44,069 nt of DNA, from NCBI GenBank assembly GCA_003554665.1, contig PWGY01000272.1, positions 1 to 44,069 on the forward strand. Reading direction: 5' to 3'. Position numbers and translations under genes: made by a program. The notes below the pieces were generated by a model. The model did not search any database. It saw nothing but the letters and a program-made list of their open reading frames with translations, and had not been told where the DNA came from. Source of the DNA: Bacteroidales bacterium (GTDB lineage Bacteria; Bacteroidota; Bacteroidia; Bacteroidales; UBA7960). The number at the start of each line of letters is the position of its first letter. Within the stretch, counting starts at the first letter, position 1. Positions 1-44,069 of this stretch are shown one piece after another.

Positions 1-380
1 ACGACCTGTTTTGGAAGATTATGAGTCCCGACGGAGGAGGCAAACCATCAGGTGAATTGCTGGCAGCCATTGAAAGCCGATTCCCCTCATTTGAAAACTT
101 TCAGGAAGAATTCAACCGCGCCGGGGCCACCCGGTTCGGAAGCGGCTGGGCATGGCCTCTTGTGGATGACCAGGGCGAGCTTCATGTAACCAGCACCCCC
201 AATCAGGACAATCCGCTGATGGATGTGGCCGACGTACAGGGGCAGCCGATCCTCGGTGTGGATGTTTGGGAGCATGCCTATTATCTGAAATACCAAAACC
301 GCCGCCCTGAATACCTGGACAATTTCTGGGAGGTTATTAATTGGGATGAAGTATCACGCAGGTATCAGGCTGCGAAGTAA
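1..380 (+). CDS. Superoxide dismutase (Mn/Fe family), 3' portion; 5' end outside window
   Basis: C-terminal part of an Fe/Mn superoxide dismutase, which converts superoxide to hydrogen peroxide and oxygen. The open frame runs in from the window edge: codons from base 3 read DLFWKIMSP, so the methionine at 21 is internal and not the start. Visible family marks are FWKIMSP, GSGWAWP and the metal-ligand motif [16 protein letters not shown], in which Asp and His are two of the four metal ligands. The segment TPNQDNPLM carries Gln in the position typical of Mn-type enzymes, so Mn or cambialistic use is more likely than strict Fe use (inference). The N-terminal helical hairpin with the other two ligands is missing only because of the window edge. 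A terminator follows at once. Confidence 0.95.
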
Positions 381-415
381 AGAACGATATTTAAGATCGG
401 GTGATGAGTGATGGC

Positions 416-456
416 GACCGGCAGTGTTTCCCCAGGGAAAGCTGCCGGTCTTTTTT
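416..456 (+). terminator. Rho-independent terminator after superoxide dismutase
   Basis: A 9-bp perfect stem (GACCGGCAG at 416-424 with CTGCCGGTC at 442-450) closes a 17-nt loop and is followed by six T residues at 451-456. It lies 35 bp after the sod stop codon. Confidence 0.85.
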
Positions 457-511
457 GTGACCTGCCCGCAGCGCACCTGCCAAAAATCGGGGGCCCTTCA
501 AATCCGCCAAG

Positions 512-607
512 CCAACAACCAATCCGAGCACCAATCCGGTCATCAGACCGACTGCCAGACCGACCATCCGAACGATCATCAATCCGGCCAACAGACCGAC
601 CATCCGC
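512..607. repeat. Degenerate 12-bp tandem repeat, about 8 units
   Basis: Units in 12-bp register begin at 512, 524, 536, 548, 560, 572, 584 and 596; most start CCG and end with CAGA, CAAT or CCGA. The best match is the 15-mer CAGACCGACCATCCG at 556-570 and 592-606. Because 12 is a multiple of three, every frame shows a four-residue periodicity, such as xxGL on the minus strand. This is why short spurious ORFs appear here. Together with the terminator and the rocD promoter it fills the 359-bp gap between sod and rocD. Confidence 0.75.
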
Positions 608-628
608 AAGCCTCCGGAAGAATTAAAT

Positions 629-659
629 TTTGCTTTATTCTTCTGTTTCGCTATATTTG
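629..659 (+). promoter_or_regulatory. Predicted Bacteroidota promoter for rocD
   Basis: TTTG at 629-632 and TATATTTG at 652-659, separated by 19 bp, match the Bacteroidota -33/-7 consensus (TTTG, TAnnTTTG). The predicted transcription start is near 664, giving a leader of about 75 nt before rocD. Confidence 0.6.
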
Positions 660-739
660 CGGTGTCTTAACCAAGACAAACAATCTGTATATTTATACGA
701 GATTGTTTTAATGATTAAATATTTATTAAATAATCACAA

Positions 740-1969
740 ATGAGTACCTCAGAAAAGATTACCTCAAAACAAGCAATTGCACTGGAAGAAAAACATGGTG
801 CACATAACTATCATCCTTTGCCCGTTGTGTTATCATGCGGTGAAGGCGTTTTTGTATGGGATGTGGAGGGGAAGCGATACTATGATTTCCTTTCTGCATA
901 TTCGGCAGTCAACCAGGGGCATTGCCACCCCAAAATTGTGGGAGCCCTTACAGAACAGGCTCAAAAGCTGGCTTTGACTTCCCGGGCATTTCATAACGAT
1001 GTTCTGGGGCAGTATGAGAAATACATCACAGGTATTTTTGGATACGACAAGGTTCTTCCCATGAATACCGGAGCCGAGGCGGTAGAAACAGCAATTAAGC
1101 TTTGCCGGAAATGGGCCTATCAGAAAAAAGGCATCCCGGAAAATCAGGCAAAAATTGTTGTCTGCGAAAACAACTTCCACGGTCGCACCACCACCATCGT
1201 ATCGTTCTCCAACGACCCCGACGGTTACAAAGACTATGGTCCTTTCACCCCGGGTTTCATCCGCATTCCCTATAATGATGTGGATGCACTGGAAGAAGCA
1301 TTGAAAGACCCCAACGTGGCAGGCTTTCTGTTTGAGCCCATTCAGGGAGAAGCTGGTGTGTTTGTACCCGATGAAGGTTACCTGACAAAAACCTACGAGC
1401 TGTGTAAAAAGAACAATGTCCTTTTTATTGCAGACGAAGTACAGACAGGAATTGCCCGCACAGGTAAAATGCTGGCCTGTGACCATGAAAACGTCAAACC
1501 CGACGTGGTGATACTTGGCAAAGCAATCAGCGGCGGACTATATCCTGTATCAGCCGTTCTGGCTAATGACGATGTCATGCTGGTGATCAAACCCGGTGAG
1601 CACGGATCCACCTTTGGAGGCAACCCGGTTGCAGCCAAAGTAGCCATGGCAGCACTTGAGGTCATTGTTGAAGAGAAGCTCGCAGAAAGGGCAGAGCGTC
1701 TGGGAGAACTGCTCCGCAAGGAATTGCGGGCCATTCAATCGGACATGCTGACACTGGTCAGGGGGAAAGGCCTGCTGAATGCCATTGTCATAAAACCCAA
1801 AGGCGACAAAACAGCCATGGATGTTTGTCTGAAGATGGCCGAAAACGGCCTGCTTGCCAAACCCCCCCATGGTGACAAAATCCGGTTTGCACCTCCATTG
1901 GTAATCAGCGAAGAGCAGCTGATGGAATGCGTGGAGATTATCCGCAAATCAATCGAATCTTTCGAATAA
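740..1969 (+). CDS. rocD: Ornithine aminotransferase (ornithine--oxo-acid transaminase)
   Basis: A PLP-dependent class III aminotransferase of 409 residues, the usual length for the family. It moves the delta-amino group of ornithine to 2-oxoglutarate, giving glutamate-5-semialdehyde and glutamate, and so links arginine/ornithine breakdown to proline and glutamate. Visible motifs are [12 protein letters not shown] (phosphate binding, about 109-120), NNFHGRT (about 144-150), [17 protein letters not shown] with the PLP-ring Asp (about 231), and the Schiff-base lysine K261 in [15 protein letters not shown] follows near the domain end. The start sits about 75 nt downstream of a good promoter. The gene is monocistronic, ending at a strong bidirectional terminator. 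An arginine deiminase lies 36 kb away in the same window and could feed the same route. Confidence 0.95.
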
Positions 1970-2020
1970 ACACGGGTTTCCCGAACAAAGAGCCAGGGGA
2001 AGTTCCCTTCAGGCTCTCCA

Positions 2021-2059
2021 AAAAAAGAGGCGGTAGCTAATGCAACCGCCTCTTTTTTT
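2021..2059. terminator. Bidirectional terminator between rocD and the dsr-like operon
   Basis: A-run plus GAGGCGGT (2021-2034) pairs with ACCGCCTC plus a T-run (2045-2059) around a 10-nt loop. The A/T flanks make it work on both strands, fitting its place between convergent transcription units. Confidence 0.85.
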
Positions 2060-2060
2060 G

Positions 2061-2140
2061 GTCTGAGGTCTGACCTGCATGTCAGATACCAGTATTTCAG
2101 CTCTGAGGTCTGACGTGCATACCAGATACCAGTATTTCAG
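2061..2140. repeat. Tandem repeat, 40 bp x 2
   Basis: Bases 2061-2100 and 2101-2140 align without gaps with only a few mismatches; both contain TCTGAGGTCTGAC and CAGATACCAGTATTTCAG. The array starts directly after the terminator. Confidence 0.9.
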
Positions 2141-2162
2141 CACAGAAACACCGATGTTTTTC

Positions 2163-2216
2163 GTGATGGCCCGGATCCTGGTGATGGCCCGGATCCTGGT
2201 GATGGCCCGGATTCTG
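2163..2216. repeat. Tandem repeat, 18 bp x 3
   Basis: Three head-to-tail copies of GTGATGGCCCGGATCCTG at 2163, 2181 and 2199. The first two are identical and the third has one C-to-T change. It lies 22 bp downstream of the 40-bp tandem pair and just outside the stop of the desulfurase gene on the opposite strand. Confidence 0.95.
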
Positions 2217-2240
2217 CCTGCATTATTTCAGGAGACCCTG

Positions 2241-3407
2241 TTATTTCTTAAACATTTCCGCTGTTTCTGCCACCGCCTGTATGGCCGCATCAATGTCAGC
2301 CTCACTATTAAACGGCCCCACACTCAGGCGAACCGTACCGTGAATATCTGCCGTACCGATGCTTTCATGCACCTTGGGCGCACACTGCAGGCCGGTTCTT
2401 GACGCAATATTGTAATCCACATCGAGCATGGTCCCCACTTCACCGGCCTCTACACCATCAATATTGAAACTCAAAACAGGGTTTTGATTCTCTGTGTTTT
2501 CCGCACAATAGGTTGTGACATTTTCAATTTGCTGAAGGCCTTTACGAAGTTTATCCCAAAGGCCAATCTCATGCTGATGAAGGTTATCCATTCCCTTCAT
2601 GTTGATCCATTTCACCCCGGCATGTAATCCGGCCACACCCAACAAATTCAGTGTCCCACATTCCAAACGGTAGGGAAATTCATCAAGGTGGGTCAGCTGG
2701 GCAGACCTTACGCCAGTTCCCCCGAAACGAGTGCATCGAACCGGAACATCCTTCATTACATAGGATCCTCCTATACCTGTGGGACCCATCAGACACTTAT
2801 GGCCGGTAAAAACAAACACATCAATGCCCATGGCCTGCATGTCCACCTCTGTAATTCCTGCACTCTGGCAACCATCCACCACAAAAAGCACACCCGCATC
2901 CTTGCAGATCCGGCCAATTTCCTGTACAGGCTGAACCGTACCAATGATATTGGAACTGTGGTTCACCACCACCATTTTGGTATTCTTCCGGATCGCTTTT
3001 TTGATGTCATCCGGATCCAGGTATCCATGCCTGTCAAAAGGTACGTGTGTCAGATCAATGGTGCCGTCCAGCTGCAGGTGATGCAATGGCCTTAACACAG
3101 AATTATGTTCAAGCTTTGTGGTAACCACATGATCCCCTTTCTCAGCAAGCCCCTGAAGAATCATATTCAGTGAATCACTGGCATTGTAGCTGAAGGTCAA
3201 ACGATCCGGGTCACCATCGCCGTTAAACAATTCCATCAGCATCCGGCGGGTTTGATGAACCATTTCTTCGGTCTGGATGGAGGCATCAAAGCCTGAACGG
3301 CCAGGACTCACACCGTGTTCACAGTAAAAATCGCGCATGAAATCATAGACCTCTTCCGGTTTCGGAAAGGAGGTTGCAGAGTTATCCAGGTAAATTAAGT
3401 CTTGCAT
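2241..3407 (-). CDS. Class V aminotransferase, cysteine desulfurase family
   Basis: A 388-residue PLP enzyme resembling the group-II-like cysteine desulfurases (TIGR01977-type). Members mobilise sulfane sulfur from cysteine. It shows an N-terminal YLDNSATSFPKP, His101 for cofactor stacking, the VDGCQSAG Asp178/Gln181 pair, the Schiff-base lysine K204 in TGHKCLMGP, and a catalytic cysteine candidate C342 in RTGLQCAP near the C-terminus. It is the last gene of the five-gene minus-strand operon, 21 bp after the DsrK-like gene. That setting suggests it supplies persulfide sulfur to the DsrC-like protein in the same operon (inference). Selenocysteine lyase activity cannot be excluded. It ends close to tandem repeats and a bidirectional terminator. 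Confidence 0.85.
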   Translation of the reverse strand: MQDLIYLDNSATSFPKPEEVYDFMRDFYCEHGVSPGRSGFDASIQTEEMVHQTRRMLMELFNGDGDPDRLTFSYNASDSLNMILQGLAEKGDHVVTTKLEHNSVLRPLHHLQLDGTIDLTHVPFDRHGYLDPDDIKKAIRKNTKMVVVNHSSNIIGTVQPVQEIGRICKDAGVLFVVDGCQSAGITEVDMQAMGIDVFVFTGHKCLMGPTGIGGSYVMKDVPVRCTRFGGTGVRSAQLTHLDEFPYRLECGTLNLLGVAGLHAGVKWINMKGMDNLHQHEIGLWDKLRKGLQQIENVTTYCAENTENQNPVLSFNIDGVEAGEVGTMLDVDYNIASRTGLQCAPKVHESIGTADIHGTVRLSVGPFNSEADIDAAIQAVAETAEMFKK

Positions 3408-3428
3408 GGAAGAGATATTTATACGTTA

Positions 3429-4736
3429 TTATTTCTGAGACTTTGGTTCGATTACGAGAGAGTCGGCCACAATTTCTGCAATGGTCTTGATCTGGACATT
3501 CAGCTTATAATTCACATTGATCTGCGACAGCTGGTCCACACAATTGTGACAGGGCGTGGCCACAATTTTTGCCCCTGTCTTTCTGATCTGTTCCGCCTTG
3601 ATCTCAGCGATTTTCAGCCGCCTGTCGTTGTATTCGCCCATGGCAAGCTGCCCGCCACCACCACCGCAGCAAAAGTTATCCAGACCATAAGGGGACATCT
3701 CCACAAAGTTTTGCACACAATTCTTTAAGATATAGCGCTGCTCATGCCATATACCGCCACCACGCACCAGATTGCACGGATCATGCAGGGTCACAACCTC
3801 CTCAGTCAGGCTTTTGTCGGGAGTAATTTTTCCCTCACGAAGATAAGCGGCCATCAATTCAACGGAACTGATGGTTTCAGGAAAAGCCTTTTTGATATAG
3901 TTCGGAGCCTCCCAGCGATTGGCCCTGTACCCGTGACCACATTCAGCCAGCACAAGTTTGCCTGCCTTCATTTTCTCCATTTCTTCATAAATCCGCTGGC
4001 CGATAATGGCTCCGTGTTCCTGGTTGCCGGAGAAATATGCATAATTGGTCACATCATACATGGCAGTGGACAAGCTCCAGCTTTCACCGGCGGCATAAAA
4101 AACTTTGGCCATGGCTGATATGGACAGGGGGAAAAATTTGGGCTCCCTCGGGTTCAATGTGTACAATACATTTTTACCGGGTTGGTTTACAGGAATCTCT
4201 GCTTGCGGGTCTTCAAGATCATCCTGAAGCTCCTCCTCCATCCATTCAATGGTATCAAGGAGCTCTTCGTCGGGTATGGCCATATTGTTGCCCGTTTCAA
4301 GTGCCGCATTCACAGTGGCCTGTAAGGAAGCCGGGACATATCCCATGTCAGACAATATTTTCCGGCCCATCCGTACAACATATTCAATATCCACCCCGAT
4401 GGAGCAGTGTCTCACACACCGTCCGCACATGGTACAGGCACCAAACAACAGATCCACCATTTCTTCCACGGTGGCATCATCCAGTTCCCTGGCGTTGACA
4501 AGACGGGGAGCAACCCTGCCGGCAAGTGTATGGTAGCGGCGATAAACAGAAGCTACCACATCCACCTTGTTGGCCGGAATCATCCGCTCATCCTGCATGG
4601 TCAGATAATACAAACAGGAATCCGCGCAAAGTCCGCAATGCACACAACTGTTCAGGTGCGTCAGCAACTTGCCGTCATGCAATTGCCTGAACACATCCAG
4701 ACCGGCCTTAATTTTATCTTTGGTTACTTTTTCCAT
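3429..4736 (-). CDS. DsrK/HdrD-like iron-sulfur protein with CCG domain
   Basis: A 435-residue (Fe-S)-binding protein related to the catalytic subunit of heterodisulfide reductase (HdrD) and to DsrK. Two ferredoxin-type cluster motifs are complete: C31-C34-C37-C41 and C101-C104-C107-C111. The C-terminal half has the CCG cysteine motif C321 (HDPC), C356-C357 (CCGGG), C396 and C399 (PCHNC), the signature that holds the unusual disulfide-reducing 4Fe-4S centre. C266 (ECGHGY) may mark a second, partial CCG half. No transmembrane segment is seen, so it should be a cytoplasmic partner of the membrane protein encoded 6 bp upstream. The likely role is exchange of electrons between quinone and a DsrC disulfide or trisulfide (inference from DsrMK). 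A generic lactate- or glycolate-oxidase-like Fe-S subunit is less likely because dsrC is next door. Confidence 0.85.
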   Translation of the reverse strand: MEKVTKDKIKAGLDVFRQLHDGKLLTHLNSCVHCGLCADSCLYYLTMQDERMIPANKVDVVASVYRRYHTLAGRVAPRLVNARELDDATVEEMVDLLFGACTMCGRCVRHCSIGVDIEYVVRMGRKILSDMGYVPASLQATVNAALETGNNMAIPDEELLDTIEWMEEELQDDLEDPQAEIPVNQPGKNVLYTLNPREPKFFPLSISAMAKVFYAAGESWSLSTAMYDVTNYAYFSGNQEHGAIIGQRIYEEMEKMKAGKLVLAECGHGYRANRWEAPNYIKKAFPETISSVELMAAYLREGKITPDKSLTEEVVTLHDPCNLVRGGGIWHEQRYILKNCVQNFVEMSPYGLDNFCCGGGGGQLAMGEYNDRRLKIAEIKAEQIRKTGAKIVATPCHNCVDQLSQINVNYKLNVQIKTIAEIVADSLVIEPKSQK

Positions 4737-4742
4737 GAAGAA

Positions 4743-5387
4743 TCATACTTTTCGGGGCGGCCAAACATTCCGCCAGCCATAGAAGCGACCAAGGTAGATC
4801 CTGGCAGCAAAGAAATAAACGGCATGCCTGAGTTTTCCCAGTGGCATATACAACAGCAGCAAGGCGCTCACCAACATAAAGACCGGGTATGCAGCCGGGA
4901 GCAACAGTGTCAATCCAGCCATAGCCAGAAAAACAATCACCAGCGTAAGCGAAATAAAGTCGTCGGCATTGGATAAATACTTTAATTTCTGATCACGCAG
5001 GCGTTTAATCAGCATTCCGGCGCCGGTTACTGCACCCGAAAAAGTCACAATGGAAAGGAGCAGACTGGCTGATTGCCCCGGGTTAACACCTGTGAGGAAA
5101 AGAAAAAACAGCACGATGGTCACAAATACAGCAATATGAAATATAACACCTGACACATATGTTGGAAGGTTCAGATAAGCCGATTCTTTTTTTCTGGGAT
5201 CCATCCCCCCGGTAAAAGAATAAAACACACCTGCTGCAGGGCTTCCTGCCCGGGCGGAATAGTCGTCCTGAACCCCGAGCCTGATCAGCCTTAACATATG
5301 ATAAGCCAAACCGGCAAAGCAAATCAACAATGCCCCGAGGGCAATCCATTCAAACCAATACATAAGCAACGTATTATACACAACCAT
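4743..5387 (-). CDS. DsrM/NarI-like membrane cytochrome b subunit
   Basis: A 214-residue integral membrane protein with about five to six hydrophobic segments (roughly 10-30, 78-100, 107-127, 145-165, 168-182 and possibly 189-203). Conserved-looking histidines suitable for haem b ligation are H30, H84 and H188, the last in GKLRHAVYFFAAR. This fits the nitrate reductase gamma/DsrM fold, which oxidises menaquinol and passes electrons to a cytoplasmic Fe-S partner. The gene overlaps the end of the DsrC-like gene by 14 bp if the first ATG is used; an alternative ATG at codon 9 (position 5363) would remove the overlap. It is followed after 6 bp by the DsrK-like gene. The pair looks like a minimal DsrMK unit without the periplasmic J, O and P subunits. 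Confidence 0.75.
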   Translation of the reverse strand: MVVYNTLLMYWFEWIALGALLICFAGLAYHMLRLIRLGVQDDYSARAGSPAAGVFYSFTGGMDPRKKESAYLNLPTYVSGVIFHIAVFVTIVLFFLFLTGVNPGQSASLLLSIVTFSGAVTGAGMLIKRLRDQKLKYLSNADDFISLTLVIVFLAMAGLTLLLPAAYPVFMLVSALLLLYMPLGKLRHAVYFFAARIYLGRFYGWRNVWPPRKV

Positions 5388-5691
5388 CCGGTTTCGGCAA
5401 ACCTGCTACACGACAGGCACCCCTGGCAGGACCCAGCGGAAAAAGCTGGTAAATTTCCCGAAGTTTAAGCCCGGTTTTTTTGCAGATGACCCGGATCATC
5501 GGAGCCATCCCCTTTTCTTCATAATTCTCACGTATGATCTTCACCACATCCCAATGCTTATCCGTCATCTCTTCAATCCCGTCATATTTAGCAATAAGCT
5601 GCGCTACTTCATCATTCCAGATTTCAGGATTGGCCAGAAAGCCATCCCCGTCCACTTCAAATGTTTTTCCTTCAATTTCTATTGTTGGCAT
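5374..5691 (-). CDS. DsrC/TusE-family sulfur carrier with both C-terminal cysteines
   Basis: A 105-residue protein with the whole DsrC fold: MPTIEIEGK start, DGFL and W26 near the N-terminus, then the flexible arm ending ACRVAGLPKPDGCV. Both redox cysteines are present, C93 (CysB) and the penultimate C104 (CysA), 11 residues apart. Two cysteines mark true DsrC-type proteins, which form an intramolecular disulfide or a trisulfide; TusE proteins for tRNA thiolation keep only CysA. The substrate is therefore probably a protein-bound persulfide, delivered to or from the membrane DsrMK-like pair encoded directly downstream with a 14-bp overlap. No dsrAB is present in the window. Confidence 0.92.
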   Translation of the reverse strand: MPTIEIEGKTFEVDGDGFLANPEIWNDEVAQLIAKYDGIEEMTDKHWDVVKIIRENYEEKGMAPMIRVICKKTGLKLREIYQLFPLGPARGACRVAGLPKPDGCV

Positions 5692-5720
5692 AATTCAAAT
5701 AATTTATTCATTTCGGGTTG

Positions 5721-5981
5721 TTACTCATTCAGATTATTCATTTCGCGCTCCTCAAAAATATCCAGGATCTCGCCAGGAGACCAGGGACTGTCGGGCAACA
5801 CAAAATCGGGGCAAAAATTCAGCTCCTTTTTGGTGAGATAGCGCTTGCACTTGCCCCATGCTTCACCTTCACCCAGGCAATACTCACGGATATATCGCCT
5901 CTGCCGGTTTTTATCCGGTAAAACTTCCTCCTTACTGATCAGCTGACAATTGACATAGTTGGGGCAGTTCTCGCCTTGCAT
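5721..5981 (-). CDS. Small cysteine-rich protein, first gene of the dsrC-like operon
   Basis: An 86-residue soluble protein with cysteines C6, C12, C35, C45 and C57 (pattern C-x5-C-x22-C-x9-C-x11-C). It starts MQGENCPNYVNC and contains YCLGEGEAWGKCKRY. The spacing suggests a zinc- or Fe-S-binding fold; I do not recognise a characterised function. The frame is open up to 6071, but a promoter -7 box lies at 6008-6015, so the ATG at 5981 is the better start. It lies 29 bp upstream of the DsrC-like gene and is probably co-transcribed, which points to a sulfur or redox role (inference). Confidence 0.65.
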   Translation of the reverse strand: MQGENCPNYVNCQLISKEEVLPDKNRQRRYIREYCLGEGEAWGKCKRYLTKKELNFCPDFVLPDSPWSPGEILDIFEEREMNNLNE

Positions 5982-6007
5982 ATTGATATTAATTTTGGGT
6001 TCGCCAG

Positions 6008-6015
6008 CAAATATA
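6008..6015 (-). promoter_or_regulatory. Predicted -7 element for the dsrC-like operon
   Basis: Minus-strand TATATTTG, a perfect TAnnTTTG match, lies 27 bp upstream of the chosen ATG at 5981. No clear -33 TTTG is visible. Its position argues against the upstream start at 6071. Confidence 0.5.
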
Positions 6016-6072
6016 TTAAAAGAACCATATAAGACCATGTGAAAAACACATTTTAAAGCAGAAATTAACAAG

Positions 6073-6097
6073 TTGTTACAATATTTTTCTACATTTG
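6073..6097 (+). promoter_or_regulatory. Predicted promoter of the cobalamin operon
   Basis: TACATTTG at 6090-6097 matches the -7 motif; TTG at 6073-6075 is a weak, closely spaced -33 candidate. The predicted start near 6103 is just ahead of the riboswitch, as expected. Confidence 0.5.
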
Positions 6098-6104
6098 CAA
6101 AACG

Positions 6105-6280
6105 TACAGGTTTCCGGAATCTTTTCAGATCATCCGGATGAAAAGGGAATCAGGTGAAAGTCCTGAACAGTTCCCGCTGCTGTAAGCTCCTTACCGTTTT
6201 GTGTTTATCACCCCTATGCCACTGCCGTTTCGGGCGGGAAGGCGATAAACATGGAGTAAGTCAGAAGACCTGCCTGCACA
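6105..6280 (+). promoter_or_regulatory. Cobalamin (B12) riboswitch
   Basis: Recognised from the conserved core: GGGAATCAGGTGAAAGTCC (6145-6163), then a CCCGCTGCTGTAAG block near 6173-6186, ATGCCACTG, GGGCGGGAAGGCG, and the B12-box-like AGTCAGAAGACCTGCC ending at 6274. The 5' CAGGT at 6107-6111 can pair with ACCTG near the 3' end to form P1. It sits in the long leader of the BtuB-like gene and should lower expression of the operon when adenosylcobalamin or a related cobamide is bound. The rest of the gap up to the start at 6436 holds the expression platform; no classical terminator hairpin is obvious, so control may be translational. Confidence 0.93.
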
Positions 6281-6435
6281 CATCAAGTAATTGTAGCTTC
6301 CGGGAAAAAAGCGATCATATTTCGCCGTCTGTTACATTGATGTTTTCTGTTTTAACCAATTGAGATCCGGACACCCCGGTGTGTTGTCATTGCCAACCGG
6401 CAGTGTTTCGGTGCCATGTAAAAAAGTGTTCATCT

Positions 6436-8436
6436 ATGAATGACCGGCAATTTGCCTGTTACCGGCTAGTCTTTGTCTTCCTGCTATTACCCCTGGCAGC
6501 TGTTGGGAGCAACCACCCTGCCGACACCCTGATTACCCTTGAGGCAACAGAAATAGCTTCACCCAGACATCGCACTTTCAGCGCCGGCCACAGCATTCAT
6601 CAAACAGACAGCACAGTGCTTGCACGCTATAGCCTAAATGGCCTCGATCATCTATTATCCAGGCAAACAGGTATTTCCATCAGAAATTACGGACCGGGTG
6701 TGCTGGCCACCAGCTCCCTGAGGGGAGGGCCAGCCGGGCAAACGGCGCTGGTTTGGAATGGATTCAACCTGCAGAGCCCCGCCACCGGCCAAACAGACCT
6801 TTCCCTGATCCCTGTATTCTTTACCGACGATGCAGGAGTACAATACGGCGGAGGAAGTGCCCTGTGGGGCAGTGGCAGCATGGGTGGAGCCATCCATCTG
6901 AACAACAACAGGCCTGTTGGAAGGCGTTCTTTTGCAAGGGCTCAGGTCTCCGCTTCCGATATGGGTGAGGCAGCCCAATACCTTGATCTTTTTGGGAGCC
7001 GCAACCAAACAGCTTCCCGCCTGAGGGTTTTTCACAAAAACTCTGACAATGAGTATCGCTACAAAAACACCCGCTTACAAGGTGACCCGACACTCACCCA
7101 GCAACACGCTTCATTGCAGCAATACGGAATTCTGCATGAAACATATTTTGCACCCGGAACACGCCACCAGGGTTCACTCAGATTGTGGTGGCAGCAAAAC
7201 AACCGTCACATACCCCCTGCCGTGATGGCCACGCACACCGGGGCATACCAGGAAGATGATGCCCTGAGGATCACCGGTCAGTGGCAGTTTCACATGGATC
7301 GTAGCAGCATTACCTGGCGTGGCGGTTATTTCAATGAAGGATTGTTTTATCGCGACAGCCTTAACCAGTCAAGCCAATCCTCTTCTCAAACATTTGTCCA
7401 GGAGGCGGAAGCGCTGTTTTACTTTTCACCGGATATTTCCGCCAACACCGGAATTAAAACAAAGTGGGTCAAGGCAGAATCCGATTCCTATACAGACCAC
7501 AAACAGGAGCAATTAATTTCTGTTTTCGGATCATTGAGATGGGAGCTTCTCACCGATCAGCTCCAGTTCATTGCCAGCGGACGTCAATCATTCACAAACC
7601 ACCAGGCCCCCCCCCTTGCCCCGTCTTTCGGGGTTTCCTGGCAGCCCACCACCCGGATACTGGTCAGGGCCAATGCGGGAAAAAACTACCGGTTGCCCAC
7701 CCTGAACGACAAATACTGGGTGCCGGGGGGCAATCCCGACCTGAAACCCGAACAAGGCTGGAGCCAGGATTTGAAAATCAGTTTTTCCAATCAAACAATT
7801 AATCCGGAATACCTTCCCGGCCAACGGCAAACAGAATCAGCCTTCCGAATCAATGAAATCAGCCTTACCGGGTTTCACCGCAGGGTGAATGAATGGATTA
7901 TCTGGTTGCCACAACAGGGGAGCATGTTCTGGAGCCCGCAAAACCTCATGGAGGTGCAAAGCTACGGGCTGGAGGCAAGAATCTCAGGCAACATCAGACT
8001 GCAGGAGGTTGCAGTAAGCTGGCAGGGCCGCTGGAACCATACCATTGCAAAAAACACCCGTACACAAAGCCCCGGTGACAGATCTACCGGCAAGCAGCTG
8101 ATATACGTTCCCAAAAATTCTTTGGGTTACAATCTGGATATCGGCTACAAGGCCTTCACCCTGAATTTTGACCATCAGTTCACAGGGAAAAGATATACCG
8201 CAAAAGATCACAGCGCCTGGCTTGATGCCTATCAAACAGGAGACCTCACCCTGCAATGGCAAACCAGTGTGAACCAGCACAATATATCAGTATTTGCCAC
8301 AATCAGCAACATATGGAATACCTCTTACGAGGTTATGACCGGCCGGCCCATGCCTTTAAGGCACACAAGGGCCGGAATCAGACTGCAGTTAATTCAAAAA
8401 AACAGGAAGAATGAAAACGACCAATCATTAATTTAA
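6436..8436 (+). CDS. btuB: TonB-dependent receptor, BtuB-like, for cobalamin
   Basis: An outer-membrane beta-barrel receptor of 666 residues. It has a signal peptide (about residues 1-25, hydrophobic LVFVFLLLPLAAVG), a TonB plug domain (ISIRNYGPGV, SSLRGGPAGQTALVWNGF) and a long barrel ending in an aromatic/basic strand. There is no N-terminal carboxypeptidase-like domain, as in BtuB and unlike SusC proteins. The frame is open back to 6379, but the ATG at 6436 places the signal peptide correctly. Direct control by the cobalamin riboswitch upstream identifies the substrate as B12 or another cobamide. It is followed after 19 bp by a DUF4465 protein and then by further surface proteins. Confidence 0.88.
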   Translation: MNDRQFACYRLVFVFLLLPLAAVGSNHPADTLITLEATEIASPRHRTFSAGHSIHQTDSTVLARYSLNGLDHLLSRQTGISIRNYGPGVLATSSLRGGPAGQTALVWNGFNLQSPATGQTDLSLIPVFFTDDAGVQYGGGSALWGSGSMGGAIHLNNNRPVGRRSFARAQVSASDMGEAAQYLDLFGSRNQTASRLRVFHKNSDNEYRYKNTRLQGDPTLTQQHASLQQYGILHETYFAPGTRHQGSLRLWWQQNNRHIPPAVMATHTGAYQEDDALRITGQWQFHMDRSSITWRGGYFNEGLFYRDSLNQSSQSSSQTFVQEAEALFYFSPDISANTGIKTKWVKAESDSYTDHKQEQLISVFGSLRWELLTDQLQFIASGRQSFTNHQAPPLAPSFGVSWQPTTRILVRANAGKNYRLPTLNDKYWVPGGNPDLKPEQGWSQDLKISFSNQTINPEYLPGQRQTESAFRINEISLTGFHRRVNEWIIWLPQQGSMFWSPQNLMEVQSYGLEARISGNIRLQEVAVSWQGRWNHTIAKNTRTQSPGDRSTGKQLIYVPKNSLGYNLDIGYKAFTLNFDHQFTGKRYTAKDHSAWLDAYQTGDLTLQWQTSVNQHNISVFATISNIWNTSYEVMTGRPMPLRHTRAGIRLQLIQKNRKNENDQSLI

Positions 8437-8455
8437 AAATCATAAAATCTATTCT

Positions 8456-9505
8456 ATGTATCAAACATCTACCCTGAGAAAAATCTTTAACATGGCGTTC
8501 GCTCTCCTGGTGTTCGCAACAATCGCCGGAACGCCCGGCACAACTCTTTACGGGCAAACCAGCTCTGGCTTTAGTGAAATTGAGCTGGATGAAGAAAGCT
8601 ACTGGAATGGTTCTGACGATTCCGGCGGTTTTGAAAGCGGCAATCTTTTCTTTCCGAACCATTTCACCTGGTGGGATGAAGACAGCTACAGCTGGAGCGG
8701 GTTTGCCGTTTCCAATGTGACCGACAATGAAACCCCCGGTTACGGGAACCATTACAGCGCTTTTACCGGCGAACCCTGGGAAGACAACCCGAATTATGCC
8801 GTGGCATACGTTTCTGACCCCAACACCTTTGAAAACAGCATGTTCATCTACCCCAACGAAGATGCCAAAGGAGGGTACTTCCGGGAAATGGTCGTCACCA
8901 ACAACACCTACACCGCCATTGCCATGCGCGACGGGGATGATTTCTCAAAGCAATTCGGCGGGGAAGACGGAGATGATCCGGACTGGTTTCTTCTCACCAT
9001 AGTGGCCTGGCACGACGGGGACCCAACCGAAGAAAAAGAGTTTTACCTGGCTGATTATCGTTTTGAAGACAACGACAAAAATTACATTGTGGACAGCTGG
9101 GAGAGCATTTCACTGGAAGGACTCGGACCGGCAGACAGCCTGGAACTGCGCCTGAGCTCTTCCGATGTGGGAGATTATGGGATGAACACCCCGGCTTATA
9201 TCTGCATCGGAGAAATCACCACCTGGGATGACAATGATCCGACGCCGGTTGCCGGCATTGACCACACAGAGGAGCCCCTGATTTACCCAAATCCGGTTCG
9301 CGATCAGGCCCGAATTCGCCTGCCCGGAAACCTGCATGGCGACACAGCTGAACTTCGTATTCTGGACATTGCCGGGCGATTGGTTCACACTTCCACAATC
9401 AGGCAGGGTGACTCTGTTGATCTTTCATCGCTGCCGGAAGGAGTTTTTGTGGCCGTAATAGAAGGCGAAAACCTTCGTCACAGCCAGCGGATCATAAAAA
9501 AATAA
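8456..9505 (+). CDS. DUF4465 secreted protein with T9SS sorting domain
   Basis: A 349-residue exported protein. A signal peptide (residues 1 to about 34) precedes a DUF4465-type domain with SYWNGSDDSGGFESG and SWSGFAVSNVTDNE. The C-terminal 80 residues form a type A Por-secretion sorting domain (YPNPVRDQARI, LRILDIAGRLV, LPEGVFVAVIEG), so it should be exported by the type IX system and held at the cell surface. DUF4465 genes are often found beside riboswitch-controlled btuB genes in Bacteroidota, which suggests a surface cobamide-binding accessory role (inference). The domain is rich in Asp, Trp and Gly. Confidence 0.82.
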   Translation: MYQTSTLRKIFNMAFALLVFATIAGTPGTTLYGQTSSGFSEIELDEESYWNGSDDSGGFESGNLFFPNHFTWWDEDSYSWSGFAVSNVTDNETPGYGNHYSAFTGEPWEDNPNYAVAYVSDPNTFENSMFIYPNEDAKGGYFREMVVTNNTYTAIAMRDGDDFSKQFGGEDGDDPDWFLLTIVAWHDGDPTEEKEFYLADYRFEDNDKNYIVDSWESISLEGLGPADSLELRLSSSDVGDYGMNTPAYICIGEITTWDDNDPTPVAGIDHTEEPLIYPNPVRDQARIRLPGNLHGDTAELRILDIAGRLVHTSTIRQGDSVDLSSLPEGVFVAVIEGENLRHSQRIIKK

Positions 9506-9659
9506 TAAATTTCAATCCCACTCTGCACCGTGAACCCGCGGGTGACACGATGTGTTGGGAATAATTATAAAAGGAAACAAATTTCAACACCACCCCGTAC
9601 AAATGGTAAAAACAAGCATCTGTCTGCATTTCATCAGTTATTTGCCGGTTATTACGTCA

Positions 9660-10700
9660 ATGGTCAGGGGTATTGGCTGCGCCCGGATTGATCGCTGCAA
9701 TTTATACCTGGCAATTATTCTGGCATTGGCTGCGGGGTGGTTGTTTCCCGCTCCGGCGATGGCACAATTTGCTCCGCCGGCAGGACAAAAGGGAACAACC
9801 GCCATACACAAAGATTCCACGGTTTTTGTAGGATGGGCATCCGGATGCGAGGTCGTCCGGGGGCCCGTGGACATTTCCAGACCGGAAATGGGCCTCGCTT
9901 CTGCCGGCAGTTGCGAAGACGTCATCGGAAAGGCCGGTAAAAAAGGAACCCTGAGCCTGGGCGACGGGGGATATGTTACACTGACTTTTGATCCGCCCAT
10001 CACCAATGGAAAAGGCTGGGATTTTGCAGTATTTGGAAACGCCTTTGACGATTATTTCCTCGAGCTGGGGTTTGTGGAGGTAAGTTCAGATGGTGAGCAC
10101 TTTGTACGCTTTCCGAATACCTCCCTGACCCCGTCCGACACCCAGGTAAGTTCTTTCGGCACACTGAAAGCGGAGCATATTCATAACCTGGCCGGCAAAT
10201 ACCGTATATTCTATGGCACCCCCTTTGACCTGGATACCCTGGCTGGCACCCCGGGGCTCGACGTGAATCACATTACCCATGTAAGAATCATTGACGTGGT
10301 GGGAAGCATTGACCCCGAATTTGCCACTTACGATTCCCACGGTAACATCATCAACGCCCCCTGGCCCACCGCTTTCCCCACCGGTGGGTTCGACCTCGAC
10401 GCAGTCGGAGTCATTCATCAGGCCAGCGATGTGGATCAGGACCTTCAGGCTTCAGTGATCCCAAATCCTGCAAATGCCGCCAGCAGGATCAGCCTCCGGA
10501 TTCCGGAGGCCTCGGAAATAGAAATCAGCATTATCACCATGCAGGGATCGGTTATTTACAGTATGAAAACAGACATCAACCAGGCAGGTGTCCACAACAT
10601 GAAAATGCCCCGCTTATCAATGGCTCCGGGGATGTATGTTTTGCGGGTCACCACATCCCGCCAAACGCATACCGAACGCTTTTTCTTTACTGATGAATAA
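9660..10700 (+). CDS. Secreted cell-surface protein with T9SS sorting domain, B12 operon member
   Basis: An exported protein of 346 residues. The frame is open from 9552, but only the ATG at 9660 puts the hydrophobic signal peptide (LYLAIILALAAGWLF, cleavage after AMA) at a normal distance from the N-terminus; 9603 is an alternative. The core has GGYVTLTFDPPI, WDFAVFGNAFDDYFLELGFVEVSSDG and GGFDLDAVGV, typical of a jelly-roll-like surface protein family that I know only as cell surface protein. The last 80 residues are a T9SS type A sorting domain (IPNPANAASRISL, MAPGMYVLRV). Its place between DUF4465 and the BtuG-like protein suggests cobamide capture (inference). Confidence 0.75.
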   Translation: MVRGIGCARIDRCNLYLAIILALAAGWLFPAPAMAQFAPPAGQKGTTAIHKDSTVFVGWASGCEVVRGPVDISRPEMGLASAGSCEDVIGKAGKKGTLSLGDGGYVTLTFDPPITNGKGWDFAVFGNAFDDYFLELGFVEVSSDGEHFVRFPNTSLTPSDTQVSSFGTLKAEHIHNLAGKYRIFYGTPFDLDTLAGTPGLDVNHITHVRIIDVVGSIDPEFATYDSHGNIINAPWPTAFPTGGFDLDAVGVIHQASDVDQDLQASVIPNPANAASRISLRIPEASEIEISIITMQGSVIYSMKTDINQAGVHNMKMPRLSMAPGMYVLRVTTSRQTHTERFFFTDE

Positions 10701-10781
10701 GATTTGCCGGCCTTAATAACATTTGCCGGATTCACCTAAATCAGCGATCACAAACAATCAACACTCCTCAAAACCAATTCT

Positions 10782-11837
10782 ATGACACACCCACTTTCTC
10801 GCCTCTTCACTGTTTTTTTAACAGCCACACTGACTGCCCTTCTGTTCACATCCTGTGAAAAAGAAGAAACTGACAACAATACCGGGCTGCCGGAAATTGA
10901 AGCCGGTGAAGGACTGTTTATCCTCAACGAAGGGAATTACGGGTGGAGCAATTCATCCCTGAGCTACTACGACAAGAGTAATAAGGAGATCCATCACAAC
11001 CTCTATCAGAAAGTCAACGGCAAGCATCCCGGTGATGTGCTGCAGTCCGCAATCCTCAATGAAAATGAACTTTGGCTGATTGTGAACAACTCTGGCAAAG
11101 TGGCGGTTACAGACCCGTTAAGTCTGGAGCAAACACATGTCATATCCGGGCTGACCTCGCCCCGTTACATGACAGCGGCCTCCAATGCAACCGGATATAT
11201 AACTGACCTTTACGCCGGAAAAGTCCATGTTGTTGATTTGCAGCAGAAAACAATTGAGGGTTCCATTGAGGTCGACGGGTGGACAGAGGAAATCATGATT
11301 TTTGGGGATTATGCAGTTACCACCGGCGTGGAATCCGGGCAGCTATATGCCATAGATACGGAAACCAACGAACTGGCCGACAGCCTGGAAGTACCACCCG
11401 GCCCTGTGTCCATGACCAAAGATCACCAGGGTCATCTCTGGGTGCTGGCAGGGGGGGATCCCCTGCTGAAGACCCAACCGGTTTTGTACCAGGTAGATAG
11501 AATGGAATTCAGAATCAAGGGTGAATATCCCCTCCCCGGCAAAGAGATCACTTATAGCCGGCTGGTCAGCTGCCCTGACGGAAAAACACTTTATTTCCTG
11601 GGCGGGGATGTACTAAGGATGGACGCAAACCCGGAGGCTGCCTCACCAGAAATATTCATAAAAGCTGACGGAAGGATTTTTTACGGTCTGGCTGTGGATC
11701 CTGACAACGGAGACGTTTACGTTTCTGACGCAGTGGATTACGTACAACGGGGGCAGATGCTGCGGTACGACCCGAACGGCCAGCTCATTGATAGTCAGGA
11801 TACAGGCATCATACCAGGGGATTTCATATTTTTGTAA
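10782..11837 (+). CDS. BtuG-like beta-propeller surface lipoprotein (YncE/DUF5074 type)
   Basis: A 351-residue lipoprotein. The signal peptide ends in the lipobox LLFTSC with Cys25 (residue number approximate) followed by an acidic stretch (EKEE), consistent with surface export in Bacteroidota. The rest reads as repeated YncE-like propeller blades (SGKVAVTDPLSL, AGKVHVVDLQQK, SGQLYAIDTETNE, GDVYVSDAVDY). In Bacteroides thetaiotaomicron the related BtuG is a seven-bladed propeller that binds B12 very tightly and sits on BtuB. The present gene is in the same riboswitch-headed operon as a BtuB-like receptor, so the same role is likely. It is the last gene of this operon; a new promoter starts before the next gene. 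Confidence 0.8.
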   Translation: MTHPLSRLFTVFLTATLTALLFTSCEKEETDNNTGLPEIEAGEGLFILNEGNYGWSNSSLSYYDKSNKEIHHNLYQKVNGKHPGDVLQSAILNENELWLIVNNSGKVAVTDPLSLEQTHVISGLTSPRYMTAASNATGYITDLYAGKVHVVDLQQKTIEGSIEVDGWTEEIMIFGDYAVTTGVESGQLYAIDTETNELADSLEVPPGPVSMTKDHQGHLWVLAGGDPLLKTQPVLYQVDRMEFRIKGEYPLPGKEITYSRLVSCPDGKTLYFLGGDVLRMDANPEAASPEIFIKADGRIFYGLAVDPDNGDVYVSDAVDYVQRGQMLRYDPNGQLIDSQDTGIIPGDFIFL

Positions 11838-11866
11838 ACCAGCTATTTATAACCGAAGGCATTACT

Positions 11867-11900
11867 TTTTAACGGGGGAAGGGCTTTTTTCTTAATTTTG
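11867..11900 (+). promoter_or_regulatory. Predicted promoter of the DUF6452/DUF6048 pair
   Basis: TAATTTTG at 11893-11900 matches the -7 motif and a T-run at 11867-11870 stands at about the -33 position. Transcription would begin within a few bases of the ATG at 11906, so either the mRNA is almost leaderless or translation begins at the in-frame ATG at 11945. Confidence 0.45.
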
Positions 11901-11905
11901 CCATC

Positions 11906-12454
11906 ATGCATGATCCGGCACAAACCTCATCCCGCCATCCGCGGATGTTTTTTTTCCTTATGATGCTGACAGCCCTTGTTTTGTCAGCCTGCCAGGACGA
12001 TGAGGTATGCGAGGAGGTCACCGCAAACCCCTTGCGGATCGCTTTTTACCTGTCCGGGCAGGAAGAGGAAACCAGGGTGCCCATTGACTCACTTACAGTT
12101 TACGGAACCGGCAGACCCGATGATCGCATTTACGACGATGAATCCGGTGTTTCCCTTATCGAAGTTCCGCTTAACCCCAATGATAACACAAGCGGATTTG
12201 TGCTCTCTTTTGGGGATACAAATGACACCATCACCCTGGACTACAGGCATGATGTGCACTTGATATCCGTAGAATGCGGTTTCACTATGTTTTATGACAT
12301 TACGGATGTAAGGTATTCAACCAATCAGCTGGTATCGCTGTCGATAACAAACAATCGTGTAACAAATACATTTGATGAGCATATTCAAGTATTTATTCCT
12401 GATCCCGGCAATGATAATGACAATGAATCTGAGCCTGGCAGCCGGCGAAAATGA
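11906..12454 (+). CDS. DUF6452 family lipoprotein
   Basis: A 182-residue lipoprotein with a lipobox at LVLSAC (about residues 24-29). The mature part has features of the Bacteroidota family DUF6452: CEEVTANPLRIAFY near the start, PIDSLTVYGTG, and a C-terminal ECGFTMFYDITDV followed by HIQVFIPD. The function is unknown. Its last 83 bp overlap the start of the DUF6048 gene in another frame, and the tail after HIQVFIP is an acidic, Asn-rich stretch not expected of the family core. The start could be 11906 or 11945; the first keeps a basic n-region before the hydrophobic segment. Confidence 0.75.
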   Translation: MHDPAQTSSRHPRMFFFLMMLTALVLSACQDDEVCEEVTANPLRIAFYLSGQEEETRVPIDSLTVYGTGRPDDRIYDDESGVSLIEVPLNPNDNTSGFVLSFGDTNDTITLDYRHDVHLISVECGFTMFYDITDVRYSTNQLVSLSITNNRVTNTFDEHIQVFIPDPGNDNDNESEPGSRRK

Positions 12455-13037
12455 CACGATTTTCCACCCCTCCGTCCGGGTGGGGGTTGACGTATCAGGT
12501 TTTGCCAGGCAGATTATTGAACCGGAAGTTTTTCCCATTGAGGCATCCGTTGACTTTGAATGGAGAGAAAACCTGTTTGCCGTTGTGGAAGCCGGAATGC
12601 TTTCGGTGGAAGTGGAGAAAGAAACCCATCAGTATATGGCTGACGGTTTTTTTGGGCGGGCCGGAGCAGACTTCAATCTTTTACAATACATTACCGGCCC
12701 TGTCAATGATGCCGTATTGCTTTCTTTGCGTTACGGCTACAGCCGCACCCGCCAGGAGGCCCCTTTTATCATTATCCCAGATGACTATTGGGGAGATCAC
12801 CAGACCGCCATCGAGGGAGATATTTATCAGGCCCACTGGATTGAAGCAGGAATCGGCCTGAAAACAGAAATCCTGCGCAATTTCTATATTGGCTGGAGCC
12901 TGAGGGGAAAAATTTTACTGAACGATACCTCCGAACCTAAAATGGATCCTTACTATGTGGGAGGTTTTGGAGGCTCCGGCAGTAATACTGCCATGACACT
13001 CCATTACAGTTTATATTATCGTATCCCGTTCAGGTAG
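12372..13037 (+). CDS. DUF6048 family outer-membrane beta-barrel protein
   Basis: A 221-residue protein with a signal peptide (SIFKYLFLIPAMIMTMNLSLAAG, residues 3-25) and a mature part of alternating beta strands ending YSLYYRIPFR, an outer-membrane-type terminal aromatic signature. It fits DUF6048, commonly encoded right after DUF6452 in Bacteroidota. Its ATG codons at 12372/12375 lie inside the DUF6452 gene, so the whole signal peptide is encoded by sequence that also encodes the DUF6452 tail in a different frame. A later start would lose the signal peptide. A structural or assembly role in the envelope is possible, but the function is unknown. Confidence 0.75.
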   Translation: MMSIFKYLFLIPAMIMTMNLSLAAGENDTIFHPSVRVGVDVSGFARQIIEPEVFPIEASVDFEWRENLFAVVEAGMLSVEVEKETHQYMADGFFGRAGADFNLLQYITGPVNDAVLLSLRYGYSRTRQEAPFIIIPDDYWGDHQTAIEGDIYQAHWIEAGIGLKTEILRNFYIGWSLRGKILLNDTSEPKMDPYYVGGFGGSGSNTAMTLHYSLYYRIPFR

Positions 13038-13050
13038 CCCTTTTGCCCAT

Positions 13051-13119
13051 CGGCATAATCATCCAGCTGAAACCGGCATAATCATCCAACTGAAATCAGC
13101 ATAATCATCCAACTGAAAG
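13051..13119. repeat. Tandem repeat, 23 bp x 3
   Basis: Three head-to-tail units at 13051, 13074 and 13097 share GCATAATCATCCA(A/G)CTGAAA with one to three differences each. The array starts 13 bp after the DUF6048 stop codon. Confidence 0.93.
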
Positions 13120-13255
13120 ATAACAGAGCCCCTCTTTCTTTATAAGACTAAACCAACACGACAAAACTAATTTTTTGCCGGATATTTTTTTTATGCCGGA
13201 ATTTTTATACCTTGTGACTTTAAACAAGCATTTAGCCGCCATAAAAATTCCCGCC

Positions 13256-14107
13256 ATGGACACTGCCGACCATCCGACCTTCCTGGTATCCACCGATTTT
13301 TCTGAAGTCAGCGATCACGCACTGGAGCATGCTGCTGTAATGGCCAAGCATTTCGGGGCAAAAATTCTCCTGATACATGTAATTGACAAATACACAAGGA
13401 GAATGCTGAAAAAGGAAAACAAAAAAGAAGACCACGTGGGAGAAAAATTAAACGACATTGCCACCAGGGCAAGTGAGGGTTTCCAGGTTGAAGTAACCCC
13501 GATTGTAAAAAAAGGCAAAGTTTGTCAAAACATTGCCACCACTGCAAAGGAGCACGGCGTAATTTTTCATTTTCTTGGAACCCATGGAAAAAAAGGATTG
13601 CAGCACATCACCGGTAGCTTTGCACTGAAGGTAGTCAAAAGGTGCCCCTGCCCGGTTATCGTTATTCAGCGTCCGGCCGAAAACATTACCTACAAAAAAA
13701 TCGTTTACCCCTTAGACCTGCAACCCGGCTCCAAGCAAAAAGTAAAGTGGGCCAAAATCCTTCATCAGAAAGCAGGCAGCCATTTTGATATTTTCGTGGA
13801 TAACTACGGTGACAAAGACACCGACCGCAAGCTCAGTGCAGACCGCAGGCAGGTTGTGGAGATCCTGGAGCATGCCAAAGTACCGAATACGGTATCCTGC
13901 TCCAACCCGGGAGGGTCATTTGCAAAACATGTGGTGAAGTTTGCCAGGGAAAACGATGCGGATGCCATCATGATTACCTCCGACCCCGACAAACTCACAT
14001 GTAATCCATTCAACAAAGAAGAGGAAAGGGTTTTGTACAACAAGGAGAAAATCCCGGTTATGTTTATAAATTCCAGGAACCTGAGCCTGGTCATCGGCGG
14101 GCCATAA
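13256..14107 (+). CDS. Tandem universal stress protein (two UspA domains)
   Basis: A 283-residue cytoplasmic protein. The N-terminal UspA domain (about 7-140) begins FLVSTDFSEVSDHALEHA and ends with the nucleotide-site-like GTHGKKGLQHITGSFALKVV (G-x2-G-x9-G-S type) and CPVIVIQ. The second half (about 145-275) is a degenerate Usp domain with IVYPLDL and ADAIMITSDPD but without a clear ATP-binding glycine motif. The frame extends upstream to 13175, but the ATG at 13256 gives the canonical family N-terminus. Tandem Usp proteins act in stress and energy-limitation responses; the ligand is not identifiable. A terminator follows at 14204. Confidence 0.85.
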   Translation: MDTADHPTFLVSTDFSEVSDHALEHAAVMAKHFGAKILLIHVIDKYTRRMLKKENKKEDHVGEKLNDIATRASEGFQVEVTPIVKKGKVCQNIATTAKEHGVIFHFLGTHGKKGLQHITGSFALKVVKRCPCPVIVIQRPAENITYKKIVYPLDLQPGSKQKVKWAKILHQKAGSHFDIFVDNYGDKDTDRKLSADRRQVVEILEHAKVPNTVSCSNPGGSFAKHVVKFARENDADAIMITSDPDKLTCNPFNKEEERVLYNKEKIPVMFINSRNLSLVIGGP

Positions 14108-14138
14108 TCACCTTATGGCAATCCACGGCCAGTCAACG

Positions 14139-14178
14139 CCATTCATGCATTGACACTACCATTCAGGCACTGAACCAT
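14139..14178. repeat. Degenerate direct repeat, about 20 bp x 2
   Basis: CCATTCATGCATTGA at 14139 and CCATTCAGGCACTGA at 14159 match at 13 of 15 positions. The repeat lies between the Usp stop and its terminator. Confidence 0.5.
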
Positions 14179-14203
14179 TGCCTTTACACGTAAACCAACC
14201 ACC

Positions 14204-14232
14204 AAAGCCGGCCCCGTACCGGCTTTTTTTTT
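14204..14232 (+). terminator. Rho-independent terminator after the Usp gene
   Basis: AAAGCCGG (14204-14211) pairs with CCGGCTTT (14219-14226) around a 7-nt loop, followed by further T residues to 14232. It separates the stress-protein gene from ligA. Confidence 0.85.
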
Positions 14233-14278
14233 AATTTTACGCTTCCCTGAAAAGCAGGTATCATTTACAAATTTCTGA

Positions 14279-16445
<2,167 letters not shown>

Positions 16446-18224
16446 CTACTCCTGCGAAACCTCCAGCAACATTTTTCTGTAAATATTAAACACGTTTGCC
16501 CTGGAAACAAACCCCTTGTACTTTCCATTATCAAGTACTGCCATATTCCAGAGGCCGGCATCACGAAACTTCTGCATCACCGTATCCATGCTGTCATCCA
16601 TATGAACTGTGGCCCTGGGCTGTACCATAAGGTTATGTACCTTCAGGCTATCATACTGGCTGCGGTCAAACATGATTTCCCTGACATCGTCCAGACGCAC
16701 CAGCCCGAGAAAGTTATTCTCTTCGTCTGTGACCGGGAAAATATTCCGGCTTGCCCGGGCAATGACCTGCACCAGTTCTCCAAGTGTCATTTCCGGGTAA
16801 AGCCTGTCGAAGTTGGTTTCAAGCACTTCACCCACCTGCAGCAGGGTAAGTACCGTCTGATCCTTATGATGGGTAATAAGCTGACCTTTTGCCGCAAGGT
16901 GGCGGGTGTACAAAGAGTGTGGCTGAAAGTAGTTCACGGTGATGTAGGCAATCGATGAAACCAGGATGAGCGGAATAAATAATTCATAACCACCGGTTAT
17001 CTCTGCAATAAGGAAAATTGCGGTCAGCGGGGCATGGATCACGCCCGCAATAAGTCCCGCCATCCCCACCAGCGCGAAATTGTGTTCCGACACACTCCAG
17101 CGGGTAAACATATTGGTGGTCCGCGAAAACAGGAACCCGGCTATGCTACCCATAAAAAGACTGGGTGCGAACACACCACCGATTCCGCCCGCACCCGTGG
17201 TCAATGAGGTGGCCACGGCTTTGAACAGCAACACCAGCAGCATAAAGCCGACAAAATACAGGCCGGATTCTCCGACTATCCGGGCAAAGATACTCTGCTC
17301 AAGCAGTTGCTCAGGCTGGCCCGACAGCAATCCGCGCATGGCAAAATACCCCTCGCCGAACAGCGGCGGAAATAAAAAGATCAGCAACCCAAGCAAAGCG
17401 CCACCATAAAGTACCCTTTTGAACGGCCGGGCAACCTTTTTGACCTGCGTCTCGACCCTTTCATTGACCCAGGAAAAATACAGCGACACAGCACCGGTGG
17501 TCAGACCCAGCAAAACATAAAAGGGGATATGGCTGTAGTTGAAAGGATCCTGCACCGCAAAATAAAACTCCACCCCTTCGCCGAGGAAAAGGGTGGAAAA
17601 AATGGCTCCCACCACCGTAGCAATCAACAGCGGGATCACCGATGTCATGGTCAGATCCAGGGCAAGAACTTCAAGCGCGAAGATCAACCCGGCGATCGGG
17701 GCATTGAAAATCGCAGCAATGGCCGCTGCCGCACCACAACCGATCAGGAGATTTCTGCGCCTGAATCCAAGCCTGGCCGCCTGGGCCACATTGGATCCAA
17801 TGGCAGCGCCGGTGGAAACGATCGGGGCCTCCATCCCCACAGATCCGCCAAATCCCCCTGTAAATATACAGGCAATAATGGAAGAGTAGGTATTGTGCAA
17901 TTTCATCACACCCCGGTTTCGGGAAATGGCGTAAAGGATCTTTGATACCCCATGACTGATGTCGTCTTTGACAAAATATCTGACATATATCACGGTAATG
18001 AGAATTCCGACCAGCGGAAAGGCAAAAAACGGCCAGTTCCCGGTGTGATAGACAGGTCCGCTTCGAACCCACGCCTCCAGGTAGTGCACTGAAGTTTTAA
18101 GCACCACAGCTGCAACGGCGGCAATCATACCAATCACCACAGCCAGGATAAACAAAAGCTGTTTCTCTGTGACATTTTTCGATCGCCAGATCAGAAATTT
18201 TTCAAGTCTGCTCTTTTCCCTCAT
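16446..18224 (-). CDS. CLC-family chloride channel with two CBS domains
   Basis: A 592-residue membrane protein with about ten or more helices (residues 20-430) and a cytoplasmic pair of CBS domains (about 450-590). CLC signatures seen are FGGSVGMEAPIVSTGA, holding the gating glutamate E132, GIGGVFAPSLFMG, and the tyrosine of SLYTRHL. At the position of the internal proton-transfer glutamate of E. coli ClC (E203), the sequence IFALEVL places Val186, which favours a passive chloride channel over a Cl-/H+ exchanger (inference by manual alignment). The CBS pair probably senses nucleotides. The gene overlaps the end of uvrC by 23 bp, so it is likely co-transcribed with it. Confidence 0.9.
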   Translation of the reverse strand: MREKSRLEKFLIWRSKNVTEKQLLFILAVVIGMIAAVAAVVLKTSVHYLEAWVRSGPVYHTGNWPFFAFPLVGILITVIYVRYFVKDDISHGVSKILYAISRNRGVMKLHNTYSSIIACIFTGGFGGSVGMEAPIVSTGAAIGSNVAQAARLGFRRRNLLIGCGAAAAIAAIFNAPIAGLIFALEVLALDLTMTSVIPLLIATVVGAIFSTLFLGEGVEFYFAVQDPFNYSHIPFYVLLGLTTGAVSLYFSWVNERVETQVKKVARPFKRVLYGGALLGLLIFLFPPLFGEGYFAMRGLLSGQPEQLLEQSIFARIVGESGLYFVGFMLLVLLFKAVATSLTTGAGGIGGVFAPSLFMGSIAGFLFSRTTNMFTRWSVSEHNFALVGMAGLIAGVIHAPLTAIFLIAEITGGYELFIPLILVSSIAYITVNYFQPHSLYTRHLAAKGQLITHHKDQTVLTLLQVGEVLETNFDRLYPEMTLGELVQVIARASRNIFPVTDEENNFLGLVRLDDVREIMFDRSQYDSLKVHNLMVQPRATVHMDDSMDTVMQKFRDAGLWNMAVLDNGKYKGFVSRANVFNIYRKMLLEVSQE

Positions 18225-20049
18225 CCTGCCCCAAATTTATAAAGTAATTTCGAATAATCCTTGCTTTGGCAGGCCCGGCCGCCTCTTCCAGTTCTTTGTA
18301 ACCGGCCTTTCGGATCCCTTCCACAGAACGGAACTTTCTCAGCAATGCCTGAACGGTCACCGGGCCTATTCCGCGGATCTCAGACAACTCCGACTTCAGG
18401 CTTCCCTTTTCCCGGCGCAACCTGTGATGATTGATCCCAAAGCGATGTGCCTCATCACGCATATGCTGAATCACTTTCAGGGTTTCGGAGGTTTTGTCAA
18501 TATAAAGCGGGATGCTGTCGCCCGGAAAATAAATTTCCTCCAGCCTTTTGGCGATTCCAATGACAGGAATTTTACCACGAAGTTCGAGCCGTTCAAGAGC
18601 CTTTACCGCAGCACCAAGCTGACCTTTTCCTCCATCCACAACCACAAGGCGTGGCAAAGGCTTCCCCTCCTCTGACAACCGCCTGTATCTCCTGTAAACA
18701 GCTTCCTGCATCGATGCATAATCATCGGGCCCTTCCACAGTACGGATATTGTAATGCCGGTACTCTTTCTTGCTCGGGCGTGCATCACGGAATACCACCA
18801 TGGCAGCGACAGCATAATTTCCCTGGGTGTTGCTGATGTCAAAACACTCCATATGTTCAGGCATTTCCTTCAGATGCAGATCCTTTTTGATCTGCTCCAT
18901 CAGGCGCCGGGCATGCCTGGCCGGATCTGTCAGTTCACGGTGCTTTTGCCGCTCCATGCGGTAATATTTGGCATTGCGTTCCGACAGCTCCAGCAGCTTC
19001 AGTTTATCTCCGCGGCGGGGCACAACAAAATGAACCCCCGGGATGGTTGTTTCCGGGAGCAAAGGCAGAATGATTTCCTTCACATCGCTCTGAAAGCGCT
19101 GACGCAATTCCGCGATGGCCATATCCAGCAATGCAGCGTCAGACTCATCCAGACGTTTTTGGAGCTCCAGGGTATGCGACTGCACAATGGCCCCGTTGAT
19201 TACCCGCAGATAATTGACATATGCCCGTTTTTCCTCACTGATCAGTGAAAACACCTCCACATTGCTCAAAGAAGGATTTACCACGGTGGACTTACTCTGA
19301 AACTTTTCCAGCAGCAGTACCTTTTCCCTGACCAGGGCAGCCCGCTCAAAGGCATGCTCATCGGCATACTGCTTCATCAGCCGTTTCATTTCCGCGATGA
19401 CCATTCCAAGATTCCCTTTCAGGATCTGTTCGATCTGATCAATGGTTTTCTGATAATTTTCCGCACTTTGCAATCCTTCGCAGGGGCCTTCACAATTGTT
19501 GATATGATACTGCAAACAAACCTTGAATTTCCCTGCAGCAATATTATCCGGAGTCAGTTTCAGGTTGCAGTTGCGGTAACGGAACAGCTGCCTGATCAGA
19601 TCAAGCAATGTATTCATCATGCGCACCGAAGCATAGGGGCCAAAGTACCTACTCCCATCCTTTACCAGGTTGCGGGTGGGAAAAATGCGCGGGAAATCCT
19701 CGTTTTTTATACAAATCCAGGGAAAGGTTTTGTCATCCTTCAGCATCACATTGTAGCGGGGCTGATACTTTTTGATCAGGTTGTTCTCAAGCAGCAATGC
19801 ATCCAGTTCGGTGTCAACCACAATATGCCTGATGCCGGCCACCCTGCGGACCATCAGCCTCACCTTTCCGCTTTCATACCGGTCGCGGTTAAAATAGGAT
19901 GACACCCGTTTCTTCAGGTTTTTGGCCTTACCCACATAAATGACACGTTCCTGCTGGTCATAAAACTGGTACACCCCCGGCTTTTCAGGAAGGGTCAGAA
20001 TCAGGGTCTTTAATTTTTCCCCGTTGGTATGGTGTTTTTTGTCCGGCAT
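18202..20049 (-). CDS. uvrC: Excinuclease ABC subunit C
   Basis: The incision subunit of nucleotide excision repair, 615 residues. The N-terminal GIY-YIG nuclease domain (KPGVYQFY and YVGKAKNLKKRV, about 24-49) makes the 3' cut. A UVR motif (ADEHAFERAALVREKV, about 219-240) contacts UvrB. The RNase H-like second nuclease domain is in the middle (HMECFDISNTQGNYAVAAMVVF, VVDGGKGQL), and the C-terminus has tandem helix-hairpin-helix motifs (LSEIRGIGPVTVQALLRKF). It lies 30 bp after a DUF4130 gene and overlaps the CLC gene, so it sits in one run with the radical SAM/DUF4130 pair. uvrA is at 40616-43495. Confidence 0.97.
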   Translation of the reverse strand: MPDKKHHTNGEKLKTLILTLPEKPGVYQFYDQQERVIYVGKAKNLKKRVSSYFNRDRYESGKVRLMVRRVAGIRHIVVDTELDALLLENNLIKKYQPRYNVMLKDDKTFPWICIKNEDFPRIFPTRNLVKDGSRYFGPYASVRMMNTLLDLIRQLFRYRNCNLKLTPDNIAAGKFKVCLQYHINNCEGPCEGLQSAENYQKTIDQIEQILKGNLGMVIAEMKRLMKQYADEHAFERAALVREKVLLLEKFQSKSTVVNPSLSNVEVFSLISEEKRAYVNYLRVINGAIVQSHTLELQKRLDESDAALLDMAIAELRQRFQSDVKEIILPLLPETTIPGVHFVVPRRGDKLKLLELSERNAKYYRMERQKHRELTDPARHARRLMEQIKKDLHLKEMPEHMECFDISNTQGNYAVAAMVVFRDARPSKKEYRHYNIRTVEGPDDYASMQEAVYRRYRRLSEEGKPLPRLVVVDGGKGQLGAAVKALERLELRGKIPVIGIAKRLEEIYFPGDSIPLYIDKTSETLKVIQHMRDEAHRFGINHHRLRREKGSLKSELSEIRGIGPVTVQALLRKFRSVEGIRKAGYKELEEAAGPAKARIIRNYFINLGQDEGKEQT

Positions 20050-20079
20050 CTTCGGGCAAATATGCTAAAAAATCCCTTA

Positions 20080-20943
20080 TCATCCCTTGCCTTCTTTTTC
20101 CGGAAGGTATTTCCAGTAACGTTTCGGCATAGCGGACCGCATCTGACGATGGTTATTTCTTTCCCTGATATTGATGGCATTATAATAATGCTGCCAGAGC
20201 ACCTGGTACAAGTCTTCGTCCCCTGCATCTTCCCTGTTTTTGCGATCCGAAATATTCAGTTCCGCATTACCCGGAGACCTCATGAACCCGCAGTTCACAT
20301 CCAACCCCGGAAGCCGCAGGGCTGATGGCTGGTCAGGATCTTCCGCAGAAAACCTTACCATCCGGATCGTCTTTGTGTCATAATAAACCCCGCATCCCCT
20401 CCGCATATCGTATATCACCCATTCCTGCAGGGCCATCCGGGATCTGAAATGCGGGGCAAGCATCATCACAATGTCATGATCCGGCTCAATGGCCGCCACC
20501 AACAGCCTGCCGCTGGTCTGGCGGAAACGGACCAGCCCGTGAAAACGGTGAACCTCCCCTTTTACCTTTCTGGCCAGCTGCGTCACCGAACACACATCTT
20601 CATCCAGCATATTGCCATGAAAGTTACCGGTAGTATCCTTAAAGAGCTTGTACAGATACCGCCACAATACCAATGGGGTTTCCGGCCTGTCTGCCTGGAA
20701 GGCCAGATCAACCAGCCGGGCCCCGCGTTTACCGGATCGCTCCCTGATCCCTTTGGCCACACGGGAAGCGTGATCCCGGCTGGTTACCACATGTATCAGT
20801 TCACCAAGAGGCATCTGCTGCTCTTTGTTGCGGGAGATAATGGCCAACGGAGTGCACTGGTCTTTGAATGCACGGAATACCACAGAGAAGAAGCCTTCCC
20901 GTGACCCGTCAAAGGTATATATGACCGTCGATGTGTTCATCAA
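20080..20943 (-). CDS. DUF4130/TIGR03915-type putative DNA metabolism protein
   Basis: A 287-residue protein matching the TIGR03915 family, which is nearly always found with a specific radical SAM protein. Recognisable stretches are VIYTFDGSREGFFSVVF at the N-terminus, FHGLVRFRQTSGRLLVAAIEPDHDIV in the middle, HFRSRMALQEWVIYDMRRGCGVYYD, and a C-terminal LWQHYYNAINIRERNNHRQMRSAMPKRYW. In some bacteria this domain is fused to a uracil-DNA glycosylase; here it stands alone. The catalytic role is unknown. It lies between the radical SAM gene (98 bp upstream) and uvrC (30 bp downstream), supporting a role in DNA repair or modification. Confidence 0.85.
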   Translation of the reverse strand: MMNTSTVIYTFDGSREGFFSVVFRAFKDQCTPLAIISRNKEQQMPLGELIHVVTSRDHASRVAKGIRERSGKRGARLVDLAFQADRPETPLVLWRYLYKLFKDTTGNFHGNMLDEDVCSVTQLARKVKGEVHRFHGLVRFRQTSGRLLVAAIEPDHDIVMMLAPHFRSRMALQEWVIYDMRRGCGVYYDTKTIRMVRFSAEDPDQPSALRLPGLDVNCGFMRSPGNAELNISDRKNREDAGDEDLYQVLWQHYYNAINIRERNNHRQMRSAMPKRYWKYLPEKEGKG

Positions 20944-20968
20944 TTATGTCCTGTTTGCTGAATCTGAT

Positions 20969-21030
20969 GCGTGCAATGACTTTTTGGTTGTTGAACCGGT
21001 TCGCGCATTGACTTTCCGGTTCAGGCACGG
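20969..21030. repeat. Degenerate direct repeat in the rSAM/DUF4130 gap
   Basis: GTGCAATGACTTTTTGGTT (from 20971) and GCGCATTGACTTTCCGGTT (from 21003) are similar over about 19-20 bp with a period near 32 bp. Weak on its own; listed because similar repeats fill many gaps in this window. Confidence 0.4.
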
Positions 21031-21041
21031 GTGCGACCCCA

Positions 21042-22277
21042 TCAAAACAATTGCAGCTGTCTGCCGCCGTGATCAGTTCTGACAAGCTTACGTCTGATCT
21101 GCTCCGGATACAGAGAGGCTGATGCCACCGGCAGTTCACGGCAAAGAATGAAATAACGGGCACGCTTCAGGGCCACACCCATTTGCTTCAGGTGAGACAG
21201 ACCGATCCGGCCGAAACGACGGTTTGCCACAATCAGTTTGGCCGAGCGCACACCAATACCCGGTACCCGGAGAATCTCTTCATAGGAGGCCTGATCCAGA
21301 TCAACCGGATAAAACTGCGGATTACGCAATGCATATGCCAGCTTGGGATCCATTTGGAGATCAAGCTGCGGTTGTTTATCATCAAGAAGCTCATTAAAGC
21401 GAAAATGATAAAAACGCATCAGCCAGTCGGCCTGGTAAAGGCGGTTTTCTCTCACCAGGGGAGGTTGGTTTAAGACTGGCAGACGAAAATCACCGGCATT
21501 GACCGGAACAAAACCTGAGTAATAGACCCGCTTCAGGCGCTGTTGGTTGTATAAACCTGAGGCCAGCCTCAAAATGGTATAATCTGTTTCAGGCGACGCT
21601 CCGACAATCAGTTGGGTGCTTTGGCCGGCAGGAGCAAAACGTGGCGCCTTCCGGTACTTTCGCCGCTCTTCCTTGCTGATCAGTACATGCTGGCTGATCT
21701 GGTTCATCGGGTCAAACACACTTCCGTGGTTTTTTTCGGGCGCAAGCCGCCGTAATTCCGCATCAGTAGGAATCTCCACATTGACACTTAGCCGGTCAGC
21801 CAGCAATCCGGCTTCCTCCACCAGCATCGAATCCGCTCCCGGGATGGATTTCATATGAATATATCCATTGAAGCGGTAATCATTACGAAGCATACGGGCC
21901 ACAGCCACCATGCGCTCCATGGTGTGGTCCGGGCTGACCATAACCCCGGAACTCAGGAACAACCCCTCAATGTAGTTTCGGGAATAAAATTCCCAGGTAA
22001 GATCAGCAAGCTCTTTCACAGTAAAAGCAGCCCTGGGCCTGTCATTGGACCGCCTGTTTACACAGTAGGCACAATCATAGATACAATGGTTGGTATAAAG
22101 GATTTTGAGCAGTGATATGCATCGCCCGTCTTCTGTAAAAGAGTGGCAAACGCCGGAACTCACAGTTTTGCCTGCACCCCCTTTGGACGCCCTGCTGCTT
22201 CCACTTGAAGAACAGGACACATCGTATTTGGCCGCATCAGCGAGCACATTCAACTTTTGCAGGACTTTTTCCTTCAT
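21042..22277 (-). CDS. Putative DNA modification/repair radical SAM protein (TIGR03916-type)
   Basis: A 411-residue radical SAM enzyme. The 4Fe-4S-binding motif is C65-x3-C69-x2-C72 (NHCIYDCAYC). It is preceded by the family-specific N-terminal block with C22, C44 and C53 (DVSCSSSGS, GVCHSFTEDGRCISLLKILYTN). A helix-hairpin-helix motif near residues 325-350 (ILRVPGIGVRSAKLIV) suggests DNA binding. The combination fits TIGR03916, distantly related to spore photoproduct lyase, whose substrate is not established. The partner gene (DUF4130) follows, then uvrC. I expect S-adenosylmethionine-dependent radical chemistry on DNA bases or on a nucleotide, but that is inference. Confidence 0.88.
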   Translation of the reverse strand: MKEKVLQKLNVLADAAKYDVSCSSSGSSRASKGGAGKTVSSGVCHSFTEDGRCISLLKILYTNHCIYDCAYCVNRRSNDRPRAAFTVKELADLTWEFYSRNYIEGLFLSSGVMVSPDHTMERMVAVARMLRNDYRFNGYIHMKSIPGADSMLVEEAGLLADRLSVNVEIPTDAELRRLAPEKNHGSVFDPMNQISQHVLISKEERRKYRKAPRFAPAGQSTQLIVGASPETDYTILRLASGLYNQQRLKRVYYSGFVPVNAGDFRLPVLNQPPLVRENRLYQADWLMRFYHFRFNELLDDKQPQLDLQMDPKLAYALRNPQFYPVDLDQASYEEILRVPGIGVRSAKLIVANRRFGRIGLSHLKQMGVALKRARYFILCRELPVASASLYPEQIRRKLVRTDHGGRQLQLF

Positions 22278-22347
22278 GCAGAACGTCTTTGATCAGATTT
22301 TAATCAAACACCACTCTTTCAATATAAGGAAAAAGCCGCAATACCAC

Positions 22348-22390
22348 GCGATAAAATGCCAAACCTAACGGGCGATCAAACGCCAAACCT
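22348..22390. repeat. Direct repeat, 19 bp x 2 (24-bp period)
   Basis: GCGATAAAATGCCAAACCT at 22348 and GCGATCAAACGCCAAACCT at 22372 match at 17 of 19 positions. It lies in the 190-bp gap between the TonB receptor and the radical SAM gene. Confidence 0.8.
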
Positions 22391-22467
22391 CCGTATGGCT
22401 GTACCGCTGACGCAGGACACAACCGCAGCCCGGCTCCCCGATAAGCCGCATCAGAGATTCCGGATGC

Positions 22468-24711
22468 TTATTGCCGTTCAATGGTATACCTCAGACCCAT
22501 ATAGAACTTACGTCCCATCAGTGGACCCCAGATCATGCTTCCGTCAAAACCTTCCTCAAACGGGGAATGATGGTTCAGAATCGGATTCTCCTGAATGTAA
22601 TCTGTCAGGTTTTCCCCTCCAACATAAACCTCCATCCGGTTCCACCGATAAGTAACCTGGGCATTGACCAGGGTATAGGAAGGAGACTTATCCCGCAAGT
22701 CAAAAGATTCAGGCATATCGGGCAGCCGGCTGGTTCCGTTGAATTGTGCAGTCAGGTCAAACTGCCAGTCATTGGCCTGCGTAGCATAAGAGCCCGAGAG
22801 CATCCCGCGGTAACGGTTCACAAATGGCTGTCGCCGCAACTCACCCCCGATGGTGGCCTGGGAATCCGTAAAGCGGTATGCGGCAGTCAAATCAAAGCGC
22901 CGGACGGGTTCCAGACTCAACTCCACCTGGTAGTTGTTGGCATAAGAATCGCCGTCCAGGTTATAAAAAATGGCCATGGTATGGTCACTGTCCACATCCA
23001 CGATCATCTGGTTCACAAAATCTGTGCGGTAAAATTCGGCAGCCAGCGACCCCTCCCTTCCAAGAAAATCAAACCGACGGGTAATGCTGCCACCGTAATT
23101 CCAGGCTTCCTCTGCCTCAAGGTCATCACGCACCGAAATGCTACGGTTACTCACCAAAAGGCCGGTATTTTCTGCAATGATGTTGGGCACCCTGTAACCT
23201 TTACCTGCCGAAGCCCGGATGGTTGTTTCCTCGTTGATATTGAAATGCAAATGTGATCTGGGGGTAAACAAAGTTCCGAACATGTTGTGATGGTCAGCCC
23301 GCGCAGCCATCACCAAAGTCAGGCGTTCATGCGTATGGTAGGAATACTCAAAAAAGACACCGGGCACTGATTCATGCCGGTCAAACAATGAGTCATTCAG
23401 CTGTTCGCTGTAATCATCAATCAGAAAGCTGACTCCGGCAGCAAATGAATGATCCGGGTGCCCCATGGTATTGGCAAACATGATGTTGGCATAAAAAGTA
23501 TTCTGCTCCCCGTTGTAAGGGCGCTGTCCGTAATACGATTCCTGATCGTGGTGGGTGAAACTGAACTGGGTGCCAAGGCTCGCATCCGGCATGTCTTCAA
23601 AGTAAAATCCTGTTCGGGCGAAGGCGTGGAAACGGGTGGTGTTGGTGCCATAACCGAAGTATTGATCTGAGCCGGCAGGTTCACCATTGGTGAAAAAAGC
23701 TTTTTGTCCCCCCTCCCGCTCTTCCTGCATCAGGTTAAAGCCAAACTGGGAATCCATCACACCATGCCGTTCGTAACGGTAGCGGTTCATCACATTGTAT
23801 TTCTTTACCATGGGATGGTCCAGGAAAGAATTATGGTTATGATCCACCTTGCGCTGGAATAATTCACCATGGGTCATGAGCATGGTCGACCAGTTATCAT
23901 TCAGATCCACGGCAGCATTCAGTGCCGTCTCCAACTGTCCGTCGCTGCTGCCGAAAGCATTGTAATACAGCTGCTCAGGGCCTTCCGGTTTTTTCAGGTC
24001 CACATTGATCTGCCCGGTAACAGATTCGTAACCGTTTACCACACTGGCAGCCCCTTTTGAAATACTGATTGACTCCATCCATGGCCCCGGCACATAACTC
24101 AGACCAAAAGGCTGCCCTAGTCCGCGAATACCAGGTACGTTCTCCAGCATGAGCTGGCTGTAGATGCCTGCCAGGCCAAGCATCTGAATCTGCTGAGCTC
24201 CTGAAACGGCATCACTGTAGGATACATCAACCGACACATTGGTTTCGAACGCCTCAGCCAGATTGCAACATGCAGCACGCTGCATTTCGCTTCCGGTGAT
24301 TACATTGGTGAGCACCGGGTCCATGGCAGACACATGTGCCCCAAGCCTGCGGGCAGCAACAGTTACTTCATCAAGATCCTGGGAAGCTTCAAGTACCACC
24401 TCCACATGATCACTGGTTGATTCAATCATAAGGGTGTCTGAGCGATAACCAATATAGCTGACCACAATTTCATGCGGAAGATCAACTGTTACATCCAGGC
24501 AAAAGTGCCCTTCCTCATCGGTCGCCACCCCGGAGGAGGTTCCGAGCCAGACTACATTGGCCCCCGCCAGTGGATGATAATGATAGTGGTCATCGTGAGC
24601 CACCCTTTCGTAAACGTCTCCATGTACCTCGGAATGTTGTGCATGGAGCAGGGCAACGCACCCCATAATAAAAAACAAAGAAAATGATATGGATTTGAAA
24701 TTTAATTGCAT
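22468..24711 (-). CDS. TonB-dependent receptor with carboxypeptidase-like domain, HYC_CC_PP-associated
   Basis: A 747-residue outer-membrane receptor. A signal peptide (SISFSLFFIMGCVALLHA) is followed by a carboxypeptidase-regulatory-like domain (about 30-105, GVATDEEGHFCLDV), a TonB plug with a Cys pair (AACCNLAEAFETN) and a long barrel ending GRKFYMGLRYTIERQ. The start at 24711 is preferred to 24756 because it puts the signal peptide at the N-terminus. His-rich patches (HGDVYERVAHDDHYHYHP near the mature N-terminus) and the Cys/His-rich partner encoded just upstream suggest transport of a transition metal such as copper, or of a metal complex (inference). It is probably co-transcribed with that partner, 80 bp away. 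Confidence 0.85.
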   Translation of the reverse strand: MQLNFKSISFSLFFIMGCVALLHAQHSEVHGDVYERVAHDDHYHYHPLAGANVVWLGTSSGVATDEEGHFCLDVTVDLPHEIVVSYIGYRSDTLMIESTSDHVEVVLEASQDLDEVTVAARRLGAHVSAMDPVLTNVITGSEMQRAACCNLAEAFETNVSVDVSYSDAVSGAQQIQMLGLAGIYSQLMLENVPGIRGLGQPFGLSYVPGPWMESISISKGAASVVNGYESVTGQINVDLKKPEGPEQLYYNAFGSSDGQLETALNAAVDLNDNWSTMLMTHGELFQRKVDHNHNSFLDHPMVKKYNVMNRYRYERHGVMDSQFGFNLMQEEREGGQKAFFTNGEPAGSDQYFGYGTNTTRFHAFARTGFYFEDMPDASLGTQFSFTHHDQESYYGQRPYNGEQNTFYANIMFANTMGHPDHSFAAGVSFLIDDYSEQLNDSLFDRHESVPGVFFEYSYHTHERLTLVMAARADHHNMFGTLFTPRSHLHFNINEETTIRASAGKGYRVPNIIAENTGLLVSNRSISVRDDLEAEEAWNYGGSITRRFDFLGREGSLAAEFYRTDFVNQMIVDVDSDHTMAIFYNLDGDSYANNYQVELSLEPVRRFDLTAAYRFTDSQATIGGELRRQPFVNRYRGMLSGSYATQANDWQFDLTAQFNGTSRLPDMPESFDLRDKSPSYTLVNAQVTYRWNRMEVYVGGENLTDYIQENPILNHHSPFEEGFDGSMIWGPLMGRKFYMGLRYTIERQ

Positions 24712-24791
24712 GGTAAAACTTATCTGAAAGGTGAAACAAAAAAACACATGCCGCAACAGATTACGGCCACATCAATTCAGTAAGCAAACAC

Positions 24792-25286
24792 CTAGCAATA
24801 TTTAAGGCGGCGGGAAATAATCACCAGTTCACGTCCGGCGGGTTTGGGCGGCGGATCATTCAAGCGGGTAAAGTGGAAGTAAAGGGGTTTCTCCTCCAGC
24901 TCCTGGTTGGAAATGACAAAAGCTGGCAGCAGCATGAATTCCGGAGGAAGAATTTTTTCGGGAGAGCGGTCAGCTGAAGCATCAAATTCCGCCCTCACGT
25001 AATGGGTTTCCGATTCACAATCATCACCGCAATGACTGTCTTTTTGTTTTTCGTACCCTTCACAACATAAACAATCTGCCTTTTGGTGATCAGATTCGCA
25101 GGTGGTTTCTTCCTGATGATTATGGTGAATCTCTTCACAATCAACCCCCTGAGCAAACCCGATCATAACCACATCTGTGGAGTCACAGGAAAAACAGTGG
25201 TGGGTCAACAGACGAATCCCGGCGAACGAGACGAGGAACATGCCCGCCAGCAACATGGATAATATCTGAACACCCAGTCGTTTCAT
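24792..25286 (-). CDS. HYC_CC_PP family Cys/His-rich exported protein
   Basis: A 164-residue protein with an N-terminal signal or membrane segment (VQILSMLLAGMFLVSFAG) and many metal-ligand-type residues: THHCFSC, CEEIHHNHQEETTC, CLCC and SHCGDDC, then a C-terminal PPPKPAGRE. The order HxC, CC, PP is the hallmark of the Bacteroidota HYC_CC_PP family, usually encoded beside a TonB receptor, as here. It may bind or sense a thiophilic metal. The frame is open to 25310, but a perfect -7 box at 25291-25298 places the start at 25286. The mRNA would then have almost no leader. Confidence 0.8.
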   Translation of the reverse strand: MKRLGVQILSMLLAGMFLVSFAGIRLLTHHCFSCDSTDVVMIGFAQGVDCEEIHHNHQEETTCESDHQKADCLCCEGYEKQKDSHCGDDCESETHYVRAEFDASADRSPEKILPPEFMLLPAFVISNQELEEKPLYFHFTRLNDPPPKPAGRELVIISRRLKYC

Positions 25287-25290
25287 GCTC

Positions 25291-25321
25291 CAAATATAAT
25301 AATAATTCAATTAACGTTCAA
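25291..25321 (-). promoter_or_regulatory. Predicted promoter of the HYC_CC_PP/TonB operon
   Basis: On the minus strand TTG (25321-25319) and TATATTTG (25298-25291) are separated by 20 bp. The expected start, 4-6 nt downstream of the -7 box, coincides with the ATG at 25286. Confidence 0.55.
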
Positions 25322-25427
25322 TGCGATACGGCATCAGGGTAATTTCACCGCGGGGGGTATTCAAAAAATGCCTGGTTGCTTTCAGCTCGTTGCTTTCAAT
25401 GCGATAGAAAACCAGGGCAATTTCACC
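25316..25427. repeat. Direct repeat, 34 bp x 2 (78-bp period), with an internal 10-bp repeat
   Basis: Bases 25316-25349 and 25394-25427 share TTCAATGCGATA, CAGGG and AATTTCACC (about 27 of 34). GTTGCTTTCA also occurs twice 14 bp apart, at 25375 and 25389. The array fills the gap between the lipoprotein and the HYC_CC_PP gene and overlaps the latter's promoter. Confidence 0.75.
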
Positions 25428-25441
25428 CTTATTTGGTCCAA

Positions 25442-25966
25442 TCAAAGAGCAAGGTCGCCCTCATCACCGGGCCTCGGGTGGGCATTCAGAACAAAATCCA
25501 CACTGGTCCACCCACTGTCCACCTCCACCATGCTATAGAACACACGAATTGTGTGCTTTCCTGCAGAAAAGGTATCCCTTTCGTACAAGTCAATGACCTC
25601 CTGTCTGGCTTCTTCGTCCGGGGCAGCATCCAGGCGTTCCTTGCGATTCTCCGGCCATTGATCATCCACCTCAAATGCACCATGGGTAAAAATGCGGGAA
25701 ATAATATACCCCTCCTCCACGTAGATGTCCACTTCCATTTCCACATCGTGGAATTCAGTTTCGTCAAAAGAGGATGTCTGAATATCCTTGACAGAAAAAT
25801 CCACTACATCCACCAGACCCCTGTAAACTGGTGATTCAAAATGCCTTTCGATCAGGATACCGGCAGCCCTGGCTGCAGGCGGATCGGATTCACCACAGGA
25901 CGCAACGGACAGTATCAGGCCCATTGCAACCAACAGGACATTCAAGCGTAAACCTGTTTTTAACAT
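25442..25966 (-). CDS. Hypothetical lipoprotein
   Basis: A 174-residue predicted lipoprotein. The ATG at 25966 gives a normal lipoprotein signal peptide with lipobox SVASC (Cys near residue 24); the open frame reaches back to 26008. The mature part is acidic, with EFHDVEMEVDIYVEEGYIISRIFTHGAF and a C-terminal beta-rich part (KHTIRVFYSMVEVDSGWTSVDF). I do not recognise the family. It is upstream of the HYC_CC_PP/TonB pair on the same strand, but the 155-bp gap holds a separate promoter, so co-transcription is uncertain. Confidence 0.65.
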   Translation of the reverse strand: MLKTGLRLNVLLVAMGLILSVASCGESDPPAARAAGILIERHFESPVYRGLVDVVDFSVKDIQTSSFDETEFHDVEMEVDIYVEEGYIISRIFTHGAFEVDDQWPENRKERLDAAPDEEARQEVIDLYERDTFSAGKHTIRVFYSMVEVDSGWTSVDFVLNAHPRPGDEGDLAL

Positions 25967-26000
25967 AGCTGTATTGTTTCCTTTAAGGCAGAAGACCCTC

Positions 26001-26082
26001 CCGGTCAACTGTTCAAGACCAGCCGTTCACAAGCAGCTGTTTACAACCAATTGTTCCCGGCTGTCTCTCCGGCCAACTGTTT
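26001..26082. repeat. Degenerate 14-bp tandem repeat, six units
   Basis: Units begin at 26001, 26015, 26029, 26043, 26057 (12 bp) and 26069. Most end in a CTGTT(C/T) or TTGTTC core, for example CCGGTCAACTGTTC and CCGGCCAACTGTTT. The array lies between the lipoprotein start and the tRNA terminator. Confidence 0.75.
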
Positions 26083-26120
26083 CAGTTTTATTTTCCGGAC
26101 AAAAATAAAATATTTTGTCA

Positions 26121-26158
26121 AAAAAAACCTGCCGGTTCGTTGACCGGCAGGTTTTTTT
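26121..26158. terminator. Strong bidirectional terminator after the initiator tRNA
   Basis: Bases 26121-26136 (A7 then ACCTGCCGGT-type stem) pair perfectly with 26143-26158 around a 6-nt loop, with A- and T-runs on the two sides. On the minus strand it lies directly downstream of the tRNA gene. Confidence 0.85.
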
Positions 26159-26173
26159 GATTTCATTAAGTAG

Positions 26174-26245
<72 letters not shown>

Positions 26246-26317
26246 GTGTTTTCAAGTGCAAAAGTACAAAACATCTTGTCTCTGCCAAAATCTTTCCCGT
26301 TTTTTTTACAAAAAAAC

Positions 26318-26325
26318 TACCTTTG
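26318..26325 (+). promoter_or_regulatory. Predicted -7 element for era
   Basis: TACCTTTG is a perfect TAnnTTTG match, with a T-run around 26300-26307 near the -33 position. It predicts a leader of about 25 nt before the ATG at 26354 and rules out the upstream start at 26195, which lies inside the tRNA gene. Confidence 0.6.
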
Positions 26326-26353
26326 CACTCCCAAATCAAAGAAAAACAACCAA

Positions 26354-27226
26354 ATGCACAAAGCAGGTTTTGTAAACATTATCGGAAATCCCAATGTGGG
26401 GAAATCAACCCTTATGAATGCCCTGCTTGGCGAAAGGTTGTCCATCATCACACCCAAGGCACAAACCACGCGCCACAGGATACTGGGGATCTTAAACGAC
26501 GAAAATCACCAGGTGGTCTTTTCCGACACCCCGGGGATTCTTTCGCCCCACTACAAACTGCAGGAAAAAATGATGCAGTTCATCCGAACGGCCCTGGAAG
26601 ATGCTGATTTGTTCATTGTGCTCACCGACATTCATGACGACTTTGACAATGAATTTATCCTGAAACGGATCAAAAATTCAGGTGTTCCGGTGATGCTGCT
26701 TGTCAATAAAGTTGATCTTGCCAAAGCAGGAGAGGCAGAGGCCGCCTGCAACAGATGGCGTCAATCCTACCCGGACTGGCAGGTGATGCCTGTTTCCGCA
26801 CTAAAGGGGTATAACCTCGACAAGGTTTTTTTGAAAATCCTGGAGATGTTGCCGGAATCTCCCCCATTTTATCCGAAAGACGATCTGACTGATAAGCCCG
26901 TACGCTTTTTTGTGGAAGAAATGGTCAGGGAACATATATTGCTGAACTACAAACAAGAGGTTCCATATTCGGTGGAAGTGGAAACGGAGTCTTTCAAAGA
27001 GGAGGAAAACATCGTTCATATCCGTTGCGTGATCCATGTGGCACGTGAAAGCCAGAAAGGGATCATCATCGGGCACAAAGGCCAGGCCCTGAAAAAAGTG
27101 GGCACCGATGCCAGGAAAAACATTGAATCCTTCCTGGACAAGAAGGTTTTTCTGGAACTCCATGTAAAAGTCAGCAAAAACTGGCGTGAGAATGAAAGCC
27201 AGCTGCGACGTTTCGGGTACCAGTAA
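26354..27226 (+). CDS. era: GTPase Era
   Basis: A 290-residue ribosome-assembly GTPase that binds 16S rRNA near its 3' end. The G domain has GNPNVGKST (G1), TTRHR (switch region), DTPG (G3) and NKVD (G4). A C-terminal KH domain contains GIIIGHKGQALKKVGTDARK. Length is normal for Era. The open frame extends upstream across the tRNA, but the true start is the ATG at 26354, just downstream of a promoter. The gene lies 117 bp before der. Confidence 0.96.
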   Translation: MHKAGFVNIIGNPNVGKSTLMNALLGERLSIITPKAQTTRHRILGILNDENHQVVFSDTPGILSPHYKLQEKMMQFIRTALEDADLFIVLTDIHDDFDNEFILKRIKNSGVPVMLLVNKVDLAKAGEAEAACNRWRQSYPDWQVMPVSALKGYNLDKVFLKILEMLPESPPFYPKDDLTDKPVRFFVEEMVREHILLNYKQEVPYSVEVETESFKEEENIVHIRCVIHVARESQKGIIIGHKGQALKKVGTDARKNIESFLDKKVFLELHVKVSKNWRENESQLRRFGYQ

Positions 27227-27251
27227 GCGTAAGCCCCGTAAGGCCATCAGG

Positions 27252-27287
27252 CAACTACACCGCAGAAGACAATTACACCACAGACCC
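27252..27287. repeat. Degenerate 18-bp direct repeat in the era/der gap
   Basis: CAACTACACCGCAGAAGA (27252) and CAATTACACCACAGACCC (27270) match at 13 of 18 positions; a further CCGCAGAAAA follows. Weak on its own. Confidence 0.4.
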
Positions 27288-27343
27288 GCAGAAAAAACTC
27301 CACAAAAAACAATTGATCTTACCCAAATAAACAGTACATCCCC

Positions 27344-28654
27344 ATGTCCAATATTGTAGCATTAGTAGGCCGGCCCAACGTGGGTAAATCAACACTGTTC
27401 AACCGCCTCACAGGGCACCGGATGGCCATCGTGGATCCCACGGCCGGAGTAACCCGCGACCGCCATTACGGCAAGTCTGACTGGAATGGGAAGACATTCT
27501 CTGTGATTGACACCGGAGGATATGTGGCCGGCTCAGACGATGTGTTTGAGGAACAGATCCGCAGTCAGGTAAAGATTGCACTGGAGGAGGCCGATGTGGT
27601 TCTTTTTCTTGTGGATGTTATAGAAGGTGTGTCACCCATGGACAAGGAAGTTGCCGATCTGCTCAGGCGAAGCGGCAAAGAGTACTTTCTGGTTCCCAAC
27701 AAGGCAGACAACAACCAGCTGATCGCCCAGGCGGGCGACTTTTATGAGCTGGGTGTTGACAGGGTGTTTCCGGTTTCCGCCATCAATGGCAGCGGCACCG
27801 GTGACCTGCTCGATGAAGTGGTGAAAGTGCTGCAGGATGCTCCGGAAGAACAAACCGACGACGATATTCCCCGAATCGCGGTGATCGGCCGCCCCAATGT
27901 CGGGAAGTCCTCCATCATCAATGCCCTGCTGGGCGCAGAAAGGAATATTGTGACCGACATGCCCGGTACCACACGCGACACCATCTATTCCCGTTACCAG
28001 CGTTATGGCTTTGATTTTTACCTGGTCGACACCGCAGGAGTTCGCAAAAAAGGCAAGGTCCATGAAAATATCGAATTCTATTCGGTGATGCGTTCCATTC
28101 GTGCCATCGAATATGCCGATGTTTGCCTGCTGATGATCGATGCCACTTCCCCGTTTGAATCGCAGGACATCAATCTTTTCGGGGTAACGGCACGCAACAA
28201 CAAGGGAATTGTCATCCTGGTCAACAAATGGGATCTGGTCAAAGACAAGGACCACAACACCACCAAAGAATTCACCAGACAGATCCGGGAACGGATCGCC
28301 CCCCTGACAGACATCCCCATTATCTTCACCTCGGTGCCACAAAAACAGCGGGTCTTCAAGGCCATTGAAACCGCACTTGATGTTTACAGCAACAGGAAAA
28401 AGAAAATCCCCACCAGCAAACTCAATGAAGTGATGCTGCCGCTGATCCAGAAAAATCCGCCTCCCTCAACAAAAGGGAAGTACATTAAGATCAAGTATGT
28501 GACCCAGTTACCGACCCACTACCCCTCATTTGTCTTTTTCTGCAACTTGCCTCAATACATTAAAGAACCTTATATTCGCTTTCTGGAAAACCAGCTGCGG
28601 GCAAGCTGGGATTTTTCCGGCGTGCCCGTAAGAATATACTGCAGGAAAAAGTAG
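27344..28654 (+). CDS. der: GTPase Der (EngA)
   Basis: A double-GTPase needed for 50S ribosome assembly, 436 residues. Two G domains in tandem each carry a G1 motif (GRPNVGKST near residue 8 and GRPNVGKSS near 180), a DT(G/A)G switch motif (DTGG and DTAG) and an NK-D motif (NKAD, NKWD). A C-terminal KH-like domain follows (about 350-436). Length and layout are standard. The S4-domain gene begins 6 bp after its stop and is likely co-transcribed. Confidence 0.97.
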
Positions 28655-28660
28655 TTCATT

Positions 28661-29047
28661 ATGGCGCAATCTGGTGCACCAAGAATAGACAAGTGGCTTT
28701 GGGCCGTTAGAATTTTCAAGACCCGTAGTCTTGCCACCCAGGCATGCCGGAACGGAAAGGTCAAAGTTGACGATCAGCCGGTAAAACCCTCCCGCGAAAT
28801 ACAGGAGGACATGGTAATCACGGTGCAGACCGGCCCCATAAAACGCACCCTTCGTGTGACAGCCCCCCTGCACAATCGCGTTGGGGCCAAACTGGTTGGT
28901 CAGTACATGGAAGACCTTACCCCGGAAGAAGAATATCAGAAACTGGAGATCATCAAGAGCCAGTCCGGGTACCGCCCCAAACGTACAGGTCGCCCCACCA
29001 AAAAGGAACGCAGGGAGCTCGATGACTGGTTTGATCAGGGGTGGTAG
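28661..29047 (+). CDS. hslR: S4-domain RNA-binding protein, Hsp15 (HslR) type
   Basis: A 128-residue protein with an N-terminal S4 domain (RIDKWLWAVRIFKTRSLATQACRNGKVKV, about 8-36) and a basic C-terminal tail (RPKRTGRPTKKERRELDDWF). In E. coli Hsp15 binds free 50S subunits with stalled nascent chains and helps recycle them. The position 6 bp after der supports a ribosome-linked role. The symbol is assigned by domain arrangement. Confidence 0.85.
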   Translation: MAQSGAPRIDKWLWAVRIFKTRSLATQACRNGKVKVDDQPVKPSREIQEDMVITVQTGPIKRTLRVTAPLHNRVGAKLVGQYMEDLTPEEEYQKLEIIKSQSGYRPKRTGRPTKKERRELDDWFDQGW

Positions 29048-29110
29048 CCTGCACGGTTTTGCCTTGCCCTGATGCTGCAACCTGCTAAGGGCAACCTTCA
29101 AATATTTTCA

Positions 29111-29153
29111 TATATTTGCCTTTCCGGTTGCCGGAGGATGTGCTGTCCGGCAA
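29111..29153 (+). promoter_or_regulatory. Predicted -7 element and 5' UTR hairpin of the dipeptidase gene
   Basis: TATATTTG at 29111-29118 is a perfect -7 match; the transcript would begin near 29123. An 8-bp perfect stem follows immediately (TTGCCGGA at 29128-29135 with TCCGGCAA at 29146-29153, 10-nt loop) without a T-run, so it is a leader hairpin rather than a terminator. Confidence 0.5.
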
Positions 29154-29196
29154 TACGGCATCCCATTATAATTCAAATTTTTAAACGATTCATCGC

Positions 29197-30564
29197 ATGA
29201 AAGACCTGAAGGATTATATCGAGAAGAACAAAGATCGTTTTCTGGATGAGCTTTTTGAACTGATCCGGATCCCCTCAATCAGTTCCAAAGAAGCCCACAA
29301 AGACGATATGTACACGGCCGCCAACTGGGTAAAGGAAAACCTGCTGAAGAAAGGTGCAGACAAGGCGGAAGTTTGTGACACCGAAGGCCACCCTGTGGTG
29401 TATGGAGAAAAGACCATTGATCCGAAGCTGCCGACTGTGATCATTTACGGTCATTATGATGTGCAGCCGGTTGAGCCCCTGGAACTCTGGAAAAGTGAGC
29501 CATTTGAGCCGGAAGTTAGGGAAGGAAAGATTTTTGCCCGCGGGGCAGACGACGATAAAGGACAAATGTTCATGCATTTTGCGGCATTCGAATACCTGGT
29601 GGAAACCAACCAGCTGCCCTGCAATGTCAAATTCATGATTGAAGGAGAAGAAGAGATTGGCTCACCCAGCCTGGGTGCCTTCCTGAAGGAAAACAAGGAA
29701 AAGCTGGCCGGGGATGTCATCCTGGTCTCTGATACAGCCATGCTCGGGCCCGACAGTCCTTCCATTACCACCGGACTGCGCGGACTCTCCTATTGCGAAG
29801 TCCATGTGACCGGTCCCAAACGCGACCTCCACTCCGGTCTTTATGGTGGTGCCGTTGCCAACCCCATCAACATCCTCTGCGACATGATCAGCAGCCTGGT
29901 AGATGAAAACGGCCGCATTACCATCAAAGGTTTTTATGATGACGTGGAAGAGCTTTCCAAAGAGGAAAGAGAAGATATGGCGCGTGCTCCTTTTGACGAA
30001 GAAGGCTACAAAAAGTCGATCGGTGTGGATGCCCTGCATGGTGAAAAGGGCTATTCAGCACTGGAACGTACAGGCATCAGGCCATCACTCGACGTGAACG
30101 GCATATGGGGCGGACATACAGCAAAGGGTGCGAAAACCGTATTGCCCTCTGAAGCCCATGCAAAAATTTCCATGCGGCTTGTTCCTCATCAGAACTCAGA
30201 GAAGATCACCCAATTGTTCAAGGATCACTTCAAGTCCATTGCCCCTGACTGTGTAAAAGTGGATGTGGAGTTCCTGCATGGCGGAGAAGGTTACGTAAGC
30301 CCCACAGATACCCCTGCCTACCAGGCAGCAAGCAAGGCCTACGAAAAGACCTATGGAATCAAACCCATTCCATACAGAAGTGGTGGCAGTATCCCGATCA
30401 TTTCCATGTTTGAAAGGATACTGGGCACAAAATCCATCCTGATGGGCTTCGGCCTTGAAACCGACGCCATCCATTCACCCAACGAAAACTATCCGCTTTC
30501 GCAATTTTTCAAGGGAATGGAAACCATTCCGCATTTCTACCAGCATTTCGCGGAAAACAAATAA
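29197..30564 (+). CDS. M20-family dipeptidase/metallopeptidase
   Basis: A 455-residue zinc peptidase of the M20/M25/M40 clan, similar to cytosolic dipeptidases such as carnosinase-like enzymes. Metal-site motifs are visible: YGHYDVQP (His and Asp ligands), ARGADDDKGQ (bridging Asp), EGEEEIGS (catalytic and ligand Glu), a downstream Asp in SDTAM, and the final ligand His in AIHSPNENYPL. The dimerisation (lid) domain lies between about residues 205 and 370. There is no signal peptide, so it works in the cytoplasm on short peptides. It has its own promoter and a strong terminator, so it is probably monocistronic. Confidence 0.93.
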   Translation: MKDLKDYIEKNKDRFLDELFELIRIPSISSKEAHKDDMYTAANWVKENLLKKGADKAEVCDTEGHPVVYGEKTIDPKLPTVIIYGHYDVQPVEPLELWKSEPFEPEVREGKIFARGADDDKGQMFMHFAAFEYLVETNQLPCNVKFMIEGEEEIGSPSLGAFLKENKEKLAGDVILVSDTAMLGPDSPSITTGLRGLSYCEVHVTGPKRDLHSGLYGGAVANPINILCDMISSLVDENGRITIKGFYDDVEELSKEEREDMARAPFDEEGYKKSIGVDALHGEKGYSALERTGIRPSLDVNGIWGGHTAKGAKTVLPSEAHAKISMRLVPHQNSEKITQLFKDHFKSIAPDCVKVDVEFLHGGEGYVSPTDTPAYQAASKAYEKTYGIKPIPYRSGGSIPIISMFERILGTKSILMGFGLETDAIHSPNENYPLSQFFKGMETIPHFYQHFAENK

Positions 30565-30596
30565 CAATGACGCAGCAATAATCAGTCATAACCTTT

Positions 30597-30665
30597 CAGG
30601 GCCAGGCAGGATCATTCATTGACCGCCTGGCCCTGTTTTTTTCAAACTGGCCCTGTTTTTTCAAA
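30597..30665 (+). terminator. Terminator after the dipeptidase with a duplicated 3' arm
   Basis: CAGGGCCAGGC (30597-30607) pairs with GCCTGGCCCTG (30625-30635), followed by seven T residues. The 3' arm and T-tract are then repeated: CTGGCCCTGTTTTTTCAAA recurs about 20 bp downstream, to 30665, as a partial tandem duplication. Confidence 0.85.
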
Positions 30666-30810
30666 AAACCGGTTAAATCCAAGGTCATTCATAAAAAATG
30701 TTCTACTTTCGTACCCTGTACGTTAAACAAACGTATAATCCAGGCAAACCGACAACGATCAAATAGCACAACTGAAATCAAAGGTTGAACAGATTTCCAA
30801 ACTTCAGAAT

Positions 30811-32607
30811 ATGCAGGATCCTATGGAGGTAAGGAGGATTTTTGACTTGCAGGACCGCTATGCCACACTCTGCCCGGATAAAACAGACGCCCTGGCAGGA
30901 AAAGATGAGGACGGCCAATGGAAAAAATATTCAACACAGGAATGGCTCGACAACAGCCGCCACGTCAGCTACGGGCTGATGAAGCTTGGCGTAAAGAAAG
31001 GGGACAACATTGCTTCCATCACCTTTAACAGGCCCGAATGGAATTTCCTGGATATGGGTATCCAACAGATTGGTGCGATCCACATTCCAATCTACCCCAC
31101 CATCAGCGACAAAGATTATGCATACATCCTTAAGCATGCAGAAGTGAAGCATGTGTTTGTGGCCGGCGAAGAGATGTACCGCCGCATCAAGCATATCGTT
31201 CCGGATATACCATCCATTGAAGCTATTTATACGTTTCGCGACCTGGTGGGCATCCAGCACCTGAACGAGCTGATGGAGCTCGGAAAGGAAAACCCATGCC
31301 CGGAAGATCTGCAGAAGATAAAAGAAAGTATCACGCCGGAAGACCTGGCAACCATTATCTATACTTCGGGCACCACCGGCACACCCAAGGGCGTCATGCT
31401 CACCCACAACAACATCATCAGTAACTTCAAAGCGGTTTCCTACATCCCGCCCTACGGCCCGGAGCATCGTGCCATGAGTTTTTTACCCATTTGCCATATT
31501 TATGAAAGGATGATGAATTACACCTTTCTTTACAAGGGTCTTTCCATGTATTATGTGGCCAATATGGGAGTGATTGCGGAAAGTCTCCGGGAGGTACACC
31601 CGCATGTATTTACCACAGTTCCGAGGCTGCTCGAAAAGGTCTATGATAAAATTTTGATCAGGGGACGAAACCTGAAAGGCATCAAAAAACAAATCTTTTT
31701 CTGGGCCAACAATGTGGGGCTTCGCTATGAGCTGGGAAAAGAAAAACGCAACCCACTTTATGCCCTTAAACTGAAGATTGCCAGAAAACTGGTTTTCAGC
31801 AAATGGAAGGCCGCACTGGGCAATAATCTCGATATTGTGGTTTCAGGAGGAGCTGCGCTGCAACCCAGGCTCAACCGCATATTTTGGGCGGTCGGTATCA
31901 GGGTACTCGAAGGATATGGTCTCACAGAAACCTCACCGGTCATTGCGGTCAGCGATTTCAGCCCCGGCGGGATCAGGTTCGGAACCGTCGGGCCCGTGCT
32001 TCGCGGAGTCAAAGTAAAGATCGCTGACGACGGGGAGATCCTTGTAAAAGGCCCGAATGTAATGAAAGGGTATTATAAGGATCCTGCGCTGACCAGGGAG
32101 GTGGTCGATGAGGAAGGTTGGTTTCATACAGGAGATGTGGGGATGATTGAACCGGGAGGACAATTGCGTATTACCGACCGCAAGAAAGTGATCTTTAAAA
32201 CTTCGTTCGGCAAATACATCCACCCCCAGCTGTTGGAAAATGCACTGAAGGAATCTCCCTTCATTGACCAGTCAATGGTAATTGGCGAGAACCAACAATT
32301 TCCGGCGGCACTCATCGTGCCCGACTTCAACCATCTTCGCGAATGGTGCAGGGTAAAAGGGATCCCTTACACCACCAATGCAGAAATGATCACCATGCCC
32401 CGCATCAAAGCCCGGTACCGGAAAGAGATAAACCATTACAACCAGCGATTCGGCAGTTACGAAAGAATCAACCGGTTTGAACTGCTTGACCATGAATGGG
32501 GTGTGGAAACCGGGCAGCTGAGTGCTACCCTGAAAGTTCGCAGGAGCTATCTTGCTAAAATATACGCGGAAGAAATCAACAGGCTTTTCCAGGGCAATGG
32601 GAGCTGA
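30811..32607 (+). CDS. Long-chain fatty acid--CoA ligase (AMP-binding)
   Basis: A 598-residue acyl-activating enzyme that forms acyl-CoA from a fatty acid, ATP and CoA. The AMP-binding P-loop is IIYTSGTTGTPKGV (about 188-201). The fatty-acid gate region and GYGLTETSP (about 369-377), the ATP-binding GWFHTGD (about 434-440) and ITDRKKVIFKTSFGKYI near the C-terminal hinge are all present. The pattern is that of ACSL/FadD15-like enzymes. It ends 1 bp short of the convergent tex gene. Confidence 0.92.
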   Translation: MQDPMEVRRIFDLQDRYATLCPDKTDALAGKDEDGQWKKYSTQEWLDNSRHVSYGLMKLGVKKGDNIASITFNRPEWNFLDMGIQQIGAIHIPIYPTISDKDYAYILKHAEVKHVFVAGEEMYRRIKHIVPDIPSIEAIYTFRDLVGIQHLNELMELGKENPCPEDLQKIKESITPEDLATIIYTSGTTGTPKGVMLTHNNIISNFKAVSYIPPYGPEHRAMSFLPICHIYERMMNYTFLYKGLSMYYVANMGVIAESLREVHPHVFTTVPRLLEKVYDKILIRGRNLKGIKKQIFFWANNVGLRYELGKEKRNPLYALKLKIARKLVFSKWKAALGNNLDIVVSGGAALQPRLNRIFWAVGIRVLEGYGLTETSPVIAVSDFSPGGIRFGTVGPVLRGVKVKIADDGEILVKGPNVMKGYYKDPALTREVVDEEGWFHTGDVGMIEPGGQLRITDRKKVIFKTSFGKYIHPQLLENALKESPFIDQSMVIGENQQFPAALIVPDFNHLREWCRVKGIPYTTNAEMITMPRIKARYRKEINHYNQRFGSYERINRFELLDHEWGVETGQLSATLKVRRSYLAKIYAEEINRLFQGNGS

Positions 32608-32608
32608 T

Positions 32609-34753
32609 TCATCCGCTCTCCTTCATAGACAGGCCGATGCGCTTGCGCTCCGGATCCACTGAAAGAACCTTTACCGTCACTTTCTGATTCAGGCTGACCA
32701 CATCCGCCGGATCACTGACAAAACGGTCGGCCAGATGGCTGATATGCACCAGTCCGTCCTGCTGCACCCCCACGTCCACAAAAGCTCCAAATGCAGTTAC
32801 ATTGGTCACGATACCGGGCAATACCATACCCTCCCGCAGATCTTCCATTTTAAAGACATTTTTGTCAAATTCAAACATATCATAAGACTCGCGGGGGTCA
32901 CGGCCGGGCCGGGCCAGTTCCTGCATAATGTCTTTCAATGTGGGGATCCCTGTCTGCCCATCGGCATAATCCTCCAGGTTTATTTGCCTTCGCATTTTTT
33001 CATCCCTGATCAGATCTTCCACCCCCACCTTCAGATCCCTGGCCATCTGCTCAACAACCGGATAACTTTCGGGATGCACTGCACTGCGGTCGAGCGGGTG
33101 GTCAGACTGCGCCACACGAATAAACCCGGCCGCCTGTTCAAATGCCCGCGCACCCAGACGAGGAACCTTCAGCAACTCCTTCCTCGACCTGAAAGGGCCA
33201 TTCCCGTTCCTGTAGCTGACAATGGCAGCTGCCAGTGAAGGCCCGATCCCTGACACATAAGCCAGCAGTTCCTTGCTGGCAGTATTGACCTCCACACCAA
33301 CGGCATTAACGCAACTGGCAACCACGTCGTCCAGGGTCTGCCTGAGCATCTTCTGATCCACATCATGCTGGTACTGACCAACCCCAATGGATTTGGGGTC
33401 GATTTTTACCAACTCCGACAATGGATCTGCCAGGCGCCGGCCTATGCTCACTGCCCCCCTGACCGTCACATCAAAATCCGGAAATTCCTCCCGGGCAATA
33501 TCGGAGGCAGAATACACCGAGGCCCCGCTCTCATTCACCATAACGGCCGTAACCTCCCTGTCAAAGCGGATTCGGCGGATCAGGTGTTCTGTTTCCCGGC
33601 CGGCCGTGGCATTTCCAATGGCAATGGCCTCAATGCGATAGGCATCCACCAGACTCTGGATTTTGGCCATCGCCTGTTTCTTTTGACCCACAGGCGGATG
33701 GGGATATATATTTTCATTATGCAGCAACCGGCCTTCCTCATCCAGGCAAACTACCTTACAACCCGTGCGATAACCAGGATCAATGGCCATGATCCGCTTC
33801 TGCCCCATAGGCGGAGCAAGCAATAGTTGCCGCAAATTCTGCCCGAATACCTCAATCGCCTTTTTATATGCAGCTTCTTTTAGGGAATTCCTTATCTCTG
33901 TTTCCAGTGAGGGCAGCAGCAGCCTCTTATAGGCATCCTGCAGCGCCAACATGACCTGTTCACTGCATACTCCCTGCCCTTTTATGAACAACTCCTCCAG
34001 TATGCGCAGCCCCGATTCCTGATCCGGCGCGATCTGCACTTTCAGGAGGCCTTCTTTTTCCCCCCGAAACATGGCAAGCAAACGATGAGACGGGGCCCTG
34101 TCCGCCTTTTCAGACCAGTCAAAATAGCTTTTGTACTTTGCCGCTTCTTCTTCCTTTCCCCGGGCAACCCTGCAGGTCAGTAAAGCCTCCCGCTTCATCA
34201 GCCGACGCAAACGGTCACGCGATCGCCTGTCCTCGCTGATCCACTCCGCAATAATGTCGCGGGCTCCGGCCAGTGCCTCCTCTGCTGAGTCAACTTCCCG
34301 TTCAGGGTTCACAAACCCCGCTGCCCGGCCCATCAGGTCCTCAGAACGCTGATCCATGACCACCCGCGCCAGAGGTTCCAGTCCCTTTGAAACAGCCACA
34401 CTTGCCCTGGTTTTACGTTTGGGACGATATGGCAGGTAAATATCTTCCAGTTCTGAAAGGGATTTGGCCTGGTGTATGGCTGTTTCCAGTTCCGGGGTTA
34501 GTTTATCCTGCTCCCGTATGGAAGATAGTACGGTCTCTCTTCGCTTATCCAGCTCCTCGAGCCGGGACAAAAGATCACGCACAGAGGTAATCTGCACCTC
34601 ATCCAGCGATCCGGTCATCTCCTTCCGGTACCTGGAAATGAAGGGAATGGTGGCTCCTGATTTCAGCAAATTAATTGTTTGCTTCACATTGCCAACAGGA
34701 ATCTCTGTTTGTTCAGCAATGGTTTTTGTATAGGTAAGGTCATTTTCTGCCAT
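32609..34753 (-). CDS. tex: Tex-family RNA-binding transcription accessory protein
   Basis: A 714-residue cytoplasmic protein. It has an N-terminal helical Tex region, a YqgF/RNase H-like domain (IMAIDPGYRTGCKVV), a helix-hairpin-helix region (VSGIGPSLAAAIVSYR) and a C-terminal S1 RNA-binding domain (GMVLPGIVTNVTAFGAFVDVG). Tex proteins bind nucleic acids and affect transcription and RNA handling. The open frame extends to 34807, but that overlaps rnhB; the ATG at 34753 leaves 10 bp after the rnhB stop and gives the family N-terminus (MAENDL). It is the last gene of the purQ-rnhB-tex run. Confidence 0.94.
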   Translation of the reverse strand: MAENDLTYTKTIAEQTEIPVGNVKQTINLLKSGATIPFISRYRKEMTGSLDEVQITSVRDLLSRLEELDKRRETVLSSIREQDKLTPELETAIHQAKSLSELEDIYLPYRPKRKTRASVAVSKGLEPLARVVMDQRSEDLMGRAAGFVNPEREVDSAEEALAGARDIIAEWISEDRRSRDRLRRLMKREALLTCRVARGKEEEAAKYKSYFDWSEKADRAPSHRLLAMFRGEKEGLLKVQIAPDQESGLRILEELFIKGQGVCSEQVMLALQDAYKRLLLPSLETEIRNSLKEAAYKKAIEVFGQNLRQLLLAPPMGQKRIMAIDPGYRTGCKVVCLDEEGRLLHNENIYPHPPVGQKKQAMAKIQSLVDAYRIEAIAIGNATAGRETEHLIRRIRFDREVTAVMVNESGASVYSASDIAREEFPDFDVTVRGAVSIGRRLADPLSELVKIDPKSIGVGQYQHDVDQKMLRQTLDDVVASCVNAVGVEVNTASKELLAYVSGIGPSLAAAIVSYRNGNGPFRSRKELLKVPRLGARAFEQAAGFIRVAQSDHPLDRSAVHPESYPVVEQMARDLKVGVEDLIRDEKMRRQINLEDYADGQTGIPTLKDIMQELARPGRDPRESYDMFEFDKNVFKMEDLREGMVLPGIVTNVTAFGAFVDVGVQQDGLVHISHLADRFVSDPADVVSLNQKVTVKVLSVDPERKRIGLSMKESG

Positions 34754-34763
34754 GTAGCTATCA

Positions 34764-35402
34764 TTATTTTTCGGCCGAAGGAAAAAATATTCGTTTCTGC
34801 TTTGCACGCCCGAAACTGCGGCGGTGATAAGAACTCAGTCCATATTTGTCAATGGCGCGCCTGTGAATGGGCGTGGGGTAACCTTTATTGCGATCCCAGC
34901 CATACTGGGGGTAGATTTCGTGAAGTTCCTGCATATACTCATCCCTTGCCGTTTTTGCCAACACTGAGGCTGCAGCAACTGAAAGGTAGGTGGCATCCCC
35001 CTTAACCACACATTTATGGGGAACGTTTCTGTAGGGTTTAAAACGGTTCCCGTCCACGATGATCGCCTCCGGCTGGGGATCCAGTTTTTCCAGTGCCAGG
35101 TGCATGGCCAGGAAACTGGCCTGAAGGATATTCATGGTATCAATGGTGGCATGATCCACCACCCCGACTCCGAATGAGAGGCTGGTCGCAGTAATCAGGT
35201 CACGCATCTGCAAACGGGCCTGCACAGTCATTTGCTTGGAGTCATTCAGGCCGGCACGCAGCGCAGCATCAGGATACCGGGGAAGGATCACCGCAGCGGC
35301 CACAACTGGTCCGGCAAGGCATCCGCGGCCCGCTTCATCGCACCCGGCTTCCGGGAATGCTTCACTGAAAAACAGGGCTAAATTTGGATGAACAACTGTC
35401 AT
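34764..35402 (-). CDS. rnhB: Ribonuclease HII
   Basis: A 212-residue enzyme that removes RNA, including single ribonucleotides, from DNA duplexes. The catalytic motif GCDEAGRGCLAGPV (Asp22-Glu23, approximate numbering) is intact, with later active-site acids in IIVDGN and KTARDEYM. The HII-type motif KGYPTPIHRRAIDKYG is near the C-terminus. It starts 7 bp after purQ and is followed after 10 bp by tex, so the three are likely co-transcribed. Confidence 0.96.
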   Translation of the reverse strand: MTVVHPNLALFFSEAFPEAGCDEAGRGCLAGPVVAAAVILPRYPDAALRAGLNDSKQMTVQARLQMRDLITATSLSFGVGVVDHATIDTMNILQASFLAMHLALEKLDPQPEAIIVDGNRFKPYRNVPHKCVVKGDATYLSVAAASVLAKTARDEYMQELHEIYPQYGWDRNKGYPTPIHRRAIDKYGLSSYHRRSFGRAKQKRIFFPSAEK

Positions 35403-35409
35403 TGGGTTA

Positions 35410-36096
35410 TTATACTGACTTCAGAATGCTCTCAAAAATCAACCGGCCGTCCTCATTGCCAAGTTCTTCGTCAGCAGCCCGTTCAGGATGAGGCATCATT
35501 CCAAACACATTGCGCGTTGCATTGCAAATGCCGGCAATGTTTTCCACTGAGCCGTTGGGGTTGGAGTCGGGTGTAACTTTCCCATTCTGATCACAATAGC
35601 GAAACAGCACCTGTTGGTTGTCATTCAGACCTTTCAGCCCTTCTTCATCAATAAAAAACTGTCCCTCTCCATGGGCAATGGGGATCTTCAGGGGTTCACC
35701 GGATTTTACGGCACGGGTCACAAGGCTATCAGAGGTTTCACTGCGGATGTAAGTATTGCGGCAGATAAAACGGTGATCAGGGTTGTGCAACAAAGCTCCC
35801 GGCAAAAGATGTGCTTCACACAGGATCTGAAATCCATTGCAAATCCCAAACACAAAACCGCCCTTTCGGGCAAAATCAATAACCTGATCCATAAGTGGAG
35901 AGAAACGCGCAATGGCTCCAGACCGCAGATAATCGCCATAAGAAAAGCCGCCGGGCAAAACGACAAAATCAACCCCCTGCAGGTCAGTGTCTTTGTGCCA
36001 CAAAGCTACCACATCCCGGCCAAGTTTTTTCTTTAATACATAAATCATGTCATGGTCGCAGTTCGACCCCGGGAAAACCACTACTCCAAACTTCAT
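35410..36096 (-). CDS. purQ: Phosphoribosylformylglycinamidine synthase subunit PurQ
   Basis: The glutaminase subunit of FGAM synthase, 228 residues. It supplies ammonia for step four of purine synthesis. It begins [14 protein letters not shown], with the nucleophile C86 in GICNGFQIL and the His-Glu pair in MMPHPERA. A separate PurQ implies that the organism uses the split PurS-PurQ-PurL enzyme; purS and purL are outside the window. The open frame reaches 36141, but a -7 box at 36122-36129 and the family N-terminus favour the ATG at 36096. Confidence 0.95.
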
Positions 36097-36121
36097 ATAA
36101 GGCTTTTTTATTGATGCGTGA

Positions 36122-36129
36122 CAAAGGTA
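36122..36129 (-). promoter_or_regulatory. Predicted -7 element for purQ
   Basis: Minus-strand TACCTTTG lies 25 bp upstream of the purQ ATG and just after the DUF6427 stop codon, so purQ-rnhB-tex can be transcribed independently of purD. Confidence 0.5.
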
Positions 36130-36137
36130 CGCATTTG

Positions 36138-37139
36138 TCAAAAAATAAAGAATGCCGAAAACCGGCCCCCAAGGATAAGCAGGAATAAGATTGAAAAAAC
36201 AGCTTCAGCAAGTTTTCTGTTGTGCATATCGGAGAAAAAAACCGCAAGGGCAATACTTAAGGGAATAATCAGCACACCATGATGAAGAAAAATATAATCC
36301 ACGGTAACCAGGTAGGTCAGCACAGAAAACAGGAAAAACAAAGACAACACCCTTACACGCTTTCTTACCCTGATGGGTTTGTCGGCCATGTAAACCAGTT
36401 GCATGCGAAAAAAGGCAAACACTGACAGCAGCCCGAGTGCAATCGCAAAGGCCTGCTGATAGATATCAAGCGACTGCCTGAAAACCTCAAGTGGCTGCAT
36501 GGAAATACTGACGGCATCAAGCTTTTCTCCGAGCATATCAAACATATAGTAGTATAACCCCAGGAAAAAAAACGGAATAAAATACCCCATCAGGGCCGCC
36601 AGCAAAGTGCGCAGGCTGACCGGAAAATACAGAAAAAGGGAAAAAATCAACAACAGTAACAGCGGCAAGGCCGGAAAGTAAAACAATCCGGCAACCGCCA
36701 TCAGCAGCCCCACATTCAAAACCTCCATAATTGCCTGTCGTTCACGATATACCTTAAATATTTTGTTAAGGCCGATCAACAGGAATACATTGGCAAGCAA
36801 CACAGGATGGAGCCCGATCATTCCGGGGGTACTGCTCATCAGTAAAATGTAAAGCAACCCAGGCAGGGCTGAAAAACGATCCGTCAGGCCTTTGGAGGTG
36901 GCAATGTGATTCAGAAAAAAAGCCTGACCCATCAGCAGAGCAAACGCCAGTACCATCGACCATAGCGGATAACCCGTAATCCATGGCACAAGAAGCTCAT
37001 AAAAGGGAGCATTATCCTCAGCGATCCGGCCGGAAATTTCATGAGGGAACAAAAAACCCTGCATCCAGAAAAGAACCCCCAACAGGATCAACAATAATGG
37101 AGTGTGCCACTGTGCTTTTCTGAATGTGCGGATAAACAT
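36138..37139 (-). CDS. DUF6427-like polytopic membrane protein
   Basis: A 333-residue integral membrane protein with about eight to ten hydrophobic helices, starting MFIRTFRKAQWHTPLLLILLGVLFW. Its size and hydrophobic pattern fit the Bacteroidota family DUF6427, which is often encoded next to purD or nucleotide-salvage genes. The function is unknown; the position 15 bp after purD suggests co-transcription. No enzymatic motif is visible. Confidence 0.65.
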   Translation of the reverse strand: MFIRTFRKAQWHTPLLLILLGVLFWMQGFLFPHEISGRIAEDNAPFYELLVPWITGYPLWSMVLAFALLMGQAFFLNHIATSKGLTDRFSALPGLLYILLMSSTPGMIGLHPVLLANVFLLIGLNKIFKVYRERQAIMEVLNVGLLMAVAGLFYFPALPLLLLLIFSLFLYFPVSLRTLLAALMGYFIPFFFLGLYYYMFDMLGEKLDAVSISMQPLEVFRQSLDIYQQAFAIALGLLSVFAFFRMQLVYMADKPIRVRKRVRVLSLFFLFSVLTYLVTVDYIFLHHGVLIIPLSIALAVFFSDMHNRKLAEAVFSILFLLILGGRFSAFFIF

Positions 37140-37154
37140 TGCTCAGGATGCTGA

Positions 37155-38432
37155 TTATTTCAAAAGATCTTTTCCGATATCCCGGCGGTAATACTTTCCC
37201 TTAAAGTCAACAGTACGCGCATTGGCATATGAAACAGATTGTGCACTTTCCAGATCATCGGCCAAAGAGGTAACCGCTATCACACGTCCACCATTGGTTA
37301 CCAGTTGATCATTCTCCGATTTAACGCCTGCATAAAACAGTTGGCAGCCGGAAACCTGATCTGTTCCTTCAATGGCATATCCTTTTTCATATGCAGCGGG
37401 GTAGCCGCCACTGGTGAGCATCACCGTCAGGGCATAACGAGGGGAAATTTCAGGGGCAAACTCCTTTAATGTGCCATTACAGACAGCCTGCAACAATTTC
37501 ACCAGGTCAGATTCCAGGCGGGGGATGATGACTTCAGCTTCCGGATCTCCCAGACGCACGTTGTATTCAATAACATAGGGGCTTCCGTCAACCAACATCA
37601 GTCCGAAGAAGATAAACCCGCGATAATCTATCTTCTCTTTTCGGATTCCCTCAATGGTGGGCTTAATGATACGTTCTTCAATACGGTTCATCACCTCCGG
37701 TCCGGCAAAAGGCACCGGGCTTACTGCACCCATCCCACCGGTATTGGCACCTGTGTCATGATCTCCGACACGTTTGTAATCCCTGGCCGAAGGCAAAATC
37801 TGGTATGTTTCTCCGTCGGTAAGTACAAAGACCGACATTTCTCTCCCTTTAAGAAACTCTTCAATGACTACAGTACTTGAGGCTTCACCGAATTTTCCGT
37901 CGCGAAGCATTTCATCCAAAGTCTGTTCAGCTTCTTCGCGGGTTGCACAGATCACCACACCTTTTCCGGCAGCCAACCCGTCGGCCTTGAGCACGTATGG
38001 CGGAGAAAACCGCCCCAGAAATTCTCTGGCCTCAGCCGCCTGATCACGGTTAAATGCCCGGTAAGCTGCAGTAGGAATATGGTGCCGCTCCATGAAAGCC
38101 TTGGCAAAAGCCTTGCTCCCTTCGAGCCGGGCCCCTTCAGAGGAAGGCCCGACAAACATGACCCGCTTCAATTGCTCCTCTGAGGCAAAAAAATCTGCCA
38201 GCCCCTTTACAAGCGGCTCTTCGGGCCCCACCACCACCATTTCAACACCATGGGAGCGGACAAAACCACCCACCGCTTCCTTATCGTTTGGCTGCAAAGC
38301 CACATTCTCACCGCAGAGCGCCGTCCCTGCATTCCCGGGGGCAATATACAACTTCTCACAAAGGGGGCTCCGGGAAATTTTCCATGCAATGGCATGTTCA
38401 CGACCACCGCCGCCTATCAACAAAATTCGCAT
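37155..38432 (-). CDS. purD: Phosphoribosylamine--glycine ligase
   Basis: GAR synthetase, 425 residues, the second step of purine synthesis (phosphoribosylamine + glycine + ATP). The N-terminal domain begins MRILLIGGGGREHAIAWKI. The ATP-grasp part has PPYVLKADGLAAGKGVVIC, VIEEFLKGREMSVFVLTDG, and the metal-site stretch FIFFGLMLVDGSPYVIEYNVRLGDPEAE with the signature RLGDPE. It is complete and of standard length. It is probably the first gene of an operon with DUF6427. Confidence 0.96.
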   Translation of the reverse strand: MRILLIGGGGREHAIAWKISRSPLCEKLYIAPGNAGTALCGENVALQPNDKEAVGGFVRSHGVEMVVVGPEEPLVKGLADFFASEEQLKRVMFVGPSSEGARLEGSKAFAKAFMERHHIPTAAYRAFNRDQAAEAREFLGRFSPPYVLKADGLAAGKGVVICATREEAEQTLDEMLRDGKFGEASSTVVIEEFLKGREMSVFVLTDGETYQILPSARDYKRVGDHDTGANTGGMGAVSPVPFAGPEVMNRIEERIIKPTIEGIRKEKIDYRGFIFFGLMLVDGSPYVIEYNVRLGDPEAEVIIPRLESDLVKLLQAVCNGTLKEFAPEISPRYALTVMLTSGGYPAAYEKGYAIEGTDQVSGCQLFYAGVKSENDQLVTNGGRVIAVTSLADDLESAQSVSYANARTVDFKGKYYRRDIGKDLLK

Positions 38433-38466
38433 AAACTAAGGTTCAGGTTCAATCAAAAGATACCGC

Positions 38467-38474
38467 CAAATTTA
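38467..38474 (-). promoter_or_regulatory. Predicted -7 element for purD
   Basis: Minus-strand TAAATTTG lies 34 bp upstream of the purD ATG. No clear -33 box. It forms a divergent pair with the arginine deiminase promoter. Confidence 0.4.
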
Positions 38475-38510
38475 CTTAAAAATAAGCGGATGAAAGAAGT
38501 TATTATTTGC

Positions 38511-38518
38511 TAATTTTG
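38511..38518 (+). promoter_or_regulatory. Predicted -7 element for arginine deiminase
   Basis: TAATTTTG on the plus strand, followed by a leader of about 40 nt to the ATG at 38562. Confidence 0.45.
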
Positions 38519-38561
38519 CGGATAACAGTACCCCACATACCTGCTATTTTATTAAGCTTTG

Positions 38562-39836
38562 ATGCAAATGCAAACACAGATCCCTGTAAATATTTTTTCT
38601 GAGATCGGCGACCTGGAAGGAGTAATCATTCATTCACCAGGGCCGGAAGTGGAAAACATGACACCGGAAAATGCGGAAAGGGCTCTTTACAGCGACATCC
38701 TGAACTTATCGGTGGCCGGAAAAGAATATGAGCAATTCAGAGGAATTCTTCAAAAAACCACACGGACTTTTGAGGTCAGGGAACTGCTGGCCCATATTCT
38801 GGGCATCGAAGAAGCCAGAAAGGACCTGATAAGGAAAATATGCTTTAATGAAAGTGCCGGGTTTATTTGTGAGGATTTGTTGCAGATGGAAAATCACGCA
38901 TTGGCCAAAGCCCTCATTGAAGGAGTACTGATCCGGAAAAATTCACTGACCAACTTTCTGAGCAAAGAGCGCTTCGCCTTAAGACCACTTCACAACTTTT
39001 TCTTCACCAGGGATGCAGCCGTTTCCATTTACAACAATGTTCTTGTAGGAGCCATGGCTTCACCCGTCAGGTTAAGGGAAAGCCTGATCATGGAAGCCAT
39101 TTTCAATCATCATCCTGTGTTGAAAACCAGAACCATCAACCCGAACCCTTCGCCGGCCAAAGACCTTAAAGACTCCGGCATTGCCATTGAGGGTGGTGAT
39201 GTGTTGATAGCCAGAGAAGACATTCTCATTTGCGGCATCGGCTCCCGGACAAGTACACAGGGTATTGATTTTCTCATAGACGACCTGAAGCAAACAGGAA
39301 AAACACAGCACATTCTGGTCCAGGAACTTCCGCTCACTCCGGAATCCTTTATTCACCTCGACATGGTATTCACCTTGCTGGACAGGGACATATGCATGAT
39401 TTATGATCCCATTATCATGAAAATGAATAAATACCAGACGGTGCATATCTGCCTTGAAGGAGGCGAGGTAAAGTTTATCAGGGAAATAAAAAACCTGCCG
39501 GAAGGGCTGAAAAAACTTGGCATGGATCTCCAAACTGTTTACTGTGGAGGCAACGACGACCAATGGATTCAGGAAAGGGAGCAATGGCACAGTGGCGCCA
39601 ACTTTTTTTCAACCGGCCCCGGCCGGATCATCGGGTATGCCAGAAACACCCATACACTGAATGCCTTAAATCAGGCAGGATTTGCCATTTTGAATGCCCG
39701 CGACATCCTGGAGGGGAAGGTTGACCTGAAGGACTACACCCGTTATGTGGCCGCCATAGAAGGATCCGAATTACCAAGAGGTGGCGGGGGTGCCCGTTGC
39801 ATGACCATGCCCGTTAGCAGAAAACCCATCAGTTAA
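38562..39836 (+). CDS. arcA: Arginine deiminase family protein
   Basis: A 424-residue enzyme of the guanidino-group-modifying superfamily, predicted to hydrolyse arginine to citrulline and ammonia. Active-site motifs follow arginine deiminase order: FFTRDAAVSI, EGGDVLIAREDILICGIGSR, FIHLDMVFT, and the C-terminal catalytic cysteine in GGGGARCMTMPVSR. A TTG codon precedes the ATG, but the ATG at 38562 is the natural start. No arcB or arcC is seen nearby, so it is not a standard ADI operon. Citrulline could instead enter biosynthesis, and ornithine could go to RocD, encoded at 740-1969 (inference). It lies 11 bp before a lipoprotein gene. Confidence 0.88.
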   Translation: MQMQTQIPVNIFSEIGDLEGVIIHSPGPEVENMTPENAERALYSDILNLSVAGKEYEQFRGILQKTTRTFEVRELLAHILGIEEARKDLIRKICFNESAGFICEDLLQMENHALAKALIEGVLIRKNSLTNFLSKERFALRPLHNFFFTRDAAVSIYNNVLVGAMASPVRLRESLIMEAIFNHHPVLKTRTINPNPSPAKDLKDSGIAIEGGDVLIAREDILICGIGSRTSTQGIDFLIDDLKQTGKTQHILVQELPLTPESFIHLDMVFTLLDRDICMIYDPIIMKMNKYQTVHICLEGGEVKFIREIKNLPEGLKKLGMDLQTVYCGGNDDQWIQEREQWHSGANFFSTGPGRIIGYARNTHTLNALNQAGFAILNARDILEGKVDLKDYTRYVAAIEGSELPRGGGGARCMTMPVSRKPIS

Positions 39837-39847
39837 GTTTATTTACG

Positions 39848-40639
39848 ATGCATAAACAAACATCCAATTACCTGATATTGCTGGCTGCCATCCTTGCCTT
39901 TTCGGCCTGCACCCGGCCCCTGCCATCAGACATTAACCTGGAGCAGGCACACAATCCCGAAGGACAAAAGATCATAACGCCCGGTATGGGTACAATAGGT
40001 ATTATTGATGAAGGCCGGGTCATGGTTTACTATCGGGATCAAAGTGGAGAGTGGGTGCCTGATGAAGCCTCCACATTCACCATTCCGGAACCCAACAACG
40101 GGGTACTGGCCATGGGCATGGGAACCATCGGTGTGTTGCAGCATGACACCATCAACTTTTTCCGTTTAGACAGTGAGGACATTTGGAGAAAAGAACCCCA
40201 TATCTCTTTTGAACTCCCCGGTGACTTTGACAGGTTAATGGCCATGAAAATGCCCTGGGATCTCGGATCGGTCGGCATAGAAAAAGACGGCGTAATAGAG
40301 TTCTATTCGTTTTATGATGAAGATTGGCAGCACGATACCACTGCCACGTTCCGGATCCCTTCGGGCATCACGGGATGTTACCCCATGGGAGACATGACCA
40401 TGATCGTTTCGGACAATGAAAAACTCGGGATGTACTTTCTCGGACCGGAAAATGGGTGGGAGTTCATGGATCACGATGCTTTTGTGCTGTCACTTCCGGA
40501 AAATCATACAGCCATCATGCCGCATGAGCGCAGGCAGGTTGCCCTGAGGAAAAATGATACGCTTCATTTTTATATGCTTGATCTGGAAAATGACAGGTGG
40601 GTCATACTGGAAGACCTAGAATTCAGGCTGCCGGTCTGA
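39848..40639 (+). CDS. Lipoprotein of five ~45-residue repeats, possible five-bladed propeller
   Basis: A 263-residue predicted lipoprotein (lipobox LAFSAC, Cys near 21). The mature part is almost entirely five imperfect repeats of about 42-47 residues. Each reads roughly M-G-x-(I/V)-G-(I/V)-x3-D/G-x2-x-F-Y/F-x5-W-x7-F-x-(L/I)-P. Examples of the hallmark ends are FTIPEPN, FELPGDF, FRIPSGI, LSLPENH and FRLPV. The pattern of four short strands per repeat suggests a small beta-propeller. I do not recognise the family. It is 11 bp after the arginine deiminase gene, so probably co-transcribed, and its 3' end overlaps convergent uvrA by 24 bp. Confidence 0.75.
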   Translation: MHKQTSNYLILLAAILAFSACTRPLPSDINLEQAHNPEGQKIITPGMGTIGIIDEGRVMVYYRDQSGEWVPDEASTFTIPEPNNGVLAMGMGTIGVLQHDTINFFRLDSEDIWRKEPHISFELPGDFDRLMAMKMPWDLGSVGIEKDGVIEFYSFYDEDWQHDTTATFRIPSGITGCYPMGDMTMIVSDNEKLGMYFLGPENGWEFMDHDAFVLSLPENHTAIMPHERRQVALRKNDTLHFYMLDLENDRWVILEDLEFRLPV

Positions 40640-43495
40640 TACTTCTTCGCGGCTTTCCTCCAGTGCCTCCGCCAGAAAGTGACTGGTATAGCCTTTCCCG
40701 GATGCAGCCACTGATTCCGGAGTTCCTTCTGCAATGATAAGGCCACCCTTCCTTCCCCCTTCAGGCCCAAGGTCAATGATGTGATCCGCCACTTTCACCA
40801 CATCCATGTTGTGTTCAATCACCAGCACGGTATTCCCCCTGTCGGTGAGCCGGCTGAGCACCTCCATCAGAACCCGAATATCTTCAAAATGCAGACCCGT
40901 GGTAGGCTCATCCAGGATGTACAGTGTTTTACCCGTATCGCGGCGCGACAACTCCGATGCAAGCTTAACCCGCTGGGCTTCTCCGCCCGAAAGCGTGGTG
41001 CTGCTTTGCCCCAGTGTCACATAACCCAGCCCGACATCATTCAGTGTTTTGAGTCTGGATACGATGGAGGGGATATGCTCAAAAAAGTGGATTGCCTGGC
41101 TGATGGACATATCCAGTACATCATTGATGCTTTTCCCTTTGTATCTGACTTCCAGAGTTTCCCTGTTGTATCGCTTACCCTGACAGGTTTCGCAGTGCAC
41201 ATGCACGTCGGGCAGGAAATTCATCTCTATTACGCGTACCCCTCCACCCTGGCAGGTTTCGCAACGTCCTCCTTTTACATTAAAGGAAAACCGTCCGGGC
41301 TTATACCCCCGCACCTGCGATTCGGGCAATGCGGCAAATAGTTTGCGAATGTCATCAAACACCTTGGTATAAGTGGCCGGGTTAGACCTCGGAGTACGCC
41401 CGATGGGCGACTGATCCACCTCAATGACTTTGTCCAGGTAATCAAGCCCTTCAATGCTATTGTGAGGAAGTGCTTGTTTTTCCGACCTGAAATAATGATT
41501 GCTGAGAACAGGATACAGTGTTTCATTGATAACTGATGATTTTCCGCTTCCGGATACCCCCGTTACACAGATCAGCTTTCCAAGTGGAAGGGTCAGGTCA
41601 ATTTTTCGCAGGTTATGCCCTTGCGCCCCACGCAAAATAAGATGTTGTCCACTCCCCTTCCTTCGCCTGAGCGGAAGCGGGATCTCCTTTTCACCGTTAA
41701 GGTAAGAGGCAGTTATGGATTTGTACTGCATCAACTGAAGCGGGGTTCCTTTTGCCACCACTTTACCTCCGTTCAGCCCGGCTCCGGGACCCATATCCAC
41801 CACATGGTCGGCCGAAAGGATCATGTCACGATCATGCTCCACCACAATCACCGAATTTCCTATATCACGCAATTCTTTCAGGGCCCCGATTAACCGCTGA
41901 TTGTCACGCTGATGCAAGCCGATACTGGGTTCATCCAGGATGTACAGCACCCCCGTCAGCTGTGAACCGATCTGTGTAGCCAGCCGGATACGCTGGCTTT
42001 CGCCCCCGGAAAGGCTCCTGGCCGGTCGATTCAGTGACAGGTACTCAAGCCCCACATCCAGCAGAAACCCAAGGCGCACACTCAATTCCCGAAGGATCTC
42101 GAGGGCGATCCGGCGGCGTCTTTCATCAAGACGATCCGGCAGTCGGTCTACTGCCCCCTTCAACTGCGACAGATCCATCTCCGCATAATCTCCGATATTT
42201 TTGTCATCCACAAAAAAGTGTAAAGACTCCTTCTGCAGGCGTTTTCCATGACATGAAGGACAGGCCTTTTGCCGCATAAAGCCGGAGGCCCACCGGCGCA
42301 AAGCCCCCGAGGGGCTGTCTTCATACTGGCTGCGAATAAAATGGACAATGCCCTCAAAATTCAACGAATAGGTGCTGGTCACACCCAATCTTTCATGTTT
42401 GACCCGGAATACTTCGTCCGACCCGTATAAAATGGTGTGAATGGCTTCATCACTCAGCTTTTTCAGCGGGGTATCAAGGTCAAACCCATACTTCAGCCCG
42501 ATCGCCTCCAGCTGACCGGTAATCCAGGCATTCTTTGACTTTGCCACCGGAGCAATGCCACCACGGTTGATCGACAAGGATGGATCCGGAATGATTTTTG
42601 ACACATCCATTTCACTGACAGTTCCCAGCCCGTTACACTCTTTGCATGCCCCATAGGGCGAATTGAATGAAAACGTATTGGGTTCCGGATCCTTATAGGC
42701 AATTCCGGATTGCGGACACATGAGGTTTCTGCTGAAATGGTGTACGCTGCCATCTTCCTCATCCACCACCATGACCATCCCCTTTCCGTATTTCATGGCG
42801 GTTTGCAGGGATGCAGCCAGTTGTTTGCTGCGTGCCGGGTCAACAATGACTTTGTCAACCACAGTTTCAATGTCATGCACCTTGTAGCGGTCGAGTTTCA
42901 TGTGGGGAGCCAGCTCCCGGATCTCCCCGTCGATGCGGACCCGCAGAAACCCCTGCTTTCGCACCTGTTCGAACAATTCCCGGTAATGGCCTTTGCGTCC
43001 TTTCACCAATGGTGCCAGCAGCAGCACGCGCTTGCCGCTGAATCGTTCAATCAGCAGGTCACGGATCTGTTCCTCGGTGTATTTCACCATTTTGTCCCCT
43101 GTCATCCAGGAACGGGCTTCCCCGGCCCGGGCAAAAAGCAATCTCAGAAAATCATAGATCTCTGTAATGGTTCCGACGGTAGACCGGGGATTGCGTCCGG
43201 AAGACTTTTGCTCGATGCTGATCACCGGACTAAGGCCTGTGATCTTATCCAAATCGGGCCTTTCCAGAGCTCCGAGAAACTGCCTGGCATACGCGGAAAA
43301 TGTTTCAATGTATCGTCGCTGCCCCTCGGCATATATGGTGTCGAAGGCCAGAGATGACTTACCGCTTCCACTCAACCCTGTAATGACCGTAAGCTTATGA
43401 CGGGGGATCAACACGTCAATGTCTTTCAGGTTGTGCTCACGGGCTCCGTAAACCTCCAGATTTTCGCTATATGTCTTAATATCAGTATCCTGCAT
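40616..43495 (-). CDS. uvrA: Excinuclease ABC subunit A
   Basis: The damage-recognition ATPase of nucleotide excision repair, 959 residues. It has two ABC ATPase modules: Walker A motifs GLSGSGKSSL (near 39) and GVSGSGKSSV (near 645), signature motifs RSLSGGESQRIRLA and TTLSGGEAQRVKLA, and Walker B ILDEPSIGLHQ and ILDEPTTGLHF. Zinc-type cysteine groups occur in both halves (CKECNGLG and CPSCHGKR in the first, CETCQGGG and CETCQGKR in the second). All functional parts are intact. Its partner uvrC is 20 kb away and uvrB is not in the window. The C-terminal end overlaps the convergent lipoprotein gene by 24 bp. Confidence 0.98.
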   Translation of the reverse strand: MQDTDIKTYSENLEVYGAREHNLKDIDVLIPRHKLTVITGLSGSGKSSLAFDTIYAEGQRRYIETFSAYARQFLGALERPDLDKITGLSPVISIEQKSSGRNPRSTVGTITEIYDFLRLLFARAGEARSWMTGDKMVKYTEEQIRDLLIERFSGKRVLLLAPLVKGRKGHYRELFEQVRKQGFLRVRIDGEIRELAPHMKLDRYKVHDIETVVDKVIVDPARSKQLAASLQTAMKYGKGMVMVVDEEDGSVHHFSRNLMCPQSGIAYKDPEPNTFSFNSPYGACKECNGLGTVSEMDVSKIIPDPSLSINRGGIAPVAKSKNAWITGQLEAIGLKYGFDLDTPLKKLSDEAIHTILYGSDEVFRVKHERLGVTSTYSLNFEGIVHFIRSQYEDSPSGALRRWASGFMRQKACPSCHGKRLQKESLHFFVDDKNIGDYAEMDLSQLKGAVDRLPDRLDERRRRIALEILRELSVRLGFLLDVGLEYLSLNRPARSLSGGESQRIRLATQIGSQLTGVLYILDEPSIGLHQRDNQRLIGALKELRDIGNSVIVVEHDRDMILSADHVVDMGPGAGLNGGKVVAKGTPLQLMQYKSITASYLNGEKEIPLPLRRRKGSGQHLILRGAQGHNLRKIDLTLPLGKLICVTGVSGSGKSSVINETLYPVLSNHYFRSEKQALPHNSIEGLDYLDKVIEVDQSPIGRTPRSNPATYTKVFDDIRKLFAALPESQVRGYKPGRFSFNVKGGRCETCQGGGVRVIEMNFLPDVHVHCETCQGKRYNRETLEVRYKGKSINDVLDMSISQAIHFFEHIPSIVSRLKTLNDVGLGYVTLGQSSTTLSGGEAQRVKLASELSRRDTGKTLYILDEPTTGLHFEDIRVLMEVLSRLTDRGNTVLVIEHNMDVVKVADHIIDLGPEGGRKGGLIIAEGTPESVAASGKGYTSHFLAEALEESREEVSDRQPEF

Positions 43496-43521
43496 TAAAC
43501 TCCTCCCAAAAAACCAATCTG

Positions 43522-43529
43522 CAAAGATA
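43522..43529 (-). promoter_or_regulatory. Predicted -7 element for uvrA
   Basis: Minus-strand TATCTTTG lies 26 bp upstream of the uvrA ATG. No LexA-type palindrome was recognised by eye in the short leader. Confidence 0.5.
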
Positions 43530-43559
43530 CGGGAATTTTTTGGGAAATCTGGGGCTACT

Positions 43560-43888
43560 GGTTGTTGGTTAGTTGGTTAGTTGGTTGTTGGTTCTCATGG
43601 GCCATGGGTTGGGGAAGATGCCGATGGCCAGGTAAATGGCCCGGGCGGTTGTTGGTTGTTGGTTCTCAGGGGCAGAGAGAGTGGAAAGACTAACGGACTG
43701 GTAAACGGCCAGACAGGTTGTTGGATCCCGAAGGGATCACACGTTACTAACAGGGTGCGCAGCACCCGCCAACCAACAACCACCTCGCCCGTTTACCCGA
43801 CCATGGGCAGCATTTCCAGCACTTAGCCCATGAGAACCAACAACTATCTACCCTCTACCTTCGAGCTTCGAGCTTCCAGCTTCTTTCC
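43560..43888. repeat. Repeat-rich intergenic region with a 19-bp perfect inverted repeat
   Basis: The uvrA-rfbA gap (458 bp) has no gene. GTTGTTGGTTCTCATGGGC at 43584-43602 is exactly the reverse complement of 43826-43844, with 223 bp between. The same 19-mer recurs with one mismatch as a direct copy at 43655-43673. A GGTTAGTTGGTT run (43567-43586), small palindromes ATCCCGAAGGGAT (43725-43737) and GGTGCGCAGCACC (43755-43767), and a CTTCGAG/CTTCCAG cluster (about 43859-43882) add to it. No coding potential is convincing; the element could be a dispersed intergenic repeat with potential to form a long RNA hairpin. Confidence 0.75.
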
Positions 43889-43912
43889 CCTCCTTCTTTC
43901 CATATAATTTCC

Positions 43913-43920
43913 TATTTTTG
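43913..43920 (+). promoter_or_regulatory. Predicted -7 element for rfbA
   Basis: TATTTTTG matches TAnnTTTG and lies 33 bp upstream of the ATG at 43954. Confidence 0.45.
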
Positions 43921-43953
43921 ATCAATACATATCAATCAATAAAACCTTCACCC

Positions 43954-44069
43954 ATGAAAGGCATCATTCTGGCGGGCGGATCAGGCACACGACTTTACCC
44001 CATCACATTGGCCATGAGCAAACAACTCATGCCGGTCTATGACAAACCCATGATCTATTACCCGCTTTC
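43954..44069 (+). CDS. rfbA: Glucose-1-phosphate thymidylyltransferase, N-terminal part; 3' end outside window
   Basis: The first 38 complete codons of RmlA/RfbA, which makes dTDP-glucose from dTTP and glucose-1-phosphate for surface polysaccharides (dTDP-rhamnose and related sugars). The nucleotide-binding signature [14 protein letters not shown] begins at residue 5, and [16 protein letters not shown] follows, both characteristic of RmlA rather than other nucleotidyltransferases. It is cut by the window edge and is probably the first gene of a sugar-nucleotide cluster. Confidence 0.93.

Follow-up and report, generated by a model that had tools for sequence, protein, structure and literature searches.

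A conserved gene module of DsrC, a DsrMK-like membrane pair and a cysteine desulfurase in uncultured Bacteroidales and relatives

The operon and its products

The window analysed here is the whole of a 44,069-nucleotide stretch of a Bacteroidales contig (PWGY01000272.1), in which five minus-strand open reading frames run from position 5981 down to 2241, all at the positions given in an original prediction made from the sequence alone. They encode an 86-residue protein with five cysteines (5721–5981), a 105-residue DsrC (5374–5691), a NarI-like membrane protein related to DsrM, TmcC and HmcE (4743–5363), an HdrD/DsrK/TmcB/HmcF-like protein with two 4Fe-4S ferredoxin motifs and one CCG domain (3429–4736), and a class V cysteine desulfurase of the TIGR01977 (EF2568-type) profile (2241–3407). 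The predicted gaps of 29, −14, 6 and 21 bp are correct for the frames as listed. The membrane-protein frame opens at 5387 and is 214 residues long, but its M9 does not vary among 28 aligned sequences, and most of these start at that residue. Translation therefore probably begins at base 5363; the product would then be 206 residues long, and the gap to DsrC about +10 rather than −14 bp. A candidate Bacteroidota-type −7 element, TATATTTG (6008–6015, minus strand), can be read some 27 bases ahead of the first ATG; the Bacteroidota −7 consensus is TAnnTTTG. A Pfam scan of 29 of the 32 other long open reading frames in the window (three short doubtful ones were left out) detected no sulfite reductase, NrfD or other Dsr family, in agreement with the earlier statement that no sulfite reductase is visible.

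The DsrC assignment rests on matches to PF04358 (E=1e-36) and to TIGR03342 (109 bits, cut-off 53.5). The C-terminus reads GAC(93)RVAGLPKPDGC(104)V, with the two arm cysteines 11 residues apart, and C70, C93 and C104 are each present in 80 of 80 loci (the best 80 of 139, see below), so that the protein is a two-cysteine DsrC as predicted. It scores 75 bits against the TusE equivalog (cut-off 191), and the presence of C93 in all 80 of these loci likewise separates it from single-cysteine TusE. In a tree with Chlorobi-type and PDB DsrC sequences, an analysis that the original prediction had proposed, the operon DsrC forms a clade of its own (support 100/99), marked by the invariant third cysteine, C70. 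The 86-residue protein gave no match to Pfam, NCBIfam or PDB folds. Its cysteines follow the pattern C-x5-C ... YC ... C-x-R ... CPDF, and all five (C6, C12, C35, C45, C57) are invariant in 43 of 43 sequences. Among the best 80 loci, 75 were eligible for this gene, and it was detected ahead of DsrC in 42 of them; the predicted five-gene set, although present in the window, is better described as four genes with an optional fifth.

The membrane pair departs from canonical DsrMK. The DsrM-like protein has no Pfam family match and only weak NCBIfam ones (TmcC 34.5 bits, cut-off 240; HmcE 25.5 bits, cut-off 275). The closest fold to its AF2 model is predicted to be NarI, a quinol-oxidising cytochrome b. 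H84 and H188 are present in 81 of 81 sequences and align (hhalign, probability 95.6) with two of the four histidines of five Chlorobi-type DsrM proteins, which would be haem ligands; the other two positions are phenylalanine in the window protein. DsrM itself is described as carrying a di-haem in a passage of PMC8076601. The DsrK-like protein has Pfam CCG and Fer4 domains, and its best NCBIfam scores are to HmcF (293.4 bits), TmcB (292.9) and DsrK (NF045796, 233.4), all below the cut-offs of 750, 735 and 400. The NF045796 cut-off is exceeded in 61 of 395 genomes of the phylum, nearly all by open frames of about 550 residues. Both ferredoxin motifs retain their cysteines in 67 of 67 sequences, and the CCG motif in 65–66 of 67, the remainder being gaps. 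The predicted DsrM and DsrK labels need correction: the pair is DsrMK-like, with a CCG domain, and its profile scores are nearer to HmcEF/TmcCB than to DsrMK.

Conservation and genomic context

The membrane gene is present in 44 of 393 sampled Bacteroidales genomes. Searching with the membrane protein alone gave 139 DsrM relatives, of which the best 80 loci were analysed. DsrC precedes the membrane gene in 78 of 78 testable loci of these 80, a DsrK-like gene follows it in 69 of 77 (in the other eight it does not adjoin DsrM), and the desulfurase lies directly after the DsrK-like gene in 55 of 60 (not so in five). Scripted neighbour counts gave 74/78 for DsrC and 68/77 for DsrK; loci L036, L049, L054, L064 and L018 were added by eye because the listed misses were over-extended 5′ ends that overlap the adjacent gene. 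The DsrC-DsrM-DsrK-desulfurase synteny is far above chance, and the co-conservation in relatives on which the idea of a system depended is strong. We note that the four- to five-gene set occurs in many uncultured gut and sediment bacteria.

Thirty-five carrier genomes were picked from the 80 loci for whole-genome searches, favouring long loci and near kin of the window. No dsrA-like match (TIGR02064, E≤0.001) was found in any of the 35, whose completeness is unstated; the same profile gives matches in eight of 14 control genomes, none over the cut-off, and these controls include no dsrAB-bearing positive. The dsrAB search among relatives therefore does not refute the original reading, and a co-conserved system with a two-cysteine DsrC, its own desulfurase and no dsrAB is supported there. 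NrfD (PF03916) is over the cut-off in 23 of the 35 carriers, on contigs other than that of the operon desulfurase, with the exception of genome G010, where it is about 18 kb away.

The operon desulfurase scores 417.1 bits against TIGR01977 (cut-off 377), and K204 and C342, which we take to be the catalytic PLP lysine and active-site loop cysteine, are present in 56 and 55 of 57 sequences, with gaps in the remainder. The TIGR01977 cut-off is exceeded in 35 of 35 carriers and none of the 14 controls; the operon copy exceeds it in 34 carriers and is the sole such copy in 33. An additional, lower-scoring desulfurase match (196–277 bits) is listed in 34 of the 35, two of these being contig-end pieces, and by score the operon enzyme is distinct from these other copies. 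Among 41 relatives of genome G001, a desulfurase above 340 bits, a limit chosen after the scores were seen, is present in seven of nine with an operon-type DsrC and four of 32 without (Fisher p=4e-4); with the curated TIGR01977 cut-off the counts are 6/9 and 2/32 (p=4e-4). DsrC carriers without the desulfurase (G050, G052) were counted as misses. The match scores of these two genomes are the same as those of L003 and L002, loci that end inside DsrK.

Possible roles of the module

We propose, with a probability of roughly 45%, that the module forms a membrane-bound reductase of DsrC with cysteine as its sulfur source. The desulfurase would place cysteine sulfane sulfur on the penultimate DsrC cysteine, C104, and C93 would then attack, freeing H2S; DsrC would be left with a disulfide between C93 and C104, or with a trisulfide should the sulfur remain as a bridge. 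The CCG iron-sulfur cluster of the DsrK-like protein would re-reduce the oxidised DsrC, with electrons that the NarI-like partner would draw from the quinone pool. The net reaction would convert cysteine and reduced quinone to alanine, sulfide and quinone, an electron sink that would need no sulfite reductase. We infer the sulfur transfer, its direction, quinone use and any energy conservation, and likewise the release of sulfide from cysteine sulfur. This reading is favoured by the fixed gene order and the conserved motif residues in each protein, the TIGR01977 scores over the cut-off in all 35 carriers and none of the 14 controls, the association of the desulfurase with operon-type DsrC, the 35 carriers with no dsrA-like match, and the predicted NarI-like fold. 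It is also favoured by six of the best 80 loci (accessory genes were counted in all 80, up to 10 kb to each side) that have TusA, DsrE2-type, FlpD, HdrA-, HdrA2- and QmoC-like genes together, possibly forming a relay that leads from a desulfurase to DsrC, together with an electron route of the Hdr type. There is a precedent in PMC3397948, where the relevant passage reports that Allochromatium vinosum DsrC was persulfurated solely at its penultimate cysteine on incubation with E. coli IscS and cysteine; sulfide alone had the same effect, so this does not show specific transfer.

Several observations count against a cysteine-fed reductase, including the two DsrM histidines of four, the five loci in which the desulfurase is displaced from DsrK and the eight in which DsrK is displaced from DsrM, and the absence of TusA, DsrE and Hdr genes from the window. 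Of the quinone-synthesis markers, neither MenD nor MqnC/E-level matches were found in 14 of the 35 carriers, among them the five MAGs from sediment that belong to the same isolate series as the window and are nearest to it. MenA is over the cut-off in five of the 14 and NqrB in nine, and these carriers may therefore scavenge quinone. Menaquinol, the reductant originally suggested, is thus uncertain in the nearest relatives, where NqrB was found but MenD and MqnC were not. A bolder form of the proposal is doubtful: that the desulfurase, DsrC and a one-haem HmcEF-like module support a 'cysteine respiration', respiratory or fermentation-linked, in which cysteine sulfane sulfur is the terminal electron acceptor and sulfide is released without a sulfite reductase, and which would occur in a considerable share of the uncultured Bacteroidales and their relatives.

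An unlikely alternative is a biosynthetic sulfur relay, in which DsrC loaded by the desulfurase feeds an acceptor (tRNA thiolation, a thio-cofactor or Fe-S), while the membrane pair does no more than maintain the DsrC cysteines in the reduced state. DsrC is homologous to TusE, E. coli has a desulfurase-to-TusE relay (noted in part of PMC3397948), and TusA is present in seven and a DsrE-type gene in eight of the best 80 loci. However, both arm cysteines are kept in all 80, whereas in organisms that have no DsrAB the second is nearly always missing from DsrC-family proteins, according to a passage of PMC3397948. Four of the 80 already encode a separate DsrC without the second arm cysteine, the other desulfurase match in 34 of 35 carriers could putatively serve such a role, and a whole membrane redox module would be costly.

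The oxidative direction, with sulfane sulfur or the DsrC dithiol oxidised and electrons passed to the quinone pool as part of a metabolism linked to sulfide or polysulfide, we regard as improbable. Some record titles indicate lakes and sediments, in three of the best 80 loci the upstream genes include an SQR-like one, a DsrE-type one and a second DsrC, and seven have HdrA2-like and QmoC-like genes (e.g. L011), but these are few, neither SQR- nor Qmo-like genes occur in the window, the 35 carriers have no dsrA-like partner, and a cysteine desulfurase would be hard to explain in the oxidation of environmental sulfide. We give little credence to sulfane-sulfur disposal or sensing, in which excess persulfide or polysulfide is removed, energy is incidental and the 86-residue protein is a metal-binding regulator or assembly factor. 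That protein, with its five invariant cysteines, is often encoded first, and 11 of the best 80 loci have a gene whose product begins with a short Cys-rich stretch and looks Crp/Fnr-like by eye only; against this, disposal would not need its own sulfur-generating desulfurase, and 33 of the 75 eligible loci gave no detection of the 86-residue protein. The operon is a conserved module. That it is a piece displaced from an ordinary dsr locus is very improbable: shared protein families might suggest such an origin, but the 0/35 dsrA-like matches, the separate DsrC clade and the arrangement conserved across the best 80 of 139 loci speak against it.

The whole DsrC clade keeps its second cysteine with no dsrA-like match in 35 carriers, whereas the 2012 paper (PMC3397948), in the statement concerned, restricts this cysteine to DsrAB organisms with three named exceptions. 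If the cysteine-fed reading is true, organisms that escape surveys based on dsrAB, gut and sediment Bacteroidales among them, could form sulfide and dispose of electrons from cysteine through a DsrC-type carrier. The module would also offer a four-gene minimal system for studying the DsrC-reductase step apart from sulfite reduction.

Relationship to known systems

The module resembles the DsrC-DsrMK(JOP) systems of sulfate reducers and sulfur oxidisers in its two-cysteine DsrC, its adjoining cytochrome-b-like membrane and HdrD-like genes, and its intact CCG motif. It differs in that its carriers have no DsrAB match and no DsrJOP lies beside it (no NrfD-type or other Dsr family is among the 29 other window frames), its DsrK-like protein is 435 residues long as opposed to 537–550 in Chlorobi-type loci and scores 233 bits against the 400-bit cut-off, its DsrM-like protein is 206–214 residues long with two of four histidines, its DsrC has the extra C70, and its operon includes a desulfurase. 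Both membrane-pair subunits score best against Desulfovibrio HmcEF/TmcCB and are of similar size, TmcC and HmcE being 24–25 kDa and TmcB and HmcF 50–53 kDa in the sizes given in PMC10920352. Unlike Hmc and Tmc, however, they fall far below the curated HmcF, TmcB, HmcE and TmcC cut-offs and have DsrC and a desulfurase as their linked genes, and no cytochrome c family that could provide a multihaem partner is among the 29 other window frames. The TusE relay (IscS-TusA-TusBCD-TusE) likewise combines a desulfurase with a DsrC/TusE-family protein, here in one locus, which in some cases also holds TusA and DsrE-type genes, but the module always keeps the second arm cysteine, has a membrane redox module and scores 75 against 191 bits for TusE. 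Whereas Desulfovibrio FlxABCD-HdrABC has Hdr and Flx components, the window has no such gene and the redox partner adjoining DsrC is a membrane protein; the two are alike in linking DsrC to a role outside sulfite reduction, which for FlxABCD-HdrABC is fermentative growth in the relevant passages of PMC10920352 and PMC10504309, and HdrA- and FlpD-type genes accompany the module in six of the best 80 of 139 loci.

The operon in the window

The original prediction placed five genes on the minus strand (from 5981 down to 2241), and all five positions are confirmed. The first encodes an 86-residue protein with no family in Pfam and NCBIfam scans, followed by DsrC (PF04358, E=1e-36; TIGR03342), a DsrM-like membrane protein with weak TmcC and HmcE matches only and none in Pfam, a DsrK-like protein with CCG and Fer4 domains, and a desulfurase scoring 417.1 bits against the TIGR01977 cut-off of 377 (NCBIfam). 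Base 5363 is the probable start of the DsrM-like protein, since an alignment of 28 sequences has methionine at this point without exception. An 18-base unit is present in three near-perfect copies just past the desulfurase stop (2163–2216), and there are two copies of a 40-base repeat at 2062–2141. Divergent from the operon are a plus-strand cobalamin riboswitch (RF00174, 106 bits; 6091–6291) and the TonB-receptor ORF that it precedes (6379–8436); ARAGORN and Rfam place a minus-strand tRNA-Met (CAT) at 26173–26245.

The prediction that the operon stands without a sulfite reductase is also supported, in the window and in relatives. The window has 32 further long ORFs, and the 29 of them scanned with Pfam include neither a sulfite reductase nor NrfD or any other Dsr family; a dsrA profile (E≤0.001) has no match in any of 35 module-carrying relatives of the window organism ('carriers'). 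The same profile gives matches in eight of 14 controls, including E. coli, all below cut-off, the controls including no known dsrAB genome. Single absences could be gaps, carrier completeness being unstated, although this would not easily account for 35 of 35.

Conservation and distribution of the module

The module is genuine, found widely and coherent in function. To avoid selecting for the other operon genes, the search of representative genomes used only a membrane-protein profile; of the 139 relatives that it gave, the best 80 were kept (L001–L080). Among these, DsrC is directly upstream of the membrane gene in all 78 loci with room (74 by script, four corrected by eye), a DsrK-like gene is directly downstream in 69 of 77 (68 by script, one corrected by eye), and a desulfurase directly follows DsrK in 55 of 60, bearing out the expected co-conservation in relatives; the 86-residue gene was recognised in 42 of 75 loci. 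Of the eight loci without DsrK beside DsrM, seven have DsrC in front of the membrane gene; the other one, L078, starts too near that gene to show it. A full-length DsrK is present elsewhere in seven of these eight genomes, on another contig in six and ~12 kb upstream on the same contig in G074. One of the five loci lacking an adjacent desulfurase (L045) has it one gene further along.

By record title the 80 loci are from Bacteroidota and Ignavibacteria MAGs, except L053, titled only 'bacterium', and L046, titled Alphaproteobacteria, which is probably a mislabelled or mixed MAG; its operon layout and neighbour clusters match Bacteroidales locus L057. An even sample of the order to which the nearest relative belongs comprised 393 genomes, of which 44 encode the membrane protein (E≤1e-20).

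The desulfurase and accessory genes

The operon desulfurase is distinct from other desulfurase matches in the carriers. TIGR01977 copies over cut-off are present in 35 of 35 carriers (36 copies, two in G034) versus none of the 14 controls. In 34 carriers the copy within the operon exceeds the cut-off, in 33 of them as the sole such copy; the remaining carrier, G035, has its over-cut-off copy away from the locus (L080). A lower-scoring match of 196–277 bits (two are contig-end pieces), presumably the housekeeping desulfurase, is listed in 34 of the 35, and G001 has weaker pieces alone besides its over-cut-off copy. Among 41 relatives of G001, a desulfurase match above 340 bits occurs in seven of nine genomes whose DsrC is of the operon type (at least 115 bits) versus four of the 32 lacking it (Fisher p=4e-4), both limits having been fixed after the scores were seen; with the curated cut-off instead, the counts are six of nine versus two of 32 (p=4e-4).

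Some loci carry accessory genes (counted at E≤1e-10 across all of the best 80 of 139, and named from one representative each). TusA is in seven, a DsrE-type gene in eight, FlpD in six, and HdrA-, HdrA2- and QmoC-like genes in seven each, with all of them together in six (L011, L018, L039, L044, L071 and L073). A 500-residue class V PLP protein with no close named family is in 16 loci (e.g. L044:8143–9663), directly upstream of DsrC in 11, with the 86-residue gene between in three, and downstream in two. Further upstream of the operon, L039, L044 and L052 have an SQR-like gene, beside a DsrE2-type protein and a second DsrC without the second arm cysteine; in L044 the SQR-like gene scores 627.6 bits, which exceeds the cut-off for the 'type III, selenoprotein subtype'. 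None of these accessory genes is in the window. Two further loci (L108 and L109) have another DsrC-DsrM-DsrK arrangement (DsrM 328–333 residues, DsrK about 537–552) with no desulfurase match, and their DsrC shares C70 with that of the operon.

Function and relation to known systems

The most likely reading, at a probability of about 0.45, is that the module acts as a reductase of oxidised DsrC linked to quinones: cysteine sulfur would be fed to DsrC, sulfide would be released, and the reductase would restore the oxidised protein; we infer both the redox direction and the sulfur source. DsrC is persulfurated at its penultimate cysteine by IscS plus cysteine, or by sulfide alone (PMC3397948 section 7); since sulfide alone suffices, the result speaks for the site being loadable and not for specific loading by a desulfurase.

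The quinone-marker results count against a simple quinone-linked model. Of the 35 carriers, 15 have MqnC above 420 bits (over cut-off in 10) and six have MenD over cut-off, so that 21 have one or the other if G032 is counted, whose 304-bit MqnC-profile match is at the level of a second, MqnE-like set. Profile searches found neither MenD nor an MqnC- or MqnE-level match in 14 carriers, among them the five searched sediment MAGs that belong to the window's isolate series (L001, L004, L006, L007 and L014). In these five a UbiA-family match falls short of the MenA cut-off, and all five are among the 19 carriers with NqrB over cut-off. With these matches quinone scavenging is possible, and another electron donor could also explain the missing markers.

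Passages of PMC3397948 confine the second DsrC cysteine to organisms with DsrAB, apart from cases in Methylococcaceae, Marinobacter and Lawsonia, and passages of PMC10504309, whose main text has no word starting 'Bacteroid', report some DsrM or DsrMK without DsrAB. The operon is not described in the passages available from PMC11406059, PMC8076601, PMC10920352, PMC9948710, PMC9774590 and PMC10591310, where the Bacteroidota named with Dsr genes are Chlorobia or Kapabacteria with DsrAB. The module would work like DsrC-DsrMK, but it lies outside the canonical Dsr pathway, because four defining features of that pathway were looked for and not found.
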